NCBI GenBank assembly: GCA_004296885.1
Contig: SCVN01000014.1
Span: 1 to 64,000, forward strand
Length of the DNA: 64,000 bases
Reading direction: 5' to 3'
DNA from: Nitrospirota bacterium
Lineage (GTDB): Bacteria; Nitrospirota; Nitrospiria; Nitrospirales; Nitrospiraceae
Shown: one piece after another, positions 1-64,000 of the stretch
How the letters are laid out: each line of letters begins with the position of its first letter
How positions within the stretch are numbered: the first letter of the stretch is position 1
The notes under the pieces: model-generated
Seen by the model: only the letters and a program-made list of their open reading frames with translations
Told to the model about the DNA's origin: nothing
Databases searched by the model: none
Made by a program: the position numbers and the translations under genes

Positions 1-312
1 CACCATCATCGAGAGCAGCAGGTGCAGGATCGCATGGTCGGGGACGCGCGATTGGATGAAGACCGTGGCGCGCTGCGGATCGATGCCGGCGGCGAGCCAG
101 TCGATGAGCAGCTCGCGCGAGAATTCCTTGATGCGGCTGGTGTCGGCATAGTTGGTGGAGAGGGCGTGCCAGTCGGCGACGAAAAAGAAGCAGTCGTACT
201 GTTCCTGCAGCGCCTTCCAGTTTTCCAACGCGCCGAGCCAGTTGCCCAGGTGGAGGAGCCCGCTGGGCTGCATGCCGCTCAATACTCGTTTTTTTGCGTG
301 GTGGGTCGTCAT
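1..312 (-). CDS. trpS: tryptophanyl-tRNA synthetase (5' part, runs off window)
   Basis: Cytoplasmic class I aminoacyl-tRNA synthetase that charges tRNA-Trp. Only the first 104 codons lie in the window. The reading starts MTTHHAKKRVLSGMQPSG, and residues 20-23 (HLGN) are the TrpRS form of the class I HIGH motif in the usual place. The following LGALENW and VADWHAL segments are typical of TrpRS Rossmann-fold starts. Two ATG codons are adjacent; the second is chosen because AGGAG lies 4 nt upstream of it and only 1 nt from the first. The gene starts about 10 bp after the stop of the TPR/periplasmic-binding gene, so the two are probably cotranscribed. Family assignment is firm; the rest of the protein is not visible. 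Confidence 0.93.
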   Translation of the reverse strand, partial: MTTHHAKKRVLSGMQPSGLLHLGNWLGALENWKALQEQYDCFFFVADWHALSTNYADTSRIKEFSRELLIDWLAAGIDPQRATVFIQSRVPDHAILHLLLSMMV

Positions 313-322
313 CATGCTCCTG

Positions 323-2326
323 TTATTCGAGCTGGATCAGTTTGCCCTGTTTGACCTGAATGAGAAAAATCCGCCGCTCCAGTGTGCCGCCGGGACCGAA
401 GGACGCCAGCCCGCCCAGCGAGGGCAGGTCCTGGCCTTTTAAGAGCTGCTCGCGCAGGCCTTTCCCGTTCGTGGCGCCCCTGCGAATGGCCTCCAGGGCC
501 AGCCGCGCCGCGTCGTAGGCCTGGGCGGCGAACAGGGTCGGATTGTTCTGGTACTTCCGCCGGTACTGCTCCACGAAGTCACGCATCGCCTGGTCCTGGC
601 TCTCTTGAAACCAGCCGTCCACGAAGACGCTGCCGTCGATCGAGCGGTCCGCCAGGCGCAGCAAGTCCGGCGTATTCCAGGCATTGCTGCCCAACAGCGG
701 GACCTTGATGTCGTAGAAGCGCAGTTGCGGGGCCAGCAGGGAGACCTCGCCGGCGCTGCCGGGCAGGAAGAGGGCGTCGAAGCCGGCCGTGTAGGTGATC
801 TTGGTGGCGCCTTTGCTCGTCTGGCTCGTCGTGGCGGTCCCGTGCCGTTTCAGGTCTTCGGCTTTCAGATGCTTGATCTGCGGGCCGAAGTCCGTGGTGT
901 TTTCCGGATAGGATTCGATGGCGATGATCTCGCCGCCTCGCTGGCGGACCTCCTGGCTGAACAGACGGGCCAATTCCTGTCCGTACGCGGTCTCCGGGTG
1001 GAGGATGCAGAGGCGTTTGTATCCCAGTCGCCCGACCGCATAGTCCGCCAGGCGGCGGGCTTGCTGCGGATAGGTGAGCGCGGTCGTGAACAGGTAGGTT
1101 CCCAGGCGACGCACGTCGGACGTCGTGGCCGCGGGGGTCAGAAAGGGCGTGTCGGTTTCCTCGGCTACGGCGGCGGCCGTCGGCAGGTGGCGCGAGAGGA
1201 GGGGGCCGATCACCGCCTGCGGGTGATATTCCGAGACCAACTCGAGCAGTTCGGTACGGAGCGTCGCCTTTTCCAGGCCGGTTGTGTCTTTGACGACGAG
1301 CCCGACGGAGGTCAACCCGGTCTCCTTGGCTTTCTCGATGGCCAGCCGAATGCCGTTCAGCGCCTCGGTTCCGAAGGGGCTCAGACGTCCCGAGGTCGGC
1401 ACCGCCGCCGCCAGCACGTACTGGCTGGTCTTGAGCTTCGTCTTGTGTACGCGCAATTGCTCCGCGGCGGACTGGGCATAGTCGTGGGAAGGAAAATGCG
1501 TGAGGAAGAGGCGCAGATTACGCTCGGCCAGATGCTCTTCCCCCCGCGCCTGGTGCATCTCGATCAACCGAATCAAGACGAGGTCGCCGGGAAATGTCGT
1601 CGGGTAGGCGTCACGCAGATGTGCCAGCGCCGTGCGATCGGCTTGTTCCTGCACGAGGCGCCTGATGCGCTCGCGCGCCTCGGCGGTGCGCTCGGCCGGG
1701 CCGATGGACATCTCCTCCAGCCAGGTTTGAGCGGCCCGCACGTAATCCTTCTTGATGGCCTGGACTTCTCCGATCGCCTTGAGGACGTCGCGCTTGGTCT
1801 CGATGTCCTCCGCCTGCGCGCGCACGTCGGACAGGAGGGAGAACGCCTGGTCCGTCTTGCCCAGGTGTGCCTGCACGGTGGCGAACAGCATGCGGCTCCG
1901 GACGGCCACCTCGGCCTTCGGGAATTCGGTCAGGAGGCGGTCTAAGTAATCGGCCGCCGCGGCATAGTCTTTCTTGTCGTTGAGCGCGCCGGCCATGAGG
2001 AAATAGACCTGGGCTAACGAGTCGCCCTTGGCCGAGGCCAGGAGCGGCTTGAGGGTTTCGATGGCTTCGTCGTCTTGTTGGGCGTCGAGCAGGGCTTTGG
2101 CTTTTGCCAGGGGCCCGTCATCCGGCTTCTGCGGAGGAGCGTTCTTGATATGGGGGGGCGGCGGAGCGTCGGCGTCGGCGCCGTAAATGGTCGGGGGTTG
2201 GCTCAGCGAGGCGAGCAGCAGAATGGACAGAGACAGACCGGCGGCCAGGCCGCGCACAGAGAGGGAGCGGACCAAAGGGCACGTGGGGGAAGGGGGGTGT
2301 TGTTGTGAAGGACTTGAAACGACCAT
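323..2326 (-). CDS. TPR plus periplasmic-binding (LpoA-like) protein
   Basis: Predicted exported protein of 667 residues. A hydrophobic segment at about 25-45 is followed by a Pro-rich stretch. TPR-like helical repeats occupy about 70-320 (for example AAADYLDRLLTEFPKA). From about 325 to the end it has a type I periplasmic-binding fold like branched-chain amino-acid binding proteins (AVIGPLLSRHLPTAAAVAEE, LFLPGSAGEVSLLAPQL). TPR joined to this fold resembles LpoA/LppC, the outer-membrane activator of PBP1A, but an ordinary ligand-binding role is also possible. AGGAG lies 3 nt before the ATG, and a consensus promoter lies at 2370-2398. There is no clear lipobox Cys, unlike LpoA. Confidence 0.8.
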   Translation of the reverse strand: MVVSSPSQQHPPSPTCPLVRSLSVRGLAAGLSLSILLLASLSQPPTIYGADADAPPPPHIKNAPPQKPDDGPLAKAKALLDAQQDDEAIETLKPLLASAKGDSLAQVYFLMAGALNDKKDYAAAADYLDRLLTEFPKAEVAVRSRMLFATVQAHLGKTDQAFSLLSDVRAQAEDIETKRDVLKAIGEVQAIKKDYVRAAQTWLEEMSIGPAERTAEARERIRRLVQEQADRTALAHLRDAYPTTFPGDLVLIRLIEMHQARGEEHLAERNLRLFLTHFPSHDYAQSAAEQLRVHKTKLKTSQYVLAAAVPTSGRLSPFGTEALNGIRLAIEKAKETGLTSVGLVVKDTTGLEKATLRTELLELVSEYHPQAVIGPLLSRHLPTAAAVAEETDTPFLTPAATTSDVRRLGTYLFTTALTYPQQARRLADYAVGRLGYKRLCILHPETAYGQELARLFSQEVRQRGGEIIAIESYPENTTDFGPQIKHLKAEDLKRHGTATTSQTSKGATKITYTAGFDALFLPGSAGEVSLLAPQLRFYDIKVPLLGSNAWNTPDLLRLADRSIDGSVFVDGWFQESQDQAMRDFVEQYRRKYQNNPTLFAAQAYDAARLALEAIRRGATNGKGLREQLLKGQDLPSLGGLASFGPGGTLERRIFLIQVKQGKLIQLE

Positions 2327-2369
2327 CGGCTCCTAAGTATTGCGCCGGTTTGTGCGCGAAGGCTTCTGT

Positions 2370-2398
2370 ACTATAGGGGGCAGGTGCGGGGCTGTCAA
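2370..2398 (-). promoter_or_regulatory. sigma-70 type promoter for the LpoA-like gene and trpS
   Basis: On the minus strand there is TTGACA (2393-2398), a 17-bp spacer and TATAGT (2370-2375). This is a perfect -35 box with optimal spacing, about 45 bp before the start codon of the LpoA-like gene. Confidence 0.75.
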
Positions 2399-2420
2399 GG
2401 CAACGACGAAGCGTATCATG

Positions 2421-2449
2421 TTGTTTTCACAGATGTTCATGCGTATAGT
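2421..2449 (+). promoter_or_regulatory. probable sigma-70 promoter for xerD
   Basis: TTGTTT (2421-2426), 17 bp, then TATAGT (2444-2449), 27 bp before the xerD ATG. It is divergent from the promoter at 2370-2398. The -35 box is moderate. Confidence 0.45.
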
Positions 2450-2475
2450 CGGAAAATGTCCAGCAGGGTGGGCTG

Positions 2476-3396
2476 ATGGAAAGACTTGACGGGTTGGTGG
2501 ATCGCTACCTCGCCGATTTGCGGGTCGAAGCGGGACTGGCCGGCAACACCCTCGAGGCCTACCGGCGCGATCTGCAGAAGCTGCAAGATTTTTTCGCCGC
2601 CCGCGCGATCCGTGATCCGGCGGGCGCGACCCGTCCGGTCATGTCCGAATTTCTGGCGCATTTGCGGCGCACGAATCTCTCGCCTGCGTCCGCCGCCCGA
2701 TGCATGGCCGCGTTGCGGGGCTTCTTTCGCTTCCTCTGCCGCGAGCGGTTTGTTCAGGAGAACCCGCTGCTCAACTTCAAAACTCCGCGCCCCTGGGTGA
2801 GGCTGCCCAAGGTGCTCTCGCAAGCCGAGGTCTCCAAGCTGCTCGAGCTTCCGGCGGAGACGCAGCCGGAAGGCAAGCGCGACGCGGCGATGGTGGAATT
2901 ATTGTATGCGACGGGGTTGCGGGTTTCGGAATTGGTGAATCTGGAAGTGGCGCATCTGAACATGAGCGTCGGGTATGTGCTGGCGTCGGGCAAGGGGGCG
3001 AAGCAACGGGTCGTGCCGATCGGCGAAGTGGCCCGGCAGAGACTGGAGGCCTATCTGGAGCAAGCCCGTTCGGCCATGGTCAAGGGCCGTCAGGTGCGGC
3101 ACCTGTTTGTGACCCGGCGCGGCACCAAACTCACGCGCCAGGGGTTTTGGAAAGCGCTCAAGGCGCGGGCGCGGCGCGCCGGGATCACGAAACCCATCTC
3201 GCCCCATATGCTCCGCCACTCCTTCGCGACCCACTTGCTGGATCGCGGGGCCGATTTGCGCTCGGTCCAGACGATGTTGGGCCATGCCCGGATCACCACG
3301 ACCCAGATTTATACGCATGTCGAGCGCGAGCGGCTGAAGCGCGTGCATACGAACCTGTTCCCGCGGAAGCAGCGACGCGGCGTCAAGGCGAAATGA
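2476..3396 (+). CDS. xerD: tyrosine recombinase XerD
   Basis: Site-specific tyrosine recombinase of 306 aa, the usual XerC/XerD length. It would resolve chromosome dimers at dif with a partner Xer protein. A SAM-like core-binding domain covers about 1-95 and the catalytic domain about 110-295. Catalytic residues are visible: R149 (ATGLRVSEL), K173 (SGKGAKQR), H244 and R247 (PHMLRHSF), H270 (LGHARITTTQ) and the nucleophile Y279 (QIYTHV). An AGGGTGG ribosome site lies just upstream of the ATG. No integrase-specific arm domain, phage genes or att duplication is nearby, so a housekeeping Xer is favoured over a prophage integrase. XerC versus XerD cannot be fully settled by eye. Confidence 0.9.
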   Translation: MERLDGLVDRYLADLRVEAGLAGNTLEAYRRDLQKLQDFFAARAIRDPAGATRPVMSEFLAHLRRTNLSPASAARCMAALRGFFRFLCRERFVQENPLLNFKTPRPWVRLPKVLSQAEVSKLLELPAETQPEGKRDAAMVELLYATGLRVSELVNLEVAHLNMSVGYVLASGKGAKQRVVPIGEVARQRLEAYLEQARSAMVKGRQVRHLFVTRRGTKLTRQGFWKALKARARRAGITKPISPHMLRHSFATHLLDRGADLRSVQTMLGHARITTTQIYTHVERERLKRVHTNLFPRKQRRGVKAK

Positions 3397-3480
3397 TGAA
3401 TGCTGAACGATGAACGGATGACGGGACATGCAGCAACTCCGCGGCCAGGTCGTTCATCATTTATCATTTATACTTCATCG
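3391..3480. repeat. inverted pair of 7-bp tandem repeat arrays
   Basis: Positions 3391-3424 read as degenerate heptads (GATGAAT, GCTGAAC, GATGAAC). Positions 3451-3480 read as their inverse (GTTCATC, ATTTATC, CTTCATC). The arms share GATGAACG/CGTTCATC and could fold with a loop of about 33 nt. The array begins in the stop codon of xerD and may act as a transcript end. See the findings for related arrays. Confidence 0.6.
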
Positions 3481-3495
3481 TTGCTTGTCGCGCGG

Positions 3496-3524
3496 TTGAC
3501 AACCAGCGGCAGACTTGATACCAT
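3496..3524 (+). promoter_or_regulatory. promoter of the tRNA-Val/tRNA-Asp pair
   Basis: TTGACA (3496-3501), a 17-bp spacer and TACCAT (3519-3524). It lies about 40 bp before the mature 5' end of tRNA-Val, the normal distance for a tRNA promoter. Confidence 0.6.
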
Positions 3525-3565
3525 CCGAACACTCTCGCGCAACTGCTCGGCAAGCTTAAGAATTC

Positions 3566-3641
3566 GGGCGGATAGCTCAGTTGGGAGAGCGCTGCCCTTA
3601 CAAGGCAGAGGTCACAGGTTCGATCCCTGTTCCGCCTACCA
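3566..3641 (+). tRNA. tRNA-Val (anticodon TAC)
   Basis: A 76-nt cloverleaf with the 3' CCA encoded. The acceptor GGGCGGA pairs with TCCGCCT, with one G-U at the end. The D arm is GCTC/GAGC, the anticodon stem is CTGCC/GGCAG with loop CTTACAA, and the T arm is ACAGG/CCTGT with loop TTCGATC. Anticodon TAC reads GUA and, when modified, other Val codons. Confidence 0.97.
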
Positions 3642-3742
3642 AACCTGTGACGCGATCGAAGAGTGGGCATCTCACGGAGTCGAACGGTAGTATCGAGGTG
3701 CCGGGCACAGAATTTTATCTGCACATCATCTATCCGAACTAT

Positions 3743-3821
3743 GGGGCCGTCGTTCAGCTTGGTTTAGGACGCCAGATTGTCAATCTGGAGGTCGCGGGTT
3801 CAAATCCCGTCGGCCCCGCCA
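3743..3821 (+). tRNA. tRNA-Asp (anticodon GTC)
   Basis: A 79-nt cloverleaf including the encoded CCA. Acceptor GGGGCCG pairs with CGGCCCC and the discriminator is G. The anticodon stem is CCAGA/TCTGG with loop TTGTCAA. The T arm is GCGGG/CCCGT with one mismatch and loop TTCAAAT. It follows tRNA-Val by 101 bp, probably in one transcript. Confidence 0.96.
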
Positions 3822-3893
3822 ATTTCCCCCAATGGGTTGAGTGGTTTCGGTATTGTAAGCCCTGCATGATGCGGGAGGAGATGTACTAGCCTG

Positions 3894-4613
3894 ATGATGT
3901 CTCAGACCGGTCCTCTTGGGCTCGTCGGTTCGCTTGGGACGGTATCGAAAGTCGTTCTGCTGGTGCTCTTCCTCTTCTCCGTCGTTTCCTGGACCATCAT
4001 TCTGCTCAAATGGCGGACCTTCCGCGCCGGAGACCGGGACGACCGGCGCTTCATGAACGCCTTCGCCAAGACGCAGGACCAGGAGGACCTCCGCCGGCAG
4101 GCGCGTCGATTGCCGGCCAGTCCGACGGCCATGCTTTTTCTCGGGGTCACGGATCGGCTGCAGGGGGAGTCCCGTGAAGGTCGAGATGGACTGACGGTCG
4201 GCTCCGCCGATCCGGTCGAGGAGCAGTCGCCCGCGGACCGCCAATATATGGATCGGGTCGTGGCGCATCTGGTGCAAGACCAGATTGCCAAGCAGGAGAC
4301 ATACCTGCCGTTCCTGGCCACGACGGGCAATATCACGCCGTTCGTCGGGCTTCTGGGCACGGTAATGGGGATCATCGACGCCTTCGGGGAAATCGGCAAG
4401 CAGGGAACCGCCAGCATCTCGGCGGTGGCTCCCGGCGTAGCGGAAGCTTTGGTCGCCACTGCCGCCGGTCTCTTTACGGCGATTCCGGCGGTCATCGCCT
4501 ACAATTACTTCCTGAATCGGATCCGCAAGTCTTCGTTCCGGGCAGAGGCGTTCAGCATCGAGCTGATGCACCGGCTGCAGGCCAAGCCCAAGGCCGCGGG
4601 GGTGCGCGGGTGA
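3894..4613 (+). CDS. tolQ: Tol-Pal system proton channel subunit TolQ
   Basis: Inner-membrane MotA/TolQ/ExbB family protein of 239 aa that forms the proton-driven motor with TolR and energises TolA during envelope constriction. Three membrane segments are visible: about 16-36, 140-165 (FLATTGNITPFVGLLGTVMG, the conserved family block) and 180-205. The cytoplasmic loop at about 40-125 is normal for TolQ. It heads a tolQ-tolR-tolA-tolB-pal order, which favours TolQ over ExbB. GGGAGGAG lies some 16 nt upstream of two adjacent ATGs, a rather long spacing, so the start could be off by one codon. Confidence 0.93.
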   Translation: MMSQTGPLGLVGSLGTVSKVVLLVLFLFSVVSWTIILLKWRTFRAGDRDDRRFMNAFAKTQDQEDLRRQARRLPASPTAMLFLGVTDRLQGESREGRDGLTVGSADPVEEQSPADRQYMDRVVAHLVQDQIAKQETYLPFLATTGNITPFVGLLGTVMGIIDAFGEIGKQGTASISAVAPGVAEALVATAAGLFTAIPAVIAYNYFLNRIRKSSFRAEAFSIELMHRLQAKPKAAGVRG

Positions 4614-5056
4614 TCTTCGAAAGCCGGCGCCGCCGGTTCATGGCCGAGATCAACGTGGTCCCGCTCGTGGATGTGGTGCTGGTGCTGCTGATCATTTTCA
4701 TGGTGACGGCGCCGATGCTCTACCGCGGCATGGACATCAAACTGCCGACCTCCGCCAGCAATACGATCAAGCCCGAGGAACGGCTCGTGCTCACGATCGA
4801 ACGGGATCAGAAGCTCTATCTCGACAAGGACCGGGTTTCTCCGGCTCAGCTGGAGACCCGTCTGCGGGCGGCGAAGCAACGGAATCGCGAGGTGTCGGTG
4901 TTCCTGCGGGCCGACCGCGAGGTGCCCTACGGCACCGTCGTGCAGGTGATGGACGGGGTCAAGCAGGCGGGGATCGACAAGCTGGGCATGGTGACGGACC
5001 CCGTCGGGCCGGAGCGTGTGACGGACGGGCTCGCGAAGGAGCCGGGCAGGCCATGA
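4610..5056 (+). CDS. tolR: Tol-Pal system protein TolR
   Basis: ExbD/TolR family protein of 148 aa. A short cytoplasmic N-terminus leads into a single membrane helix at about 16-38 (NVVPLVDVVLVLLIIFMV) with the conserved Asp (D21) that carries protons in the motor. The periplasmic domain follows (EERLVLTIERDQKLYLD, then DREVPYGTVVQVMDGVKQAG). It starts at a GTG that overlaps the tolQ stop by four bases (GTGA), so translation is probably coupled. Confidence 0.94.
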   Translation: MIFESRRRRFMAEINVVPLVDVVLVLLIIFMVTAPMLYRGMDIKLPTSASNTIKPEERLVLTIERDQKLYLDKDRVSPAQLETRLRAAKQRNREVSVFLRADREVPYGTVVQVMDGVKQAGIDKLGMVTDPVGPERVTDGLAKEPGRP

Positions 5057-5102
5057 GCGTCGGGGAGGGCGCGCGCGCATCTGAGGTGGCGCGACGGCGG
5101 AC

Positions 5103-6152
5103 ATGACGGCGGACGCCTGTTCAGATTCGTCGCTCTGGTGGCAGGGGACGGCGCCGCAGCCCTCGCGTCCGGGCGCGATGCTCGTCCTGTCGCTGCTGCT
5201 GCACCTGGCGGTGCTGATCATCGCCGGCGGATTCAAGTTGCCGAGCAAGATGGACCGGCCGCTGGCTTCGTATCAGGTCTCGCTGGTCACCTTGCCTCCG
5301 GCGCCGCCACCGGCTCCGGTGCAGCGGGCCGTGGAGGCGGAGGTTCCGGTCTCCCCGCCTCCGGCGCCGGCCGCGCCGCCACCGGCTCCGGTGCCGCACG
5401 TGGTCAAGCCGGCGGTCGCGCCGCCCGTCACGGTGCCCAAACCGCCGCCGGCTCCTGCGCCCTCCAAGTCGGAGGCGCAGCTCAAGGATCTTTTGCGCGG
5501 GATCAAGTTGCCGCCGCAGGCGCCCGCGTTGGGCGATGTGGCGCCTGCGCCGAAATCGGCGCCGGTCCAGCGGGTGCAACCGGCCAAGACCGACGCGTCG
5601 CAGCAGAAGTTCAAGCGGGAGATCGACGACCTGCTCAAGAACGTGGCGGTGCCCGAGTCCCAGCCGGTGGCCGTCGGACCCACCATGCCCAAGGAGAACC
5701 AGGCCAAGCAAACCTTGACCCAGCAGATGCAGAACCTGGAGCCGCAGACGTTGAAGCCCGCTCCGGAAGAAGCCATTCTGAAGCGGCCGGCGCCGACGCA
5801 GCAGGCCAAAGCGGCGGCCAAGATTCCCGCCACCAGGATGCAGGTGCTCGGCGTCGCAACGGGATTCAACTGGTATCTTGCGCAAGTCCAGCGGTTGATC
5901 AGCGCGCAGTGGGTGGCTCCGCCGGTGGACTTGACCGGCAGGATGTACAGAGTCGTGATCAAATTCCGGCTGGACCAGTCCGGGGGCGTGAGCGCGGTGG
6001 CGGTGGAGACTTCGTCCGGCAACGGCTATTTCGACGATGCGGCCACCCGCGCGGTGCTGAAGGCCGACCCGCTCCCGCCGTTCCCGAAGGATTTGGCCGA
6101 GTCGTCCTTGGACGCGCATTTCAGTTTCGTGGTGGGTGAGGGGGTTGGGTAG
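5103..6152 (+). CDS. tolA: TolA/TonB-like envelope-spanning protein
   Basis: A 349-aa protein that would link the TolQR motor to TolB/Pal across the periplasm. There is an N-terminal membrane anchor at about 26-44. A long Pro/Ala-rich region (about 60-130) and a helical middle region follow. The C-terminal domain from about 255 is of the TonB/TolA type (AQVQRLISAQW, MYRVVIKFRLDQSGGV, VLKADPLPPFP). The low-complexity middle is the usual hallmark of TolA. It starts 46 bp after tolR and overlaps the upstream region of tolB. Call from context plus domain; TonB is the alternative. Confidence 0.88.
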   Translation: MTADACSDSSLWWQGTAPQPSRPGAMLVLSLLLHLAVLIIAGGFKLPSKMDRPLASYQVSLVTLPPAPPPAPVQRAVEAEVPVSPPPAPAAPPPAPVPHVVKPAVAPPVTVPKPPPAPAPSKSEAQLKDLLRGIKLPPQAPALGDVAPAPKSAPVQRVQPAKTDASQQKFKREIDDLLKNVAVPESQPVAVGPTMPKENQAKQTLTQQMQNLEPQTLKPAPEEAILKRPAPTQQAKAAAKIPATRMQVLGVATGFNWYLAQVQRLISAQWVAPPVDLTGRMYRVVIKFRLDQSGGVSAVAVETSSGNGYFDDAATRAVLKADPLPPFPKDLAESSLDAHFSFVVGEGVG

Positions 6153-6156
6153 GCGG

Positions 6157-7458
6157 ATGCGATACCTGCTCGTCATAACGTTGCTCCTGGGGGCCGGGCT
6201 CGGGGCGATCCTGGAATCCGGCGCGGCGGACGTGTTCCTGGAAGCGACGCGGCCGGACTTTCAGAAAATTCCGATCGCCGTGCTCGGGTTTCGCGACGGA
6301 CAGCTGCCGGACAACCCCGGGTCGAGGCTGACGCAAGTGCTCAAGGACGACCTCCGCCGCTCGCTGATTTTTTCGGTGACGGATCCGGCGAAGCTGGGCC
6401 TGACGCTGGACGGGGCCTACGGGGCCCAAAACGTGCTGTTCAAGCAGGCGGTGGACAACGGGATTGCGGTGTTGGTCTGGGGGCAGGTTGCGGCCCGCCA
6501 GCCGGATTTGGTGTTGGACGGGTTGATCTACGACGGCGTGAAGCAGGAAGCCATCGCCAGCAAGCGCTATGTCGGGGCGCCGCCGGTGCTGCGTCAGATG
6601 GCGCACCGTCTGGCCGACGAGCTGGTGTACCGTTATACGGGGGAGCCGGGAATCGCCAAGACCAAGATCGCGTTCGTGTCGGAGCAGGGGGGTAGCCGCG
6701 AACTCTACGTCATGGACTACGATGGCTACGGCCCGCGTCAGGTGACGGCCGATGGGTTTCTGAGTCTCATGCCGCGCTGGTCGCTGGATCGGCGGCACAT
6801 CGTCTTTACCACCTACCGGAGCCGGACCAAGCAGGATATCGACGCGATTGAGTTGGCCACGGGGAAACGGGCGACCCTGGTGTCTATGCCCGGGCTGAAC
6901 ATCACCCCGGCCTTCTCGCCTGATGGGACGGATCTGGCCTTCGCCTCCAGCAACGAGGGGAATGCCGAGATCTATAAACTGAGCTTGCGCACCAAGACGC
7001 TGACCCGGCTGACGGTCAACAACGGCGGAGACTTGTCCCCTGCCTGGGCGCCGTCCGGCCGTGAACTGGCCTTCGTGTCCGACCGGGGCGGCAGCCCGCA
7101 GATCTACTTGATGAGCGTCGACGGTTCCAATGTGCGCCGTCTGACCTTCGAGGGCGATCACAATGCCGCCCCGGCCTGGTCCCCGCGCGGCAATTGGATC
7201 GCCTACGTTTGCCGCGGCCAGGACCGGCAGTATAAGCTGTGCCTGATCAGTCCGGACGGGCAGAAGCGGATTCAGATCACGTCAGGCCAGGGAGTGGACG
7301 ACTCGCCTTCCTGGTCGCCGGACGGTCGGCATCTGGTATTCAGCTCGACCGCGGAAGGGAAGAGCCACATCTACATGATCAACAGCGACGGAACCGATCT
7401 CGAACGGCTGACGTCGGGCGGAGTTCACCACAGCGCTCCTGCCTGGTCGCCGGCGTAG
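6157..7458 (+). CDS. tolB: Tol-Pal system protein TolB
   Basis: Periplasmic protein of 433 aa that binds Pal and relays TolA action. A signal peptide (MRYLLVITLLLGAGLGAIL) is followed by the TolB N-terminal domain (about 30-160). A six-bladed beta-propeller built of WD40-like/PD40 repeats follows, each with an ending like PRWS, PAFSPDG, PAWAPSG, PAWSPRG or PSWSPDG. The ATG at 6157 is preferred to the in-frame GTG at 6136, because it sits 5 bp after the tolA stop and gives a clean signal peptide. Confidence 0.95.
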   Translation: MRYLLVITLLLGAGLGAILESGAADVFLEATRPDFQKIPIAVLGFRDGQLPDNPGSRLTQVLKDDLRRSLIFSVTDPAKLGLTLDGAYGAQNVLFKQAVDNGIAVLVWGQVAARQPDLVLDGLIYDGVKQEAIASKRYVGAPPVLRQMAHRLADELVYRYTGEPGIAKTKIAFVSEQGGSRELYVMDYDGYGPRQVTADGFLSLMPRWSLDRRHIVFTTYRSRTKQDIDAIELATGKRATLVSMPGLNITPAFSPDGTDLAFASSNEGNAEIYKLSLRTKTLTRLTVNNGGDLSPAWAPSGRELAFVSDRGGSPQIYLMSVDGSNVRRLTFEGDHNAAPAWSPRGNWIAYVCRGQDRQYKLCLISPDGQKRIQITSGQGVDDSPSWSPDGRHLVFSSTAEGKSHIYMINSDGTDLERLTSGGVHHSAPAWSPA

Positions 7459-7526
7459 AAGACGGGGCCGTCTCGGTTTATGCCGAGGAAGCAGAGAAGG
7501 TGTTAACCTCAGGAGGAGACAAGCCT

Positions 7527-8180
7527 ATGCATACATGCACGCGAACCGTGACGATGGTGGGTTTGCTGGGGCTGGTGGCATTGGTCGGTGCCGGCTGCAG
7601 CAAGTCCATCCAATCGGATGTCGGATCCAAATCGTTCGAGCCGGCGCCCAGCCAGTCGAAATCCGCCGGACAGGATGCGCCCGTCAGCCAGTTCGGCTCG
7701 TTGCCCGGCGACAGCAACGGAAAGTCTTCGGGGAAGGGGTCCGGCGAAGAGCGGGTATCGGAAGGGGTTGCCGTCGCCAAGGCGGAGTCCTCCGGATCGT
7801 CCAGGCAACAGGAGATGCAGCAGGAGGCGGCGGCGACGGCCGAGGCGGGACTCGACGACGTGTTCTTCGCCTACGACTCGTGGAAGCTGAGCGAGGACGG
7901 CAAACAAGCGCTGTCCAAAGACGCGGAGTGGCTCAAGACCAATGGATCGCAGAAGCTGGCCGTCGAAGGTCATTGCGACGAGCGCGGCACCCAGGCGTAC
8001 AATCTGGTCCTGGGGCAGAAGCGGGCCAAAGCGGTCCGCAATTACCTGGTCGAACTCGGCGTGGCCGGCAATCGCATCACGATCGTGTCGTATGGCAAGG
8101 ACCGGCCATTCTGCAAGGAGTCCAATGAGTCTTGTTATCAACGGAACCGGCGCGGCCACCTGGTCGTCAGCGGCAAGTAA
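7527..8180 (+). CDS. pal: peptidoglycan-associated lipoprotein Pal
   Basis: Outer-membrane lipoprotein of 217 aa that binds peptidoglycan. A signal peptide ends at a lipobox-like VGAGC (Cys about 24). A Ser/Gly-rich linker to about residue 100 leads to an OmpA-like domain (DDVFFAYDSWKLSEDG, VEGHCDERGTQAYNLVLGQK, RITIVSYGKDRP). The DERGT...LG...RA pattern supplies the residues that contact diaminopimelate. AGGAGGAG lies 9 nt before the ATG. The position after tolB is the classic one. Confidence 0.95.
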   Translation: MHTCTRTVTMVGLLGLVALVGAGCSKSIQSDVGSKSFEPAPSQSKSAGQDAPVSQFGSLPGDSNGKSSGKGSGEERVSEGVAVAKAESSGSSRQQEMQQEAAATAEAGLDDVFFAYDSWKLSEDGKQALSKDAEWLKTNGSQKLAVEGHCDERGTQAYNLVLGQKRAKAVRNYLVELGVAGNRITIVSYGKDRPFCKESNESCYQRNRRGHLVVSGK

Positions 8181-8222
8181 GCGGCGCGTCCGGTCCGCGC
8201 CGCGCGCGGGTGAGGTCCGGCG

Positions 8223-9752
8223 GTGAGGGTGCAGGTCCAGGTCGGGCGGTTCCGGTCCGGTCCGGCGGGCAGGACCGCCGCGGCCTGTGCCGGTCTCTGT
8301 CTGTTGTTGACCGGCTGTCTCGCGCAAAAGTCCGAGCTGGTCAAGGTCAGCCAGGACTTGGACAAGAAAATCTCCCTGCTGGATCAGCGGGAGAAAGACA
8401 TCGAGGCGAAGAACAAGAATCTCGACGAGCGGATCGCGCAGACCAACACCCTCATCAATGAGGCTCGGGCGAGGGCCCTCAGCGCGATCCGTGAAATCCG
8501 CGAGGAAGACCAGCCGAAAATCCAGGGCAAGATCGATGAGAGCGATTACAAGGTCAAAGCCCTGGAAGCGCGGGTGGAGGACCGGGCCACCAAAATCGAG
8601 CAGTTGATCGCCAAACGCGACGCCGAATCGGAGAAGCGCGCGGCTTCGCTGGAAAAGACCGTGAGCAGTCAAACGGTGGCGCTGGCTTCCATGGCCAAGA
8701 CGGTCGATGGGCGTCTGGAAGAGCATGACAAGGCCGCCGCCGCGGCTCAGGCGCAGACCCGCGCGCTCAACGAGCAGATCGTCCAGTTGAACCGGGCTCT
8801 GACCGATTTCCGACAGGCGCTGTCCGGCTTGGGCGACAAGCTGGTCCAACAGGAGCAACGGACCAACGATGTGTCGGCCAGGCTCCAGGCCGATGCCAAG
8901 GCCACGAACGACCATTTGGACAAGGTGACCAAGAGCGTGGGCACCGTGGCCAAAACGCTGGAGGCGGTCGGCGCCAAATTCGTGGCGCAGGAAGAGGCGC
9001 AGGATCGACGCTTGGACGACATGGCCAAGTCGCTCCATGCAGCCACCGCCCAGATGCAAGCTCTGACCCATACCGTCGCCAAGCTGCAAGGGCAGGGGAA
9101 GGGCGCCAAGGGAAAACCGGACGGAAAGGCAAGTCACCCGGCGACCGGCCAGGCTCCCGCAGCGGCGGAATCCAGGCCCGAGCCTCAGGCGGCCCCCGTA
9201 ATGTCCGAGTCCGAAGCGGGGGCGTCGGAACCGGCGCCAGCGGCATCGGCTGACGAACCGGCCAATGCCGGGGCGGCGGCTGCTTCGGCTGCAGCCGAAG
9301 ACGGCGCTATGCAGGTCGCCGGGCCGCTGGCCGGCGAGGCGCTCCTGACAGGTGACGGAGACCGGGCCGGCGGAGCCAAAGCGGCCTATGATCGGTCGTT
9401 CCAGCGGTTCAAACAAAAAGATTTCGACGGGGCGCTGGAACGGTTTTCGGAGTTTCTGACCCAGTACCCGACGAGCAAGCTGGCGCCGAACGCGCAGTAT
9501 TGGATCGGAGAATGTTACTTCGGCAAGAATGAATACGGCCGGGCCATTGCCGCCTATGAGCAGGTGAAAGCCATTGATCCGGCCAGCGAGAAGGTGCCGG
9601 CCGCGCTGTTCAAGAAGGGGCTGGCCTACCTCGCGCTCAAGGATCGCAAGAAAGCGTCGCTGGCGTTGACGCAAGTGGTCGAGGTGTTTCCCAAGAGCCC
9701 CGAAGCGGGCAAGGCCCGCGAAAAATTAGTCCAACTCAACCAAGGCCGATAA
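8223..9752 (+). CDS. large YbgF/CpoB-like lipoprotein with coiled coil and TPR
   Basis: Exported protein of 509 aa. A signal peptide ends at lipobox LLTGC (Cys about 36), so it is probably a lipoprotein. A very long coiled coil fills about 40-290 (heptad-rich, Lys/Glu/Ala). An Ala/Pro/Glu-rich low-complexity linker spans about 290-390. The C-terminal 120 residues are tandem TPRs of the YbgF/CpoB type (FKQKDFDGALERFSEFLTQY, YWIGECYFGKNEYGRAI). The next gene encodes a shorter protein with the same ending, so the pair looks like a tandem duplication. CpoB coordinates peptidoglycan synthesis with Tol constriction; the extended coil here could reach further in the periplasm (inference). It starts at GTG. 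Confidence 0.8.
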   Translation: MRVQVQVGRFRSGPAGRTAAACAGLCLLLTGCLAQKSELVKVSQDLDKKISLLDQREKDIEAKNKNLDERIAQTNTLINEARARALSAIREIREEDQPKIQGKIDESDYKVKALEARVEDRATKIEQLIAKRDAESEKRAASLEKTVSSQTVALASMAKTVDGRLEEHDKAAAAAQAQTRALNEQIVQLNRALTDFRQALSGLGDKLVQQEQRTNDVSARLQADAKATNDHLDKVTKSVGTVAKTLEAVGAKFVAQEEAQDRRLDDMAKSLHAATAQMQALTHTVAKLQGQGKGAKGKPDGKASHPATGQAPAAAESRPEPQAAPVMSESEAGASEPAPAASADEPANAGAAAASAAAEDGAMQVAGPLAGEALLTGDGDRAGGAKAAYDRSFQRFKQKDFDGALERFSEFLTQYPTSKLAPNAQYWIGECYFGKNEYGRAIAAYEQVKAIDPASEKVPAALFKKGLAYLALKDRKKASLALTQVVEVFPKSPEAGKAREKLVQLNQGR

Positions 9753-9756
9753 CATC

Positions 9757-10602
9757 ATGCGAATGTGTCATGTGCCGTCCGGACTATCCGTCAGGTTGCT
9801 GGCCGTCATGGCCTGGGGTTGGCTCACCCTCGCCGGCTGTGCCAGCCACGCCGACTTCGTGAAGACCCAGGAGCAAGTCCGGGCCGTCGCCAAATTGCAG
9901 GAGCAGGACCGGCAACGCGACGAAGAGATCCAAAAACGGCTCCAAACCCTGGAGTCGAAAGGCGGCAAGACTCCGCCGGCGGACCAGGCGGTCAAGGGGC
10001 GGACGAAGGACGTGGAGGCGCTCCGGCAGCAGATGGAAGAACTGACGGACCGGTTGAACGACCTGGACCGCCGGGTCGCCCGGCTGCAAGACAGCCAGTA
10101 CGCCTCACCGACGCCGGCCCCGGCCAAGCCGGATGCGACGCCCGCCCAGCCGCCCAACGAACCGTCCCGACAGTCCAAACCGGCCAAGCTGCCGGAGCCT
10201 CCGGCCGTCCTTCCCGGCACCCCGGACATTTCACCCACCAGTGCGTTCAACTTGGCGCAGAACGACTATCTCAACGGGCGGTATGAGTTGGCCATCCGGG
10301 GCTTCGAGCGGTTCTTGAAAGATTTTCCCTCGACGTCGAAAACCCCCGATGCCCATTATTTCATCGGCGAATCGTACTACAGCCTGAAAGACTACCCGCA
10401 TGCGATGCAAGCCTTCGACGTGGTCATCCAGGAATATCCGAAGAGCGAAAAAGTGCCTCCCGCTCTGTTCAAGCTGGGGCTGTCCTCGGCGGAAACCGGC
10501 GATCCCCTGAAAGCGCGTAGTTACCTGAAGCGGGTGCTTGAGGAGTTTTCCTCCTCCAACGAAGCCAAGCTCGCCAAGAACAAACTGGCCGAACTCCGAT
10601 GA
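9757..10602 (+). CDS. cpoB: Tol-Pal associated TPR lipoprotein CpoB/YbgF
   Basis: Protein of 281 aa, the normal CpoB/YbgF length. A signal peptide ends at LTLAGC, so it is probably lipid-modified here, whereas E. coli CpoB is soluble. A coiled-coil trimerisation segment follows (about 40-115) with a Pro-rich linker. Three TPRs occupy about 165-281 (YELAIRGFERFLKDFP, HYFIGESYYSLKDYPHAM). The start is 4 bp after the upstream paralogue, with no separate promoter visible. It is the most canonical of the two tandem copies. Confidence 0.88.
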   Translation: MRMCHVPSGLSVRLLAVMAWGWLTLAGCASHADFVKTQEQVRAVAKLQEQDRQRDEEIQKRLQTLESKGGKTPPADQAVKGRTKDVEALRQQMEELTDRLNDLDRRVARLQDSQYASPTPAPAKPDATPAQPPNEPSRQSKPAKLPEPPAVLPGTPDISPTSAFNLAQNDYLNGRYELAIRGFERFLKDFPSTSKTPDAHYFIGESYYSLKDYPHAMQAFDVVIQEYPKSEKVPPALFKLGLSSAETGDPLKARSYLKRVLEEFSSSNEAKLAKNKLAELR

Positions 10603-10711
10603 GTCGCTCCCCACAGTCCGCCCCGCCGCCGGCGCGGTGCCGTCCGGCTCGCGTTGTGAGCCGCGCGTCCGCCGCCCGCAACAATTTTGGCAACCAGAGG
10701 AGGCCAGGTCG

Positions 10712-12526
10712 GTGACCCTCGTGAGCCGTACTGGAAAAATTCAGGTGTTGCCCGGCGACGTGGTCAGCAAGATCGCCGCCGGCGAAGTGGTGGAACGGCC
10801 GGCGTCCGTCGTGCGGGAGTTGGTGGATAACAGCCTGGATGCCGGCGCGACGAAAATTACGGTGGAGGTGCGGGACGGCGGGCGTACGCTGATCAAAGTG
10901 ACCGACGACGGGGAAGGGATGAGCCCGGAGGACGCCCCGCTGGCTCTGCAACGCCATGCGACCAGCAAGGTTCGCTCGGAACAGGACCTCTGGTTCATCC
11001 AGACGCTAGGGTTTCGAGGAGAAGCCCTGCCCAGCATCGCCTCCGTGTCCCGGCTGACGCTGATCACGGCCCGGCGGGATGAGCCGGTGGGCACCAGATT
11101 GGTCCTCACGGGCGGGGTGACGGAGCAGCGGGAGGACGTGGCCGCGTCACCCGGCACCCAGATCGAGGCGACGGACCTGTTCTTCAATACGCCGGCGAGA
11201 AAAAAGTTCTTGAAAGCCACGCCGACGGAGTTGTCGCACATCTGCCAGGTGATGCAACAAGCGGCGCTGGCCTGGCCGCAGGTCCGGTTTCGGTTGCTGC
11301 ACAACGGGCAGGAGGTGTTGGACTATCCGGCTGCCGCGTCCCTGCGCGACCGGCTGCTGCAACTCTACGGCCAGCGCTGGCTGGAGCAGGTGGTGGATGT
11401 GCGGGGCGAGGGCCCTGGCCTGCGTCTGACCGGCGTGACCGTACACGGAGCTCAGGTGAGGGCCGGACGCACCCCGCAGGAACTGTTCGTCAACCGCCGC
11501 GCCGTCAAGAGTCCGACCGTGGCTCATGCGATCGCCGACGGGTACGGCTCCTTCCTGGCCAAGGGGCGATATCCTCAATATGTCTTGTTCCTGGAGGTGG
11601 AGCCGGCGCGGGTGGATGTGAACGTGCATCCGGCGAAGCGCGAGGTGCGGTTTGCCGATCAGGACCTGGTCCATCAAACGGTCCGGCGTTCGGTCCGGAC
11701 GGCCCTGGGCGGCAGTCCGGAGAGCATTCAGCTTGACGGGCAGTCTCAGCAACCGACCGACCGGGCCGCGGGCGGATCAGCCGGCTGGCAGACTCAGCCG
11801 GCTCTGCTCCTGCGAAGGGAAGGTCTGCAGACGACGACGGGCCGGGCGAACCCAGCCGGACGGGATGCAGCGTCCTCCTTCTCGGGAGACGAGCAGCTGG
11901 CCGTCCCGGGGATCGGGGAGGCCTCGCCCGGCTATCTAATTGAGGCGGCGAGCGAGGTGACTCCGCTGGGCCAGGTCAGCGGGACGTTTTTGGTCGCCCA
12001 GGTCGGCACGGAGCTGCAGGTGATCGATCAGCATACGGCGCATGAACGGGTGCTGTTCGAGCGTTTGTGGCGGGCCTGGCTGGAACATCGCGTGCCGTCC
12101 CAGCCCTTGCTCATTTCGGAGCCGATCGAGGTGCCGCTCCAGGGTGCCGCGTTGCTCACGCGTCACCTGCCGGAGTTGGACAAACTCGGGCTCTCCATCG
12201 AGCCTTTCGGGGCCGGCGCCTTCGTGGTGCGGGCGGTTCCGGCCCAGCTGGCGCATCTGGACTATGTCGCGCTCGTGCACGACTTGATCGAAGACCTGTC
12301 GGAATGGAACGCCGCCTCGTCGCTGGAGGCCAAGGTGCGGCCCATCCTGGCGACGCTGGCCTGTCACAGCGCGGTGCGGGCCGGTCGGGCGATGGAACCG
12401 TCCGAGAGCAAGCAGCTGATCGAAGACTGGGTGCGCGAGGGGTTGCCGATGACCTGCCCGCACGGGCGGCGGGTGGCGCTCCGCTTTCCCGCGGCGGAAT
12501 TGGGTAAAATCTTTGGCCGCGCCTAA
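10712..12526 (+). CDS. mutL: DNA mismatch repair protein MutL
   Basis: GHKL ATPase of 604 aa that couples MutS to downstream repair. ATP-site motifs are present: AGEVVERPASVVRELVDNSL (motif I, E and N), DDGEGM (II) and TLGFRGEALPSIASV (III). The C-terminal dimerisation/endonuclease domain holds DQHTAHERVLFE (the DQHAxxExxxxE motif with A replaced by T), ACHSAVRAG and CPHGRR, so it looks like a nicking-type MutL. The GTG at 10712 is chosen: AGAGGAGG lies 8 nt upstream, and the protein then begins at the conserved TGKIQVLPGDVVSKIA. A longer in-frame reading from 10538 would overlap cpoB. No mutS lies next to it. Confidence 0.95.
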   Translation: MTLVSRTGKIQVLPGDVVSKIAAGEVVERPASVVRELVDNSLDAGATKITVEVRDGGRTLIKVTDDGEGMSPEDAPLALQRHATSKVRSEQDLWFIQTLGFRGEALPSIASVSRLTLITARRDEPVGTRLVLTGGVTEQREDVAASPGTQIEATDLFFNTPARKKFLKATPTELSHICQVMQQAALAWPQVRFRLLHNGQEVLDYPAAASLRDRLLQLYGQRWLEQVVDVRGEGPGLRLTGVTVHGAQVRAGRTPQELFVNRRAVKSPTVAHAIADGYGSFLAKGRYPQYVLFLEVEPARVDVNVHPAKREVRFADQDLVHQTVRRSVRTALGGSPESIQLDGQSQQPTDRAAGGSAGWQTQPALLLRREGLQTTTGRANPAGRDAASSFSGDEQLAVPGIGEASPGYLIEAASEVTPLGQVSGTFLVAQVGTELQVIDQHTAHERVLFERLWRAWLEHRVPSQPLLISEPIEVPLQGAALLTRHLPELDKLGLSIEPFGAGAFVVRAVPAQLAHLDYVALVHDLIEDLSEWNAASSLEAKVRPILATLACHSAVRAGRAMEPSESKQLIEDWVREGLPMTCPHGRRVALRFPAAELGKIFGRA

Positions 12527-12532
12527 CGCAGC

Positions 12533-12615
12533 AATGCTTAATGTTGCATTGTTAATGTTCAATTAAAAACCGGTTATGACTTCCATTCAACATTCAACAT
12601 TGAACATTGAGAATT
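12533..12615. repeat. inverted 7-bp repeat arrays between mutL and miaA
   Basis: Positions 12533-12564 are heptads of the AATGTTN type and 12584-12615 are heptads of the ATTCAAC/ATTGAAC type, nearly the inverse. The loop is 19 nt. The annotated miaA ATG at 12576 lies in the loop, and the right arm is translated as the first residues of MiaA. Confidence 0.65.
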
Positions 12616-13607
12616 CTCTTAAGGCGAAGCCCCTCGTCGCCCTGGTCGGGCCGACCGCCGTGGGCAAGAGCCGCGTCGGGATTCTGTTGGCCAAGGCGTT
12701 GGGCACGGAGGTCCTCACGGCCGATTCGCGCCAGGTCTTTTGCGGCATGGATATCGGTATGGACAAACCGACGGTGGCGGAGCGGCAAGGGGTGCCGCAC
12801 CGGCTGATCGATCTGGTCGAGCCGGACCAGCCGTTCAACGTGGGGCTCTATCGCCGGCACGCGCTGGAGGAGATCGGGCGTTTGCATGGAGCGGGGAAGC
12901 TCCCTCTGCTGGTCGGCGGAACGGGCCTTTACGTGCGCGCGCTGCTGCGGGGCTTGTGGGACGGGCCGGCGGCCGATTGGGCTTTGCGCGGGAGGCTGGA
13001 AGCCGAGGCGCGCGACCAGGGGATCGGGGTGCTCTACCAGGAACTGTCCCGTGTGGACCCGGCCTCGGCGCAGCGGCTGCATCCGCACGACCAGGTGAAG
13101 ATCATCCGGGCCTTGGAGGTCTACCGGTTGTCCGGGCGTCCGCTCTCCGCCGCGATTCACGAACATGCCTTCGGCGAATCGCCGTTCTCGTCGCTCGTGA
13201 TCGGCCTGACGCGCGACCGGGAGGCGCTCTATCGAAGGGTTGATGCCAGGGTTGACGAGCAGTTGGCCAAGGGCTTGCTGGAGGAAACCCGGAGCTTGTT
13301 GGCCGAGGGGTATCGTCGCGAACTGGGCTCCATGAAGGGGCTCGGGTACCGGCAGATGGCCGGGTACCTGGCCGGCGAATATCCTTATGCCGAGGCGGTG
13401 CGCCTGCTCAAGCGGGACACGCGGCATTTCGCCAAACGGCAACTGACTTGGTTCCGCAAAGAGCCGGGGCTGATCTGGCTGACGATCGGAGAGCAGGACA
13501 GGTTCGAAGACGTGTCGGCTCGCATCGTGGAACTGGTCCATCGGTTCCTGGCCGACCTGGCCGGGGCGGCGAGAAAAGAAATACGGAAGACGGTCGTGGC
13601 AACCTAG
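12576..13607 (+). CDS. miaA: tRNA dimethylallyltransferase MiaA
   Basis: Transfers the dimethylallyl group to A37 of tRNAs that read UNN codons; cytoplasmic. Of 343 aa, the conserved protein starts at about residue 18: the P-loop GPTAVGKS (25-32), then TADSRQVFCGMDIGMDKP and GGTGLYVRALLRG, and further on the signature TRHFAKRQLTWFR. The first 15 residues (MTSIQHSTLNIENSL) are encoded by a heptad repeat arm and carry no family similarity. No Shine-Dalgarno lies before ATG 12576, so the true start is uncertain and may be a non-ATG codon. mtnP follows 14 bp downstream. Confidence 0.93.
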   Translation: MTSIQHSTLNIENSLKAKPLVALVGPTAVGKSRVGILLAKALGTEVLTADSRQVFCGMDIGMDKPTVAERQGVPHRLIDLVEPDQPFNVGLYRRHALEEIGRLHGAGKLPLLVGGTGLYVRALLRGLWDGPAADWALRGRLEAEARDQGIGVLYQELSRVDPASAQRLHPHDQVKIIRALEVYRLSGRPLSAAIHEHAFGESPFSSLVIGLTRDREALYRRVDARVDEQLAKGLLEETRSLLAEGYRRELGSMKGLGYRQMAGYLAGEYPYAEAVRLLKRDTRHFAKRQLTWFRKEPGLIWLTIGEQDRFEDVSARIVELVHRFLADLAGAARKEIRKTVVAT

Positions 13608-13621
13608 GAGGAGAGCAAAGA

Positions 13622-14524
13622 GTGGCACGCAAGCAGGCAGCGCAAGCGAGAGCAACCATCGGTATTATCGGAGGCAGCGGCCTCTATGAAATGGACGGGT
13701 TGGAGCAAGTCCGCGAGGTGAAGGTCAACACGCCGTTCGGCAAGCCGTCCGACGCCATCATCCTCGGCCGGATCGACGGGCGTTCCGTGGCCTTTCTCTC
13801 CCGGCATGGCCGGGGACACCGCATCAGCCCGAGCGAGATCAACTACCGGGCCAACATCTATGCCATGAAATCGCTGGGGGTCACCCGAGTGATCGCCGTC
13901 AGCGCGGTGGGCAGCATGAAGGAATCGGTGCGGCCGGGCGACGTGCTGTTGCCGGATCAGTTCATCGACTTCACGAAACGCCGGATCGGCACCTTTTTCG
14001 ATCGGGGCATCGTGGCCCACGTGGCGTTCGCCGACCCGATCTGCCCGCATCTCTCGGGCGCGATGGCCGAGGCCGCCCAGGGGGCCGGCGCCACCGTGCA
14101 TCGGGGGGGGACCTATCTCTGCATCGAGGGACCTCAGTTCTCCACGCGGAGCGAGTCCTTCCTCTACCGGCAGTGGGGCGTGGATGTGATCGGGATGACC
14201 AACCTGCCCGAAGCCAAGCTGGCGCGGGAAGCCGAGATCTGCTACGCCACGTTGGCGCTGCCGACCGACTACGATTGCTGGCATTCCAGCGAGGAGTCCG
14301 TGACGGTCGAGGCGATCCTGGCGACCCTCCACAAGAACGTGGCGATGGCCAAACGCATCCTGCGCGCCACGTTGCCGGTTGCCGAGGAGCCGCGGACCTG
14401 CGCTTGCGGGACGGCATTGGAGTACGCGGTGCTGACGGCGCCGGACAAGATCACCAAGGAGGCGCGCAAGCGTCTCGGCTTATTGCTGGGCCGGCGCTAT
14501 GCGCCGGCGAAAGGAGGCCGCTGA
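13622..14524 (+). CDS. mtnP: S-methyl-5'-thioadenosine phosphorylase
   Basis: Cleaves methylthioadenosine (a by-product of polyamine and other SAM-dependent synthesis) with phosphate to adenine and 5-methylthioribose-1-phosphate. 300 aa, usual for the family. Seen: phosphate loop IGIIGGSGLY, SRHGRGHRISPSEINYRANI, EGPQFSTRSES, the substrate block GMTNLPEAKLAREAEICYA and TDYDCWH. The GTG start at 13622 has AGGAGGAG 8 nt upstream. MTA phosphorylase is favoured over inosine phosphorylase by the DYDCWH end of the active site, but some family members prefer other nucleosides. Confidence 0.92.
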   Translation: MARKQAAQARATIGIIGGSGLYEMDGLEQVREVKVNTPFGKPSDAIILGRIDGRSVAFLSRHGRGHRISPSEINYRANIYAMKSLGVTRVIAVSAVGSMKESVRPGDVLLPDQFIDFTKRRIGTFFDRGIVAHVAFADPICPHLSGAMAEAAQGAGATVHRGGTYLCIEGPQFSTRSESFLYRQWGVDVIGMTNLPEAKLAREAEICYATLALPTDYDCWHSSEESVTVEAILATLHKNVAMAKRILRATLPVAEEPRTCACGTALEYAVLTAPDKITKEARKRLGLLLGRRYAPAKGGR

Positions 14525-14525
14525 G

Positions 14526-15440
14526 ATGGGCAAGCTGTTGGTCGTCGGCTCGGTCGCGTTGGATACGGTCCGAACTCCGTTTGGCGAAGGCACCGAGGTA
14601 TTGGGCGGGTCGGCGACCTATTTTGCAACCGCGGCCAGTTATTTCACCGGCGTGGATCTCATCGCCGTGGTGGGGGAGGATTTTCCGGAGGCCCACCTGA
14701 AGTTCCTCAAGAGCCGCGGCATCGACCTGGCGGGATTGGAACGGCGGCCCGGCCAGACCTTTCGCTGGAAAGGCGAGTATACTCACCAGCTGAACGAAGC
14801 CCATACCCTGGACACCAAGCTGAACGTCTTCGAAACGTTCCGGCCCAAGATTCCCGAGGCGTACCGGTCGCCGGACTTGCTGTTTCTCGGCAATATCGAC
14901 CCGGAGCTCCAGTTGGACGTGCTGCAGCAGGTCAAGCGGCCCACGCTGGTGGCCTGCGACACGATGAATTTTTGGATCAACGGCAAGCGGGACGCGCTCT
15001 GGCGCACGTTGGCCCAGGTGGACGTGCTGGTGATCAACGACGGCGAGGCCAGGGCGCTGGGCGAGTCGCCGAACCTCGTGCAAGTGGCGCAAAAGATTCT
15101 CGCCAAGGGGCCCAAGCATCTGATCATCAAGCGGGGGGAGTACGGGGTCTTGTTCTTCAACCAGAAGCAGATGTTCGGGGCCCCCGCCTATCCGCTCGAA
15201 CAGGTCCGCGATCCGACCGGGGCCGGGGACACGTTTGCGGGAGGCTTCATGGGATACCTGGCGGCGACCGGCAATCTGTCGGAGCAGGCCATCCGGCAGG
15301 CGATCATCTTCGGCAGCGTCATGGCTTCCTTTACGGTTGAGGCCTTCAGTCTTGACCGATTGCGCGCGCTGGATTACAAAGAGATCGAAGCCCGGTTTCG
15401 GGAATTCAAGCGGCTCACCCATTTTGACGATTTGCCGTGA
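14526..15440 (+). CDS. PfkB family carbohydrate/nucleoside kinase
   Basis: Ribokinase-fold kinase of 304 aa. Seen: N-terminal GSVALDTVRTPFG, the GG-containing substrate patch LGGSATYFATAAS, and the C-terminal PfkB signature RDPTGAGDTFAGGFMGYLA with catalytic Asp (GAGD). The AAAGGAGG ribosome site overlaps the mtnP end, and the next gene overlaps by four bases, so it is in the same operon. The substrate is unknown; nucleoside or ribose salvage is suggested by the adjacent MTA phosphorylase (inference). Confidence 0.87.
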   Translation: MGKLLVVGSVALDTVRTPFGEGTEVLGGSATYFATAASYFTGVDLIAVVGEDFPEAHLKFLKSRGIDLAGLERRPGQTFRWKGEYTHQLNEAHTLDTKLNVFETFRPKIPEAYRSPDLLFLGNIDPELQLDVLQQVKRPTLVACDTMNFWINGKRDALWRTLAQVDVLVINDGEARALGESPNLVQVAQKILAKGPKHLIIKRGEYGVLFFNQKQMFGAPAYPLEQVRDPTGAGDTFAGGFMGYLAATGNLSEQAIRQAIIFGSVMASFTVEAFSLDRLRALDYKEIEARFREFKRLTHFDDLP

Positions 15441-16111
15441 GGTCGCCATTGCTTCAGCGCGTGAGTGGAACCGTTCTGGCCTGTCTCCTCTGCTGGATGG
15501 GCGGGTGGCTGGGCTGCGGCTCGGAGGAAGCGGTCAAGCGGGCCGACGGCTATTACAAAGAAGGGATGGCCAATCTGGAGAACAATCGCCAGAAGGCCTT
15601 TGTCTCCTTCCAGAAGGCGATCCAGGAAAATCCCAAGCATCGGGACGCGCATTATTATGCGGGGCATATCTATGCCGAACAGCAGAAATATCCGCAGGCC
15701 GAGGAGGAGTTCCGCGAAGCGTTACGGATCGACCCTGAGTACTCCGAGGCACGCAATTACCTGGGCAACGTGCTCAAGGAGCAGGACCGCTGGCAGGAGG
15801 CGATCAGCGCCTATCGTCGCGCGTTGAGCAACCCCTTGTACGCGACGCCGGACGTGGCCTGGTACAATCTGGGCCTGGCCCTCGCCCATGAAGGCGATAT
15901 GCCGGGGGCGGCGCGGGCCTTCGAAGACGCCCTGTTGGTAACGCCTCCAAACGCCCCTTCGGCGCAGGTGCAGTTGGAGTTGGGGCGGGTCTATTACCGT
16001 CTTGGTTATGATACGAAGGCGCGCGAGTTTCTGATGCGCGTGGCCACGTTGGATAAGGGCGGACGGTTCGCCGCCGAGGCGAACCAATTACTGGAGCGGC
16101 TCAGGCCGTAG
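15437..16111 (+). CDS. TPR lipoprotein
   Basis: Exported protein of 224 aa. A hydrophobic signal segment ends near WLGCGSEE, a probable lipid-attachment Cys at about 27. Five or so TPR units follow (AFVSFQKAIQENPKHRDAHY, YAGHIYAEQQKYPQAEEEF, YLGNVLKEQDRWQEAISAYR, YNLGLALAHEGDMPGAARAF). The layout resembles PilW/PilF-type pilotins, but no pilus genes are near. It starts at a GTG that overlaps the kinase stop (GTGA). Confidence 0.78.
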   Translation: MRSPLLQRVSGTVLACLLCWMGGWLGCGSEEAVKRADGYYKEGMANLENNRQKAFVSFQKAIQENPKHRDAHYYAGHIYAEQQKYPQAEEEFREALRIDPEYSEARNYLGNVLKEQDRWQEAISAYRRALSNPLYATPDVAWYNLGLALAHEGDMPGAARAFEDALLVTPPNAPSAQVQLELGRVYYRLGYDTKAREFLMRVATLDKGGRFAAEANQLLERLRP

Positions 16112-16127
16112 CGGACGACGGAGTCAT

Positions 16128-17045
16128 ATGGAATCGATCGGGGATTTTTTCAGGCAGGTCCGCGAAACCAAGGGGCTGACGCTCGACGATGTCGCCTCGA
16201 AGACCCGCATTCATCCGGAATTCCTGATGGCGCTCGAGGAGGGCAATTATGCCCGGTTGCCGGATCAGGTGTTCGCCAAGGGGTTCGTCCGATCCTATGC
16301 CCGTTCCCTGGGACTGGACGAGGAGGACGCCATGCGGCGGTTCGCCGATTCCGCGGGGTCCTTCTACAACAAGCAATCGGAGCTCGAACTGCTGCGGGTG
16401 CGGCAGGTGGCGGATGAACGTCAGCGGCAGGCAAACCGCAAGGTGATCTTTGCCGCCGCCGCCGTGGCGGTGCTGGCGTTGGTCCTGTTGCTCGGTCGCG
16501 AGCAATCCACGATGACCAAGCACCGCCCGGCTGTCGACGCGGAGCCGCCCGCCGCCCCTGCGGGGCCGGCGACGGGCGCATCGCGCGCCCAGGCCGAGCG
16601 CAAGCCTTCCGACAGCGCGCCGGTTCGCCGCGGGCCGGAGCGGCCCGAGACCGGGCCCTCTGCCGCAACAGAGCCGAAGCCCCAGGAGGCGGTGCCGGGG
16701 CCCGGCCAGTCGGCCGCGGAGCAGGAGGCGATATTGCCCCTGCCGACGGTATCCACCTCCCCCCTGGCGGGCCTGCCGGGCCAGGCCGACCCGACGCATT
16801 CGGCCCCGCTGGTGCTTGACCTGGAGGCGCTGGAACTCAGTTGGGTCGTCATACAGATAGACGGGGCCAGCCCCCACGAGGCCTTGATGCGGCCCGGCGA
16901 CCGGGTACAATGGAAGGCCTCGGACCGGTTTTCCCTGACCCTGGGCAATGCCGGCGGCGTCCGTGTCTCGCTCAACGGCAAACAACAGGGCCCCTTCGGC
17001 CCGCGCGGCCGAGTGGCTCGGGACATCGTGCTCAAACGGCCGTGA
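16128..17045 (+). CDS. RodZ-like helix-turn-helix membrane protein
   Basis: 305 aa. The N-terminal 75 residues are an Xre-like HTH of the RodZ type (SIGDFFRQVRETKGLTLDDV, LMALEEGNYARLPDQVFAKG). A charged linker, one membrane helix at about 105-123 (VIFAAAAVAVLALVLLLG), a Pro/Ala-rich periplasmic linker and a C-terminal beta domain of the RodZ/DUF4115 type (LSWVVIQIDGASPHEALMRP, VSLNGKQQGPFG) follow. RodZ ties MreB to the cell-wall elongation machinery. Cytosolic aromatic residues needed for MreB contact cannot be checked by eye. Confidence 0.8.
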   Translation: MESIGDFFRQVRETKGLTLDDVASKTRIHPEFLMALEEGNYARLPDQVFAKGFVRSYARSLGLDEEDAMRRFADSAGSFYNKQSELELLRVRQVADERQRQANRKVIFAAAAVAVLALVLLLGREQSTMTKHRPAVDAEPPAAPAGPATGASRAQAERKPSDSAPVRRGPERPETGPSAATEPKPQEAVPGPGQSAAEQEAILPLPTVSTSPLAGLPGQADPTHSAPLVLDLEALELSWVVIQIDGASPHEALMRPGDRVQWKASDRFSLTLGNAGGVRVSLNGKQQGPFGPRGRVARDIVLKRP

Positions 17046-17105
17046 TGCGTCATTCCTGAAGCATGAAGCGCGAGATGGTTCGACGCTGCATGCGCGACGG
17101 TTTTC

Positions 17106-17936
17106 ATGGCGGTTGACGATCCTGCCTCCTCTTCCGTGCAACCGGCGGTCGAATTCCTCCGTTCCCGCTTGCCCGGCCGGCCCTCCGTCGGCATCATCCT
17201 CGGGTCCGGGTTGGGGGGCTATGCCGACGAGGCGCAGGCCTTGGCCGCAATTCCTTATCAGGAGATCCCCGGTTTTCCCCGTTGCTCGGTCGAAGGCCAC
17301 GCGGGGCGTTTGGTCCTCACGGAGCGCGGCGGGGCCTGCGTTGCCATTCTGCAAGGCCGGGTCCATCGCTACGAGGGCTATGCGCTCGATACGGTCATCC
17401 GCCCCGTGCGGGTGCTGGCCGCGTTGGGCGTCCAGACGCTGATCGTGACCTGCGCTGCCGGGGCCTTGGATGATGCGCCGCCCGGCACCTGTATGTTGAT
17501 CGAGGACCATCTCAATCTCATGGGCGATAACCCTCTGATGGGGGCGGCTCCCGGCGGAGGTGGGTTCGGCGGATTCGTCGAAATGGCCGGTGCCTATGAC
17601 CGGGCCTTGTTGGCCCTGGGCGAGCGGGCGGCCCTGGCTGCAGGCCTGCCGGTTCGGCGGGGTATCCTCGCGGCAGTGACCGGGCCGACCTACGAAACGG
17701 GAGCGGAGGCGGCGATGCTCGGGCGGTTGGGGGCTCAGGCGGTCAGCATGTCCACGGTGCCCGAAGTCATCATCGCACGGGCGTTGGGTTTGCGGGTCTT
17801 GGGGCTGGCGCTGATCACCAACCAGGCCGGAGCCCCGTTGGACTGCCAGGTCGGGCACCGGCAGGTGGTGGCGATGGCGACCAGCAAGGCGGCGGCGATC
17901 GGAATCTGGCTGGATGGGGTGCTGGACGGGTTGTAG
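17106..17936 (+). CDS. punA: purine nucleoside phosphorylase
   Basis: Trimeric-class PNP of 276 aa that releases purine base and ribose-1-phosphate. Seen: phosphate loop GIILGSGLGGYADE, GRVHRYEGY with the catalytic-site His region, CAAGALDDAPPGTCMLIEDH, AVTGPTYETGAEAAMLGRLG, QAVSMSTVPEVIIARALG and the base-contacting ITNQAGAPL. In guanosine/inosine-specific members this last segment carries Asn, as here (TNQA). Together with MTA phosphorylase upstream it points to purine salvage in this neighbourhood. Confidence 0.9.
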   Translation: MAVDDPASSSVQPAVEFLRSRLPGRPSVGIILGSGLGGYADEAQALAAIPYQEIPGFPRCSVEGHAGRLVLTERGGACVAILQGRVHRYEGYALDTVIRPVRVLAALGVQTLIVTCAAGALDDAPPGTCMLIEDHLNLMGDNPLMGAAPGGGGFGGFVEMAGAYDRALLALGERAALAAGLPVRRGILAAVTGPTYETGAEAAMLGRLGAQAVSMSTVPEVIIARALGLRVLGLALITNQAGAPLDCQVGHRQVVAMATSKAAAIGIWLDGVLDGL

Positions 17937-17962
17937 CCGGTCCTCGTTCGGCGGCGTGTCGC

Positions 17963-17991
17963 TTGACAAGCAGGGGGCGCATTGTTATATT
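17963..17991 (+). promoter_or_regulatory. consensus sigma-70 promoter of the cytochrome c gene
   Basis: TTGACA (17963-17968), exactly 17 bp, then TATATT (17986-17991), 70 bp before the ATG. It is among the best promoters in the window and, with the terminator at 18537, defines a single-gene unit. Confidence 0.8.
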
Positions 17992-18061
17992 TCGCCCGTT
18001 TTGCCGGGGCCACAGTCTTCATTCGGACTTGTGGGTGATTCAACAAAAAGGAGGAGTCGAG

Positions 18062-18514
18062 ATGCGGTACGTGTCGAAGTCTCTGGGTCTGTTGACTGCC
18101 CTGATGTTTGTCGCCGCCACGGCGGCTGTGGCCGAGGAGCGGGATCCGCTGAAGCCTCGGGTGCCGGCGGATCAGATCGCCGAGGCGAAGGGCTTGAAGA
18201 ATCCGGTGGCGAATACGCCGGAGAATATCGCCAAGGGGAAGGCGCTGTTCGAGGGCAAGGGCACCTGCTTCAACTGCCATGGCAAGGAAGGCAAGGGCGA
18301 TGGTCCTGCCGGCGCGATCCTGAACCCGAGCCCGCGGAACTTCACGAACTGCAAGTTCCACAAGAAGCGGAAGGACGGGGAGCTCTTCTGGGTGATCAAG
18401 AACGGGAGCGCGGGAACCGGCATGGTGCCTCTGATCCCGGCCGCGATCAACGAAGAAGAAGCCTGGACGATCATCAATTACGAGCGGAGCTTCTGCAAGA
18501 AAGACGCTGAATAA
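18062..18514 (+). CDS. exported mono-heme c-type cytochrome
   Basis: 150 aa. A signal peptide (about 1-24, ending AVAEE) precedes a small class I cytochrome c domain with one CFNCH heme site at about 76-80. A plausible distal Met is in GTGMVPLIP (about 120). AAAAGGAGG lies 8 nt before the ATG. It would carry electrons in the periplasm, with partners unknown. The consensus promoter and strong terminator suggest high, independent expression. Confidence 0.88.
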   Translation: MRYVSKSLGLLTALMFVAATAAVAEERDPLKPRVPADQIAEAKGLKNPVANTPENIAKGKALFEGKGTCFNCHGKEGKGDGPAGAILNPSPRNFTNCKFHKKRKDGELFWVIKNGSAGTGMVPLIPAAINEEEAWTIINYERSFCKKDAE

Positions 18515-18536
18515 GTTTTTCAGCGGGTGTGAGTAG

Positions 18537-18570
18537 AAGGGCGGAGGGTGATTCCCTCCGCCCTTTTTTT
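18537..18570 (+). terminator. Rho-independent terminator of the cytochrome c gene
   Basis: Perfect stem GGGCGGAGGG/CCCTCCGCCC (extended by AA/TT), loop TGATT, then seven T. It lies 22 bp after the stop codon. Confidence 0.93.
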
Positions 18571-18573
18571 ATT

Positions 18574-18740
18574 CAGGACGGTGGAAAAGACCGCCAGCGG
18601 TGCGTTCAGTCGCTCGGCCGCTCAACGTACTTCTCCAATGCGCCTCGATGCCTCGCTCCTTGCGGCCGTAACTGTGGGAGAGGCGTGTCGTGGTGCGCCG
18701 GGGTGGGGCGGGTGAGACGGTGGTCTTTTGGATCATCCTG
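18574..18740. repeat. dispersed inverted-end element, copy A
   Basis: 167 bp, from CAGGACGGTGGAAAAGACC to GGTCTTTTGGATCATCCTG. The ends are imperfect inverse copies of each other. The interior (CTCAACGTAC, GGGCGGGTGAGA) matches the copy at 30338-30506. It lies 3 bp after the T-tract of the terminator and may also serve the convergent gene at 18776. Confidence 0.7.
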
Positions 18741-18775
18741 TAGGGCGAAACTATCGCGGGTTGCGACAACAGGAT

Positions 18776-20665
18776 TCAGGGACGAGGGGCGGTTCTGGCC
18801 AATGGCAGCGCTGCCGCTTTGCTGGTCGGAGGCAGGGCGGGGAAGACGGCCGGACGTTGATCCTGCTTGAATTGGGACTTGGCCGTGGCCGGGACCGTCT
18901 GGCGCACGAAGGTCGCCAGTTCGCCCAGCGTGACCTCGCCGTCATGGTTGGCATCCGCGTCGCCTTTCAGCCCGCGCAGCACGTAATAGGTGAACAGACC
19001 GTGCTTAAGCTGGTCCGGTTCGAGGCCGGACTGCAGGCCGGTCGTTCCGATCAACCGCACGAGTGTCCCGCCTCCGACATCCCATTGGGGCGCCTTGGCG
19101 TCCTTCCCGAGCCGCAACAGAGCCCCGTCGAAGATCAGCACCACTTGCTGGGCGTTTAACTTTGCCAGGGCGGCCTGCAGGTCCTTGAGCGGATAGAGTC
19201 TGGCTCGGGATGTTGTGCTGCCTTCATAGGGGAGCAGGAAGGTCTCGCCGGTGGGGGACACGAGCGCCTGGCCGGCAAAGTAGACGATCACGATGGAATC
19301 CGGCGTCAGCCGGGGCGGCAGCCAGTCCAGAATGGCTTCTTCGATATCCGGTCGCAGGGCCTTGCGGTCCTGCAAGACCCGAACGTTGGCGGCCGGCACT
19401 CCGCCGATGGTTTTGAAGTACGAGGCGACCAACTCCGCGTCCTGCGCGGCGAATTTCCTGGTCGGGACCGCCGGATCCCGGTAGTCGCCGATTCCGACCG
19501 CGAGTAGGTGGGTCTGGGGACGTTGAAAGCCGGCCACGGCGCCGGGCACCTGGTCCACATTCGTAAAGATCATGCCGGCGCCGGCGGCGGCTGCTGCGGC
19601 TCCTGCGCCGGCGGCCCGCAAGGCGGTCGTGAAGGACTGGGGCGGGGGGCCGGCGCCGGCTGCGTCCGCGACTGAAACCTGCAACTGGGCCTGCTGCGCC
19701 GGCAGCGAGGGAGGAATCGTCGCCACGAATTCGATCGAGCGGGACTCGCCTGGCTGGAGGGGGCCGACCGGCAGGGTCGTGGCCGGAAACTGTCCGAGCA
19801 ATGCCGGGGTGCCGGTCAAGGTGACCGCCACATCCCGGGTCGGCATCCGTCCCGCGTTGACCAGGTCCACCCGGACTTTCACCCGCTCGCCGCCTTCCAG
19901 GATCGAGTTGCTGTTCTCGTCCAGGACCGTGGCTTTAAAGGACAGACCCGTGGGCATTGCCGGAGGCGCGACAGGCGCAACCGGAGCGGGAGCCGGCATC
20001 GCCTCCGGCGCGGCTCCTGCAGTCTGGCCGGTCGGCGCGGCGGCATACTGGCCGTCCGGATCCAGAAGGGCCCGAGAGTGTTTGATGAACTGAACCGCGA
20101 GGGCCACGGCGCTGTCATGGATCAGGGAATAGGAGTTGGTATACATGCATCGGTGTTGGGTCGGCTCCAGGACGAGCCTGTCCTTCCGTCGGACCGAAAA
20201 GTTTTTTTCCGACAGGACTTTGCCGGCCGGATCGCGAAAGACCGTCCCGAGTTCCAAATTCAAATCGGCCGGCAAGCGGTCGTAGATTCCGTCGGTCTGA
20301 ATTTCCAAGCCGGACTGCAGCAGCCCGATCCGCACAGTCAAATCCGGTGTGGTTCCGGCCGGCGGGGTCTTGGTGTCGAAGTACACCGTTTTGAAGGTCT
20401 GATGGGAGGCTTGGAGCAGGGTGGACTCCAAATCTTCCCCCACCCGCAGTTCCTGGGGCGAGTTGCAGGCGTTGGTATATTGCAGCTTGGCCTTGCTCAA
20501 GGTGGGGTCGAATTCCAGTTTGATCGTGTGGGGGAGCGGGGGGCCCAGGCTGGGAATGGTGGACCGGGTGAAGGTTTTGGTGACTTTCTCGCAGCCCGCC
20601 GAAGCGGCCAGCAGGCACAGGATAAGGGGCAGCAGTGTAGCCATACGGCTGCCGGCCACGGACAT
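18776..20665 (-). CDS. caspase-fold (peptidase C14-like) lipoprotein, catalytic dyad missing
   Basis: Exported protein of 629 aa. The start at 20665 gives a short signal peptide ending at the lipobox ASAGC; an in-frame ATG at 20743 would give an implausibly long leader and has no better ribosome site. Middle: a CARDB-like beta domain (GGERVKVRVDLVNAGRMPTR). C-terminal third: caspase-like core (LLAVGIGDYRDPAVP, RVLQDRKALRPDIEEAI, DSIVIVYFAGQ). Where active family members have SGHG the protein has AGQA, and where they have DxC it has IFDGA, so both His and Cys are absent. An EF-hand-like loop (DADANHDGEVTL) follows. It is likely a binding or scaffold protein rather than a protease. Confidence 0.75.
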   Translation of the reverse strand: MSVAGSRMATLLPLILCLLAASAGCEKVTKTFTRSTIPSLGPPLPHTIKLEFDPTLSKAKLQYTNACNSPQELRVGEDLESTLLQASHQTFKTVYFDTKTPPAGTTPDLTVRIGLLQSGLEIQTDGIYDRLPADLNLELGTVFRDPAGKVLSEKNFSVRRKDRLVLEPTQHRCMYTNSYSLIHDSAVALAVQFIKHSRALLDPDGQYAAAPTGQTAGAAPEAMPAPAPVAPVAPPAMPTGLSFKATVLDENSNSILEGGERVKVRVDLVNAGRMPTRDVAVTLTGTPALLGQFPATTLPVGPLQPGESRSIEFVATIPPSLPAQQAQLQVSVADAAGAGPPPQSFTTALRAAGAGAAAAAAGAGMIFTNVDQVPGAVAGFQRPQTHLLAVGIGDYRDPAVPTRKFAAQDAELVASYFKTIGGVPAANVRVLQDRKALRPDIEEAILDWLPPRLTPDSIVIVYFAGQALVSPTGETFLLPYEGSTTSRARLYPLKDLQAALAKLNAQQVVLIFDGALLRLGKDAKAPQWDVGGGTLVRLIGTTGLQSGLEPDQLKHGLFTYYVLRGLKGDADANHDGEVTLGELATFVRQTVPATAKSQFKQDQRPAVFPALPPTSKAAALPLARTAPRP

Positions 20666-20935
20666 TCGGATGGTCCGATGATGGCGGGTCGTTGGGGTGC
20701 GCTGCGTCACCGAGTTGAGCCCTCCGGAGAACATGCTCCGCACCGACGTCTAGGATACGACATTCGGCACCGTACCGAAACCCAGACCGAAATGCAACAG
20801 GCGATCACGAAGGCGGAGACGCTTGCCTGTCCCCTCCGTCTCGTCTATTCTAGCGGCGACTCATCTAGGCGTACTGGCGGCAAGGTACTTATCCGCCCGT
20901 ATCTGATCGAAGCGGGCGGCTCAAGCAGGGCTTGT

Positions 20936-22660
20936 ATGTTGGTCCTGGGCCTGTTGAATTTGCGGGATGCGGCGGCGGCGCTGCTCCAGGATGGACACAT
21001 TCTGGCGGCGGCCGAGGAAGAACGGTTCGTCCGGACCAAGCATGTGACGGCGCTGCCCCTCCAGGCCATCCGCTACTGTTTGCAGGAAGCCGGGGCGAGG
21101 CTGGATGATCTCGATGCGATCGCCGTCCCCTGGAAGTACTGGGTCGTGGGGCGACGCGCGGCGCTCGCCCTCGGGGCGATGGTCCGTTCGCCCGCGTTGT
21201 TTCGGGTCAAAGGCCGGCGGAGCGCCGAGCGGCTGAGCCACGAATGGACCGAGCAAGTGTTGCTCACGTCCAAACTCCGGGACACGTTCGGGCCCAGCCG
21301 GACGAAGCCGGTTTTCCTGGACCATCACCTCTGCCACGCAGCCAGCACCTTTCTCGTCTCTCCCTTCGAGCGGGCCGCCATCCTGGTGGTAGATGGCGCG
21401 TCCGAAGCCCACACCTCGATGCTGGGATTGGGCGAGGGCCGTCAGATCACCGCCTTGAAGCGCACCAACTTGCCCCATTCGCTCGGCCAGTTCTATGCCG
21501 CGATCACGGCCTATCTCGGATTCACGCCGGATCAGGATGAATACATTGTCATGGGCCTGGCCGCATACGGGGAGCCTCGGTATGCCGAAACGCTGCGCCG
21601 ACAGATTCTCACGCTCGCGCCGGAGGGAGCGTTCCGCCTCAATACGAGACTGTTGGATTTCCACCTAGCTCGGGTCGGACTTTTCGTGCCCGAGCTGCTT
21701 CGTCTCCTGGGGCCGAACCGGAAGGCCGACGAGGAGATCACCCAACGCCATCGCGACGTGGCCGCCAGTGCCCAACTGGTGTTGGAGGAGACCTTGCTGC
21801 ATCTGGCCCGGTATCTCAAGGACGCGACCGGCGCGGAGAACTTGTGTCTGGCCGGAGGCGTGGCCTTCAACTGCGTCGCGAACAGCCGGCTCCGGCAGGA
21901 GGTTGGCTTCCGGCAGGTCTATGTGCAGCCGGCGGCCGGCGATGCAGGTGCGGCGCTTGGCTCCGCCCTCTGGCTTGCCGCCCGCCGCGGCGAGCTGCGC
22001 CAGCGGGAGGTGATGACCAGCGCCTACCTCGGGCCTCAGTTCAGCGAAGACGAATGTCGGCAGGCAGTGGAACGAGCCGGGTTGTCCGCTCAAACCTTGG
22101 CCGAGGAAGCCCTCTGCGATCGCGTGGCCACGGAACTGGCCCATGGCCGGCTGGTGTTCTGGTTCCAGGGCCGGATGGAATGGGGGCCTCGGGCCTTGGG
22201 TAACCGCAGCCTCCTGGCCGATCCCCGCCGGGAGGACATGCGCGAGCTCATCAACAGCAAGGTGAAGTTGAGGCAGCCGTTTCGGCCCTTCGCCCCTTCG
22301 GTGCTGGAAGAGCGGGCGGCAGAGTATTTCGAATTGACTGAGTCGTCGCCGTTCATGCTGTTCACCCACAAGGCCCGTCCCGCCGCCAAGGGCGTGATCC
22401 CCGCCGTGATCCACGTGGACGGCACGGCGCGCGTCCAAACCGTGGATCGCGAGGCCAACCCGCGCTATCGCAAGTTGATTGAAGCCTTCACGCAAAAAAC
22501 CGGCGTGCCGGTCCTCCTGAACACCTCCTTCAACGTGAACGAACCCATCGTCTGCACTCCGGACGAGGCGGTGCAGTGCTTCCTCCGGACCGAGGTGGAC
22601 TGGCTGGTAATGGGGAACTTGCTGGTGAGCAGGCCGGAAGCCGTCAGGCGTGCAACGTGA
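20936..22660 (+). CDS. NodU/CmcH-family carbamoyltransferase
   Basis: 574 aa. It would transfer a carbamoyl group from carbamoyl phosphate (via carbamoyl-AMP) to a hydroxyl on a sugar or secondary metabolite. The N-terminal Kae1-like domain shows ILAAAEEERFVRTKH and the metal-binding HHLCHAAS, with GGVAFNCVANSRL as the ATP-site block. The C-terminal domain shows GRMEWGPRALGNRSLLADPR and FRPFAPSVL. The ATG at 20936 is chosen because MLVLGLLNLRDAAAALLQDG is the standard family beginning; the frame is open far upstream but without similarity. The next gene overlaps by four bases. Surface-glycan or lipid modification is plausible given the neighbouring glycosyltransferase. Confidence 0.9.
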   Translation: MLVLGLLNLRDAAAALLQDGHILAAAEEERFVRTKHVTALPLQAIRYCLQEAGARLDDLDAIAVPWKYWVVGRRAALALGAMVRSPALFRVKGRRSAERLSHEWTEQVLLTSKLRDTFGPSRTKPVFLDHHLCHAASTFLVSPFERAAILVVDGASEAHTSMLGLGEGRQITALKRTNLPHSLGQFYAAITAYLGFTPDQDEYIVMGLAAYGEPRYAETLRRQILTLAPEGAFRLNTRLLDFHLARVGLFVPELLRLLGPNRKADEEITQRHRDVAASAQLVLEETLLHLARYLKDATGAENLCLAGGVAFNCVANSRLRQEVGFRQVYVQPAAGDAGAALGSALWLAARRGELRQREVMTSAYLGPQFSEDECRQAVERAGLSAQTLAEEALCDRVATELAHGRLVFWFQGRMEWGPRALGNRSLLADPRREDMRELINSKVKLRQPFRPFAPSVLEERAAEYFELTESSPFMLFTHKARPAAKGVIPAVIHVDGTARVQTVDREANPRYRKLIEAFTQKTGVPVLLNTSFNVNEPIVCTPDEAVQCFLRTEVDWLVMGNLLVSRPEAVRRAT

Positions 22661-24204
22661 AGCGTGAGGCGTCGGACAAGCCTCACGCCGACTCTCCCGC
22701 CCTCGACGCGCTGCTGCTTTTCTTTCTGCTGAACCTGTCATTGCAACCCTTGGTCGAGCCGGATTTCGGCTGGCACCTGCGGACCGGCCTCGATCTCTTG
22801 CAGAACGGCTGGCGGATGCCGGCCACCGATCCCTATTCCCACACCATGCCCGACTGGCCCTGGGTGGACCATGCCTGGCTGACCGACGGGTTCCTGGCGC
22901 TGCTCTATCAGGGGATGGGGACTGTTGGTCCCATGGCCGTGATTGGTCTGTTTGCGGCCGTGACCCTGGGCGCCTTCTGGATCGTCGTTGGTCTGGCGCA
23001 GGCAAGCCGGACGTTCAAGTTACTGGCCCTCTCCGGTTCGTTGTGGGTGGCGCTGCCGTTCCTGGGCGCAAGAACCCAATTGGTGACCTTGCTGGGCTTG
23101 GCCCTGCTGCTCCGCTGGTTCGGTCTGTATCGAGCGGGGAAGCTGGCCCATCTCTGGATGGTGCCTGGGCTGTTCCTCCTCTGGGCCAACCTCCACGGAG
23201 GGTTCACGGCCGGGCTCTTTGTCTTGGGACTGTTGCTCGCTGCCTCTGCTGTGGTGCGTGTGGCGAAGGATCGCGGGCTGTCGTTCACCGATCACCTGTA
23301 TGAGCCGGTCCTGACCTGGCAACAGATCGCTCACCTGGGGTTGGTGATCCTGCTGGCCTTCGGCGCGACCTTTCTCAATCCCTATGGCTGGCATCTCTAT
23401 GGGGAAATCATCGCCTCGCTGAACGATACCTTCATGATCCAGACCCTGGATGAATGGCATCCGGTCTCGCTGGAGAAGCAAGCGGGCCTGACCTATGTGG
23501 TCTACCTGATCGCGTTGGGGTTGGCGGTCCTGGCCGGCTATCGCCGTCTCGAGCCGGTTCGCTGGACCATCCTGTTCGTCTTTCTGGTCTTGTCCTTAAG
23601 ACATTGGCGCAATGTCCTGTTTTTTCTCCTGCTGAGCCTGCCCCTCTGGGCCGAGCTGTTGGATGGGGCCTGGGGGAAATTCTGTGCGCGGTTCCAGCTG
23701 AGTCCTGCCTGGCAGAAGCGGTGTCTGTTCGCTGCCACCCTGGCCGCGGCCCTGTGGGTTGGGTCGCTAGGGAGCGACCATCTCCAGCATGTCGCCCAGT
23801 CCGGCCTGGCACCGCAGAGGTTCTTCCGCCGGACCGAATATCCGATCGAAGCGGTCGAATGGATCAAGGGGCATCGTGCACAGCTCGGCCAACGGATGTA
23901 CAACGATTATGGTCATGGCGGGTTTCTGCTCTGGTGGCTGCCGGGGGAGAAGATATTTATTGATGGCCGCATGCCAGCCTTTCGGATCGGCGACCGGTGG
24001 ATATTCAAAGACTACATGGTGCTGACGAACAACAACCCGCCGGACTTGGCGGTGCTGGAGAAATATCACGTGGACTGGGCCATCGTGTCGGTCGGCACGC
24101 CGCTCAGTCAGGCGCTGGCGAAACAGCCGGACTGGCGCGAAGTCTATCTGGATGCGAAGGTGGCGATTTATGTGAAACGCGGAGAGGCTGGACAGCAGGG
24201 CTGA
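22657..24204 (+). CDS. polytopic membrane protein, glycosyltransferase-like (unassigned)
   Basis: 515 aa with about ten to twelve hydrophobic helices across 15-410, then a soluble C-terminal part of about 100 residues (RTEYPIEAVEWIKGHRAQLG, MYNDYGHGGFLLWWLPGEK). The early motif EPDFGWHLRTGLDLLQNG and DPYSHT resemble the first periplasmic loop of dolichyl/undecaprenyl-linked glycosyltransferases of the GT-C type, where an acidic residue is catalytic. No firm family is recognised. It starts with GTG overlapping the carbamoyltransferase stop (GTGA), so the two probably work on the same substrate. Confidence 0.7.
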   Translation: MKREASDKPHADSPALDALLLFFLLNLSLQPLVEPDFGWHLRTGLDLLQNGWRMPATDPYSHTMPDWPWVDHAWLTDGFLALLYQGMGTVGPMAVIGLFAAVTLGAFWIVVGLAQASRTFKLLALSGSLWVALPFLGARTQLVTLLGLALLLRWFGLYRAGKLAHLWMVPGLFLLWANLHGGFTAGLFVLGLLLAASAVVRVAKDRGLSFTDHLYEPVLTWQQIAHLGLVILLAFGATFLNPYGWHLYGEIIASLNDTFMIQTLDEWHPVSLEKQAGLTYVVYLIALGLAVLAGYRRLEPVRWTILFVFLVLSLRHWRNVLFFLLLSLPLWAELLDGAWGKFCARFQLSPAWQKRCLFAATLAAALWVGSLGSDHLQHVAQSGLAPQRFFRRTEYPIEAVEWIKGHRAQLGQRMYNDYGHGGFLLWWLPGEKIFIDGRMPAFRIGDRWIFKDYMVLTNNNPPDLAVLEKYHVDWAIVSVGTPLSQALAKQPDWREVYLDAKVAIYVKRGEAGQQG

Positions 24205-24307
24205 GCCCTGTGATTGCACAACGCACATTGACAGGGATGTTTGCGGTTGGGCGGTAAACCATTAGTTCTTTTGAGCATGGTGTCAAATTAAGTAGGAGGG
24301 GTGGCAT

Positions 24308-25798
24308 ATGCCTCTGTCTTGTTTAGTTACCTCAAAATGCCCTTGGGCTGGGTTCTATCCCCGCCAGCCTAAGTGCCCTCTTCACGATCCATCTGGACGA
24401 AGTTTGGATGAATTCAACGCTGCGTTGAATGAAGTATTCAGCCGAACAACTCGCGGGACATCAATTGGCCTGTTGAATATCCAATTCCCCAATAACTTTC
24501 GGGCGTCAGAAGTGCAACTTCTTTGGCCGGGACCGATTGATTTTACAGATTCCACTTTTGAGAACGCCGACTTTAGCGCAATTGAATTCGAGAGTGGGGT
24601 CAAATTTGAAAAGTCGATATTCCGAAAACAGTCCACTTTTGAAGAGGCAAAGTTCAAGGGGATCGCCTCGTTTGCTGAAGCCTATTTTGCATCAGGCATC
24701 GACTTTTCAGTGGCTCATTTTATAGAAGAGACATCCTTTAAAGGAACTCGCTTTGAGGGCCTTCCACTTTTTGAGTCGACTCAGTTTGGTCAGAAAGCCA
24801 CCTTTATTTCTGCGAAATTTAAGATGGGCGCGACGTTTGATAAAGTCATCTTCGAAGCCGATGTTAATTTCTCCCTTGCTGTTTTTTCTGGGTATGCCAA
24901 GTTTTCGGACAAAGTGCAATTCAAGAAGTCTGCTGGGTTCTGGCAAGTCGAGTTTGCCGAGGCGGCGTTTTTAAATACCACTTGTGCTGAAAAAATGGAT
25001 TTCACCGGGGCTGTATTTAATGGAAGGTTTTCCTACTGGGAGTGTTTACAGCAAGAGATGTTGTTCGTTGCGAGTAGATTTCAAGCTGGCGCACTTTTCG
25101 TTGGCAAACGCGAGAGCCTTTTATTTTCAGATTCCAAATATGTAAACTTCGACGAAACATTCTTCGGACAGCCCAATCTTGTTCATTTTCAACACGTCGA
25201 CCTTAGCCGGTGCAGTCTGTTGGGGGTTGATCTAAGAGAAATAGACTTCAGCCTTGGCGTTTGGAGACGGCCAGGTCGCATGGGTACGTGGAGGCGAAAT
25301 GTGTTATTTACTATCCGTCCTGAAAAAACTGTTCGTGCTGAGCTGGAGGTTGCATATAGACAAATACGACAAAGTTTTGAAGATAGACGTAACTACCCTC
25401 AAGCAGGTGATTTTTATTACGGGGAAATGGAGCAACGAAGAAAGCGCAGCTTGGAGCAGGGACATTTGCCGCTGCTTACCATTTTGTATATGGGATTGAG
25501 TGGCTATGGGCAAAAGCCGGCAAGAGCGCTTCTGGTCCTGCTTGGGTACTTGGTTTCAATAACACTCCTGTATTCTTATCTGGGCATGGAGCTTTCCGAG
25601 GCTTCGCCATACAATCTGCCAAATTCTAACTTGAACGTATTCTTGTATTACACGCTTCCTTCAGTACTCCTGCTTTTTCCGACGTACTTCGAACCTACAA
25701 CAAGTCACCAAGTACTGATAACATTGTTTTCAAAAGTATTCGTTCCGTTACAGGTTGCTTTTCTAGTTCTTGCTGTCAAACGATCCTTTAAGCGATAA
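24308..25798 (+). CDS. pentapeptide-repeat protein with C-terminal membrane segments
   Basis: 496 aa. Residues about 75-310 are pentapeptide repeats with Phe at the centre (IDFTDSTFENADFSAIEF, KFEKSIFRKQSTFEEAKFKG), expected to form a right-handed beta-helix. A linker with ELEVAYRQIRQSFEDRRNY and AGDFYYGEMEQRRKR leads to hydrophobic segments at about 395-425 and 440-490, reminiscent of two-helix pore modules. AGGAGG lies 8 nt before the ATG. Base composition is clearly more AT-rich than the neighbours and codon use differs, which suggests horizontal acquisition. Function unknown; a membrane-tethered or channel-like role is only inference. Confidence 0.8.
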   Translation: MPLSCLVTSKCPWAGFYPRQPKCPLHDPSGRSLDEFNAALNEVFSRTTRGTSIGLLNIQFPNNFRASEVQLLWPGPIDFTDSTFENADFSAIEFESGVKFEKSIFRKQSTFEEAKFKGIASFAEAYFASGIDFSVAHFIEETSFKGTRFEGLPLFESTQFGQKATFISAKFKMGATFDKVIFEADVNFSLAVFSGYAKFSDKVQFKKSAGFWQVEFAEAAFLNTTCAEKMDFTGAVFNGRFSYWECLQQEMLFVASRFQAGALFVGKRESLLFSDSKYVNFDETFFGQPNLVHFQHVDLSRCSLLGVDLREIDFSLGVWRRPGRMGTWRRNVLFTIRPEKTVRAELEVAYRQIRQSFEDRRNYPQAGDFYYGEMEQRRKRSLEQGHLPLLTILYMGLSGYGQKPARALLVLLGYLVSITLLYSYLGMELSEASPYNLPNSNLNVFLYYTLPSVLLLFPTYFEPTTSHQVLITLFSKVFVPLQVAFLVLAVKRSFKR

Positions 25799-25859
25799 CG
25801 GTTGGGCAGTGTGTGCAGTTATCTACTCATCTAAAGAAAAATAAAGTCAGGTCTTGCAG

Positions 25860-26618
25860 TCAAGCTTTGTTATACCGTCCTGCCTTGTCGTTTCGTCTCA
25901 CCGCCAGCAGCTCGCAGAACATCCGCAGCCCATCTCGCAGCACCAGCACTTTCGAGCCTGGTTGGTCGGACCAGTTGATCGGCACTTCGGCGATCTGATA
26001 GCCGCGCCGTTGCGCGATGTAGAGCAGTTCCAGGTCGAAGCCGTAGCCGTCGATTTGGGAGACACCGAACAGGTCCTGGGCTACGGCCGCGCGGAAGAGT
26101 TTGAAGCCGCATTGCGTATCTCTGATGCCGGGAATGCCGAGACGTTGCACGCACCAGTTGAAGAGGTTCCCCGAAACGGACCTGTGCCAGCGGACCTGGA
26201 CCTTGTAGCGGGCATCGCGATAGGCCAGGGGACGGGAGCCGATCGCCAGATCGGCGCCATTGTGAATGGCCGCTTCCAGCCGTTCTACTTCCTGAATCGG
26301 CGTGGCTCCGTCCGCGTCGGCCATGAGGCGAAGTTCGCCGCGGGCCTGCTGCATGCCGGTCCTCACTGCCTGGCCCTTGCCTCTGTTCGTCGGGAGCCGG
26401 ATGAGCCGTACCGCCTGATGCTGAGCCTGGAACTGCTCCACAACCGAAACCGTTTCGTCCCGACTGCCGTCATCCACGACTAGGATTTCATAAGGCTGGC
26501 CCTTCTGCCCCAGATAGGCAGTGATGTGCTGCAAGTAGGGCAGAATCCGCTTGGCCTCGTTATAGGCAGGAATGACGATGGAGAGTGGGATCGCCTGGTT
26601 CTGGGGGGATGCCGTCAC
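25860..26618 (-). CDS. family 2 glycosyltransferase (dolichol-phosphate mannosyltransferase-like)
   Basis: 252 aa GT-A enzyme that transfers a sugar from a nucleotide donor, probably to a polyprenyl phosphate carrier. Seen: SIVIPAYNEAKRILPYL, EILVVDDGSRDETVSVVE, NRGKGQAVRTGM, the metal-binding DAD (LMADADGATPI) and the downstream block RDTQCGFKLFR and DLELLYIAQRRGY, typical of DPM1/ALG5-like enzymes. It has no C-terminal membrane helices, like soluble Dpm1. It faces the carbamoyltransferase/membrane protein pair and may belong to the same glycan pathway (inference). Confidence 0.88.
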   Translation of the reverse strand: MTASPQNQAIPLSIVIPAYNEAKRILPYLQHITAYLGQKGQPYEILVVDDGSRDETVSVVEQFQAQHQAVRLIRLPTNRGKGQAVRTGMQQARGELRLMADADGATPIQEVERLEAAIHNGADLAIGSRPLAYRDARYKVQVRWHRSVSGNLFNWCVQRLGIPGIRDTQCGFKLFRAAVAQDLFGVSQIDGYGFDLELLYIAQRRGYQIAEVPINWSDQPGSKVLVLRDGLRMFCELLAVRRNDKAGRYNKA

Positions 26619-26702
26619 GCGGACTCCGGAATTGGCGTCAGCCTACCCGGCAACCGGGTGGATTGCAAGACGATTTGCAAGGGATGCGAGGCTTGACAAG
26701 CC

Positions 26703-26744
26703 TACCCCTCAGGCCTGATCGTAAGAGCTGATAGGCGAGGGGTA
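26703..26744. repeat. 8-bp inverted repeat upstream of lipoprotein gene
   Basis: TACCCCTC (26703-26710) and GAGGGGTA (26737-26744), 26 bp apart, between the divergent glycosyltransferase and lipoprotein genes. A TTGACA at 26694-26699 precedes it. Possible operator or mRNA hairpin; nothing in the sequence decides. Confidence 0.35.
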
Positions 26745-26769
26745 ATCCCTGTTGACCGGGAGATTGGGC

Positions 26770-27558
26770 ATGTGGAATCGTCGAGCGACTGCCTGGCTCT
26801 TGTGCGCGGCTTCTGTCCTCTCTCTAACCGGTCTGTCTGCCTGCGCCACGGTCGTGCCCCCCAATCGGTTGGCCGACTATGTCGGGCAGCAGGCGGTGCG
26901 CGAGACCCCGCCGGATGTGGTTTTGCCGGACCGGCGGCCGCTGAAGGCCGGGTTGTTGTTGATTGACGACACCACGGCGCCCGACGCCTCGCCCAGCCTG
27001 CCGGACCAAGCCCTGGTCCAGATGGCCGAGCAGTTGCAGCAGCAATTTACCCAGTTCCTACCGCTGAGCATCGAAAAAATCGTCCCGGCCGATGGAGCCC
27101 GCCTTGGCAGCGATCCAGCGCCGTTCGTCGAGATCGGGCGAAAGCACGGCCTGGACTACCTGGTTCTGGTCATCGCTTCTGCAACCGAGGTGGAATATCC
27201 CATCTATGTGGCGGTTGGAGGGACGACCAATGTTGTGCCGGGATTGCGGCGGGACAACTGGTCTTTGGTCGAAGTGGCCTTGCTGGATGTGCGCGGCAGC
27301 CAGGTCCTGGTCCATGCAGAAGGGCGGGGCTGGGCCACGCTGGATCGCGCGACGACACCTGACGTCAATCAATGGTATCCGGTCATCTGGAAGCGCCCGC
27401 TGGAGCCGAACTGGCGCTGGTGGCCGCCGACCTACGAAAGCGCGCCCCATACCTTGCGGGTGATCGCGATGCACGAGGCGGTCAAGCGGCTGGTCATCAA
27501 TTTCCAGGATGCCTGGCTCAAGAAGCGGGAAGCGGAATTCGCGGCGCTCCGAGGGTGA
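26770..27558 (+). CDS. exported lipoprotein, unknown function
   Basis: 262 aa. A signal peptide ends at the lipobox LSAC (about residue 21). The rest is soluble, with an alternating strand/helix pattern (LKAGLLLIDDTTAPDASP, LDYLVLVIASATEVEYPIYV, WSLVEVALLDVRGSQVLVHA). It resembles periplasmic proteins that handle a TolB-N-like or DUF4136-like fold, but no family is firmly recognised. The ATG at 26770 (GGGAGA 7 nt upstream) is preferred to the TTG at 26752. It reads toward degP but is separated by about 220 bp and a hairpin. Confidence 0.72.
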   Translation: MWNRRATAWLLCAASVLSLTGLSACATVVPPNRLADYVGQQAVRETPPDVVLPDRRPLKAGLLLIDDTTAPDASPSLPDQALVQMAEQLQQQFTQFLPLSIEKIVPADGARLGSDPAPFVEIGRKHGLDYLVLVIASATEVEYPIYVAVGGTTNVVPGLRRDNWSLVEVALLDVRGSQVLVHAEGRGWATLDRATTPDVNQWYPVIWKRPLEPNWRWWPPTYESAPHTLRVIAMHEAVKRLVINFQDAWLKKREAEFAALRG

Positions 27559-27571
27559 GCGTTGCGTGTGT

Positions 27572-27590
27572 CGCCGCCCTTGAGGCGGCG
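27572..27590 (+). terminator. GC hairpin after lipoprotein gene (no U-tract)
   Basis: CGCCGCC/GGCGGCG with a 5-nt loop, 13 bp after the stop codon. There is no T-run, so it could be a Rho-assisted end or an mRNA-stability hairpin. Confidence 0.4.
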
Positions 27591-27667
27591 CGGTCCCGCC
27601 CGATCCCGCCCCTCCCTTCCTTCCCGTCAAATGCGTTAAATGGGCTCTGATTGGGACGTTTTTGTCT

Positions 27668-27697
27668 TTGAAGCAGCGCAAGTGGATAGTGTAGAAT
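27668..27697 (+). promoter_or_regulatory. possible promoter of degP
   Basis: TTGAAG (27668-27673), 18 bp, TAGAAT (27692-27697), about 80 bp before the degP start. Confidence 0.45.
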
Positions 27698-27777
27698 GAC
27701 CGAACCATGCGCCTGGCTTCGGTGTCACGGCACTGAGCCGGAATAATCAGCAACCGCAAGGAGAATTGAGGGCAATT

Positions 27778-29346
27778 ATGCAGATTCGGGAGCAAGGTGG
27801 TCTGTTCCATCGAGGTCGGCGGGCGGGCGGCTATGCCCTGAGCGCGATGATTTTCGGCGCCGGCATGATCGGGCTGGTCGGAGGGGTGCTGCCATCCCAC
27901 CAGGCGATCAGCGAGGCGGCGGTCCCAGCGGGGATGGCGCAGGGCTTTTCCGAGATCGTGAAAAAAGTCACACCGGCCGTGGTCAATATTGCGGTGGTCG
28001 GCGGAGAAGGGGGCGGCCGCGAGCGGGGCCCGCGCCGTCGTCCGCTGCCTCCCGGTCCGTTCGGTGGACCGCCCGGCGGCGGGCCTCCCGGCGAAGAACC
28101 GCCCGGCATGGAGCCGCCCGGCATGGAGCCGCCGATTCCTCCGCCGCCCGGACCTCCGGGTCGGCCGGACCAGAGCGCCGGCTCCGGGGTCATCATCGAC
28201 TCCGCCGGGCACATCGTGACGAACAACCACGTGGTGGAGAATGCGTCCTCGATCACCGTCACGTTGAGCGACAAGCGTGAATTCCAGGCGAAAGTGGTCG
28301 GGGCCGACCCCAAGACCGACCTGGCCGTGATCAAGATCGAAGCCAAGGACCTGCCCGCGATCAAGTGGGCCGATTACGACCGGCTGCAGGTGGGCGATCT
28401 CGTCCTGGCGGTGGGCAGCCCCTTCGGGCTCAGTTCGACCGTGACGCTCGGCATCATCAGCGCGCTGGGCCGCGGCAACGTGGGGATCGCGGACTACGAG
28501 GACTTTATCCAGACCGACGCGGCGATCAACCCCGGCAACTCGGGCGGGGCGCTGGTGAACATGAACGGCGAGCTGATCGGCATCAATACCGCCATCTTCT
28601 CCCGCACCGGCGGGTCGGAAGGAATCGGGTTCGCGATTCCCAGCAGCATCGCGGTGGACATCGTCGAGAGCCTGCGCAAGTCCGGCAAGGTCGTGCGGGG
28701 CTGGATGGGCATCGCCATCCAGGAAGTCACGCCGGCGTTGGCCAAGTCCTTCAAGCTGCCGGAAGCGCGCAAGGGCGTGCTCATCAGCGATGTCAACGAA
28801 AACGGACCCTCCGCCGCCGCCGGTCTCAAGCGGGGCGACGTGATCGTCGGATACGACGACAAGGAGATCCAGAACGTCAGCCAATTGCGCAACATGGTGG
28901 CGCGCACGGGCGTCGGCCGCAACGCCAGGGTGAAGGTCCTGCGGGACGGGAGAGAGCAGGTCATTTCGGTCAAGGTGGCCGAGCGGCCGTCGGACGAAAT
29001 GCTGGCCAAGAAGGAGGCCGCGCCGGCCGCGCCGGGCGAATCCGTCAAGCCGCCGGACAATGTGCTGGCGTCCCTGCGGGTGCAGTCGCTGGATCAGGAC
29101 ACGATGAGCCGGCTGAACATTCCCGCCAAGACGACGGGCGTGGTCATCAACCAGGTCGAGCCGGGGAGCCCGGCGGAATCCGCGGGCATCCAGCGCGGGG
29201 ACGTCGTCCAGGAAGTGAACCACGAGGTCATCAAGAGCCTGGACGACTATCACAAGGCCGCCGCCAAGATTAAGAAAGACGAGATGGCGGTGCTGCTGCT
29301 GAGCCGGCAGGGCAACAACCTGTTCGTCGCGGTGAATCCCAAGTAA
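27778..29346 (+). CDS. degP: DegP/HtrA-type periplasmic serine protease
   Basis: 522 aa from the ATG at 27778 (a TTG at 27766 is in frame). An N-terminal membrane or signal segment covers about 18-38. The trypsin-like domain has the triad H151 (NNHVV), D181 (TDLAV) and S255 (GNSGG). Two PDZ domains follow (about 310-400 and 425-515; [40 protein letters not shown]). It would degrade or refold misfolded envelope proteins. Odd: a Gly/Pro-rich insertion of about 50 residues (81-130) sits between the first strands of the protease domain, where the LA loop of DegP lies. A 10-bp hairpin separates it from tatC. Confidence 0.93.
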
Positions 29347-29355
29347 AGCCGAGAG

Positions 29356-29380
29356 GGCGCGGGGCGTGATGCCCCGCGCC
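29356..29380 (+). repeat. 10-bp perfect hairpin between degP and tatC
   Basis: GGCGCGGGGC, loop GTGAT, GCCCCGCGCC. No T-run follows. The tatC ribosome site (AGGAAG) begins 3 bp after the stem. Confidence 0.6.
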
Positions 29381-29398
29381 GTAGGAAGTCGCGCCAGC

Positions 29399-30337
29399 AT
29401 GTCCGACCGGGGCCAGTTCACACAGTGGCTGCAAGACACGATCTTCACGCCGCTGGAAGACAAGAAAATGCCGGTCATGGAGCACCTCGTGGAGCTCCAG
29501 GTCCGGCTGACGCGGGCGGTCATCATCGTCGGGATCCTATTCGTCGGCACCTTTTTCTTCGCCGATCAATTGGTCCAGTGGCTCCGGGTTCCGCTGCAGA
29601 ATGCGTTCATTCCGGGCAAGCTGGAATGGGTGCCGACGGACCTGCCCTCTGTTCCCTTCGTGTTTTTGGCGCCGGCCGAGGCGCTCTGGCAGAACGTCAA
29701 GGTGGCCGGGCTGTTTGCGTTGGTCCTGTCCACCCCCTACGTGCTCTGGGAAATCTGGCAGTTCGTGGTGCCGGGTCTCCACGTCCATGAGAGGCGGTTC
29801 GTCGGGCCCTTCGTCCTGATCAGCACCGTCGCGTTCTATGCCGGCATCTTGTTTTCCTTCTTCTTCGTCTTGCCCTTCGCCCTGAATTTTCTGGTGTCCT
29901 ACGGTGTCAACGCCGGGTTCATTCCCCAGATTTCCATCGAAGCCTATGTCGGCTTCGCCTTGTGGTTCCTGCTGGTCTTCGGGGTGATCTTCGAGGTCCC
30001 GTTGGCGATCACGTTGATGGCCAAGATCGGCTGGGTGGACGCGCCGTTTCTGAAGAAGTACCGCAAGTGGGCGTTCCTGGGCGCATTCGTCTTCGCCGCC
30101 TTGCTGACGCCGACACCCGATCCCTTCAACCAGTGTTTGATGGCCCTCCCGATGTACGTGTTCTATGAAGTGGGCATCGTGAGCGCCGGGTTCTTTGGGA
30201 AAAAGCGCAAGCCGGCCGAAGCCAAGGCCGAGGCTGCCGTGCCGGCCAGAACGGGCGCGGTGCCGACGATGGCGCCCAAGCCGGCCATGGCTGCCGAGAG
30301 CGAGTATGTAGGGGTGCCGCAAGGCCGTCCCCGCTAG
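29399..30337 (+). CDS. tatC: Sec-independent translocase subunit TatC
   Basis: Polytopic receptor of the Tat pathway, which exports folded cofactor-bearing proteins. 312 aa. The N-terminus contains the signature MPVMEHLVELQVRLTRA (canonical HLxELRxR with Q for R). Six membrane segments can be traced between about 45 and 275, with the conserved FxxPF-like region PFALNFLVSYG and the TPTPDPFNQ motif in the last part. A C-terminal Ala/Pro/Lys-rich tail of about 50 residues is extra. ATG 29399 has AGGAAG 10 nt upstream. The tatA/B genes are not nearby. The downstream Mo-cofactor genes make Tat-exported molybdoenzymes a likely substrate class. Confidence 0.9.
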   Translation: MSDRGQFTQWLQDTIFTPLEDKKMPVMEHLVELQVRLTRAVIIVGILFVGTFFFADQLVQWLRVPLQNAFIPGKLEWVPTDLPSVPFVFLAPAEALWQNVKVAGLFALVLSTPYVLWEIWQFVVPGLHVHERRFVGPFVLISTVAFYAGILFSFFFVLPFALNFLVSYGVNAGFIPQISIEAYVGFALWFLLVFGVIFEVPLAITLMAKIGWVDAPFLKKYRKWAFLGAFVFAALLTPTPDPFNQCLMALPMYVFYEVGIVSAGFFGKKRKPAEAKAEAAVPARTGAVPTMAPKPAMAAESEYVGVPQGRPR

Positions 30338-30506
30338 CAGGATGTTGAAAAAGTCCGCCAGCTTTGTTCTCGCGTCGCTCGGAGGCTCAACGTACCGCAA
30401 AGAGTACGCGTCGCCTCCTCGCTCGCTGCGGCCGAGCCACGGGAACAGCGTGCGCTTGGCGCACGCGGGGTGGGCGGGTGAGAAGGTGGCCTTTTTGAAC
30501 ATCCTG
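30338..30506. repeat. dispersed inverted-end element, copy B
   Basis: 169 bp, starting directly after the tatC stop codon with CAGGATGTTGAAAAAGTCC and ending CCTTTTTGAACATCCTG. The 16-bp ends are inverse copies with one mismatch. An inner hairpin CGTAC...GTACG lies near the middle. Confidence 0.75.
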
Positions 30507-30598
30507 GATGGACGTAGTGGTTGCTCTTAACTATGCTGCGGGATGAGCCTTACTAGGGTTGTTCAGTAACCTGATAAGATCATCAGCGGGACCTCATA

Positions 30599-31078
30599 AT
30601 GCGCGTGGCCGTGGTCGTCATCAGCAGCAAGATTCTGTCCGGGCTCGCACCGGACGAGGTCCGGACGCCGATCGAGCAGATGGTCGCCGAGTTGCCGGGC
30701 ACCCTGGTGTCCTACGAGGTGATCGCGGACGAGCGCGAAGCCATCCGCGACCGGTTGCTCTTTCTGTGCGGGATCGAGTCGCCCGATGTGATCCTGACGC
30801 TGGGCGGGACGGGGATGCGGCCCACCGACTGGGCGCCCGAAGCCACCCGCGACGTGATCGAAAAGGAAGTGCCGGGCATCGGCGAGGCCATGCGGCAGGA
30901 GAGTCTCAAGAAAGTCCGGACCGCAATGCTGTCGCGCGGGACGGCGGGGTTGCGGGGCGGCACGTTGATCGTGAACCTGCCCGGCAGTCCGAAGGGGGCC
31001 AAGGAAAACTTGGCGGTGCTGGCTCCGATCCTGGAGCACACGGTGGAGAAAATACGGCCGGGCCGGAAACCGGTCTAG
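30599..31078 (+). CDS. mogA: molybdopterin adenylyltransferase (MogA/MoaB family)
   Basis: 159 aa. Adenylylates molybdopterin before Mo insertion by MoeA. Seen: N-terminal AVVVISSKILSG, the MPT/ATP loop LTLGGTGMRPTDWAPEAT (TxGGTG signature), MRQESLKKVRTAMLSRGTAG and the end LIVNLPGSPKGAKENLAVL. The length fits single-domain MogA/MoaB. It heads a run of Mo-cofactor genes, 18 bp before the Mrp gene. Confidence 0.9.
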   Translation: MRVAVVVISSKILSGLAPDEVRTPIEQMVAELPGTLVSYEVIADEREAIRDRLLFLCGIESPDVILTLGGTGMRPTDWAPEATRDVIEKEVPGIGEAMRQESLKKVRTAMLSRGTAGLRGGTLIVNLPGSPKGAKENLAVLAPILEHTVEKIRPGRKPV

Positions 31079-31096
31079 AAGGAGCCGATATCCGTT

Positions 31097-32050
31097 ATGC
31101 CGAAAGAACTGAACATCATTCAGCAACCGTCCGGGTCCGGAAGCGGGGACGCCTGCACCTACATGTGGGCTTGCGCGATCTGCGACGAAAACGAAACCTG
31201 TCAGAAGGACAAGGAGGGCCACAGCCGCTGGCTGGTCAACAAGCGGATGGAGCGGATCGAGTACAAGGTCCTCGTGATGAGCAACAAGGGCGGGGTGGGC
31301 AAGAGCACCGTCACCACCAACCTGGCCGCCAGCCTGGCCTTGAAGGGCTACGAAGTCGGCATCTGCGACATGGACATCCACGGCCCCAACATTCCCAAGA
31401 TGGTGGGGGCCGAGGGGCAGAAGCTCAAGATCAGCACGGGCGGCGGCATCATCCCGTTCCAGGCCTACAATCTCAAGATCGCCTCCATGTCGTTCCTGCT
31501 CCAGAACCCGGACGACCCGATCATTTGGCGCGACGCCTATAAATACGAATTCATCAATCAGCTTCTGGGCGGGGTGGAGTGGGCGGACCTGAATTTCCTG
31601 CTCGTGGATCTGCCGCCGGGGACCGGCAACGAGTCGGTGACTACGATCGACCTGATCGGGAACGTGAGCGGCTGCGTGATCGTCACGACGCCGCAGGAAG
31701 TGGCGTTGCTGGACTCGCGCAAGTCGGTGACCTTCGCCAAGGACAGCGAAATTCCGATCATCGGCATCGTGGAGAATATGAGCGGGCTGGAATGTCCCCA
31801 CTGCCACCAGTCCATCGAGGTCTTCCGCAAGGGCGGCGGCGAAGCCTCCGCGGGCGACATGGGCGTGCCGTTCCTCGGACGCATCCCGCTGGACCCGGAC
31901 GTGGTCACCCAGTGCGACGCGGGCGAGCCCTTTGCCATGTTCTATTCGGATTCGCCCACGGCTGAGGCCTACCACCAGATTGCCAACAAAGTGGAGGCCT
32001 TCTGCAAGAAGAGCGGGTCGCTGCTCAAAATCGGCCCCAAGCGGCACTAG
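31097..32050 (+). CDS. mrp: Mrp/NBP35-type Fe-S cluster carrier ATPase
   Basis: 317 aa P-loop protein expected to bind and transfer [4Fe-4S] clusters as a dimer. Seen: deviant Walker A MSNKGGVGKSTVTTNLA (about 57-73), switch DMDIHGPNIPKM, DLPPGTGNE and the C-terminal CPHC cluster ligand pair (about 234-237). Unusual: the N-terminus has four Cys (C20, C26, C29, C35; Cx5Cx2Cx5C), resembling the extra N-terminal cluster of eukaryotic NBP35, which typical bacterial Mrp lacks. Its position between mogA and moeA suggests a role in maturing Fe-S/Mo enzymes. Confidence 0.9.
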   Translation: MPKELNIIQQPSGSGSGDACTYMWACAICDENETCQKDKEGHSRWLVNKRMERIEYKVLVMSNKGGVGKSTVTTNLAASLALKGYEVGICDMDIHGPNIPKMVGAEGQKLKISTGGGIIPFQAYNLKIASMSFLLQNPDDPIIWRDAYKYEFINQLLGGVEWADLNFLLVDLPPGTGNESVTTIDLIGNVSGCVIVTTPQEVALLDSRKSVTFAKDSEIPIIGIVENMSGLECPHCHQSIEVFRKGGGEASAGDMGVPFLGRIPLDPDVVTQCDAGEPFAMFYSDSPTAEAYHQIANKVEAFCKKSGSLLKIGPKRH

Positions 32051-32064
32051 AAGAAGCTCTCGGG

Positions 32065-32085
32065 TATCAGCCATCAGCTATCAGT
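32065..32085 (+). repeat. short 7-bp tandem repeat before moeA
   Basis: TATCAGC, CATCAGC, TATCAGT: three heptads between mrp and moeA, ending 10 nt before the moeA ATG. No inverted partner is seen. Confidence 0.55.
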
Positions 32086-32095
32086 CTGGAGAACG

Positions 32096-33376
32096 ATGCA
32101 AAGATTAACGCCACTCCACGAAGCGCAGAAGATCGTCCTGGACGCCACGCAGGTGTTGGGCCTGGAGAAAGTCGGGCTGGTGGAATCCCTCGGCCGCGTG
32201 ATCGGCGAGGATCTGATTGCGCTCCGGGACAATCCCCCCTGGGACAACTCGGCGATGGACGGCTTCGCCGTGCGCCATGAGGACATCAAACAAGAGCATG
32301 CGATCACCAAGCCGGTCGTGCTGAAGGTGGTCGAGGACGTGCCGGCGGGCAAGGTGGCAACCAAGTCGGTGGGGCCGGGCGAGGCGATCCGGATCATGAC
32401 CGGCGCGCCGGTGCCCAAGGGGGCCAATGTCGTCATCAAGGTGGAAGACACGGAACATACCCCGGACTCGGTGAAGGTGTTCAAGCCGGAGCCGTCGGGC
32501 TCCAACATCCGCCCGCAGGGCGAGGACGTGCGCAAGGGCGACTGCATTATCCCCAAGGGCACGCAGCTCCGGCCGGGCGAAGTGGGGATGCTGGCCATCC
32601 TGGCCAAGCCCTTCGTCTTCGTCCATCAACGCCCCCGGGTCGCCATCCTCTCCACCGGCGACGAGTTGGCCGATTTGGACGAACGGTTCGACGAAGACAA
32701 GATCATCAATTCCAACAGCTACGGGATTGCCGCGGCGGTGCAGGAGGCGGGCGGCATTCCGATCCTGCTGGGCATCGCCAAGGATCAGCCGGCCGCGCTG
32801 AAGGAGAAGATTTCGCACGGCCTGAACGCCGACATTCTCGTCCTGTCCGGCGGCGTCTCGATGGGCGACTACGATTTCACCAAGGCCGTGTTCAAGGAGC
32901 TGGGTGCGGAGATGAATTTCTGGAAGCTGGCGATCCGGCCCGGCCAGCCCCTGGCCTTCGGGAAGATCCAGGGCAAGCTGGCCTTCGGGCTGCCCGGCAA
33001 TCCGGTCTCCTCCATGGTGACCTTCGAGCAGCTCGTGCGGCCGGCCATGTTAAAGATGTCCGGCCACCGCAGCTACGGCAGGCCGGTGGTGCAGGCGGCC
33101 TTTCAGGAAACCTTTTCCAAGCGCACCGACCGGCGTCATTTCCTGCGCGGCATCCTGACGCGCGACGCGGGGGGCTTTACGGTGCGGACCACGGGCGATC
33201 AGGGGTCCGGCATCCTGACCTCGATGGTCAAGGCCAATTGCCTGATCGACATTCCGCAGGAAACGGAACGACTGAAGCCGGGCGATCCGGTGACCGTGCA
33301 GGTCTTGGGCGAGCCCCTGTGGGACCGCGACGCAGGCGCGCTACCCTCGACCGGCCACCGGCAGTCCTGTTGTTGA
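32096..33376 (+). CDS. moeA: molybdopterin molybdenumtransferase MoeA
   Basis: 426 aa. Inserts molybdate into adenylylated molybdopterin. Seen: PPWDNSAMDGFAVRHEDI (MoeA signature), VPAGKVATKSVGPGEAIRIM, MTGAPVPKGANVV, RVAILSTGDEL, LSGGVSMGDYDFTK and KLAFGLPGNPVSSMVTFEQL. The C-terminal domain IV covers about 330-426. All domains expected of MoeA are present. GGAG lies 7 nt before the ATG. mobB follows 19 bp downstream. Confidence 0.95.
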   Translation: MQRLTPLHEAQKIVLDATQVLGLEKVGLVESLGRVIGEDLIALRDNPPWDNSAMDGFAVRHEDIKQEHAITKPVVLKVVEDVPAGKVATKSVGPGEAIRIMTGAPVPKGANVVIKVEDTEHTPDSVKVFKPEPSGSNIRPQGEDVRKGDCIIPKGTQLRPGEVGMLAILAKPFVFVHQRPRVAILSTGDELADLDERFDEDKIINSNSYGIAAAVQEAGGIPILLGIAKDQPAALKEKISHGLNADILVLSGGVSMGDYDFTKAVFKELGAEMNFWKLAIRPGQPLAFGKIQGKLAFGLPGNPVSSMVTFEQLVRPAMLKMSGHRSYGRPVVQAAFQETFSKRTDRRHFLRGILTRDAGGFTVRTTGDQGSGILTSMVKANCLIDIPQETERLKPGDPVTVQVLGEPLWDRDAGALPSTGHRQSCC

Positions 33377-33395
33377 CGCACAAGGATTCATCGGC

Positions 33396-33902
33396 ATGCC
33401 TATCCCCATCCTCTGTTTCGTCGGACGGTCCAACAGCGGGAAAACGACGCTCATCGAGCGGTTGATTCCCGAACTGGTCCTGGCCGGGTACCGCGTGGCC
33501 ACCGTCAAGCATACGGGGCATGGGTTCGATCTGGACACGGAGGGCAAGGACAGTTGGAGACACAAGCGGGCCGGTGCCAGCACGGTGATGGTGCTCTCCA
33601 AGGGCAGCCTGGCCATGTTCTCGGACGTGTCGGATGAGATCAAGGTGGAAGAGCTGCGGGATCGGTTTCTGGACCGATCCATCGATCTGATCATTGCGGA
33701 AGGCTGGAAGAACGAAGGCTATCCGAAGGTCGTCGTCTTACGGGACGAGTTGGGGGAAGTGCCCCTGTCGCTGGAGGGCCTGCTGGCGGTGGTGTCCAAC
33801 AAGCCGGTGACCCTCCCGGTGCCCTGCATCGATCCCGACGACATCAAGGGGTTGAGCGACCTCATCGTCACGCATTTTCCCAAGCGGCGCATGGAGGCAT
33901 GA
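33396..33902 (+). CDS. mobB: molybdopterin-guanine dinucleotide biosynthesis protein MobB
   Basis: 168 aa GTP-binding protein that aids conversion of Mo-molybdopterin to the bis-MGD form used by DMSO-reductase family enzymes such as nitrate reductase and nitrite oxidoreductase. Seen: P-loop VGRSNSGKTTLIERLI (about 8-23), ATVKHTGHGFDLDTEGKDSW, RHKRAGASTVMVLSKG and IAEGWKNEGYPKVVVLR. MobA is not in the window. It overlaps the next gene by four bases (ATGA). Confidence 0.93.
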   Translation: MPIPILCFVGRSNSGKTTLIERLIPELVLAGYRVATVKHTGHGFDLDTEGKDSWRHKRAGASTVMVLSKGSLAMFSDVSDEIKVEELRDRFLDRSIDLIIAEGWKNEGYPKVVVLRDELGEVPLSLEGLLAVVSNKPVTLPVPCIDPDDIKGLSDLIVTHFPKRRMEA

Positions 33903-34603
33903 AGAAGCCCAAAGCCATCGTCTTGGTGGCGATTTTTCTCGGGGCTGCGGCCCTGGGCGGGGCCGCCGTGCCGCTCACCAACCATCCCCAGTTCTGCGCC
34001 AGCTGCCACAACATCCGCCCGTCCTATGAGTCGTGGGTGAAGTCCTCGCACAAGGAGGTGGAATGCGTTACTTGCCACGTGCGGCCCGGCGTGGAAGGGT
34101 TCATCCACGACAAGGCCTATGCGGGCCTCAAAGACGTGGCCATCTACCTGTTCGGGACTCCGACGGATGCCCACAACCTGCAAGCCACCGTGTCCTCGGA
34201 GGTCTGCATCGGCTGCCACCGGGCGATCTTGCGCGTGTCCGAAGTGTCCACGCGGGACCTGCCGCCGCCGGTGAAGGACGTGGGCTTGGTCATGGGCCAT
34301 CGGAAGCACATGGAGGCGTTTGCCAAGCGGGGCCAAGGGGAAGGCTGCACGACCTGCCATGCGCGCGTCGTGCATGAGCAGCCGATCAAGGGCTACCCGG
34401 TCGTGATCCCGCGCGGCCACGTGGCGGTGGACGGGAAACCCTACTACCCAGACCATCCGGAAGGCACCAAGCTGCGCGCCTCGGCCATGAACGACTGTTT
34501 CCGCTGCCACGACGGCAAGACGGAGCATGAAGGGAAACTTCTCAGTAAAAAGTGCGAAACCTGTCACCTGCCTGATAAGATCGGCGACTTCCTCTTCAAC
34601 TGA
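33899..34603 (+). CDS. membrane-anchored hexaheme c-type cytochrome (NapC/NirT-like)
   Basis: 234 aa. An uncleaved N-terminal anchor (about 5-25) precedes six CxxCH heme sites: CASCH (33), CVTCH, CIGCH, CTTCH, CFRCH and CETCH. The first part (HPQFCASCHNIRPSYESWVK, SSHKEVECVTCHV) matches the NapC/NirT/NrfH quinol-oxidising family, which usually has four or five hemes. Extra hemes come from the C-terminal part. It could pass electrons from quinol to a periplasmic partner, or run in reverse. It is translationally coupled to mobB, an uncommon pairing. Confidence 0.88.
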   Translation: MKKPKAIVLVAIFLGAAALGGAAVPLTNHPQFCASCHNIRPSYESWVKSSHKEVECVTCHVRPGVEGFIHDKAYAGLKDVAIYLFGTPTDAHNLQATVSSEVCIGCHRAILRVSEVSTRDLPPPVKDVGLVMGHRKHMEAFAKRGQGEGCTTCHARVVHEQPIKGYPVVIPRGHVAVDGKPYYPDHPEGTKLRASAMNDCFRCHDGKTEHEGKLLSKKCETCHLPDKIGDFLFN

Positions 34604-34610
34604 TAGCTCT

Positions 34611-35336
34611 ATGCTTCCTATAGTCGAAGTCAAAGGTCTCACCAAGAAGTTCGGCGACTTTACCGCCGTGGATGGAGTCTCGTTCGAGATCAAGCAGGGC
34701 GAGATTCTCGGGCTGTTGGGGCCGAACGGGGCGGGCAAGACCACCACGTTTCAGATGCTGCTGGGGCTGGTCACGCCGACGGCCGGTTCGATCCGCATGT
34801 TCGGCAAGGACCTGGCGCAGCATCGGGAAGAAATCCTGAGCCAGGTCAACTTTTCCTCCACCTACATTTCCATGCCCTATTCGCTGACGGCGGAGGAAAA
34901 TCTCTGGGTGGCGGCGAAGCTCTACGGCCTCTCGGACATTGCGCGGCGCATCGACGAGGTGGTGAAGAAGCTGGAGATGGAGGAGTTCCGTCACAAACTC
35001 ACGCGCAAGTTGTCATCGGGACAGATGACCAGGCTGACGCTGGCCAAAGCGATTCTGACGGAGCCGAAGATCCTGTTCCTGGACGAGCCCACGGCCAGCC
35101 TGGACCCGGACATTGCGCACAAGATTCGTGCGCTCCTGAAGGAGGTGCGCCAGTCGGCCGGGCTGAGCGTGCTCTATACGTCGCACAACATGCGTGAGAT
35201 GGAAGAGATGTCCGACCGCATCATCTTTCTCCAAAAGGGCAAGGTTGTGGCTCAGGGCACGGCCCAGGAGATTACGGAGCGGTTCGGCCAACGGGACCTC
35301 GAAGAAGTGTTTCTCAAATTGGCAAGGGAGTCATAA
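34611..35336 (+). CDS. ABC transporter ATP-binding protein
   Basis: 241 aa single-domain ATPase. Seen: Walker A LGPNGAGKTTT (about 39-49), Q-loop VNFSSTYIS, signature LSSGQMTRLTLAKA (LSSGQ in place of LSGGQ), Walker B ILFLDEPTASLDPD and the switch His in LYTSHNMREME. The start ATG 34611 lies 7 bp after the cytochrome stop. The permease follows. The family (ABC-2 exporters, NodI/CcmA/DrrA-like) exports drugs, polysaccharides or lipids; the cargo is not deducible. Confidence 0.92.
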   Translation: MLPIVEVKGLTKKFGDFTAVDGVSFEIKQGEILGLLGPNGAGKTTTFQMLLGLVTPTAGSIRMFGKDLAQHREEILSQVNFSSTYISMPYSLTAEENLWVAAKLYGLSDIARRIDEVVKKLEMEEFRHKLTRKLSSGQMTRLTLAKAILTEPKILFLDEPTASLDPDIAHKIRALLKEVRQSAGLSVLYTSHNMREMEEMSDRIIFLQKGKVVAQGTAQEITERFGQRDLEEVFLKLARES

Positions 35337-35423
35337 AGTCCATCAAGTTACAAAGTCATCAAGTCCAAGAAGCCGCTGGGCGGGGACTTGCCGGCTTTTC
35401 GACTTTTCAACTTTGAGACCATC

Positions 35424-36215
35424 GTGAAACTGCACCGCATCCAGGCCCTGATCACGCGACATCTGTTTCTCTATAAGCGGAGCCTGCCGCGGCTGATGGA
35501 GATTTTCTATTGGCCGTTTCTGGATCTCGTCGTCTGGGGCTTCATCACGGTCTATCTGATGAAGTTCCAGGGTCAGTTGCCCGGCGTCGTGACCTTTTTT
35601 CTCGGCGCCCTGATCCTCTGGGACGTCCTGTTCCGCGCCCAGCAGGGGATCACGATCTCGTTTCTGGAGGAAATCTGGTCCCGGAACCTGATGAACCTCT
35701 TCGCCAGTCCCTTGAAACCCAGCGAGTTTCTCGCGGCGACCATGGCCTTGAGTGTCTTCAAGGTGGCGATGGTCTCCTGCGTGATGGTGGCCGCGGCCTA
35801 TTTCTTCTATTCCTATAACGTGTTCATGATCGGGCTCTCGCTGATCCCCTTCGTGTTGAACCTGATCGTCACCGGCTGGATCATCGGGGTGCTCACGACG
35901 TCGCTGATCATGCGCTTCGGCCAGGAGGCGGAAGTGCTGGCCTGGGGCATGGTGTTTCTCTTCCAGCCGATCTCCTGCGTGTTCTATCCCATCGACATCC
36001 TCCCCAAGTGGCTGCAAGCCATCGCCTGGGCCAATCCGGCGACCCATGTGTTTGAGGGCATGCGCGGGGTGCTGAGCGGGGGATCGCTCCCGGTCGCGCA
36101 TCTCGGCTGGGCGGCGGGTCTGAACCTGCTCTACCTCGTGACCATCATCGGCGTCTTTCACTGGACGTTTAACATCTGCAAAGAAAAGGGGTTGCTGGTG
36201 CGGGTGGGGGAGTAG
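35424..36215 (+). CDS. ABC-2 type transporter permease
   Basis: 263 aa from the GTG at 35424 (TTG 35388 is also in frame). Six membrane helices can be traced. The conserved ABC-2 C-terminal stretch IDILPKWLQAIAWANPATHV (containing the LPxWLxxxxxxNPxTH type motif) is present. It pairs with the ATPase upstream to form an exporter. The link to the Mo/cytochrome genes is by position only. Confidence 0.88.
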   Translation: MKLHRIQALITRHLFLYKRSLPRLMEIFYWPFLDLVVWGFITVYLMKFQGQLPGVVTFFLGALILWDVLFRAQQGITISFLEEIWSRNLMNLFASPLKPSEFLAATMALSVFKVAMVSCVMVAAAYFFYSYNVFMIGLSLIPFVLNLIVTGWIIGVLTTSLIMRFGQEAEVLAWGMVFLFQPISCVFYPIDILPKWLQAIAWANPATHVFEGMRGVLSGGSLPVAHLGWAAGLNLLYLVTIIGVFHWTFNICKEKGLLVRVGE

Positions 36216-36251
36216 GAGAGCCGAAGGGTTCGCTGCTTCCGCTCAAAGGCC

Positions 36252-36403
36252 AGAGCCGTTTTGGCCATCCGTAAGCCTCTCCTTCGCTTGGCTGCGGAAC
36301 TCGGTCCGTCCTGAGCGGCGCTCGAACGGACCTCAAACAGTCCTCGCCACCCTCCTTCGTCGGGACGCTCCGGTTCGGCAACGACTGAACACAAAACGGC
36401 TCT
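36252..36403. repeat. 152-bp element with 12-bp inverted ends
   Basis: AGAGCCGTTTTG (36252-36263) and CAAAACGGCTCT (36392-36403) are perfect inverse copies. Inside, GGTCCGT and ACGGACC form a further hairpin. No coding capacity. It may be a small non-autonomous element or a structured transcript end. Confidence 0.55.
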
Positions 36404-36424
36404 GATGCACGCGTCAGCAGTTCA

Positions 36425-36470
36425 GCCCTTCACCCGCACCAGTTGAGAGGGGGGAGGAGCGGTGAAGGGC
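36425..36470. repeat. 10-bp stem-loop
   Basis: GCCCTTCACC (36425-36434) and GGTGAAGGGC (36461-36470), perfect, with a 26-nt loop. No T-run. It lies between converging genes and could be a bidirectional transcript boundary. Confidence 0.5.
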
Positions 36471-36522
36471 CGTGGTTCGGCATCACCAGCCTGCTACACA
36501 TGTGGTGGAGAGAGTTAAACTT

Positions 36523-37416
36523 TTAGGAGGAAGAGTGCTCTGATGTAGGGATATCTTTTGACGATGAGACTTTCAGCCCTTGTTCGGTCCATTTGGAAAA
36601 CACAAAGCTGGGAAATTCTTTCACGCCCGTCGCACCGGAAATGGGAGACAATTCATCTCCGACCTTTGTCAGGAGCACCTCTCCAACCTTAAGTGCATTG
36701 TCAGAGTCATTAGGGAACTCAAGATTTGCAGGCATTCCGTAGTAATAGACGGTGAGTTGTTTTGGAAGCTTAAAGAGGCCAAATGGAGCAGTAGGGTTAA
36801 ACGTGATCAGGCCAATGTCATCGAGATGTGTAAGTACATTAAAGTTGATACCATGATGATTGTAAATGTCGGCCTTATTGCTATAGATAAACAACTCTGT
36901 TCCGTCTCCAATAGACCAACCGAAACGACATAGGTTAGTGAAAAGCTGTGCATCCTCTTTGTCCAGAGTCGCAACAAACTCAACGGTTCGTCTTGAAAAT
37001 GCTCCAGGCTTATTGGCTTCGCCAGCGAGGAGCCGTGCCCATAGGCTTTGCATCTCGGTATCTGAAACGATCCTGCACTTCTCGAAAAAGTGAGCGAGCC
37101 AGTCATTCTCGATATTTTCCGGTTTAGCGTCTGCTTTTAGGTCTGGCAATGCTAGCGCGGTAATCCTCTCAATGTTTGCCTGTTTTTTCCCCTCCTCCTG
37201 AATGAGTCTTGCCAGACCTCGTTGCTGAATCCTGGTAATCTTAATGTCTGACAAGGCGCGAATTTCTGCGGCTTCGGCCTCGGCTTTTGCGACCCTTTTG
37301 ATCTGGCCGGGACGCAAGATTTCGCCGACCGCGTCTGATATCTTCTCAATCAGGACGGTCGCAGGCTTGGAAAGGTCACCCAAATTGACGTTAATCAGCC
37401 GGCCGCCTTCGCTCAT
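36523..37416 (-). CDS. DUF2806-like protein
   Basis: 297 aa, soluble. The N-terminus (INVNLGDLSKPATVLIEKIS, DAVGEILRPGQIKRVAKAEA) and the middle (KCRIVSDTEMQSLWARLLAG, FATLDKEDAQLFTNLCRFG-like segment, NFNVLTHLDDIGLITF) match my recollection of the DUF2806 family, whose function is not known. The gene is visibly lower in GC than its neighbours and has no Shine-Dalgarno, which suggests transfer. It stands alone between non-coding stretches, flanked on one side by the inverted-end element. Such scattered, AT-rich singletons often belong to accessory functions; nothing in the sequence proves defence. Confidence 0.72.
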   Translation of the reverse strand: MSEGGRLINVNLGDLSKPATVLIEKISDAVGEILRPGQIKRVAKAEAEAAEIRALSDIKITRIQQRGLARLIQEEGKKQANIERITALALPDLKADAKPENIENDWLAHFFEKCRIVSDTEMQSLWARLLAGEANKPGAFSRRTVEFVATLDKEDAQLFTNLCRFGWSIGDGTELFIYSNKADIYNHHGINFNVLTHLDDIGLITFNPTAPFGLFKLPKQLTVYYYGMPANLEFPNDSDNALKVGEVLLTKVGDELSPISGATGVKEFPSFVFSKWTEQGLKVSSSKDIPTSEHSSS

Positions 37417-37907
37417 AATACGGACAGGCTACTTTTTCAGGGGGACTGTGTCAACACACCAATTGCCTGAATCAGTAGAGAGAGAAATGATGTCAGGAAA
37501 CGCTTCGGGTCGTATTCCAGCGTGTAGCCCTATCGTGCATCCTCCGCTCTTGATCCCATCTGAATTGGTGAGCGTATCTCTGGCCAGATCGGTGTGCGGC
37601 GCTGTGGTTGTACCGTGGACCTATCGGTGGGGAGTCTGCGGAATCTGCCTGGGCTGCTGTCGCTAGGCAGGAATGGTCATGCGCTTGGCGGGCTGCTCTG
37701 GCATAACAGGTCAAGCCGAACGGCGCTGTACAGAAAAATCACGAGGTTGGCTCGTGGCACGTGGATTGCTCAAGTCTTATGGGGCGGCAGCCGACAGTCC
37801 TAGTAGAAGGACAAGCGGTTGGGATCATGTCGATCAGTCAAGACGGAAGGACCTATGGACAACTGATGACCTGAGTGGCGAGGCCGAAAGCCACCCAGGA
37901 GGTGGGT
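37417..37907. other. 491-bp stretch without a supported gene
   Basis: Open frames here (for example 37673-38143) lack ribosome sites and coding character. Base composition moves from AT-rich back to GC-rich. It contains the upstream regions of both flanking genes; no clear promoter was recognised. Confidence 0.5.
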
Positions 37908-38378
37908 ATGCGCCTCCTTGTGTCGATCATGGCTGTGCTGGTCACCCTGATGCAGGCTCCATCCCTGCGCGCCGACGAAACCGTGCCCGATCCTGCTGCC
38001 TATTCCCTGGACACCACCACGGAGATTCGTATCCTCCCCAACAGTCTGTTGCTCATCATCTATGCCGACCGGCAGACGGGGCGGTCCACCTATGCGACCT
38101 TGCACCGGGTCTATGCAGTGATGCCGGCGCCGGCCGATTCTGATTTTTCGGCGTTGGGTGTGTCGGTGACACTCTATACGACGGGCGGAGCCGAGGGGCT
38201 GGTCACCTATGCGGTCGGAACGTATCCCTTGTTCTACGGGGACCGGCTGGCGGACGACGGGTTCCCGGACCGTCTCTGGGAAGACCCTCTGGAGGACGGC
38301 TTGAACGGGAACGAGGTCAGTCTGGCGGATGGCTTCCGGCCGGCCGATCACCTGCAGGTGGCCGATCTGGATCTGTGA
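37908..38378 (+). CDS. small exported protein, unknown
   Basis: 156 aa. A signal peptide (MRLLVSIMAVLVTLMQAPSL, ending near RADE) is followed by a soluble domain rich in beta strands (TEIRILPNSLLLIIYADRQT, GVSVTLYTTGGAEGLVTYAV). The last third is acidic (DDGFPDRLWEDPLEDGLNGN). AGGAGGTG lies 5 nt before the ATG, a very strong ribosome site. No family recognised. It stands alone on this strand between the DUF2806-like gene and a methyltransferase. Confidence 0.7.
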   Translation: MRLLVSIMAVLVTLMQAPSLRADETVPDPAAYSLDTTTEIRILPNSLLLIIYADRQTGRSTYATLHRVYAVMPAPADSDFSALGVSVTLYTTGGAEGLVTYAVGTYPLFYGDRLADDGFPDRLWEDPLEDGLNGNEVSLADGFRPADHLQVADLDL

Positions 38379-38471
38379 GGTTCCTGCCGAGCCGGCTTTG
38401 GTCCCTGCCTGGCTGATTCTGCCCCGCCGGCTCATGGCGTGATCAATGTGGCGGCTCTTCCCGTGCGGCTG

Positions 38472-38500
38472 GTGCAATCCTCGCGCATTTCCACTACAAT
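38472..38500 (+). promoter_or_regulatory. shared 29-bp promoter element, copy 1
   Basis: It runs from GTGCAATCCTCGCGCATT to TACAAT (38495-38500) and matches 26 of 29 positions of the element at 40131-40159. TACAAT would be the -10 box and GTGCAA, 17 bp upstream, the -35 position. It lies about 110 bp before the methyltransferase start. Confidence 0.6.
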
Positions 38501-38607
38501 GCGTCCCCATATGCGTGATTGGAGCAGGCGGCCGCTTGGCGCCCTCCTTGTGGTGTTCCTTCAACTCCAGCCAAAGGTCGAACGTCCCGCCTTGTCGTAG
38601 CACACTC

Positions 38608-39429
38608 ATGGCGAACATAGATTTTAACCAGGCGCTTGCCGCCGGCGTGCGGTCCTATGACCGGCACGTTGGGCGATGGTGGGTGCAACGGACCACCAGC
38701 GCAGCCCACGCAGAGGCGTATGCCAACATTTCGAGCTATGTGGCTCGGCAGGCTCGGAAGCGGAGCGGTTTGATCGTCGACTACGCATGCGGCGCGGGTC
38801 TTCTGACGAAGCAGCTGGCCCAGTTACTTCCCCGCTGGAGGGTGCTTGGCATTGATGGGTCCAGGACCATGCTGCGCCACGCTGAGACGTGGGCCGGCCG
38901 AATGCGCAAGGACCGCCCGGGGTCCCTTGAGTGGCTCTATGCCAAGCTGCCGCACTTCTCGTTGCCTGTGCAGGCGGCAGACATCGTGGTCTTTGCGTTT
39001 CCGAATATCATTACCGGGGACATAGAGCGGCGTCATTTTGAGTGGCTGTATAGAGCGGACAGCGACGAGGCTCGGTTCATTGCCGCGAAACAGGGGAAGA
39101 CGGGAACGGATACCCTCTACGACCAATTGTTCATGAACCGAGTGATTGCACGCAATCTACGAGGCCTGCTTCGAAAGGGAGGTCTGTGCGTGCGTGTCGA
39201 CTATAGTCAGGGTGACAGGCATGAGTTGACCCGACAAGACCGGTTGGCGACGTTGTTTGAAGAAGGTTCGCTCAACGTAGGCCCGCCTCGTCTGAGGTCG
39301 GAGCCATTCTTTACTCTTGTCCGTTCATGCTATTACCCGTCGGAGGTCATTCGAGATGTCTATGAGCAGACCGAGGACGAGGATTTTTTGGAAGGTGGCT
39401 ATTCCGTCAGCCTGCTCAAAGCCCTGTAG
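38608..39429 (+). CDS. SAM-dependent methyltransferase (class I)
   Basis: 273 aa. Motif I is DYACGAGLLTKQL (about 50-62), followed by the acidic end of beta-2 (VLGIDGSRTMLRHAE) and the beta-4 region ADIVVFAFPNIITGDIERRH. The substrate is unknown. The N-terminal NQALAAGVRSYDRHVGRWW is reminiscent of methyltransferases acting on small molecules. ATG 38608 is the best start by similarity, since the longer frame upstream reads through promoter-like sequence; no strong Shine-Dalgarno is seen. Confidence 0.8.
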   Translation: MANIDFNQALAAGVRSYDRHVGRWWVQRTTSAAHAEAYANISSYVARQARKRSGLIVDYACGAGLLTKQLAQLLPRWRVLGIDGSRTMLRHAETWAGRMRKDRPGSLEWLYAKLPHFSLPVQAADIVVFAFPNIITGDIERRHFEWLYRADSDEARFIAAKQGKTGTDTLYDQLFMNRVIARNLRGLLRKGGLCVRVDYSQGDRHELTRQDRLATLFEEGSLNVGPPRLRSEPFFTLVRSCYYPSEVIRDVYEQTEDEDFLEGGYSVSLLKAL

Positions 39430-39691
39430 GTCGACGATGCTGGACGTTCTCCTGTCCCGGTCAAGGCCAGGAACCGGCTTGGCCGGTGGGGGCCGTTGCT
39501 TCGGTTTTCCCTTCAGTCGGCCACGCGCTCAACCTCTGGCGGTAAACAGAAAGTCAGCGAGGCTCAAGCGGTGCCAGAGTGGTGGCGCCGTTCCAGATGT
39601 GTCCTCTGGCGTAAGTCGCCACGACCCCGTCGGAGAATCTCTCCGGGGGGCGTGGCGATAGGCCCTGGAGCCCCTTATCGTGGGCATGGAC

Positions 39692-39964
39692 TTACTTGCC
39701 GTCTGCCGGCATCGTGTCCGTCGACCAGATGGGGCCGCTGTAGGGCTTGGCCTTGGGAGCCGGAGCCGCGACCTTCTTGGGCGGCTCAGGGGCCACTGTG
39801 TCGCTCGCCCAGATCTGATCCGGGTACGCCTTCTTGGCGCCATCTTTCTTGTCCGCGACCCTCTTGGGCGGATCGGCGTCCGGCACCCCGGCGAGTGAGG
39901 TCATGGGCAGGCCGGCGGTGCCCAGCACCGCCATGCACACCAACATACCAATGGTCCGTTTCAT
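39692..39964 (-). CDS. small exported protein with two IW-DT repeats
   Basis: 90 aa. A signal peptide (about 1-25, ending SLAGV) is followed by a Lys/Pro/Ala-rich chain with two similar motifs, DQIWASDTVAPEPPKK and GPIWSTDTMPADGK. GGGAGGGA lies 5 nt before the ATG. It is probably periplasmic and disordered. No family recognised. Confidence 0.65.
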   Translation of the reverse strand: MKRTIGMLVCMAVLGTAGLPMTSLAGVPDADPPKRVADKKDGAKKAYPDQIWASDTVAPEPPKKVAAPAPKAKPYSGPIWSTDTMPADGK

Positions 39965-40130
39965 ACTATCCCTCCCTGGTTCCCGCCGTAGGCTGCTCCT
40001 CGGCGTGCTAAAGGTTGCTGGCTGGTTTCCTTATCGGATAAATACTCGCGGGACCTGAGTACCCTGGAGAAATGAAGGGGCAGGGGGGGCGGTTGGGATG
40101 GCGGCCTGCAGTAATGTCCCTCTCTAACTC

Positions 40131-40159
40131 GTGCAATCTCCGCGCATTTGCACTACAAT
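40131..40159 (+). promoter_or_regulatory. shared 29-bp promoter element, copy 2
   Basis: It runs from GTGCAATCTCCGCGCATT to TACAAT (40154-40159), with -35-like GTGCAA 17 bp upstream. GTGCAA and TTGCAC form an inverted repeat inside the spacer. It lies 35 bp before the TAXI gene start. Confidence 0.65.
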
Positions 40160-40193
40160 CCTGACCCAGTCGGCCTTGTGAGGATTGTAGCCT

Positions 40194-41609
40194 ATGGCGT
40201 TCCAGATACCTTCAGTCGGATGGTTGGTCAGTTATCGCCGGATTAGACGTTCGGCGCTGATCTATCGCCGGTTTACGCGGCGGTCCGTCCTCGGCGGCTT
40301 CCTTCTCGGTAATCGGTGGCTGTTGACCCTGATTCTGCTCCTGGCGCCCCTGGTTGTCGCAGGGCTCGAGCTGACCCACCGCGCGAAGATGGACTACTAT
40401 CTGCTCACCGGCCCCAAGGGCGGGACCTACGATGTCGTCGCGCCCCGTCTCGCCGAGGTCTTGAACCGGCCGGACAAGCTGGAGCGCTTTCTGCACCTCA
40501 ACATCGTGCCGGACTTCACGTTCCGGGAAACCTGCGGGTCGTTGGAGAATCTCTTTTACATCGACCATGGGTTGGGGCAACTGGCCTTTGCCGAAGACGG
40601 CTTGCCCTTGCATTTCACCAGGACCAGCGAGTGCAAGCTGCCGATCGGATCCGAGCCGGTAAAAGAGGAGGGCATGCACAAGGAAATCCGTATGCGCGCG
40701 CTCATGCCGCTCTACAAGTCGCCGCTCCACATCGTGGCCAGGAATAGCCTCGGGATCGCCGACGCAGACGATATTCCGCCCAAGACCAGGACGTACCTGG
40801 GCCCGGAAGGCAGCGCGACGGCATACCTCGCCCATCTGGTGCTGGACCACTATGGGATCGCCGTGGAGCGGGTGGGAGACGATCTGGATTACGAGCAGGC
40901 GGCGCAGCAGATGAAAGAGGGGAAAATCGACGTGGGCTTCTTCCTCTCGGGTCTGAAAGCCGGCGTGGGGAGCACGCTGGCGCGCCACGAGGGGGAATTC
41001 CATCTGTTGCGGGTGCAGCATGCGCAGGGGCTGACGATGCTCCATCCCTTCCTCGTGGAGGTCAAGATTCCCGGCGCCGCGTTTCAGGACGCGTCCCAGG
41101 AAATCTCGACCATCGGGACCAACACGATTCTGGCGGCGTCCACCGACCTGAGCGATCTCGAAGCTTATGAAATCGCCGCGAAGATCGACCGCAACGTGCA
41201 GGACATTCTACAGGGCATCCCGCTCAACTACGCCAAACTGGCGGACATGGACCCGCGGAAGGGGCTCTACTACACGCTCCACGAAGGGGCGTTGCGGTTC
41301 TACGATCACGATCCGCCGTTTTTCATGGATCCGCGCACGCTGGCCGGCATCGGAACGTATCTGTCGCTGCTGTTCGCCATTTTTACCCTCTCGTCGCAGT
41401 TCGTCCGGGACTACCTGGTGCATCGTTTCTTGTATTCGGTGGATCGGGCGGTGAAAGCCTTCAAGGTGATGCCCAACCAGCCGGCCTCGAAGCGGTACGA
41501 CCATTACATGCACCGGCTCAAGTACCGGGCGTTGAACTTGTTGAAGGACGAGCGGATCAGGTTGGAGGATTACAAGCGGATTGACGAGTACATCAAGGGC
41601 CATTCCTGA
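40194..41609 (+). CDS. membrane-anchored TAXI-family (TRAP-type) solute-binding protein
   Basis: 471 aa. A membrane helix at about 42-61, a binding domain of the TAXI/NMT1-like type (YYLLTGPKGGTYDVVAPRLA is the family start; TYLGPEGSATAYLAHLVLDH; GKIDVGFFLSGLKAG), a second membrane helix at about 380-400 and a cytoplasmic tail of about 70 charged residues. Normal TAXI proteins are free periplasmic proteins next to a TRAP permease; none is here. Anchoring at both ends suggests a sensor-like or stand-alone role (inference). The stop codon is directly followed by a half copy of the inverted-end element. Confidence 0.82.
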   Translation: MAFQIPSVGWLVSYRRIRRSALIYRRFTRRSVLGGFLLGNRWLLTLILLLAPLVVAGLELTHRAKMDYYLLTGPKGGTYDVVAPRLAEVLNRPDKLERFLHLNIVPDFTFRETCGSLENLFYIDHGLGQLAFAEDGLPLHFTRTSECKLPIGSEPVKEEGMHKEIRMRALMPLYKSPLHIVARNSLGIADADDIPPKTRTYLGPEGSATAYLAHLVLDHYGIAVERVGDDLDYEQAAQQMKEGKIDVGFFLSGLKAGVGSTLARHEGEFHLLRVQHAQGLTMLHPFLVEVKIPGAAFQDASQEISTIGTNTILAASTDLSDLEAYEIAAKIDRNVQDILQGIPLNYAKLADMDPRKGLYYTLHEGALRFYDHDPPFFMDPRTLAGIGTYLSLLFAIFTLSSQFVRDYLVHRFLYSVDRAVKAFKVMPNQPASKRYDHYMHRLKYRALNLLKDERIRLEDYKRIDEYIKGHS

Positions 41610-41692
41610 CAGGATGTTGAAGGCATTTTCAGCAATCAGCGTTCAGCCGTCAGCTCCGGAAACGGAGAACTGTTCACTGAAAACTCTTCTTA
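41610..41692. repeat. half element plus inverted heptad array between converging genes
   Basis: CAGGATGTTGAAGGC directly follows the stop codon (left end of the dispersed element). From 41626 it passes into 7-bp repeats (CAGCAAT, CAGCGTT, CAGCCGT). CTCCG-GAAA-CGGAG and TTTTCAG...CTGAAAA close a hairpin. It probably ends transcription from both sides. Confidence 0.6.
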
Positions 41693-43147
41693 GAGAGGTT
41701 TGCCGGATCGTTCCTTCATCCGGTCCAGGCGGACTTTGTCAAGCTGCACGAAGAGGGCCTTTTCCTGGGTGACTGTTACCGTGCCGGGCGGCTGGCCCTT
41801 GGCCTTGCGGACCCATTTCCGGCGCGTGTAGATCACTTCTCCCTTCCCGCTCTTCTTTAAATCGCTATAGAGCAGCGCGAGCGTGGCCGCGTCCCGGATC
41901 GTCTCCTGGGGCGGATCGGCGCCTTTCTCGAGTCGCACGACCACGTGAGAACCGGGCGTGCCGTGGGCATGGAGCCACAAGTCGTCGCTGTGGGCGAACT
42001 TGAAGGTCAGCTCGTCGTTCTCCCGCGCATTGCGGCCCACATAGATAGGCAGCCCGTCCGTCGAGATGAAGCGGCGGAAGGGGCCGGAATGTTTTGCATG
42101 CTGAACGCTGAATGCTGAACGCTGAGCGGGGGGAGGCAACAGGGATTGCTTGGACGACCTGGGCTCCGCCGGTGCCGGCTGCCAGGTATCCAGCTCAAGC
42201 GCCTTCCGTTCGGCCTGCAGGCCTTGCAGGTCCTTTTCCGCCTTGGCCAGCCTGGGTTTGATCTCCTTGTCTGCCGCCAGGTATTTGCGGTGCTTCTTGA
42301 AATAGTCGTCCATATTGGCTTGGGGTCCTTTCGCTGGGTCCAGCGGCAAGGTCAACTCCGGCATGGCCGGATCGAAATAGTCTGTCACCACCACCTGTTC
42401 CTGGCCTTTTTTGATCAGCCCCAGATTTGCCTTCAGGAGCTCTCCATAGCGGGCATACTCGCGGTACCGTTCGGTCTTCTCCAAATCCTCGCGCAGGGCT
42501 TCGATGCGCCTGGCGGTTTTCTTGATGCTTTTTCTGAGTTCGGCCCCGCGTTTCTGCCTGAGGCTTGCGAGAGCCAGTGCCTCTTCCTTCGCCTGGTACC
42601 GTTGCTCCAAGGCATAGGACCAGGGAAAAGGCTGGTTCTGGTCAGGCGGAAGACCGACCGCCGGCACGGCATCGCGCGATTGGGGGCTTCTGGTTGGCGC
42701 CCGATAGGGTTGCCCCGCTTTCTGCTGGCCCTCCTCCAGGGTTGTCAGGATCTTGTCCTCCGCATCCAGCAGGAGGAGGTCGGCGCTGCGGCCGGTCAAC
42801 AAGGCCAGCAACGAGCAGGGACCTTCCCGCGTGGTCAGCCTGAGGCGCACGATCCGGTCGCCCGGCACCTGTTCGAGTCCGTCAATGTGGGCGCCGTGGA
42901 TGTGGGCTCGCAGGAATTGGCAGAAAGGCGGAGGGCTGGCCGGGTTGGGCGGACGGTGGCCGAGCAGGTGCACACGCGCGGTTTCAGGATCGGCCGAGCA
43001 GAGTAGCAGCAGGGTGCGTCCGGGGGTGCGGATCTCCAGGGTGACGGTGCGGGGTGTCGGCTGAAAAACCTTCTGAACCCAACCGTCGGCTAATGCGGGC
43101 GCGATCTCTTCGACCACGGACGCCAGTTCTTGCGCTGTCAGGCCCAC
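41690..43147 (-). CDS. rqcH: RqcH/NFACT family ribosome quality-control protein
   Basis: 485 aa. RqcH binds stalled 50S subunits and recruits tRNA-Ala to add Ala tails to the nascent chain. Seen: NFACT-N (LTAQELASVVEEIAPALADG at the start, LLLLCSADPETARVHLLGHR), a long coiled coil (about 195-330) and the C-terminal NFACT-R domain (IYVGRNARENDELTFKFAHS, DDLWLHAHGTPGSHVVVR). GTG at 43147 is chosen because GGGAGGAG lies just upstream; ATG 43204 is in frame but unsupported. Odd: a heptad repeat array (42098-42125) is translated in frame in the linker before NFACT-R as SAFSVQHA. Confidence 0.9.
   Translation of the reverse strand: MGLTAQELASVVEEIAPALADGWVQKVFQPTPRTVTLEIRTPGRTLLLLCSADPETARVHLLGHRPPNPASPPPFCQFLRAHIHGAHIDGLEQVPGDRIVRLRLTTREGPCSLLALLTGRSADLLLLDAEDKILTTLEEGQQKAGQPYRAPTRSPQSRDAVPAVGLPPDQNQPFPWSYALEQRYQAKEEALALASLRQKRGAELRKSIKKTARRIEALREDLEKTERYREYARYGELLKANLGLIKKGQEQVVVTDYFDPAMPELTLPLDPAKGPQANMDDYFKKHRKYLAADKEIKPRLAKAEKDLQGLQAERKALELDTWQPAPAEPRSSKQSLLPPPAQRSAFSVQHAKHSGPFRRFISTDGLPIYVGRNARENDELTFKFAHSDDLWLHAHGTPGSHVVVRLEKGADPPQETIRDAATLALLYSDLKKSGKGEVIYTRRKWVRKAKGQPPGTVTVTQEKALFVQLDKVRLDRMKERSGKPL
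42098..42125. repeat. 7-bp tandem repeat inside rqcH
   Basis: GCTGAAC, GCTGAAT, GCTGAAC, GCTGAGC: four heptads within the coding frame, in the linker between the coiled coil and NFACT-R. Confidence 0.65.
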
Positions 43148-43515
43148 GGTCTCCTCCCGCCGTTCGTTGCGGCAGAGTCTGACCGTCCGCCGGTTCAAAA
43201 TCAAGCACGGTCCGATCCCCCCCGCAGCCGATGCCGCTCACCCGGCGGTTTCTTCCCAACCCCGGCCCCACCCGTCAGTCCGCTGACGGAACTTTCGTCA
43301 GGTCTGTCTCACGTCAATGGAAAGCGGGCCGTATATCGCTGACTTTTCGTGTGGCATGGCAGTTGCTCCACCAGGTGATCTCGAGTGGGACATCAAGTGG
43401 GGAAAGGAGGGAGCCGATAATATCGATGAAAGCGCGGACAAGGGTACCAGGCAGGACGATCAGGATCGTGCCGACTTGCGGCCAGCCGAAAAGCCGGCAG
43501 GAAGGAGAGCCCACG
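43148..43515. other. intergenic stretch between divergent rqcH and zinc-ribbon gene
   Basis: It contains a perfect hairpin CCGTCAG-TCCG-CTGACGG (43270-43287) upstream of rqcH. It also has an AAAGGAGG-like site near 43404 followed by an in-frame ATG at 43426 (an alternative start for the zinc-ribbon gene, with poor spacing). No separate gene is supported. Confidence 0.5.
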
Positions 43516-43749
43516 ATGAAATGCCAACGGTGCCACGGGCTGATGGTGGTCGATCACTACATTGACATGGAAGACGACAGCGGGCACCTCTGGTTGCGTG
43601 CCTGGCGTTGCATCACCTGCGGGGAAGTGCTGGACCCACGGATCTACCGGCACCGGCTGATCCAGAGCTCGATTCGCGATCGCGTGACCAAGGTGGTAGC
43701 GGAAAAGAAAGCCAAGAAGGCCAGAGAAGTGGTCACCATCAGCGCCTGA
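43516..43749 (+). CDS. small zinc-ribbon-like protein
   Basis: 77 aa. Two CxxC pairs (CQRC at 3-6, CITC at about 33-36) lie around a short beta segment (MVVDHYIDMEDDSGHLWLRA), which fits a zinc ribbon. The C-terminal half is highly basic (RVTKVVAEKKAKKAREVV). AAGGAG lies 8 nt before the ATG. Nucleic-acid or ribosome binding is plausible but not shown. Confidence 0.72.
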   Translation: MKCQRCHGLMVVDHYIDMEDDSGHLWLRAWRCITCGEVLDPRIYRHRLIQSSIRDRVTKVVAEKKAKKAREVVTISA

Positions 43750-43893
43750 GCCGTTCGTACAGGGAAGACGCAACGAGGTCCGGCCGTTCGAAGTCCGGCG
43801 GTCCGTCCTGCCGAGCGGTCAAACTCGCCGGCTTGTATCCCCTCCCTTGCCAGAATCCCTGGCTTGGCCTACAGTGGTCTTGCCTTGGGTACC

Positions 43894-44220
43894 ATGGATT
43901 CCCCCGACAGCATCCAACCGGTCGAGATCGCCGTGACCTATCGCTTTGCCCAACAGCATGGGTGGGTGGTGACGGCGATCACGGGATTTCTCTCCGCCTA
44001 TTTCATGGAGGATGCCCGGTTTCGCTGCTGCCGGCAGATCCATGAACTGGAGTCCGGCGTCCATCTCTGGCTCTGCGAGATCGTCGGGGCGATGCCGGTG
44101 CCGCGGTTGGTCAAACGGCTGCAGGCCGATCTGCCGCCCAGCCAAATGCATCTGCGGCCCGCCTCTGAGGGCGCTCCCGCCCGGTACCTGCTGGATCTGC
44201 CGGATCCCTCTGCGTCCTGA
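43894..44220 (+). CDS. hypothetical protein
   Basis: 108 aa, no signal peptide. IAVTYRFAQQHGWVVTAITG then YFMEDARFRCCRQIHELESG; an alpha/beta mix with no recognised motif. ATG 43894 is used; a TTG upstream is in frame. The ribosome site is weak, so the call rests on coding character and fit between neighbours. Confidence 0.5.
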   Translation: MDSPDSIQPVEIAVTYRFAQQHGWVVTAITGFLSAYFMEDARFRCCRQIHELESGVHLWLCEIVGAMPVPRLVKRLQADLPPSQMHLRPASEGAPARYLLDLPDPSAS

Positions 44221-44241
44221 CCTGGTGCGGCTGAGCGACGG

Positions 44242-44544
44242 CTACTTCATCACCTCGGCGTTGCAGTGCCAGCCGTCCCCCTTCACCCCGTTGACGGCGG
44301 CGGTGAGTTGATCCGGCTTCATCGCGCCGTCTCCGGTCACGACGGCATGGCCCTTCATGCTCTTCAGGTCCACGGCTTTTACGCCGGGGACTTTCTTGAG
44401 GGCGGTTTGAATGGCATCCGGGTACATCTCGCAAAACTTCCCGCCCAGCATGAGCATAATCTTCTGATCCGCCGCCCAAGCCGGGTTGGCCATGGCGAAG
44501 AAGGTGACCAATCCTGCGAGAACAAGCCCCTGTTTCCTCGGCAT
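44242..44544 (-). CDS. exported HMA-like protein
   Basis: 100 aa. A signal peptide (about 1-24, ending AWAAD) is followed by a ferredoxin-like heavy-metal-associated fold (PDAIQTALKKVPGVKAVDLK, GHAVVTGDGAMKPDQLTAAV). MerP/CopZ proteins bind metal with CxxC in the first loop; here the loop is GGKFCEMYP with one Cys, and another Cys lies near the C-terminus (GWHCNAE). Metal binding is thus uncertain. AAAGGAG lies 8 nt before the ATG. Confidence 0.72.
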   Translation of the reverse strand: MPRKQGLVLAGLVTFFAMANPAWAADQKIMLMLGGKFCEMYPDAIQTALKKVPGVKAVDLKSMKGHAVVTGDGAMKPDQLTAAVNGVKGDGWHCNAEVMK

Positions 44545-44776
44545 CTGTGATCTCCTTTGTCGTTAGGTTCAGTACGATTCGGTGAGTCTACCCGTCGCGG
44601 CAGCGCAGAGGCAAGGGGCTGTGGAATATGCTGTGGGATACAGTGGCATGTTCAAGAGAGGGTGAAACAGGGCGCCGGCGCACCTTCGTGCACTCAAGTC
44701 CTGCGTACAAACCACCGACAAGGCTCGTACCATTGGATTAGGGTTGGGTCTCGTATCGTATATTGAGGAGGGGGAG

Positions 44777-45676
44777 ATGAAATCGAGTCTGTTGGCAAAA
44801 GGATTCAACATCCAGGAGTTGATGGACTCAAGCCCGGCTATTATTTCGGTGATCGACACGGATGCCTGGGAAGTCCAGTACCAGAATCAAAGCGGTCAAG
44901 CGTTGCTCGGGCAAATCGACGGAAAGACCTGCTATACGAACATCCCTAAACAGCCGACCCACTGCGCCTTTTGCCGGGCTACGGAGGCGCTGCGCACCGG
45001 CAAGACCACGTCGGCAGAGGTCCCCATGCCGGATGGGCAGTGGCTGCTGGTGCAGTGGGCCCCGATTCGTTCGAAAGACAATGTGCTCTCGGTGGTGGAA
45101 ACCATCACAGACGTGACGGAAACGAAGAAGCGCGAAGAGGAGTATCGCGGGCTCAAAGACCGGTTCGAACACCTGGCCTCCATCGACCCCATGACGGGGC
45201 TGCTGAACCGTCGGGGCTGGATGGAGAAGGCTGAGCGAGTGTGCCGGCGGGCGGCCCACGACAAGGCGGCCGTGGGAGTCCTGATCGTGGACGTGGATCA
45301 TTTCAAGCGTGTCAACGATACCTGGGGCCATGCCATCGGCGACCAGGTTTTGCAAGCCGTGAGCGCGTTGCTCCTCGACAAATTCCGTCCCTGCGATGTG
45401 GTCGGACGGTGGGGAGGAGAAGAGTTCATCGTGCTGCTGCCGCCGCCCATGCAGGACCTGGCAGCGGCGGCAGAACGGGTTCGGCAGGAGATGGAATCCA
45501 AGTCAATCCAGCCTCCCGGGCATCCGGATCGAGTGCCGGTCACGATCAGCATGGGCGGTACGACCTCGACGCTCGCTCGCGGGGAGGTCCAGGAACTGGA
45601 AGCGCTCATTCGGGTTGCCGACAAGACGCTCTATACAGCCAAGGAGAGCGGCCGCAACCGAGTCTGCCTGGCCTGA
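44777..45676 (+). CDS. PAS-GGDEF diguanylate cyclase
   Basis: 299 aa, cytoplasmic. A PAS domain (about 10-120) contains a Cys cluster (TCYTNIP, HCAFC) that could sense redox or metal. A GGDEF domain follows (about 135-299): DPMTGLLNRRGWMEKAE, DVDHFKRVNDTWGHAIGD and the active site GGEEF. An RxxD inhibitory site (RPCD) sits five residues before it, so product inhibition by c-di-GMP is expected. GAGGAGGGGGAG precedes the ATG. The PilZ gene at 49401 could be one receptor. Confidence 0.92.
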   Translation: MKSSLLAKGFNIQELMDSSPAIISVIDTDAWEVQYQNQSGQALLGQIDGKTCYTNIPKQPTHCAFCRATEALRTGKTTSAEVPMPDGQWLLVQWAPIRSKDNVLSVVETITDVTETKKREEEYRGLKDRFEHLASIDPMTGLLNRRGWMEKAERVCRRAAHDKAAVGVLIVDVDHFKRVNDTWGHAIGDQVLQAVSALLLDKFRPCDVVGRWGGEEFIVLLPPPMQDLAAAAERVRQEMESKSIQPPGHPDRVPVTISMGGTTSTLARGEVQELEALIRVADKTLYTAKESGRNRVCLA

Positions 45677-45786
45677 CAGGCTGTTGAAAAAATCCGCCAG
45701 TCCTCCCGTGAAGCGTCAAAAAGAAGGCTGTCCTACGAACAACGGATACGCTTCATGGGTACGGAAAAGCCTTTTTGACCATCCTG
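45677..45786. repeat. dispersed inverted-end element, copy C (short)
   Basis: 110 bp, directly after the stop codon of the cyclase gene: it begins CAGGCTGTTGAAAAAATCC and ends GCCTTTTTGACCATCCTG. An inner hairpin TGAAGCGT...ACGCTTCA is present. Confidence 0.7.
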
Positions 45787-46061
45787 TGAGGTCTGCTGGC
45801 ATCGTCTGGGGCATCCCAGAGGGCGCGCATTTGCCCGACCAAAACGTTTTTTGAACAGTCCGCCAAGGTTCTCTGTCGATATCGGCGCCGGCGCATACCG
45901 ACGCCTTTCCCTGCTGTCTCACGTCCACCCAACGTCACCGAACGGCCGTATCTGTTCCTCGCCCGCATGCCAAAGCCCACACCCTCGGTCGAGGTCTGCC
46001 CGCAGGCTTGACGGTGGCGACCACGGTCGATAGCATGCAGCGACGGGAGATCCGGACAAGC
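45787..46061. other. intergenic stretch before mutS2 with element fragment
   Basis: Around 45845-45870 there is a TTTTTTGAACAGTCCGCC fragment that joins pieces of both ends of the dispersed element. A TTGACG-17 bp-TAGCAT promoter-like pair (46008-46036) lies just before mutS2. No gene is seen. Confidence 0.45.
46008..46036 (+). promoter_or_regulatory. possible promoter of mutS2
   Basis: TTGACG (46008-46013), 17 bp, TAGCAT (46031-46036). It would place the transcript start just before the ribosome site GGGAGA and supports the ATG at 46062. Confidence 0.4.
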
Positions 46062-48485
46062 ATGGACGAACCATCGTTGCTACAGCAAGCTGAGCGGGTC
46101 CTGGAATGGGATCGGCTGCTTGAGGTGTTGGCCAAAGAGGCGCGTTCGGTTATGGGAGCCGAGCGATGCCGCGCCCTCACCCTGGAAACCGATCTCGAAG
46201 CGGCCAGGCTGCGGCTCCGGGAGACGGAAGAGATGGCGGCCTTGAGGGAAAGCGAGGCGCCCTTCCCGTCGCTGTCGTTTGCCGACTTGCGGGAGGTTCT
46301 GGGCCGGGCCGAGAAAGGCGCAGCCCTGGAGTCCCATGAGTTCCGGGACCTGTCCGTCGCGCTGGGGCTGAGCCTGGAGGTCCTCCGGTATTTGCATCCC
46401 CGCCGGGAACAGGCGCCGTCCCTCTGGGCCGTGGCCGCCGGGCTGGAGGCGATCCAGGCCTTGCGCACCATCCAAGCCTCGATCGACCGGTGTGTGGACC
46501 AGGACGGCAGCATCCGCGAATCGGCCACCCCGGAACTGCGCCGGTTGACGCGCCACACGCAGGACTTCAAACAACAGATGCGGCACAGGTTGGAGGTGAT
46601 TCTGGCCTCCACCCGCTACGCCGACGTGTTGCAGGAACAGTATTTCGCGCAAAGGCAGGGACGCTATGTGGTCCCGGTCAAGTCCGAGATGCGGTCGAAA
46701 ATTCCCGGCATCGTCCATGACGTGTCGGGGAGCGGGGCCACGGTGTTTCTGGAGCCCCGCGAGCTGGTGGAGTTGAACAACTCCATCAAAGTGGCGGAAC
46801 TGGAAATCGAACGCGAGGTGCGGCGCATTCTTCAGGAGCTGTCCGCGGAGGTGGCGGCCCACGTGCCGGCATTGGTCTGCGGCCTGGAGATCCTGGCGAC
46901 GCTGGACTGCATTGCGGCGAAGGCGGCCTTCAGCCACTTGATTCACGCCCATCCGGTGGCGATCAACGATTGCGGCCGCGTCCGGCTTCGACAGGCGCGC
47001 CATCCCTTGCTGGTGCTGGCGCGCGGAGGGGTGGTGGCCAACGACGTCGTCCTGGACGAGACGGTGCGGGTGTTGATTATTTCCGGACCGAATACCGGCG
47101 GGAAGACCGTCACCTTGAAGATCGTCGGGTTGTTCGCCCTGATGGTCCGAGCCGGCTTGCCGCTGCCCTGCGATGCGGATTCGGACATGGCTCTTTTTCC
47201 GGAGGTCTATGCCGATATCGGGGACGCCCAGGACTTGACCAAGGATCTGTCCAGCTTTTCCGCCCATATGACGCAAATGATTCGCCTGCTGGCACAGGCC
47301 TCCGCCACGAGAACCGGCCCCGCGGGGGAGGTCACGGCCTTGCAAGCCCTCGTGCTGCTGGACGAGCCGGCCACTTCGACCGATCCGGCCGAAGGGGCGG
47401 CCTTGGCGGAAGCGCTCCTGTTGCACCTGGCCGGGCTGGGGATGAAGGTGGTCGCCACGACGCACTACAACCAGCTCAAAGCCTTGGCCCACACGACTCC
47501 GGGCTTCGTGAATGCCAGCGTCGAGTTCGACGTGAGCCGGTTGGCGCCCACGTACCGGCTGATCATGAATCTGCCGGGCGGATCATCCGCGATCGACATT
47601 GCCGGGCGTCTCGGGATGGATGAAGCGATTCTGGAACAGGCGCTGCAGTTGCTTCGCCGCGAGGACCGGGTCTTGGAACAGATGCTCGGCGATCTCCAGG
47701 AGACGCAGCGGCGGCTGTCCGAGGATCTGGCCAAGGCCGCGACCCTCAAAGCGGAGGCGGAGCGGGCGGCGCAGGAAGCGTCGGAGATCGCGGAGCGTCT
47801 GCGCGATTCCGAGCGGGATGAACGGAAGAACGTGAAGAAAAAGCTGACGCAGGATCTGCTGCAGGCCAGGGCCCAGGTGCAGGGAATTATCGAGGGGCTG
47901 AAGAAGGAAGACAAGACGCTGAGCAAGGCCAAGGAGGCCAAGGAGAAACTGGCCGGCATCGAGGCGCAGGCTCGGGAGCACCTGGGCGCCGGGGCTGAGA
48001 CGGTTCCGCTCGATCAATTGACGGCCGGCGATTCGGTCGAAGTCGTGGGCTTGGGCGTCGTCGGAACCCTGCTGGAAGAGGCGAAGGGGAAAAAGCGGGT
48101 ACGGGTCCGCATCGGCGACCGGGAGGCCTCGGTTGAGGCGTCGGGACTCGCGGGGGTTGCCCGGGGAAAGGGGCCTGAGCCGCAGAAGGGCAAGAGCTGG
48201 CCCCAGCCGCGGATATCACAGGCCACGTCATCCGGCACGGAAACGTCGTCGACGGTGGATCTGCGCGGACAGGCCGCCGATGAAGCGTTGGATCTGACCG
48301 TCGCGGCGCTGGACCGGGCGGTCTTGGCCGGCGAACCTTTCCTCCGAATCATCCACGGGCATGGAACCGGCCGGTTGAAAACGGTCCTCCGAGATTATTT
48401 GAAGTCTTCGCCCTACGTGGCGACGTTCAGGGCCGGGGAGCGGGCGGAAGGGGGCGATGGAGTGACGGTCGTGACGTTGCAGTAG
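46062..48485 (+). CDS. mutS2: MutS2 ATPase/endonuclease with Smr domain
   Basis: 807 aa. MutS2 proteins act on branched DNA and, in some bacteria, on collided ribosomes; they are not canonical mismatch repair proteins. Seen: MutS core helices (to about 300), Walker A SGPNTGGKTVTLK, Walker B LVLLDEPATSTDPAEG, a long coiled coil (about 530-640), a KOW-like linker and the C-terminal Smr nuclease domain (TVDLRGQAADEALD, IIHGHGTGRLKTVLRDYL). Start 46062 is favoured by GGGAGA upstream; ATG 46035 is an alternative. RqcH, also in this window, can act in the same ribosome-rescue pathway in some bacteria. Confidence 0.93.
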   Translation: MDEPSLLQQAERVLEWDRLLEVLAKEARSVMGAERCRALTLETDLEAARLRLRETEEMAALRESEAPFPSLSFADLREVLGRAEKGAALESHEFRDLSVALGLSLEVLRYLHPRREQAPSLWAVAAGLEAIQALRTIQASIDRCVDQDGSIRESATPELRRLTRHTQDFKQQMRHRLEVILASTRYADVLQEQYFAQRQGRYVVPVKSEMRSKIPGIVHDVSGSGATVFLEPRELVELNNSIKVAELEIEREVRRILQELSAEVAAHVPALVCGLEILATLDCIAAKAAFSHLIHAHPVAINDCGRVRLRQARHPLLVLARGGVVANDVVLDETVRVLIISGPNTGGKTVTLKIVGLFALMVRAGLPLPCDADSDMALFPEVYADIGDAQDLTKDLSSFSAHMTQMIRLLAQASATRTGPAGEVTALQALVLLDEPATSTDPAEGAALAEALLLHLAGLGMKVVATTHYNQLKALAHTTPGFVNASVEFDVSRLAPTYRLIMNLPGGSSAIDIAGRLGMDEAILEQALQLLRREDRVLEQMLGDLQETQRRLSEDLAKAATLKAEAERAAQEASEIAERLRDSERDERKNVKKKLTQDLLQARAQVQGIIEGLKKEDKTLSKAKEAKEKLAGIEAQAREHLGAGAETVPLDQLTAGDSVEVVGLGVVGTLLEEAKGKKRVRVRIGDREASVEASGLAGVARGKGPEPQKGKSWPQPRISQATSSGTETSSTVDLRGQAADEALDLTVAALDRAVLAGEPFLRIIHGHGTGRLKTVLRDYLKSSPYVATFRAGERAEGGDGVTVVTLQ

Positions 48486-48488
48486 CCG

Positions 48489-49379
48489 TCAGCCCCGCCG
48501 GACCAGTTCGACGCCGGCGAGGGTGGCCGCTCCGCCGATGATCATGTTGGCGGTGATGGGTTCGTCGAGAAACAGGGAGGCCATGAGGATTCCGAACACC
48601 GGCACGAGATTGTGAAAGGCTCCCACCGTGGCCGGAGTCAGAAATTGGAGCGAGAGGTTACGCAAGAAAAAAACGGCGGCCGTGGCGATTCCGATATAGG
48701 CGATGAGGAGCCCGCTCGATAGGGTCACGTGGAGGCGGGAGGGAATCGACCAAAACATGGCTCCCAGCAGCAGAAAGAACAAGCTTGTCCCGAACATCAC
48801 CGTGGTGGCGGCGGCGGCGCCGTAGCGTTTCACCATGCCGGTGCTGAGCACGACGCAGGTGGCCGCGGACAGGGTGAACAGCAGGACCAGCAAGTCTCCG
48901 AATCCCACCGCCTGATCGTGCAGCCCTTCGGGAATGGCGTACAGGCAGCCACAGAGCGAAAGCGCGATGCCGGCGATCTTGACGCCGCTGGCCCGGTCCT
49001 TCCTCAGCAAGAGGCTCAACAGAGCGGTCAAGGTCGGGTGCAGGCTGTAGATCAGGCTGTAGTGGCTGACGCTGGTGTAGGCCAAGGCCCAGCCGGCGAA
49101 GCCGTACGCGACCCCCACCCCCAGAATGCCCAATAGGGTCAAGCGGACGACATCGCTCCCGGTCATCTGCCGCAGTTCCTGCCAAGGCCCCGTCAGGGTG
49201 ATCACGACCAGACAGGAGAATGCGATGAGGACCCTGAGGCACACCAGGTCGAAGGGGGCGATCTCGTTTTGCCGCAGGACGCTCTTCATGACAGGCGTGA
49301 TGGTGCTGAGTGTCAGAACCGCTGCCGTGACATAGAGCAACGGGCTGCTTCCCTGGGTCTGTTCTGCGTGGCTGGTCAT
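48489..49379 (-). CDS. EamA/DMT-family transporter
   Basis: 296 aa with ten membrane helices in two repeated halves of five, the EamA layout. Pieces such as LRVLIAFSCLVVITL, ALAYTSVSHYSLIYSLHPTL and FLDEPITANMIIGGAATLAG match the family. It is an inner-membrane carrier, probably an exporter of a small metabolite; the substrate is not deducible. It converges on mutS2 with only 3 bp between stops. Confidence 0.88.
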   Translation of the reverse strand: MTSHAEQTQGSSPLLYVTAAVLTLSTITPVMKSVLRQNEIAPFDLVCLRVLIAFSCLVVITLTGPWQELRQMTGSDVVRLTLLGILGVGVAYGFAGWALAYTSVSHYSLIYSLHPTLTALLSLLLRKDRASGVKIAGIALSLCGCLYAIPEGLHDQAVGFGDLLVLLFTLSAATCVVLSTGMVKRYGAAAATTVMFGTSLFFLLLGAMFWSIPSRLHVTLSSGLLIAYIGIATAAVFFLRNLSLQFLTPATVGAFHNLVPVFGILMASLFLDEPITANMIIGGAATLAGVELVRRG

Positions 49380-49400
49380 GGTGACGCTCTGTGCCGAAGA

Positions 49401-49724
49401 TCAGAAGACCGTGAGATTGATGGCCGCATGGGCTTCGATGTAGCGCGTGAGCTGCTGTTGATGTTCGGTTGAGATGGCCGCAATGCATCCTCCCAGGCGG
49501 GGAGTGGCGACATGGGTGACGAGCAGGGTGCAGGTGATCCGGTGCCGGTCGGTGAGGTCGAAGGTCAGGTCGAGCCGGTCTCCTTGAACCGCTCGGAGGT
49601 CGGTGCTGAGGCCGATCCCTTGGGACGTCAGTTCGGTAATGGCGCAGGTCGCGGTTTCCGATCCGTTCCGGACGATTCCCTTGCGAACGATATGAACGCG
49701 GAAGAGTTCCCGTTTCCTCCCCAT
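49401..49724 (-). CDS. PilZ-domain protein (putative c-di-GMP receptor)
   Basis: 107 aa, a single PilZ beta-barrel. The RxxxR part is RELFR (5-9). The second binding motif, normally (D/N)xSxxG, reads ELTSQG, with conservative changes at both key places. The remainder (RLDLTFDLTDRHRITCTLLV) fits the barrel. Binding of c-di-GMP is likely but may be weakened. It lies next to the EamA transporter and 4 kb from the diguanylate cyclase. Confidence 0.78.
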   Translation of the reverse strand: MGRKRELFRVHIVRKGIVRNGSETATCAITELTSQGIGLSTDLRAVQGDRLDLTFDLTDRHRITCTLLVTHVATPRLGGCIAAISTEHQQQLTRYIEAHAAINLTVF

Positions 49725-50092
49725 TACGGAAGTCCCCTTATTGCGGCCTGTTACTGTGTCTGTCCAGGCGCCTGCCTCTGCGACTGACTCGATTGTCTTA
49801 TCGGACGAGGAGCCTGCAAGCTTTACGTGTGGCCCTGCTGCTGCGAAGTCCCGAAACGGGATGGCGCGCTGGCGCTGTCGGTCGATTGGTGGATTTCCCG
49901 CCGTCCTGGTGGAACCCAGCCAGCCCCGGATTGGCTGGGGCCGCGCGGGGCATGAAATTTCAGATACTTACGCATCGACCTGCTGGCATCCTGCTTGCGT
50001 GGCCTCTGCTCGTCGGGTCGAGTGCGGTCTAAAGAGAGCGGCGGCGGGTCGCCACACTTCCGCCGGGACATGGGGTCATCAAGGAGGCCACC
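49725..50092. other. 368-bp leader region of the 50093-55612 cluster
   Basis: It contains a small hairpin CCCG-AAA-CGGG (near 49852) and a GC stem CCCAGCC/GGCTGGG (49915-49939). The open frame here (49741-50133) lacks a ribosome site. It may be a structured 5' leader; no known riboswitch class was recognised. Confidence 0.45.
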
Positions 50093-51067
50093 ATGAAGAG
50101 GAAGAGTATGACGAGACAGTTGGAGCCGATTGACTTGATGGTTGCCGTGGGCCTGTTTGCCACGGTACTCGGAGGTTTGGGCCTGTTCGCCGTCACGAAC
50201 GGCGGTATGGAGGCCGGTTTGTCCGGAGCGTGGGGAGTGGAGCGATCGGCAGGCGAAGCGGGCCAGGTGGACCCGATGCAATGGGTCCAGCCGGCGTTAG
50301 GCGCCGCCATCGTGAACGTCTCGCGGTTGGAGCGGGAGGCCTACCAGGAGATGGTCGCCGCTTCGGCGGATCTGCAACGTGCGCGCGTGGTCGACGTATA
50401 CCTGCAATCCGCCCCCTCGGACTATATCGGGCGGATCGGCGCCTATGCCCGTCTTGCGGAGGCCGATCACGCGGCCAGGCTGCAATTTGTCATGGGCCGT
50501 CGCATCGTGGACACCACGGCACGGGGGATGCGAGCCGGAGTCTATCAGCTGCCGATGCTGGGAGAGCGGCACAACCGCCGCATGATTCGCACCACGGAGT
50601 TGTCCGCCATCCGTCTGGATGAACAGTACCGGTCAGCCCATGAACCGTTGCTGGGCGCGGAAATTGTGGCGGCGACACAGGCGCGCCGCCAGATGGAGGG
50701 CCGCATCCAGCAACGGCTCGGACAGGCCATCGTTCGGATGGTCAAGAGGGAGGAGGATTACCGAGAGGCCCTGGCCGGCGCTCAGGAGCAACTGGCAACC
50801 CTGGTCCTGGCGTCGATGCACCAGGAATTGATCGCCGACCGCTTTGCCAGGCTGGCCGCAGCGGACGCCGAGCCCGTGAGTCAGGCTGCCGTTGTGGCCG
50901 GCCCCCGGTCCTGGCCGGAGATTCCCATGGGGATCATGGTGGCTTCCTTCTTCGGATTGATCGGGATCTTTTGCATCGGTCTGTCGACGCCGAGCGATCG
51001 TCGGAGGGCCATTCCGCCGGACGCTGCCACGGAGCCGGCTGCGGTGTCTCGCAAGACCGCGGCATAG
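50093..51067 (+). CDS. two-helix membrane protein with large helical exported domain
   Basis: 324 aa. Membrane helices lie at about 14-36 (LMVAVGLFATVLGGLGLFAV) and about 276-297 (IPMGIMVASFFGLIGIFCIG), with roughly 235 helical residues between them. The middle is rich in Ala, Arg and Glu with many His/Met (ARLAEADHAARLQFVMGRRI, LPMLGERHNRRMIRTT). Topology would place it in the periplasm. No family is recognised. It is first of eight co-directional genes, all for membrane or exported proteins. Confidence 0.72.
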   Translation: MKRKSMTRQLEPIDLMVAVGLFATVLGGLGLFAVTNGGMEAGLSGAWGVERSAGEAGQVDPMQWVQPALGAAIVNVSRLEREAYQEMVAASADLQRARVVDVYLQSAPSDYIGRIGAYARLAEADHAARLQFVMGRRIVDTTARGMRAGVYQLPMLGERHNRRMIRTTELSAIRLDEQYRSAHEPLLGAEIVAATQARRQMEGRIQQRLGQAIVRMVKREEDYREALAGAQEQLATLVLASMHQELIADRFARLAAADAEPVSQAAVVAGPRSWPEIPMGIMVASFFGLIGIFCIGLSTPSDRRRAIPPDAATEPAAVSRKTAA

Positions 51068-51094
51068 GCATAGCAGAAACAGGGGAGGTGACCC

Positions 51095-51274
51095 ATGTCG
51101 TGGGGCTATTGGGGCATCTTGGCGGGAGTCGTAACCCTGCTCGGGGTCTTGTTCGTCTGCATGGAGTTGCTCTATGCCGGCGCCAGAGGGGCGGCAAGGG
51201 AGAACGGCTCCGGGGCGGACGAGAGTCGGGGCGGGAGTCAGACGGCCGCCTCCGACGCGAAGCACGCAGCCTAG
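51095..51274 (+). CDS. 59-aa single-pass membrane protein
   Basis: MSWGYWGILAGVVTLLGVLF begins the protein; one membrane helix (about 7-28) precedes a polar, Ser/Ala/Gly-rich tail. GGGAGGTG lies 5 nt before the ATG, an excellent ribosome site, and the stop is TAG at 51272. The size and aromatic N-terminus recall small accessory subunits of respiratory or membrane complexes (CydX/CcoQ-like in size only). It is probably a partner of the preceding two-helix protein (inference). Confidence 0.72.
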   Translation: MSWGYWGILAGVVTLLGVLFVCMELLYAGARGAARENGSGADESRGGSQTAASDAKHAA

Positions 51275-51373
51275 CCGGATGCGAGCCTGATGGTCGGTTA
51301 ACGGAGGCGCAACCCGGCGCCGGCGCAAACCAGGCCCAAGCCGAGCGTGCGGCGCGCGGGGCGCGAGAGGTTG

Positions 51374-51553
51374 ATGATGGTGGAGTTGATCGGGCTGGTC
51401 ACCATGAGCGCGCTCGTGTGGGTGCTGCATGGCAGCATGGCCAACGAAAGCGACGCGGAGCGGCGCCGGCTCACGAGGCTGGGCACGTCTCCTTTTGCCG
51501 AGATGGCCGGGCAACAAGAGGAGACCGCCGCAGGTACACGCGTTGCCGCCTGA
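51374..51553 (+). CDS. 59-aa single-pass membrane protein
   Basis: MMVELIGLVTMSALVWVLHG starts the protein; a single helix at about 3-20 precedes a charged tail (NESDAERRRLTRLG). GAGAGG lies 4 nt before the ATG; an upstream ATG at 51347 is less well placed. It is the second small membrane protein in the cluster, with the same one-helix-plus-polar-tail plan. Confidence 0.62.
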   Translation: MMVELIGLVTMSALVWVLHGSMANESDAERRRLTRLGTSPFAEMAGQQEETAAGTRVAA

Positions 51554-51642
51554 CGGCTGGGCGCCGAGGCGCCTGTGCGGGTCGCGAGCCGGGAAGCGAC
51601 TCTCTCTCGGCCAATATTCACCGTGTGGAAGGGGAGGGAAGC

Positions 51643-52008
51643 ATGATGCGAGTCGTTCTGACCATAGGGAACGTGATTGCCCTGTCCATGCTGGCCGCGA
51701 CGCTGCCGTGCGTGTCGGTTGCGGCCGCCGGTGAACAGCCGATGGATATTATGGGCACGCAAGGGTCTTTGCAGACCGACACCCAGCCGATGAACCTGGA
51801 AACCCAGTCGGCGCCCTCTCGCGATGTTCGGACCAGAGGCGAGCTGGGCAAGGGGCAGGAGATTCCCATGCGTGTGCCGGAAGGAGAGGGCGCGCATCTG
51901 CTCGCGCCGGAGTCCAAGCATTTCCTGTTCATGGGGGATGCCTCGGTGAACGCCGAGTTGTTGGAGCAGTTCAGGATCCAGGACGAAATTTCCAGCTATG
52001 CATTCTGA
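51643..52008 (+). CDS. exported protein, unknown
   Basis: 121 aa. Signal peptide about 1-29 (ending VAAAGEQ), then a polar, largely unstructured chain with Met- and Gln-rich spacing (GTQGSLQTDTQPMNLETQSA) and a more ordered end (HFLFMGDASVNAELLEQFRI). GGGGAGGG lies 4 nt before the first of two ATGs. No family recognised. Confidence 0.68.
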   Translation: MMRVVLTIGNVIALSMLAATLPCVSVAAAGEQPMDIMGTQGSLQTDTQPMNLETQSAPSRDVRTRGELGKGQEIPMRVPEGEGAHLLAPESKHFLFMGDASVNAELLEQFRIQDEISSYAF

Positions 52009-52060
52009 GGCGGGCAGAGGCGGGTCAGCCCGCCGAGGAAGGCGAGGGAGGGAGGACACC

Positions 52061-52447
52061 ATGCGAACCAGGATGCGCGCGACGTGTTCGATGACGCTCG
52101 GCCTCGCGGTGGTGTTGGGCATGTTGGCAGGGGGTATTGCGCTGGCGCAAGCGACCTGGGTGGATGAGATCGTCAACTCGGTCGCCTTCTACAAGACCAA
52201 CTATCCCGGTTCCAATTGGGAGCCCTATCAGCAGTCGCTTACGCGTGTTCGTGAGGCGGTGGGCCGCGGGGATCAACCGGTCGTTCGGAATGAGATGGGG
52301 AAGTTCTTCAAGATGCTGCAGGGGCGGGCCCATGGAATCAACGATGTCGCGGCGGACGAGCTCTTCAACTTTGCGGTTATGGTGACGCCCATCCAGGAGT
52401 TCAATATTGCCGTCCCGGCTCCTGCGGGATCGGGCGGGGGATTCTAA
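52061..52447 (+). CDS. exported helical protein, unknown
   Basis: 128 aa. Signal peptide about 1-30 (ending ALAQA), then a compact helical domain (TWVDEIVNSVAFYKTNYPGS, YQQSLTRVREAVGRGDQPVV, ELFNFAVMVTPIQEFNIAVP) ending in SGGGF. GGGAGGGAGG lies before the ATG. No family recognised; it is likely periplasmic. Confidence 0.7.
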   Translation: MRTRMRATCSMTLGLAVVLGMLAGGIALAQATWVDEIVNSVAFYKTNYPGSNWEPYQQSLTRVREAVGRGDQPVVRNEMGKFFKMLQGRAHGINDVAADELFNFAVMVTPIQEFNIAVPAPAGSGGGF

Positions 52448-52547
52448 CCACGTGCGGCGCAGGCCGCGAGCGGGTGGCCGACGGATGGCGCGGCCATGCG
52501 TCGGCTGCTCGCTCGGGGATGGAAAGGGTTCAGGGAGGAGGTGCCCA

Positions 52548-53057
52548 ATGGTGACAATCGGGCATCGAGTCGTGTTGGCGTCCGCGGTCATGGTGGCGCT
52601 CGTCTTTTCCGCCGCTGTCGGGCAAGCCGACGAGTCGATGATGGGAATCCATTACGGCTTCAGCGGAGTGATCTCGAAGATCCAGTCCGGCGTGCTGTTC
52701 GTGCAGACTCCCGGGAGTCTGCAGCCTCGCACCATCAGCCCCAACAAAGCCGATCGCGTCGGCTTGCATGAAGCGAACGTTGGGGACTCAGTCCTCATGG
52801 TGGTGGATTCCGGAAACGTGTTGCTGGACGTGACGACGGCCGGACGTTCCTTCGCCGATCATCGCCTCATTGTCGGCACGCTCCACTACGCCGATCCCTA
52901 TTGGGGAGAGATTCAGCTGTCGACGCCCGAGGGATTCGAGCGTTTCGAAGTGGATGCGCTCGCGGGCAGTAAGCTCTCCGTGTTTCAGCCCGGGTCTCCC
53001 GTAGCGGTCGAGCTTGATGCCGATAACGTTATGATCGACATCCATCGGTCCCGGTAA
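52548..53057 (+). CDS. exported beta-rich protein, unknown
   Basis: 169 aa. Signal peptide about 1-27 (ending GQADE), then a beta-strand-rich domain (HYGFSGVISKIQSGVLFVQT, GDSVLMVVDSGNVLLDVTTA, SPVAVELDADNVMIDIHRS) that looks like an OB- or SH3-like barrel. AGGGAGGAGG lies upstream of the ATG. No family recognised. Confidence 0.72.
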   Translation: MVTIGHRVVLASAVMVALVFSAAVGQADESMMGIHYGFSGVISKIQSGVLFVQTPGSLQPRTISPNKADRVGLHEANVGDSVLMVVDSGNVLLDVTTAGRSFADHRLIVGTLHYADPYWGEIQLSTPEGFERFEVDALAGSKLSVFQPGSPVAVELDADNVMIDIHRSR

Positions 53058-53201
53058 GTGAAGGTGCCGGCCCGCGCGTCTTGACTTCACCGGTGGCCGA
53101 CCGTACGATCCGCCTGTGCGCATTCCCGCGGCCGCGCAACGCGTCCACGGGGATGCGTCGGTGGAGGCCTTCCCACAAGACAGAGGCGCAGGAACGACAT
53201 C

Positions 53202-53990
53202 ATGGCTGGTTGCCTGCGGTGGATTGTCGCATCGTGGCTGGTCATCGCCGTGGCCGGCTGGGCATGCAGCGATGTTGTCCGAGCGAAGGACCAGCGGCCG
53301 GAGCTCGGCGTTCCCCTTCAAACCATCCTTGAACTCGAAACGACGGCCCGCCTCCTCGCGGTTCTGCTGAATGCGGGGCGGGCCGTCGTCAACGACAATC
53401 AAGAACTGCTCGACGATCCGACCAAAGGCAACAAAGGCTTTACGCCGGAGGTGTTCGAGCATCAGTTGATGGACATGTTTCGCGCCCATGCGTTGATTGA
53501 TCTGCGGGAGTTGTCGGCGGCCCGGCTGCCTCAGCGGACCAAGGATCTCTTGCTGGCCTTGGTCGAGGTCAGCACACAGGTCGTCGCCGAGTCGCAAGAT
53601 GCGATCAATCGCCGGGGCGTGGGGTTCAAGGGATTCATTCCCGCCGTCTTCGGCACCCGCGTGGCCGGGCGGTTTGCCGAACGCACGGGGGTTCGGCTGA
53701 AGCAGACCTCGCTGCAACCGCGCAACCCCGCCAATGCGCCGGATGCGTTTGAGCAGGCGGCCCTGGAACAATTCGCCGACCCCTCCCATCCTCGTGAGCG
53801 AGTGATCAGCGAAGTGGCGGCCAGGGACAAGGCGCTGCGACTCCTGTTTCCCCTGTACGCGACGCGGGGCTGTCTGGTTTGTCACGGAGAGCCGAAAGGC
53901 GAGCCAGATCAAACCGGCAATCCCAAAGAAGGGTGGCGGTTGGGGCAGAACGCCGGTGCCATCAGCGTCACCTTGCCGGTCCACCGATGA
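53202..53990 (+). CDS. Tll0287-like (DUF3365) mono-heme exported protein
   Basis: 262 aa. The N-terminal hydrophobic segment (about 6-26) may be a signal or anchor. The soluble domain is PAS-like/helical as in Tll0287/DUF3365 (FIPAVFGTRVAGRFAERTGV, PRNPANAPDAFEQAALEQFA, DKALRLLFPLYATRGCLVCH). One CLVCH heme site lies near the C-terminal end, as in that family. Members are thought to be periplasmic heme sensors or redox proteins. The next gene overlaps by four bases (ATGA), so the protease fusion downstream is made with it. Confidence 0.83.
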   Translation: MAGCLRWIVASWLVIAVAGWACSDVVRAKDQRPELGVPLQTILELETTARLLAVLLNAGRAVVNDNQELLDDPTKGNKGFTPEVFEHQLMDMFRAHALIDLRELSAARLPQRTKDLLLALVEVSTQVVAESQDAINRRGVGFKGFIPAVFGTRVAGRFAERTGVRLKQTSLQPRNPANAPDAFEQAALEQFADPSHPRERVISEVAARDKALRLLFPLYATRGCLVCHGEPKGEPDQTGNPKEGWRLGQNAGAISVTLPVHR

Positions 53991-55612
53991 AGCCCCTCGC
54001 GATTCTCTTGGGATTGTCGGTACTGTGCGGGACGGGCCACGCGGCCGCCGAGAGTCCCGGCCAACCGGCGGAAAAGCCGGCCGGCACGGGCGTGATCGTG
54101 CATTCCGAAGGCTACATCCTGACGGCGCATCACGTCATCGCCAGTGCGCGCCGCATCGTGGTCGTGACCTCCGGAGAAGTCCGCAATCCCGCCGTCGTCG
54201 TCAGCGCGGATCGAGACCAGGATCTGGCCTTGCTCAAGATCGAATCCGTCGGGCTCTCGGAGGCCTCGCTGGGCTACGCGGGCGCGGTTCGGCTCGACCA
54301 GGAAGTCATCGTCGCCGGGTTTTCATTCGGCCTCCGGGAACTGTCCGTCTCCCGCGGACGGATCGCCGCCGTCCGCACCAAGGGGGTGAGGCGGGTCTTC
54401 CAGATCGATGCGGCCATCAATCCCGGCAACAGCGGCGGAGCGGTCTACAATCGCCGGGGCGAGGTCATTGGGATCGTGACGACCAAGTTCAACCATCCCT
54501 CGGGGATCGTTCCTGAAGGGATGGCCTTTGCCGTGCCGATCAGCTACGCGACCCCCTTGTTGGCCAACATTCCGGAGTTCGACTTCGGCGCGATCGGCGC
54601 GGTGACCAGGAACAGCAAGAAGCGGACGGACAAGGCGCGCGAGGGCGAGAAGCTGGTGCATGAGCTGGCTCGGACCGCCGTGCGTATCGAAACGGCGGTC
54701 GTTCCCGAGCCTGCCGTCTCCGCGCCGAGTCCCGTCGGGCCCATCGCCGGCCGGGTCGGCGCCGAACCGAAGCGGGAGCCGAGTCCGGCCGCCAGGCCGG
54801 GGACTGGGCGGGAACCGGTGCCGGATGGGGCGGCCGATGGGGGCGCGATCGCCGCCGTCAATCAACAGCTGGCGATGCTCCAGCAGGAGGAACTGCGCGC
54901 CCTTGCGCAGCGGGGCCTGACCCCGCCGGACGGCATGGCCTTGGTGCCGGCGGGAGCCTTCATCATGGGGGGCGAGGATGGACCGTCGGATGCGAGACCG
55001 GTGCGGCACCCCCATCTCAGCTCGTACTGGCTCGATACCTATGAAGTGACCAACCGCCGGTATGCGCAATGCGTGCAAAGCGGCATCTGCACGAAACCCA
55101 AAGATCCCAAACCCTTCGAGGATCCGCAGCGAGCGGAACACCCGGTGACGAATGTGACCTGGATGCAGGCGAGAACCTATTGCCACTGGAACGGTCGGCG
55201 GCTGCCGACCGAAGCGGAGTGGGAAAAAGCGGCCCGAGGAACAGACGGACGTCACTATCCCTGGGGCAATTCCTTCGAGGTCCTGAAGCATCGGGTGAAA
55301 GAGAGCGCGCTCAAGGTCGGCGCCAATGGAACGGAGCCGGTGGGAAGCCAGCCCTGGACCAGGTCTCCGTATGGAGTGCATGATCTGGTCGGCAATGTCT
55401 GGGAATGGGTCCAGGACTGGTATGCGGAGGATTCGTATGCCTCCGCGTCCTCGCTGGATCCGCAAGGTCCCTTGCGGGGCTCGTTCCGCGTCCTGCGGGG
55501 CGGGGATTGGAGCCAGGGGCCGCTCGAATTGCGGGCCAGTTATCGCGGGTGGGACGAGATGACCTATTGGGGGCCGGCGCTGGGCTTTCGTTGCGCGGAC
55601 GACGTGTCCTGA
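53987..55612 (+). CDS. trypsin-like protease fused to FGE-sulfatase (SUMF1-like) domain
   Basis: 541 aa, exported (signal peptide about 1-20). The N-terminal S1C/HtrA-type protease has H (LTAHHVIAS), D (DQDLALLKI) and S ([11 protein letters not shown]), a full triad, but no PDZ domain. A linker of about 110 residues follows. The C-terminal FGE-sulfatase fold (about 325-541: DGMALVPAGAFIMGGEDGPS, LDTYEVTNRRYAQCVQ, GVHDLVGNVWEWVQDWY, FRVLRGGDW) is present; the paired catalytic Cys of true formylglycine-generating enzymes is not seen, so it may be a binding module. It is coupled to the heme protein upstream. Confidence 0.88.
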   Translation: MKPLAILLGLSVLCGTGHAAAESPGQPAEKPAGTGVIVHSEGYILTAHHVIASARRIVVVTSGEVRNPAVVVSADRDQDLALLKIESVGLSEASLGYAGAVRLDQEVIVAGFSFGLRELSVSRGRIAAVRTKGVRRVFQIDAAINPGNSGGAVYNRRGEVIGIVTTKFNHPSGIVPEGMAFAVPISYATPLLANIPEFDFGAIGAVTRNSKKRTDKAREGEKLVHELARTAVRIETAVVPEPAVSAPSPVGPIAGRVGAEPKREPSPAARPGTGREPVPDGAADGGAIAAVNQQLAMLQQEELRALAQRGLTPPDGMALVPAGAFIMGGEDGPSDARPVRHPHLSSYWLDTYEVTNRRYAQCVQSGICTKPKDPKPFEDPQRAEHPVTNVTWMQARTYCHWNGRRLPTEAEWEKAARGTDGRHYPWGNSFEVLKHRVKESALKVGANGTEPVGSQPWTRSPYGVHDLVGNVWEWVQDWYAEDSYASASSLDPQGPLRGSFRVLRGGDWSQGPLELRASYRGWDEMTYWGPALGFRCADDVS

Positions 55613-55648
55613 CAACCATCTCTCATGCCCTCATGGCCGGCCATGGGG

Positions 55649-56338
55649 TTAATTGGTGAAGGGCGTGATGATGGCCGAGACCTCGTTGCGCAACACGAGG
55701 GTCAAGGCTTGCGGGGCCGACTGATCGCCGTGCGCCAAGGCCAGGAGAGAGCAAAGTTGCGGCACGGCGTCCGGGGGGAATGCCAGCAGAACCGGGAATT
55801 CGAAGAGCGGGAGCAGGGGCTGGGCGGTGGCCAGGCGAAGCCTGAGGGCCATCAGAATGTCCCGGAGGCGCATCGCTTGCTGGTCTTCCGGTGCCTCCTG
55901 GGTTGTGGCCACGGCCAGGTCCCAGAGGGCTTTGGTGAAGCCCACCGGAAGGGACAAGCCCAGCGCCTGAGCCTGCGCCGTCACATCCACGAGCAGACCC
56001 GCTTGCACCGCTTCCTCACGGGACTGCAGCAGGGTGCGTAAATCCGTCCGTCCCGCCTCCGATGCGTCTGCGTGACGCTCCGTGAGCGATGTCGGGGACA
56101 GTCCTGCCTCCGACAGCCGCTCGTCCGGGAGGGCTGCCGATTCGGCCGCACCGGCCGGCGCAAGATTCACAGCCTCTCCCTGATCCTCACCCTGCTTGCG
56201 CAGGACGCTTATGAGGCCTTCATACACGGAGCGGGCCGCCTGCGACCATTCGGGGTTGGACGGAAGCCCTCGAAAAGCCGCTTCCGCCGCTTTTCGCTCG
56301 TCATGGGTCAAGGTGCGAGGTGGTATACCGTATGACAT
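55649..56338 (-). CDS. hypothetical cytoplasmic protein
   Basis: 229 aa with no signal or membrane segment. The N-terminal third is polar; the C-terminal half (LLVDVTAQAQALGLSLPVGF, MRLRDILMALRLRLATAQPL) has a faint likeness to DUF6573-type proteins seen on plasmids (low confidence). It starts at an ATG without a clear Shine-Dalgarno. It ends just upstream of nothing else on this strand, after the signalling gene block. Confidence 0.55.
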   Translation of the reverse strand: MSYGIPPRTLTHDERKAAEAAFRGLPSNPEWSQAARSVYEGLISVLRKQGEDQGEAVNLAPAGAAESAALPDERLSEAGLSPTSLTERHADASEAGRTDLRTLLQSREEAVQAGLLVDVTAQAQALGLSLPVGFTKALWDLAVATTQEAPEDQQAMRLRDILMALRLRLATAQPLLPLFEFPVLLAFPPDAVPQLCSLLALAHGDQSAPQALTLVLRNEVSAIITPFTN

Positions 56339-56369
56339 GGATAGGGAGATAAAGCCCGGCCCGGGGATG

Positions 56370-57755
56370 TCAAGAGGGGGGGGAGGCGGGACCGCCCTTC
56401 AGCGTGGCACCCGTCTGCCGCTGGAGGAGACGATCCAGCGCGGTGAGCCTTGCCAGGGGATCGTGCGGCGATCCGGTCGTGATCTCGGCGGACGCCTGTA
56501 GGCCCGCAAAGGAATGGAGCGAGCTTCCCTCCGGCACCAGGGCCTGGATCGGCGTCCGTGGCGCCAGCGAGGTCCGTGAACGGAGAAACACGACGAGGTG
56601 GCGCCTGACCTCCTCTGAGTCGGGATTGGCCAGGAGGATGACGCCCGTCGCGCCGGGCAGGCATTGTTCCCACAAGGGCCAGAACCTGGCTTCGATCCGC
56701 AGGGCGACCAGGTGCAAGACCGTGCTCGCGGAAATGCGGACGCGCCCCACATCGGTCCGATACGTGGGTTTGGGTTCTTCGATCCCGATCGACGCCCACC
56801 GTGACGGGGATAAGGTCTTGACCAAGTGGTGAATGACCTCGCTTTTGCCTGAACGGCGAACGCCGGCAACCAGGATTCGCAGGGGCACGATCGGCTGGGT
56901 TTCGAACGGAGCCCGGTCGGCGAGCTGTCGGGCGGCGATCGCGTCCAGCCGCTCCACAACCTGCCGCGCCAGTCCGGACGGCTGGTCCGTGCCGTCCGCT
57001 TTATCCTGGACCGGGACGTGGGCGGCGGTGTGCTCGTGGGCTTCCAGGGCCAGCAGGTCTCGCAGCAGCAGGTTCGCCAGGCTGGCGGTGATCGGCAGAC
57101 GGTCCGGGGTGGCACCGGGGAGGAACAGGAAGCGGCCGGTTTTCCAGCCCAGGAGGATAAAGAGCGGCTCTTCCCGCTTCGGTGAGCGGATGTCGGCATC
57201 CACGATCACCCCCTCCTGAAAATAGAGGGTCGCCGTCCGCTCCCCGTGGCTCAAGACCAGACCCCCGGTCCGTTGCTGCAGCTCCAGCGTCTGGATCAGG
57301 TCCAGCAGGTCCACGTCCTCGATCCGCCCGCTGGGCCCGATCTCCTCCAGCGGTACCTGTCTGGCCAGCTGCACACGGTCGATGAGCTGCTCGACGCTTT
57401 GGGCGAGGCGTTCCAGAGGGCAGGGCTTGGTCAGGTAGTCGTCCGATCCGACTTTTCGGGCCTTCACGCGATCCATCGCCCGATCGAGGCCAGTCAGGAA
57501 GATGAACGGAATGGTCTTGGTGGCCGGATCGCGTCTGAGGCGGCTGCACAACTCGAAGCCGTTGAGCCCCGGCATGGCGATGTCGGCGATCACGATATCC
57601 GGCGGCTCCTCCGCGACCATGCGGAGCGCCCCGTCTCCGTCCGGCGCCGTCATGACCCGGTAGGCCCGCGCGCTCAGATAGAGCGAGACTACCCGCAGCC
57701 ACTTGGGATCGTCGTCGACCACAAGGATTGTCGGCGCCAGGGCTTGGGTCGCCAC
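56370..57755 (-). CDS. receiver-DUF4388-GTPase-like signalling protein
   Basis: 461 aa. The N-terminal response-regulator receiver (about 8-125) has phospho-Asp in DIVIADIAMPG and Lys in YLTKP. A DUF4388/PATAN-like domain (about 135-250; GRIEDVDLLDLIQTLELQQR) follows. A C-terminal P-loop domain (about 285-445) has Walker A VAGVRRSGKSEVIHHL and resembles small Ras/MglA-type GTPases (later motifs are weak). Such proteins link two-component signals to polarity or motility in other bacteria. GTG start with GAGGAGGGGG upstream. It lies 42 bp after clpX on the same strand. Confidence 0.83.
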   Translation of the reverse strand: MATQALAPTILVVDDDPKWLRVVSLYLSARAYRVMTAPDGDGALRMVAEEPPDIVIADIAMPGLNGFELCSRLRRDPATKTIPFIFLTGLDRAMDRVKARKVGSDDYLTKPCPLERLAQSVEQLIDRVQLARQVPLEEIGPSGRIEDVDLLDLIQTLELQQRTGGLVLSHGERTATLYFQEGVIVDADIRSPKREEPLFILLGWKTGRFLFLPGATPDRLPITASLANLLLRDLLALEAHEHTAAHVPVQDKADGTDQPSGLARQVVERLDAIAARQLADRAPFETQPIVPLRILVAGVRRSGKSEVIHHLVKTLSPSRWASIGIEEPKPTYRTDVGRVRISASTVLHLVALRIEARFWPLWEQCLPGATGVILLANPDSEEVRRHLVVFLRSRTSLAPRTPIQALVPEGSSLHSFAGLQASAEITTGSPHDPLARLTALDRLLQRQTGATLKGGPASPPS

Positions 57756-57797
57756 GCGGCCCCCTCCTCAGCCGGAACAGCCCGGTGCGGGCACCCG

Positions 57798-59069
57798 TTA
57801 CGTGATGATCTGCGGCTGCCCCACCCCGTTGACCACGTCCTCCGTGATCAGGACGGTCCTGACGTTCTGCAAGGCCGGCACCTCATACATCAGATCCAGC
57901 ATCACGTCTTCGAGGATCGCCCGCAATGCTCTGGCGCCGGTCTTCATCGCCGCGGCCCGGTGCGCGATGGCCTTGATCGCGGCCGGCGTGAACTGCAGGT
58001 CAACGTGCTCGAGCTCGAACAGGGCTTCGTATTGCTTGAGCAGGGCGTTTTTGGGCTCCGTCAGGACGCGGATCAAGGCCGGTTCGTCCAGATCCGCCAA
58101 CATGGTCAGGACGGGGAAACGGCCGACGAATTCCGGGATCAGACCGAATTTGAGCAGATCCTCCGGCTGGACCCGTCCCGGCGCATCGCCAGGCCCGGCC
58201 GCGTCGCGCGCCGGCGCGCCGGCTCCGAACCCGATCTGCCGGCGGCTGAGACGCTGGCCAACGATCTGTTCCAAGCCCACAAACGCGCCCCCGCAGATGA
58301 ACAGGATGTTGGTCGTGTCGACGCGCAGGTAGTCTTGTTCCGGGTGCTTGCGCCCTCCCTTGGGCGGCACGTTGCAGACGGTGCCCTCGACGAGCTTGAG
58401 CAACGCTTGCTGGACGCCTTCGCCGGACACGTCGCGGGTGATCGACGCGCTCTCCGATTTGCGGCTGATCTTGTCGATCTCATCGATGTAGATGATGCCG
58501 GTTTCGGCCCGCGCGACGTCGAAGTCGGAGGCTTGCAGCAGCTTGAGCACGACGTTCTCCACGTCTTCGCCCACGTAACCGGCTTCGGTGAGGGTGGTCG
58601 CGTCCGCGATCGCGAACGGCACGTGGAGGATTCTGGCCAAGGTCTGGGATAGAAGGGTTTTCCCGGTTCCGGTCGACCCGATCAGCAAAATGTTGCCCTT
58701 CTGCATCTCCACATTTTTCACGCGGGATCGGCTGCGGATGCGTTTGTAGTGGTTGTGCACGGCGACGGAGAGGACTTTCTTGGCCCGCTCCTGTCCCACC
58801 ACGTACTCGTCCAGCAGCGCTTTGATGGCCGTCGGTTTGGGCAAGTCGATGGGCTGGGTCCCCGCAACGGGGCCCGGCCGGGCCTCGGCAAGGAAGGCGT
58901 CGCAGAGCCGGATGCATTCGTTGCAGATCAGGAGCGGGGTGCCGGTGTGGCACGCGGCGCAGTGATAGGCCGCGGGGCTTTCGACCAGGTTCGTGACCTG
59001 CTTCTCCCGCTTGCCGCAGAACGAACAGTGGCGCTGTTCGTTCTGCGGCGGTCGTGATTCCCAGAACAT
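57798..59069 (-). CDS. clpX: ClpX-type AAA+ unfoldase, variant zinc finger
   Basis: 423 aa. It unfolds proteins and feeds ClpP. Seen: Walker A GSTGTGKT, pore loop GYVG ([17 protein letters not shown]), Walker [30 protein letters not shown], ClpP-docking IGFG loop and sensor 2 region [10 protein letters not shown]. The N-terminal zinc finger has seven Cys instead of four: CSFC, an inserted CAACH, CNEC and a following Cys. No clpP is nearby, and this may be a second ClpX. ATG 59069 is used (GAGGGG 9 nt upstream; GTG 59075 also in frame). A 15-bp perfect hairpin lies in its first codons. Confidence 0.88.
59014..59048. repeat. 15-bp perfect hairpin in the start of clpX
   Basis: CCGCAGAACGAACAG (59014-59028), loop TGGCG, CTGTTCGTTCTGCGG (59034-59048). 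In the mRNA it covers roughly codons 8-19, just before and within the first zinc-finger CSFC. Confidence 0.8.
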
Positions 59070-59100
59070 GCGCACGGCCCCCTCACGCAGCCGACGGTCC

Positions 59101-61113
59101 TCAATGGGGCCCGGTGGTTGTGCCCGTCATGCCGCGCGCGGCTGCGTCGCCGGCCGTTGCGGTTTCCCGGGCCATGGGGAACCGGATGATGAATCGGCTG
59201 CCGGCCCCCTCATGGCTCCGGACCTCCAGGGCCCCCCCGTTGTCCTGGATCAGGCGCTTGACGTTCGTCAGCCCCAATCCGGTCCCATATTCCTTGGTCG
59301 TGAAAAATGGCTCGAAGATGTGCTCCAGGTGGGCCGGAGCGATCCCGCACCCGGTGTCGGCGATCTCGATCTCCATCTGATCGTGCTCCGCAGCGCGCGT
59401 GGCGACCGTGAGCCGTCCTCCCTGCGGCATGGCCTCACGGGCGTTGGCCAACAGATTGGCCAGCGCTTCCTTCACCTGGTCCGGGTCCACCTGCACCGGT
59501 CCGGGGGGGGCCGCAAAGTTCGTGTCGAGCGCGATCAGCTCGTGGCTCCCTTGCGCGCTCCACTGCCGCAACGCCGCTTCAGCCAGATCGCGGAGGAGCA
59601 CGGTTTTGGGTTCGGGAGGTTTCTGGCGGGCATAGCGCAGGAAGTCGTTGATGCGGTGCGTCAGGCGGTCCACCTCCTCGATGATGTAGCGGGCGACCTC
59701 CTGCTTCACGGATTCCGTCTGCTGCTCCTCCAGGATCAGCTGGGCCGAACTGCGGATCACGCCCAGGGGATTGCGCAGATCATGGGCCAGGGCGGCCAGC
59801 AGTTGCCCCACCGACGCCAGTTTCTCGCGCCGGATCAGCTCCTCCTGCTGGGTCTTGACGGTGCGGAGGCTCTCCTCGAGGGCGTTGCGCATGGCCTCGA
59901 ACGTGCGCGCCAGATCTTCGAGTTCATCGCCGGTGCGGATGTCGATGGAAGCCGGTCTGGCCGTCCCGTCGCGGGCGGGGATCGCATCCGGCAATGAAGC
60001 CACGTTTCGCCGCAAGGCGTCCGCTTCCCGCCGCAAGGCCAGGATTGGACGCACGATGCGGCGGCCAACCAGAAAGCCCAGAGAGGCCAGGCCGATCACC
60101 AGTCCGAACCCGATCAGCCCGACGGTCACCAGGAGCGAATAGATGGGGGCGTAGGTTTCCTTCGGCTGCTGCCGGACGAAGGTGAACCACTGTTCGCCGC
60201 CCAGACTGGAGGCGCTGAGCTGATGCGCGAACCGAACCGGCGCCGCCCCGACGATAGAGTTATGCCCTCCGTGGGCGTCGTCCTCCGCCACCAGCCAGAT
60301 CGGCCGATCCCGGGCCAGTTGGTTCAGCAGGGTCTCGTGAATCAGATGCGCGGTCGGGGGGAGGACGGGGCAAATCAGCGGAGTCCCTTCGGTATCCAGC
60401 AGCATGCCGTGGCCGGTTTCGCCGATCCGGATCGGCAGAATCGTGTTCATCAGCACATCGCGGCGAATGACGAGCCCCACCACGCCGATCGGCTTCGTAT
60501 GCCCGTCGTCCAGGATCGGGACCGACACGTCGAAGAGATAGTCGTTCAACGCGGGATCGTGCCGAATCGAGCTGACGTAGGCTGTGCGTTCTTCAAACGC
60601 CTCCCGCCACCAGTCCTGGTCCTCGTTGAGGTAGGAAGTCTGGGCCGTGGAGGTGGCCACGAGCGCGCCCCGGCTGTCGGCGATTACGACGCCGACGTAG
60701 TAGCCGGCCTCCTGCGCCCATTCGCGGAGATAGGCGGTGGTGCCGGGCAGGGGGAGCGGGGCTCCTTCCGTCCTGGCTTTCGACCAGGCGGCCTGTTCGG
60801 TTTCCAACAGCCTCCGAATCTGGTTCTCGCTCTTGCCGGCATACCGTTTGTTGGCGACCTCCAGGGAATGCCGGATATGAATCGGCACCAGGGCCAGCCG
60901 CGCGGCCCGGTCGATCTCCGTATCCACCGCCGCCGCGATGCGGATGGCGGTCGAGCGCGCGATTTCCTGGAACCCGTTCCCGATCGAGTGCTTGAGGCTG
61001 TCGGTGCTGTAGAGGTAGGTGGCGATCAGCGCGCCCACGCCCGGAAGAATGCCGACGATCAGCAGCGCGACGAAGAACTTTTTCTGCAGGCCGCCGGTCC
61101 GTGGCTGATCCAT
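59101..61113 (-). CDS. membrane sensor histidine kinase with Cache-like domain
   Basis: 670 aa. A membrane helix (about 14-36), a large periplasmic dCache-type sensor (about 40-320), a second helix (about 330-355), a HAMP, then HisKA ([20 protein letters not shown], phospho-His) and HATPase_c ([33 protein letters not shown]). ATG 61113 is chosen: GAGGGG lies just upstream and the longer frame would overlap the next gene. It most likely phosphorylates the NtrC-type regulator 18 bp upstream on the same strand. Confidence 0.92.
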
Positions 61114-61130
61114 CGGCCCCTCGGGTGACG

Positions 61131-62519
61131 TTACGGCGTCAGGTGATACTTGGCCATCCGATAGCGCAGGGTGTTCCTGGTGATCTTCAGCAAGCGGCTG
61201 GCCTCCGAGACGTTGCCGCCGCTTTTCCGCAAGGCCTCGGCGAGCATGGCCTTTTCCATGTCCTCGACCGACAGTCCGTAGGAGAGCAGCGAGGGGATCT
61301 CCCGGCTCGCGGCCCCGTTCCCTCCCTGCGCCGCCGACGGATCGAAGAGGTAGGCCGGCAGGTGCTCCGGCCGGATCTCCCCTTCCTTGCAGCTGATCGT
61401 GATCCATTCCACGACATTGTGCAGTTCCCGCACGTTACCCGGCCAGTGGTACTCCTGCAGCGCGGCCAGGGCTTCCGGCGACACGTGACGGATGCGAACC
61501 CCCCGTTCGCGCTCCGAGGCTTCCAGGAACGATCGGAGCAGGGCGGGGATATCCTCCCGCCGCTCGCGCAGGGGGGGAATGTGCAATTGGCAGACGTGCA
61601 GCCGGTAATAGAGGTCTTCGCGAAAGCGGCCCTTGGCGATGAGGTCCCGCAGGTCCTGGTTGGTGGCGCCGATGACCCGGATGTTGACTTTGATCCCGCG
61701 GAGACCTCCCAGCGGTTCCACCAGATGGTCCTCGAGCACGCGGAGCAGTTTGGCCTGGACGCCGAGGCTCATTTCCCCGATCTCGTCCAAAAACAGGGTG
61801 CCGCGGTCTGCTATTTGGAATCGTCCGGGCTTGGCCGTCTTGGCGTCGGTGAAGGCGCCTTTCTGATAGCCGAACAGTTCTGATTCCAGCAACGGCTCCG
61901 GAATGCCGGCGCAGTTGATGGCGACCAACGGGCCGCCGGCGCGGGGGCTGGCGTCGTGGATGGCGCGGGCCAGCAATTCCTTGCCGGTTCCGCTCTCGCC
62001 GGTGATCAGCACCGTGACGTCCGTACGGGCGATCTCCATGGCCAGGCGCTTCAGCTCCGCCATCTTGGCCGATGCGCTGACCATGCGGTCGATGCCGAAT
62101 CGTTCGTGCAGGCCGGCCCGCAGGGCCCGATTGTCCTGCGCCAGGCGCCGCAGTTCCAGGGCGCGCGCGATCACGATCTTCAGCTCGTCGTTGTCTGCCG
62201 GCTTGGAGATGTAATCGTATGCCCCCTTGTGCATGGCCTCGACGGCGGATTTGACGGTGCCGTAGCCGGTGATGATCAGCACCGGCACGTCAGGACGCAC
62301 CCGCTTGGCCGCCTCCAGCACGTCGAGTCCGGACGCCTTGCCGAGCTGGAGGTCCGTCACGATCAGATCGAGATCCTCCTGGTCGGTGAGGAGGCGAATG
62401 CCTTCCTCGCCGGTGTGCGCCAGCCGCAAGTCGTACCCTTCCGGTTTCAGCACCAACTCCAGGAGCCGGCGCATCCGTTCTTCGTCTTCGATGATGAGGA
62501 TGGTTGGTGGGTGCATCAT
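61131..62519 (-). CDS. sigma-54-dependent response regulator (NtrC family)
   Basis: 462 aa. A receiver domain (about 1-120, phospho-Asp in LDLIVTDLQLG), an AAA+ sigma-54 activation domain (about 140-380: Walker A GESGTGKE, Walker B GTLFLDEIGEM) and a Fis-type HTH at the end (NVSEASRLLKITRNTLRYRM). The sigma-54 contact loop reads GAFTDA instead of GAFTGA, a variant seen in some family members that may alter sigma-54 contact. It is flanked by two histidine kinases. Two ATGs are adjacent; the upstream one is given. Confidence 0.94.
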   Translation of the reverse strand: MMHPPTILIIEDEERMRRLLELVLKPEGYDLRLAHTGEEGIRLLTDQEDLDLIVTDLQLGKASGLDVLEAAKRVRPDVPVLIITGYGTVKSAVEAMHKGAYDYISKPADNDELKIVIARALELRRLAQDNRALRAGLHERFGIDRMVSASAKMAELKRLAMEIARTDVTVLITGESGTGKELLARAIHDASPRAGGPLVAINCAGIPEPLLESELFGYQKGAFTDAKTAKPGRFQIADRGTLFLDEIGEMSLGVQAKLLRVLEDHLVEPLGGLRGIKVNIRVIGATNQDLRDLIAKGRFREDLYYRLHVCQLHIPPLRERREDIPALLRSFLEASERERGVRIRHVSPEALAALQEYHWPGNVRELHNVVEWITISCKEGEIRPEHLPAYLFDPSAAQGGNGAASREIPSLLSYGLSVEDMEKAMLAEALRKSGGNVSEASRLLKITRNTLRYRMAKYHLTP

Positions 62520-62597
62520 AAGACGACGGCCGATGGTGCAACGCTCGGAGAGGCTCTTGTTCAGCCTAATCGTCAATGGCCCGCCGGTCAAGTGGCC

Positions 62598-64000
62598 TTA
62601 CGCCTGGCTCTCCACCGGCCAGCGCAGCGTAAAGCGGGTGCCCTTGCCCTCCTCGCTCTCGACGCCGACGGTGCCTCCGTATTTGGTCACGATCTGATAG
62701 ACGATGTTGAGCCCCAGTCCCGTACCCTTGCCCGGTTCCTTCGTCGTAAAAAACGGATCGAAGATCTTTCCCAGGAACGCTTTGGGGATGCCAGGGCCGG
62801 TGTCGGCGATTCGGATGACGATCCAGCCGACCTCGAACCTGGTGCTCAGGCTGAGATGGCCTTGACCGTTCATGGCCTGAATGGCGTTCACAATGATGTT
62901 TTGGAAGACCTGCTGGACCTCCTCGGGTCGGGCCAGGATGGGGGGGATGGGCCCATATTCGGTTATCACGTCGAGATCGTCGGTCACGTGCGCCAGCCGC
63001 GCCAATTTCAGGGCGTCGTCCAGTTTTTGGTTGACGTCCACCGGCTGGGCGTCCTCGGCAAAACCGGGGGCGGCGTAGCCGGCAAAGTTGCGGATGATCG
63101 AGGACATGTGCCGGCTGTGTTTGACGATGTCCTTGGCATGCTCCCTGGTGACCGGGAGGTCATCCTCGTTTTCTATGGCTTGCGCCAGCCCCATGATGAC
63201 GAACAGGGGGTTGTTGATTTCATGGGCGATGCCCGCCGTCAACGTCCCCATGCCGGCCAATTTTTCGGCCTGGATGAGCTGATCCTGCAGCCGCCGCTCC
63301 GCCGTGATTTCCCGCAAGGCCAGCCCGATCCTTGTGTCGCCGTTGCCGTCGGCGCTGACGCGAAAAAATCGCTGGCCGAAGACCCGGTCGCCGATCCGCA
63401 GATCCCGCAAGGCTACGCTTGCCGGGTCTCCCGCCTGGGGCGCCAGCGGGTCCCGGCGTTCGGTCTGGGGGGGGGCGTCGCGCGATGCCGGGAGCCCGGG
63501 CGCGGCGGTCCTCGCCCAGTCGAATTCCTGTTCGATCCGGCGCCGGGTGGGCTGATCGACCGACAAGAGGCGAAAGAGGTCCTGGCCGATGCCCTGCCGG
63601 GGCGCTACGTCCAGCACGCGCATAGCCTCGGCATTGATATATTCGATCGTACGGTCCTGGCGCAGGATCATGACGCACTCCGGCAGGCTGTTGAGAATCT
63701 TCTCGTTGTACTCTTTCAAGGACCGGATTTCTGCCGTCTTGGCCGCCACTTTTCCCTCGAGCCCGGCGAAGGCCCGTTGGAGCCTACCGTTCATCGCGTT
63801 GAATTCATCCGCCAGGCGCTCGATCTCGTCGCCGGTGCGGATGGTGATGGGCTCGGTCAGCTCTCCGCGGCCGATACGGGCGGCGCCTTCCTGGAGACGC
63901 TGGATCGGCGTCACGATCCGGTGGGCGGCATAGTACCCGATGGAGCCCAGCAACCCCATGGCGAGGAAGCCGGCGGAGGCGATCCAGAGCAACAGGCTGC
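62598..64000 (-). CDS. sensor histidine kinase with HAMP and PAS (5' end beyond window)
   Basis: At least 467 residues. A membrane helix near the edge leads to a HAMP ([20 protein letters not shown]), a coiled coil, a PAS domain (about 95-230 of the visible part), HisKA ([20 protein letters not shown]) and HATPase_c ([34 protein letters not shown]). The N-terminal sensor part is outside the window. It lies 78 bp upstream of the NtrC-type regulator on the same strand and is a second possible partner for it. Confidence 0.9.

Follow-up and report, generated by a model that had tools for sequence, protein, structure and literature searches.

Two neighbouring genes, coding for a methyltransferase and for a TAXI family solute-binding protein, are each preceded by a near-identical 29-bp element in the 64,000-nucleotide stretch of DNA that was analysed (the window). 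The element has the layout of a promoter, occurs nowhere else in the genome and is conserved upstream of both genes in the genus. The reading that we prefer, with a probability of about 0.55, is that both elements are sigma70-type promoters of the ordinary kind, which derive from a single promoter that was copied and have been kept by selection. On the sequence data, then, we are probably looking at a lineage-specific promoter that was duplicated and serves two neighbours. Such a pair would illustrate cleanly how two unrelated neighbouring genes can use one and the same promoter sequence, retained while the surrounding DNA turned over.

Distribution of the element in the genome, the genus and the order

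The methyltransferase element lies at 38472-38500 and the TAXI gene element at 40131-40159, both on the forward strand and 1.66 kb apart. They are identical at 26 of 29 positions, and both show GTGCAA as the -35 hexamer, a 17-bp spacer and TACAAT as the -10 hexamer; positions, identity and hexamers are exactly those reported in an earlier note on this DNA. An all-pairs screen of the window returned two direct pairs of 29-mers agreeing at 26 or more positions, namely the pair of elements and a GC-rich local repeat (5294/5366), while each of 40 first-order Markov windows contained none.

In the window's own genome (3,259,612 bases in 23 contigs), a degenerate 29-mer with up to three mismatches matched these two elements only (reversed-pattern control, 0), and the looser pattern GTGCAAT-N12..17-CTANAAT found again just the same two. 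The earlier note had proposed a search of the genome for the pattern: both copies stand upstream of the two genes, and copies are not spread away from gene starts. A mobile repeat of the REP or MITE-like kind is ruled out, as many dispersed copies would be expected for it versus two in 3.26 Mb. Beyond the 29 bp, the likeness is weak: one comparison gave 80% identity over 41 nt, and in another the flanks of this pair were at resampling level.

The genus sample comprises four genomes: G000 (the window's own), G001, G002 and G003. The element is present in 4/4, at seven sites, each of them upstream of a methyltransferase or a TAXI gene. It precedes the methyltransferase gene in all three genomes with that gene (G000, G001 and G003; in G001 the methyltransferase and TAXI genes are on separate contigs, with the ends of the two facing one another) and the TAXI gene in all four. 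Hence, each genome has two copies, except the incomplete G002 (77% complete), which has one; in this assembly no methyltransferase match was found and the gene is missing from this place. A 29-position model built from the seven sites scored them at 30.0-35.6 bits, with the next best site at no more than 12.4 bits (150 candidates scored per genome).

Outside the genus, the element is absent upstream of more distant orthologues of the methyltransferase (G012, G030) and of TAXI relatives (G060, G022, G019, G014). When 235 genomes of the order were searched with the pattern of invariant bases, allowing one mismatch, it matched in the four members of the genus and, among the other 231, at one site each in G054 and G233; the reversed control gave none. 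These two sites carry one mismatch, and the longest ORFs beginning within 300 nt downstream of them measure 96 and 52 aa. A scan of a wider collection of genome contigs gave eight stretches, three in the genus and five scattered over unrelated phyla. The promoter-like element that the note had described as shared by two genes is unique to them, and the genus has kept it in front of each.

Layout of the sites and promoter type

The seven sites have the same base at positions 1-8 (GTGCAATC), 15, 18, 19, 22-25 and 27-29. The -10 hexamer is TACAAT at five sites and TAGAAT at two, each matching the TATAAT consensus at 5/6 positions, and the spacer is always 17 bp long. Two hexamers at this spacing, a TACAAT/TAGAAT -10 preceded by C as at other sites of this genome, and a distance of 34-107 nt to the conserved start codon that follows are features in common with housekeeping sigma70 (RpoD) promoters. 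The differences from that class are a spacer sequence common to two genes and the -35 hexamer GTGCAA, which is not close to TTGACA (3/6) and matches TTGCAA at 5/6 positions. Neither element was flagged by a consensus promoter scan; poor -35 boxes are common among real promoters.

In the own genome, TTGACA-N16-CTANAAT with up to one mismatch occurs at 43 sites versus 2 in the reversed control, and TTGCAA-N16-CTANAAT at 17 sites (the two elements included) versus 3. Given this enrichment at a 16-bp distance, CTANAAT behaves as the usual -10 of the genome, and the elements fit with a weak -35. The pattern TTGACA-N16-CTANAAT gives an initial impression of how promoters of the genus look; full-text searches on Nitrospira promoters, transcription starts and leaderless messages, on TAXI/TRAP and on Leptospirillum sigma70 promoters brought up no paper that, judged by title or abstract start, deals with the promoters of this genus. 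Several TTGCAA/TTGAAA sites are conserved between species, for example upstream of genes that we take, from their translations, to be ndk and a comM/yifB-type gene. TTGACA/TTGCAA sites were upstream of ORFs in 7/15 cases versus 5/15 antisense and in 12/28 versus 12/28, counts made in GC-rich DNA and including among the 28 two misread loci that are not centred on the site (L089, L110). At three other loci (L045, L049 and L053), the -10 of the promoter-like site is only 6-9 nt before the start codon, so leaderless messages would result.

An alternative sigma factor of the ECF type, reading GTGCAATC-N13-ACTASAAT, would also produce near-invariant -35 and -10 blocks at a fixed spacing in 7/7 sites. 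However, the -10 belongs to the CTANAAT class that is common in the own genome. Genes for ECF sigma factors usually have a copy of their own promoter, and the search with the model turned up no third site. We consider this explanation very improbable.

The earlier note had also seen an operator-like palindrome in the element, and this claim did not survive the comparison among species. The dyad GTGCAA-N11-TTGCAC is intact in the TAXI gene element (40131-40153) and has one mismatch in the methyltransferase element. Position 20 is C in six of the seven sites, which breaks the dyad, and G in the window's TAXI site only, so that a single site out of seven is intact. Genome-wide, dyads with up to one mismatch amount to five distinct sites, two of which are the elements, versus four for the control. 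A dyad broken in 6/7 sites and present in the genome at control level is not a conserved operator; the conserved inverted repeat expected for a dimeric repressor or activator is not seen.

Origin of the likeness between the two sites

According to the copied-promoter reading, the weak -35 GTGCAA, the 17-bp spacer and the good -10 (CTACAAT/CTAGAAT) would form the promoters of two units, of one gene each, that lie side by side. A stretch the size of a promoter (about -67 to -7) would have been duplicated when the methyltransferase and TAXI genes became neighbours, before the split of the four species. Purifying selection on the promoter would then have kept both copies near their common sequence, while upstream and intergenic sequence turned over. 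We infer, along with the duplication itself, transcription from both sites and their recognition by RpoD; a similar expression of the two genes would be a by-product.

Several observations bear on this reading. Between the two elements the spacers are identical at 13/16 positions, whereas 55 other such sites, compared in 1485 pairs, gave a maximum of 11. The seven sites diverge from one consensus in a star-like manner, with 0-4 differences each; sites of different genes differ at 3-7 positions and TAXI sites among themselves at 4-6, thus the distance between the genes is about that between orthologous TAXI sites. Upstream of the window's TAXI gene element, a block (GGCGGCCTGCAGTA, 40100..40113, forward strand) is found that also occurs in the G001 methyltransferase promoter; in both cases 16-17 bp separate it from the element. 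The 17-nt block that precedes the G001 methyltransferase element by 16 bp agrees at 15/17 positions with the one preceding the window's TAXI element by 17 bp; 5/500 resampled pairs were as good, a modest figure after the comparison of 21 pairs. A block similar to that of GGCGGCCTGCAGTA is present in the TAXI promoter of G002. The block common to the G001 methyltransferase and the window's TAXI promoters is best read as a trace of the copied promoter segment. Against copying, it is missing in the methyltransferase promoters of G000 and G003 and in the TAXI promoter of G003, and no methyltransferase-TAXI pair has common sequence downstream of the -10. In G001, homology to the window's methyltransferase unit starts right at the element (11045), so that sequence beyond it on the upstream side does not look necessary.

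Gene conversion between the two sites could keep them alike within each genome, and the sites of G000 do differ at only three positions. Nevertheless, the pairs within genomes (3, 5 and 5 differences in G000, G001 and G003) are no closer than those across species, and the G000 methyltransferase site differs from the TAXI sites of G002 and G003 at three positions each. Since distances within genomes are not below those between genomes, ongoing gene conversion is spoken against, and we give this explanation scant credence.

Speaking against an ordinary promoter, spacer bases T7, C8, C15, T18, T19 and A22, for which sigma70 should have no need, are invariant in 7/7 sites. A dedicated transcription factor binding GTGCAATCC and/or CATTTC over the -35 and the spacer, with a private regulon of two genes, would account for the constancy of GTGCAATC and of C15, T18, T19 and A22, and for sites of the two genes as alike as orthologous ones. 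It would also suit the weak -35 (3/6), which is typical of activated promoters. Nevertheless, searches of the genus genomes with the model and the patterns found no third site, hence none upstream of the factor's own regulator gene, and a family scan of five proteins encoded near the site showed no regulator. The dyad is neither conserved nor above control level in the genome. Ordinary promoters too have conserved spacers between species, and the sites upstream of the presumed ndk differ at 2-3/29 positions. Small regulons with a common operator overlapping the -35 likewise have one site in front of genes whose products are unrelated, but here there is no conserved dyad, no known factor and two targets only. 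A dedicated factor therefore seems rather unlikely. We are more doubtful about a fuller version, in which an undescribed factor would read GTGCAATCC and CATTTC in a private regulon specific to the genus and couple the methyltransferase to the membrane-anchored TAXI protein; in these relatives of nitrite oxidisers the two might then act as a sensory pair.

Of the co-regulation by one factor proposed in the earlier note, the shared promoter-like element stands; for the rest, an ordinary promoter inherited in common accounts for the observations no less well than a dedicated factor does. The promoter pair by itself reveals no new regulator. Co-expression of the methyltransferase and TAXI genes is plausible on these grounds, and the likeness of the sites suggests that the two are expressed alike, which would be a hint to their roles.

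Genes around the elements

The genes downstream of the elements had been correctly named as those of a methyltransferase and a TAXI protein. The first codes for a class I SAM-dependent methyltransferase of 273 aa (38608..39429, forward strand), with a match to Pfam PF13649 (E 6.4e-9) and NCBIfam matches below cut-offs only. Its longest ORF, from 38446, wrongly runs through the promoter; the ATG at 38608 is conserved in G001, G003, G012 and G030, which puts the start there, 107 nt from the element. The sequence before this start (38446-38607) is without an obvious Shine-Dalgarno sequence. The TAXI family solute-binding protein (471 aa; 40194..41609, forward strand) matches TIGR02122 with 103.6 bits (cut-off 84.35) and has two hydrophobic stretches, near residues 32-64 and 382-401; its gene starts 34 nt from the element. 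In G002, the reading frame of the TAXI gene changes near residue 75, so that the gene is divided between two frames.

An Rfam scan of 36000-42000 gave no known RNA element up to E 1. A conserved RNA structure in the methyltransferase leader found no real support in three sequences, the covariation term being -0.21 of -24.51 kcal/mol.

The gene order is cytochrome, two ABC genes, methyltransferase, small gene, TAXI and RqcH-like gene, with two additional genes in G000 between the ABC genes and the methyltransferase (36523-38378): a DUF2806/TIGR03899-like gene, which matches Abi_alpha weakly, and a gene of 167 aa for which no family matched. Both are missing from the corresponding place in G001 and G002, and in G001 the methyltransferase comes directly after the ABC genes.

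Between the two units lies a gene for a 90-aa protein (39692..39964, reverse strand), divergent to the TAXI gene, with a start that by eye resembles a signal peptide; a family match was sought for it and none was found. In G002 this gene looks decayed (50% identity over 48 aa only, with an early stop), and the TAXI element is retained. Upstream of the 90-aa gene (39965-40060, reverse strand), T[GA]TCCGATAAGG followed by GCCAGCAA is conserved in all four species (L068, L070, L071), and in G000 and G003 the stretch holds the inverted repeat TTATC-C-GATAA. This stretch is possibly the promoter of the 90-aa gene or a site for a regulator.
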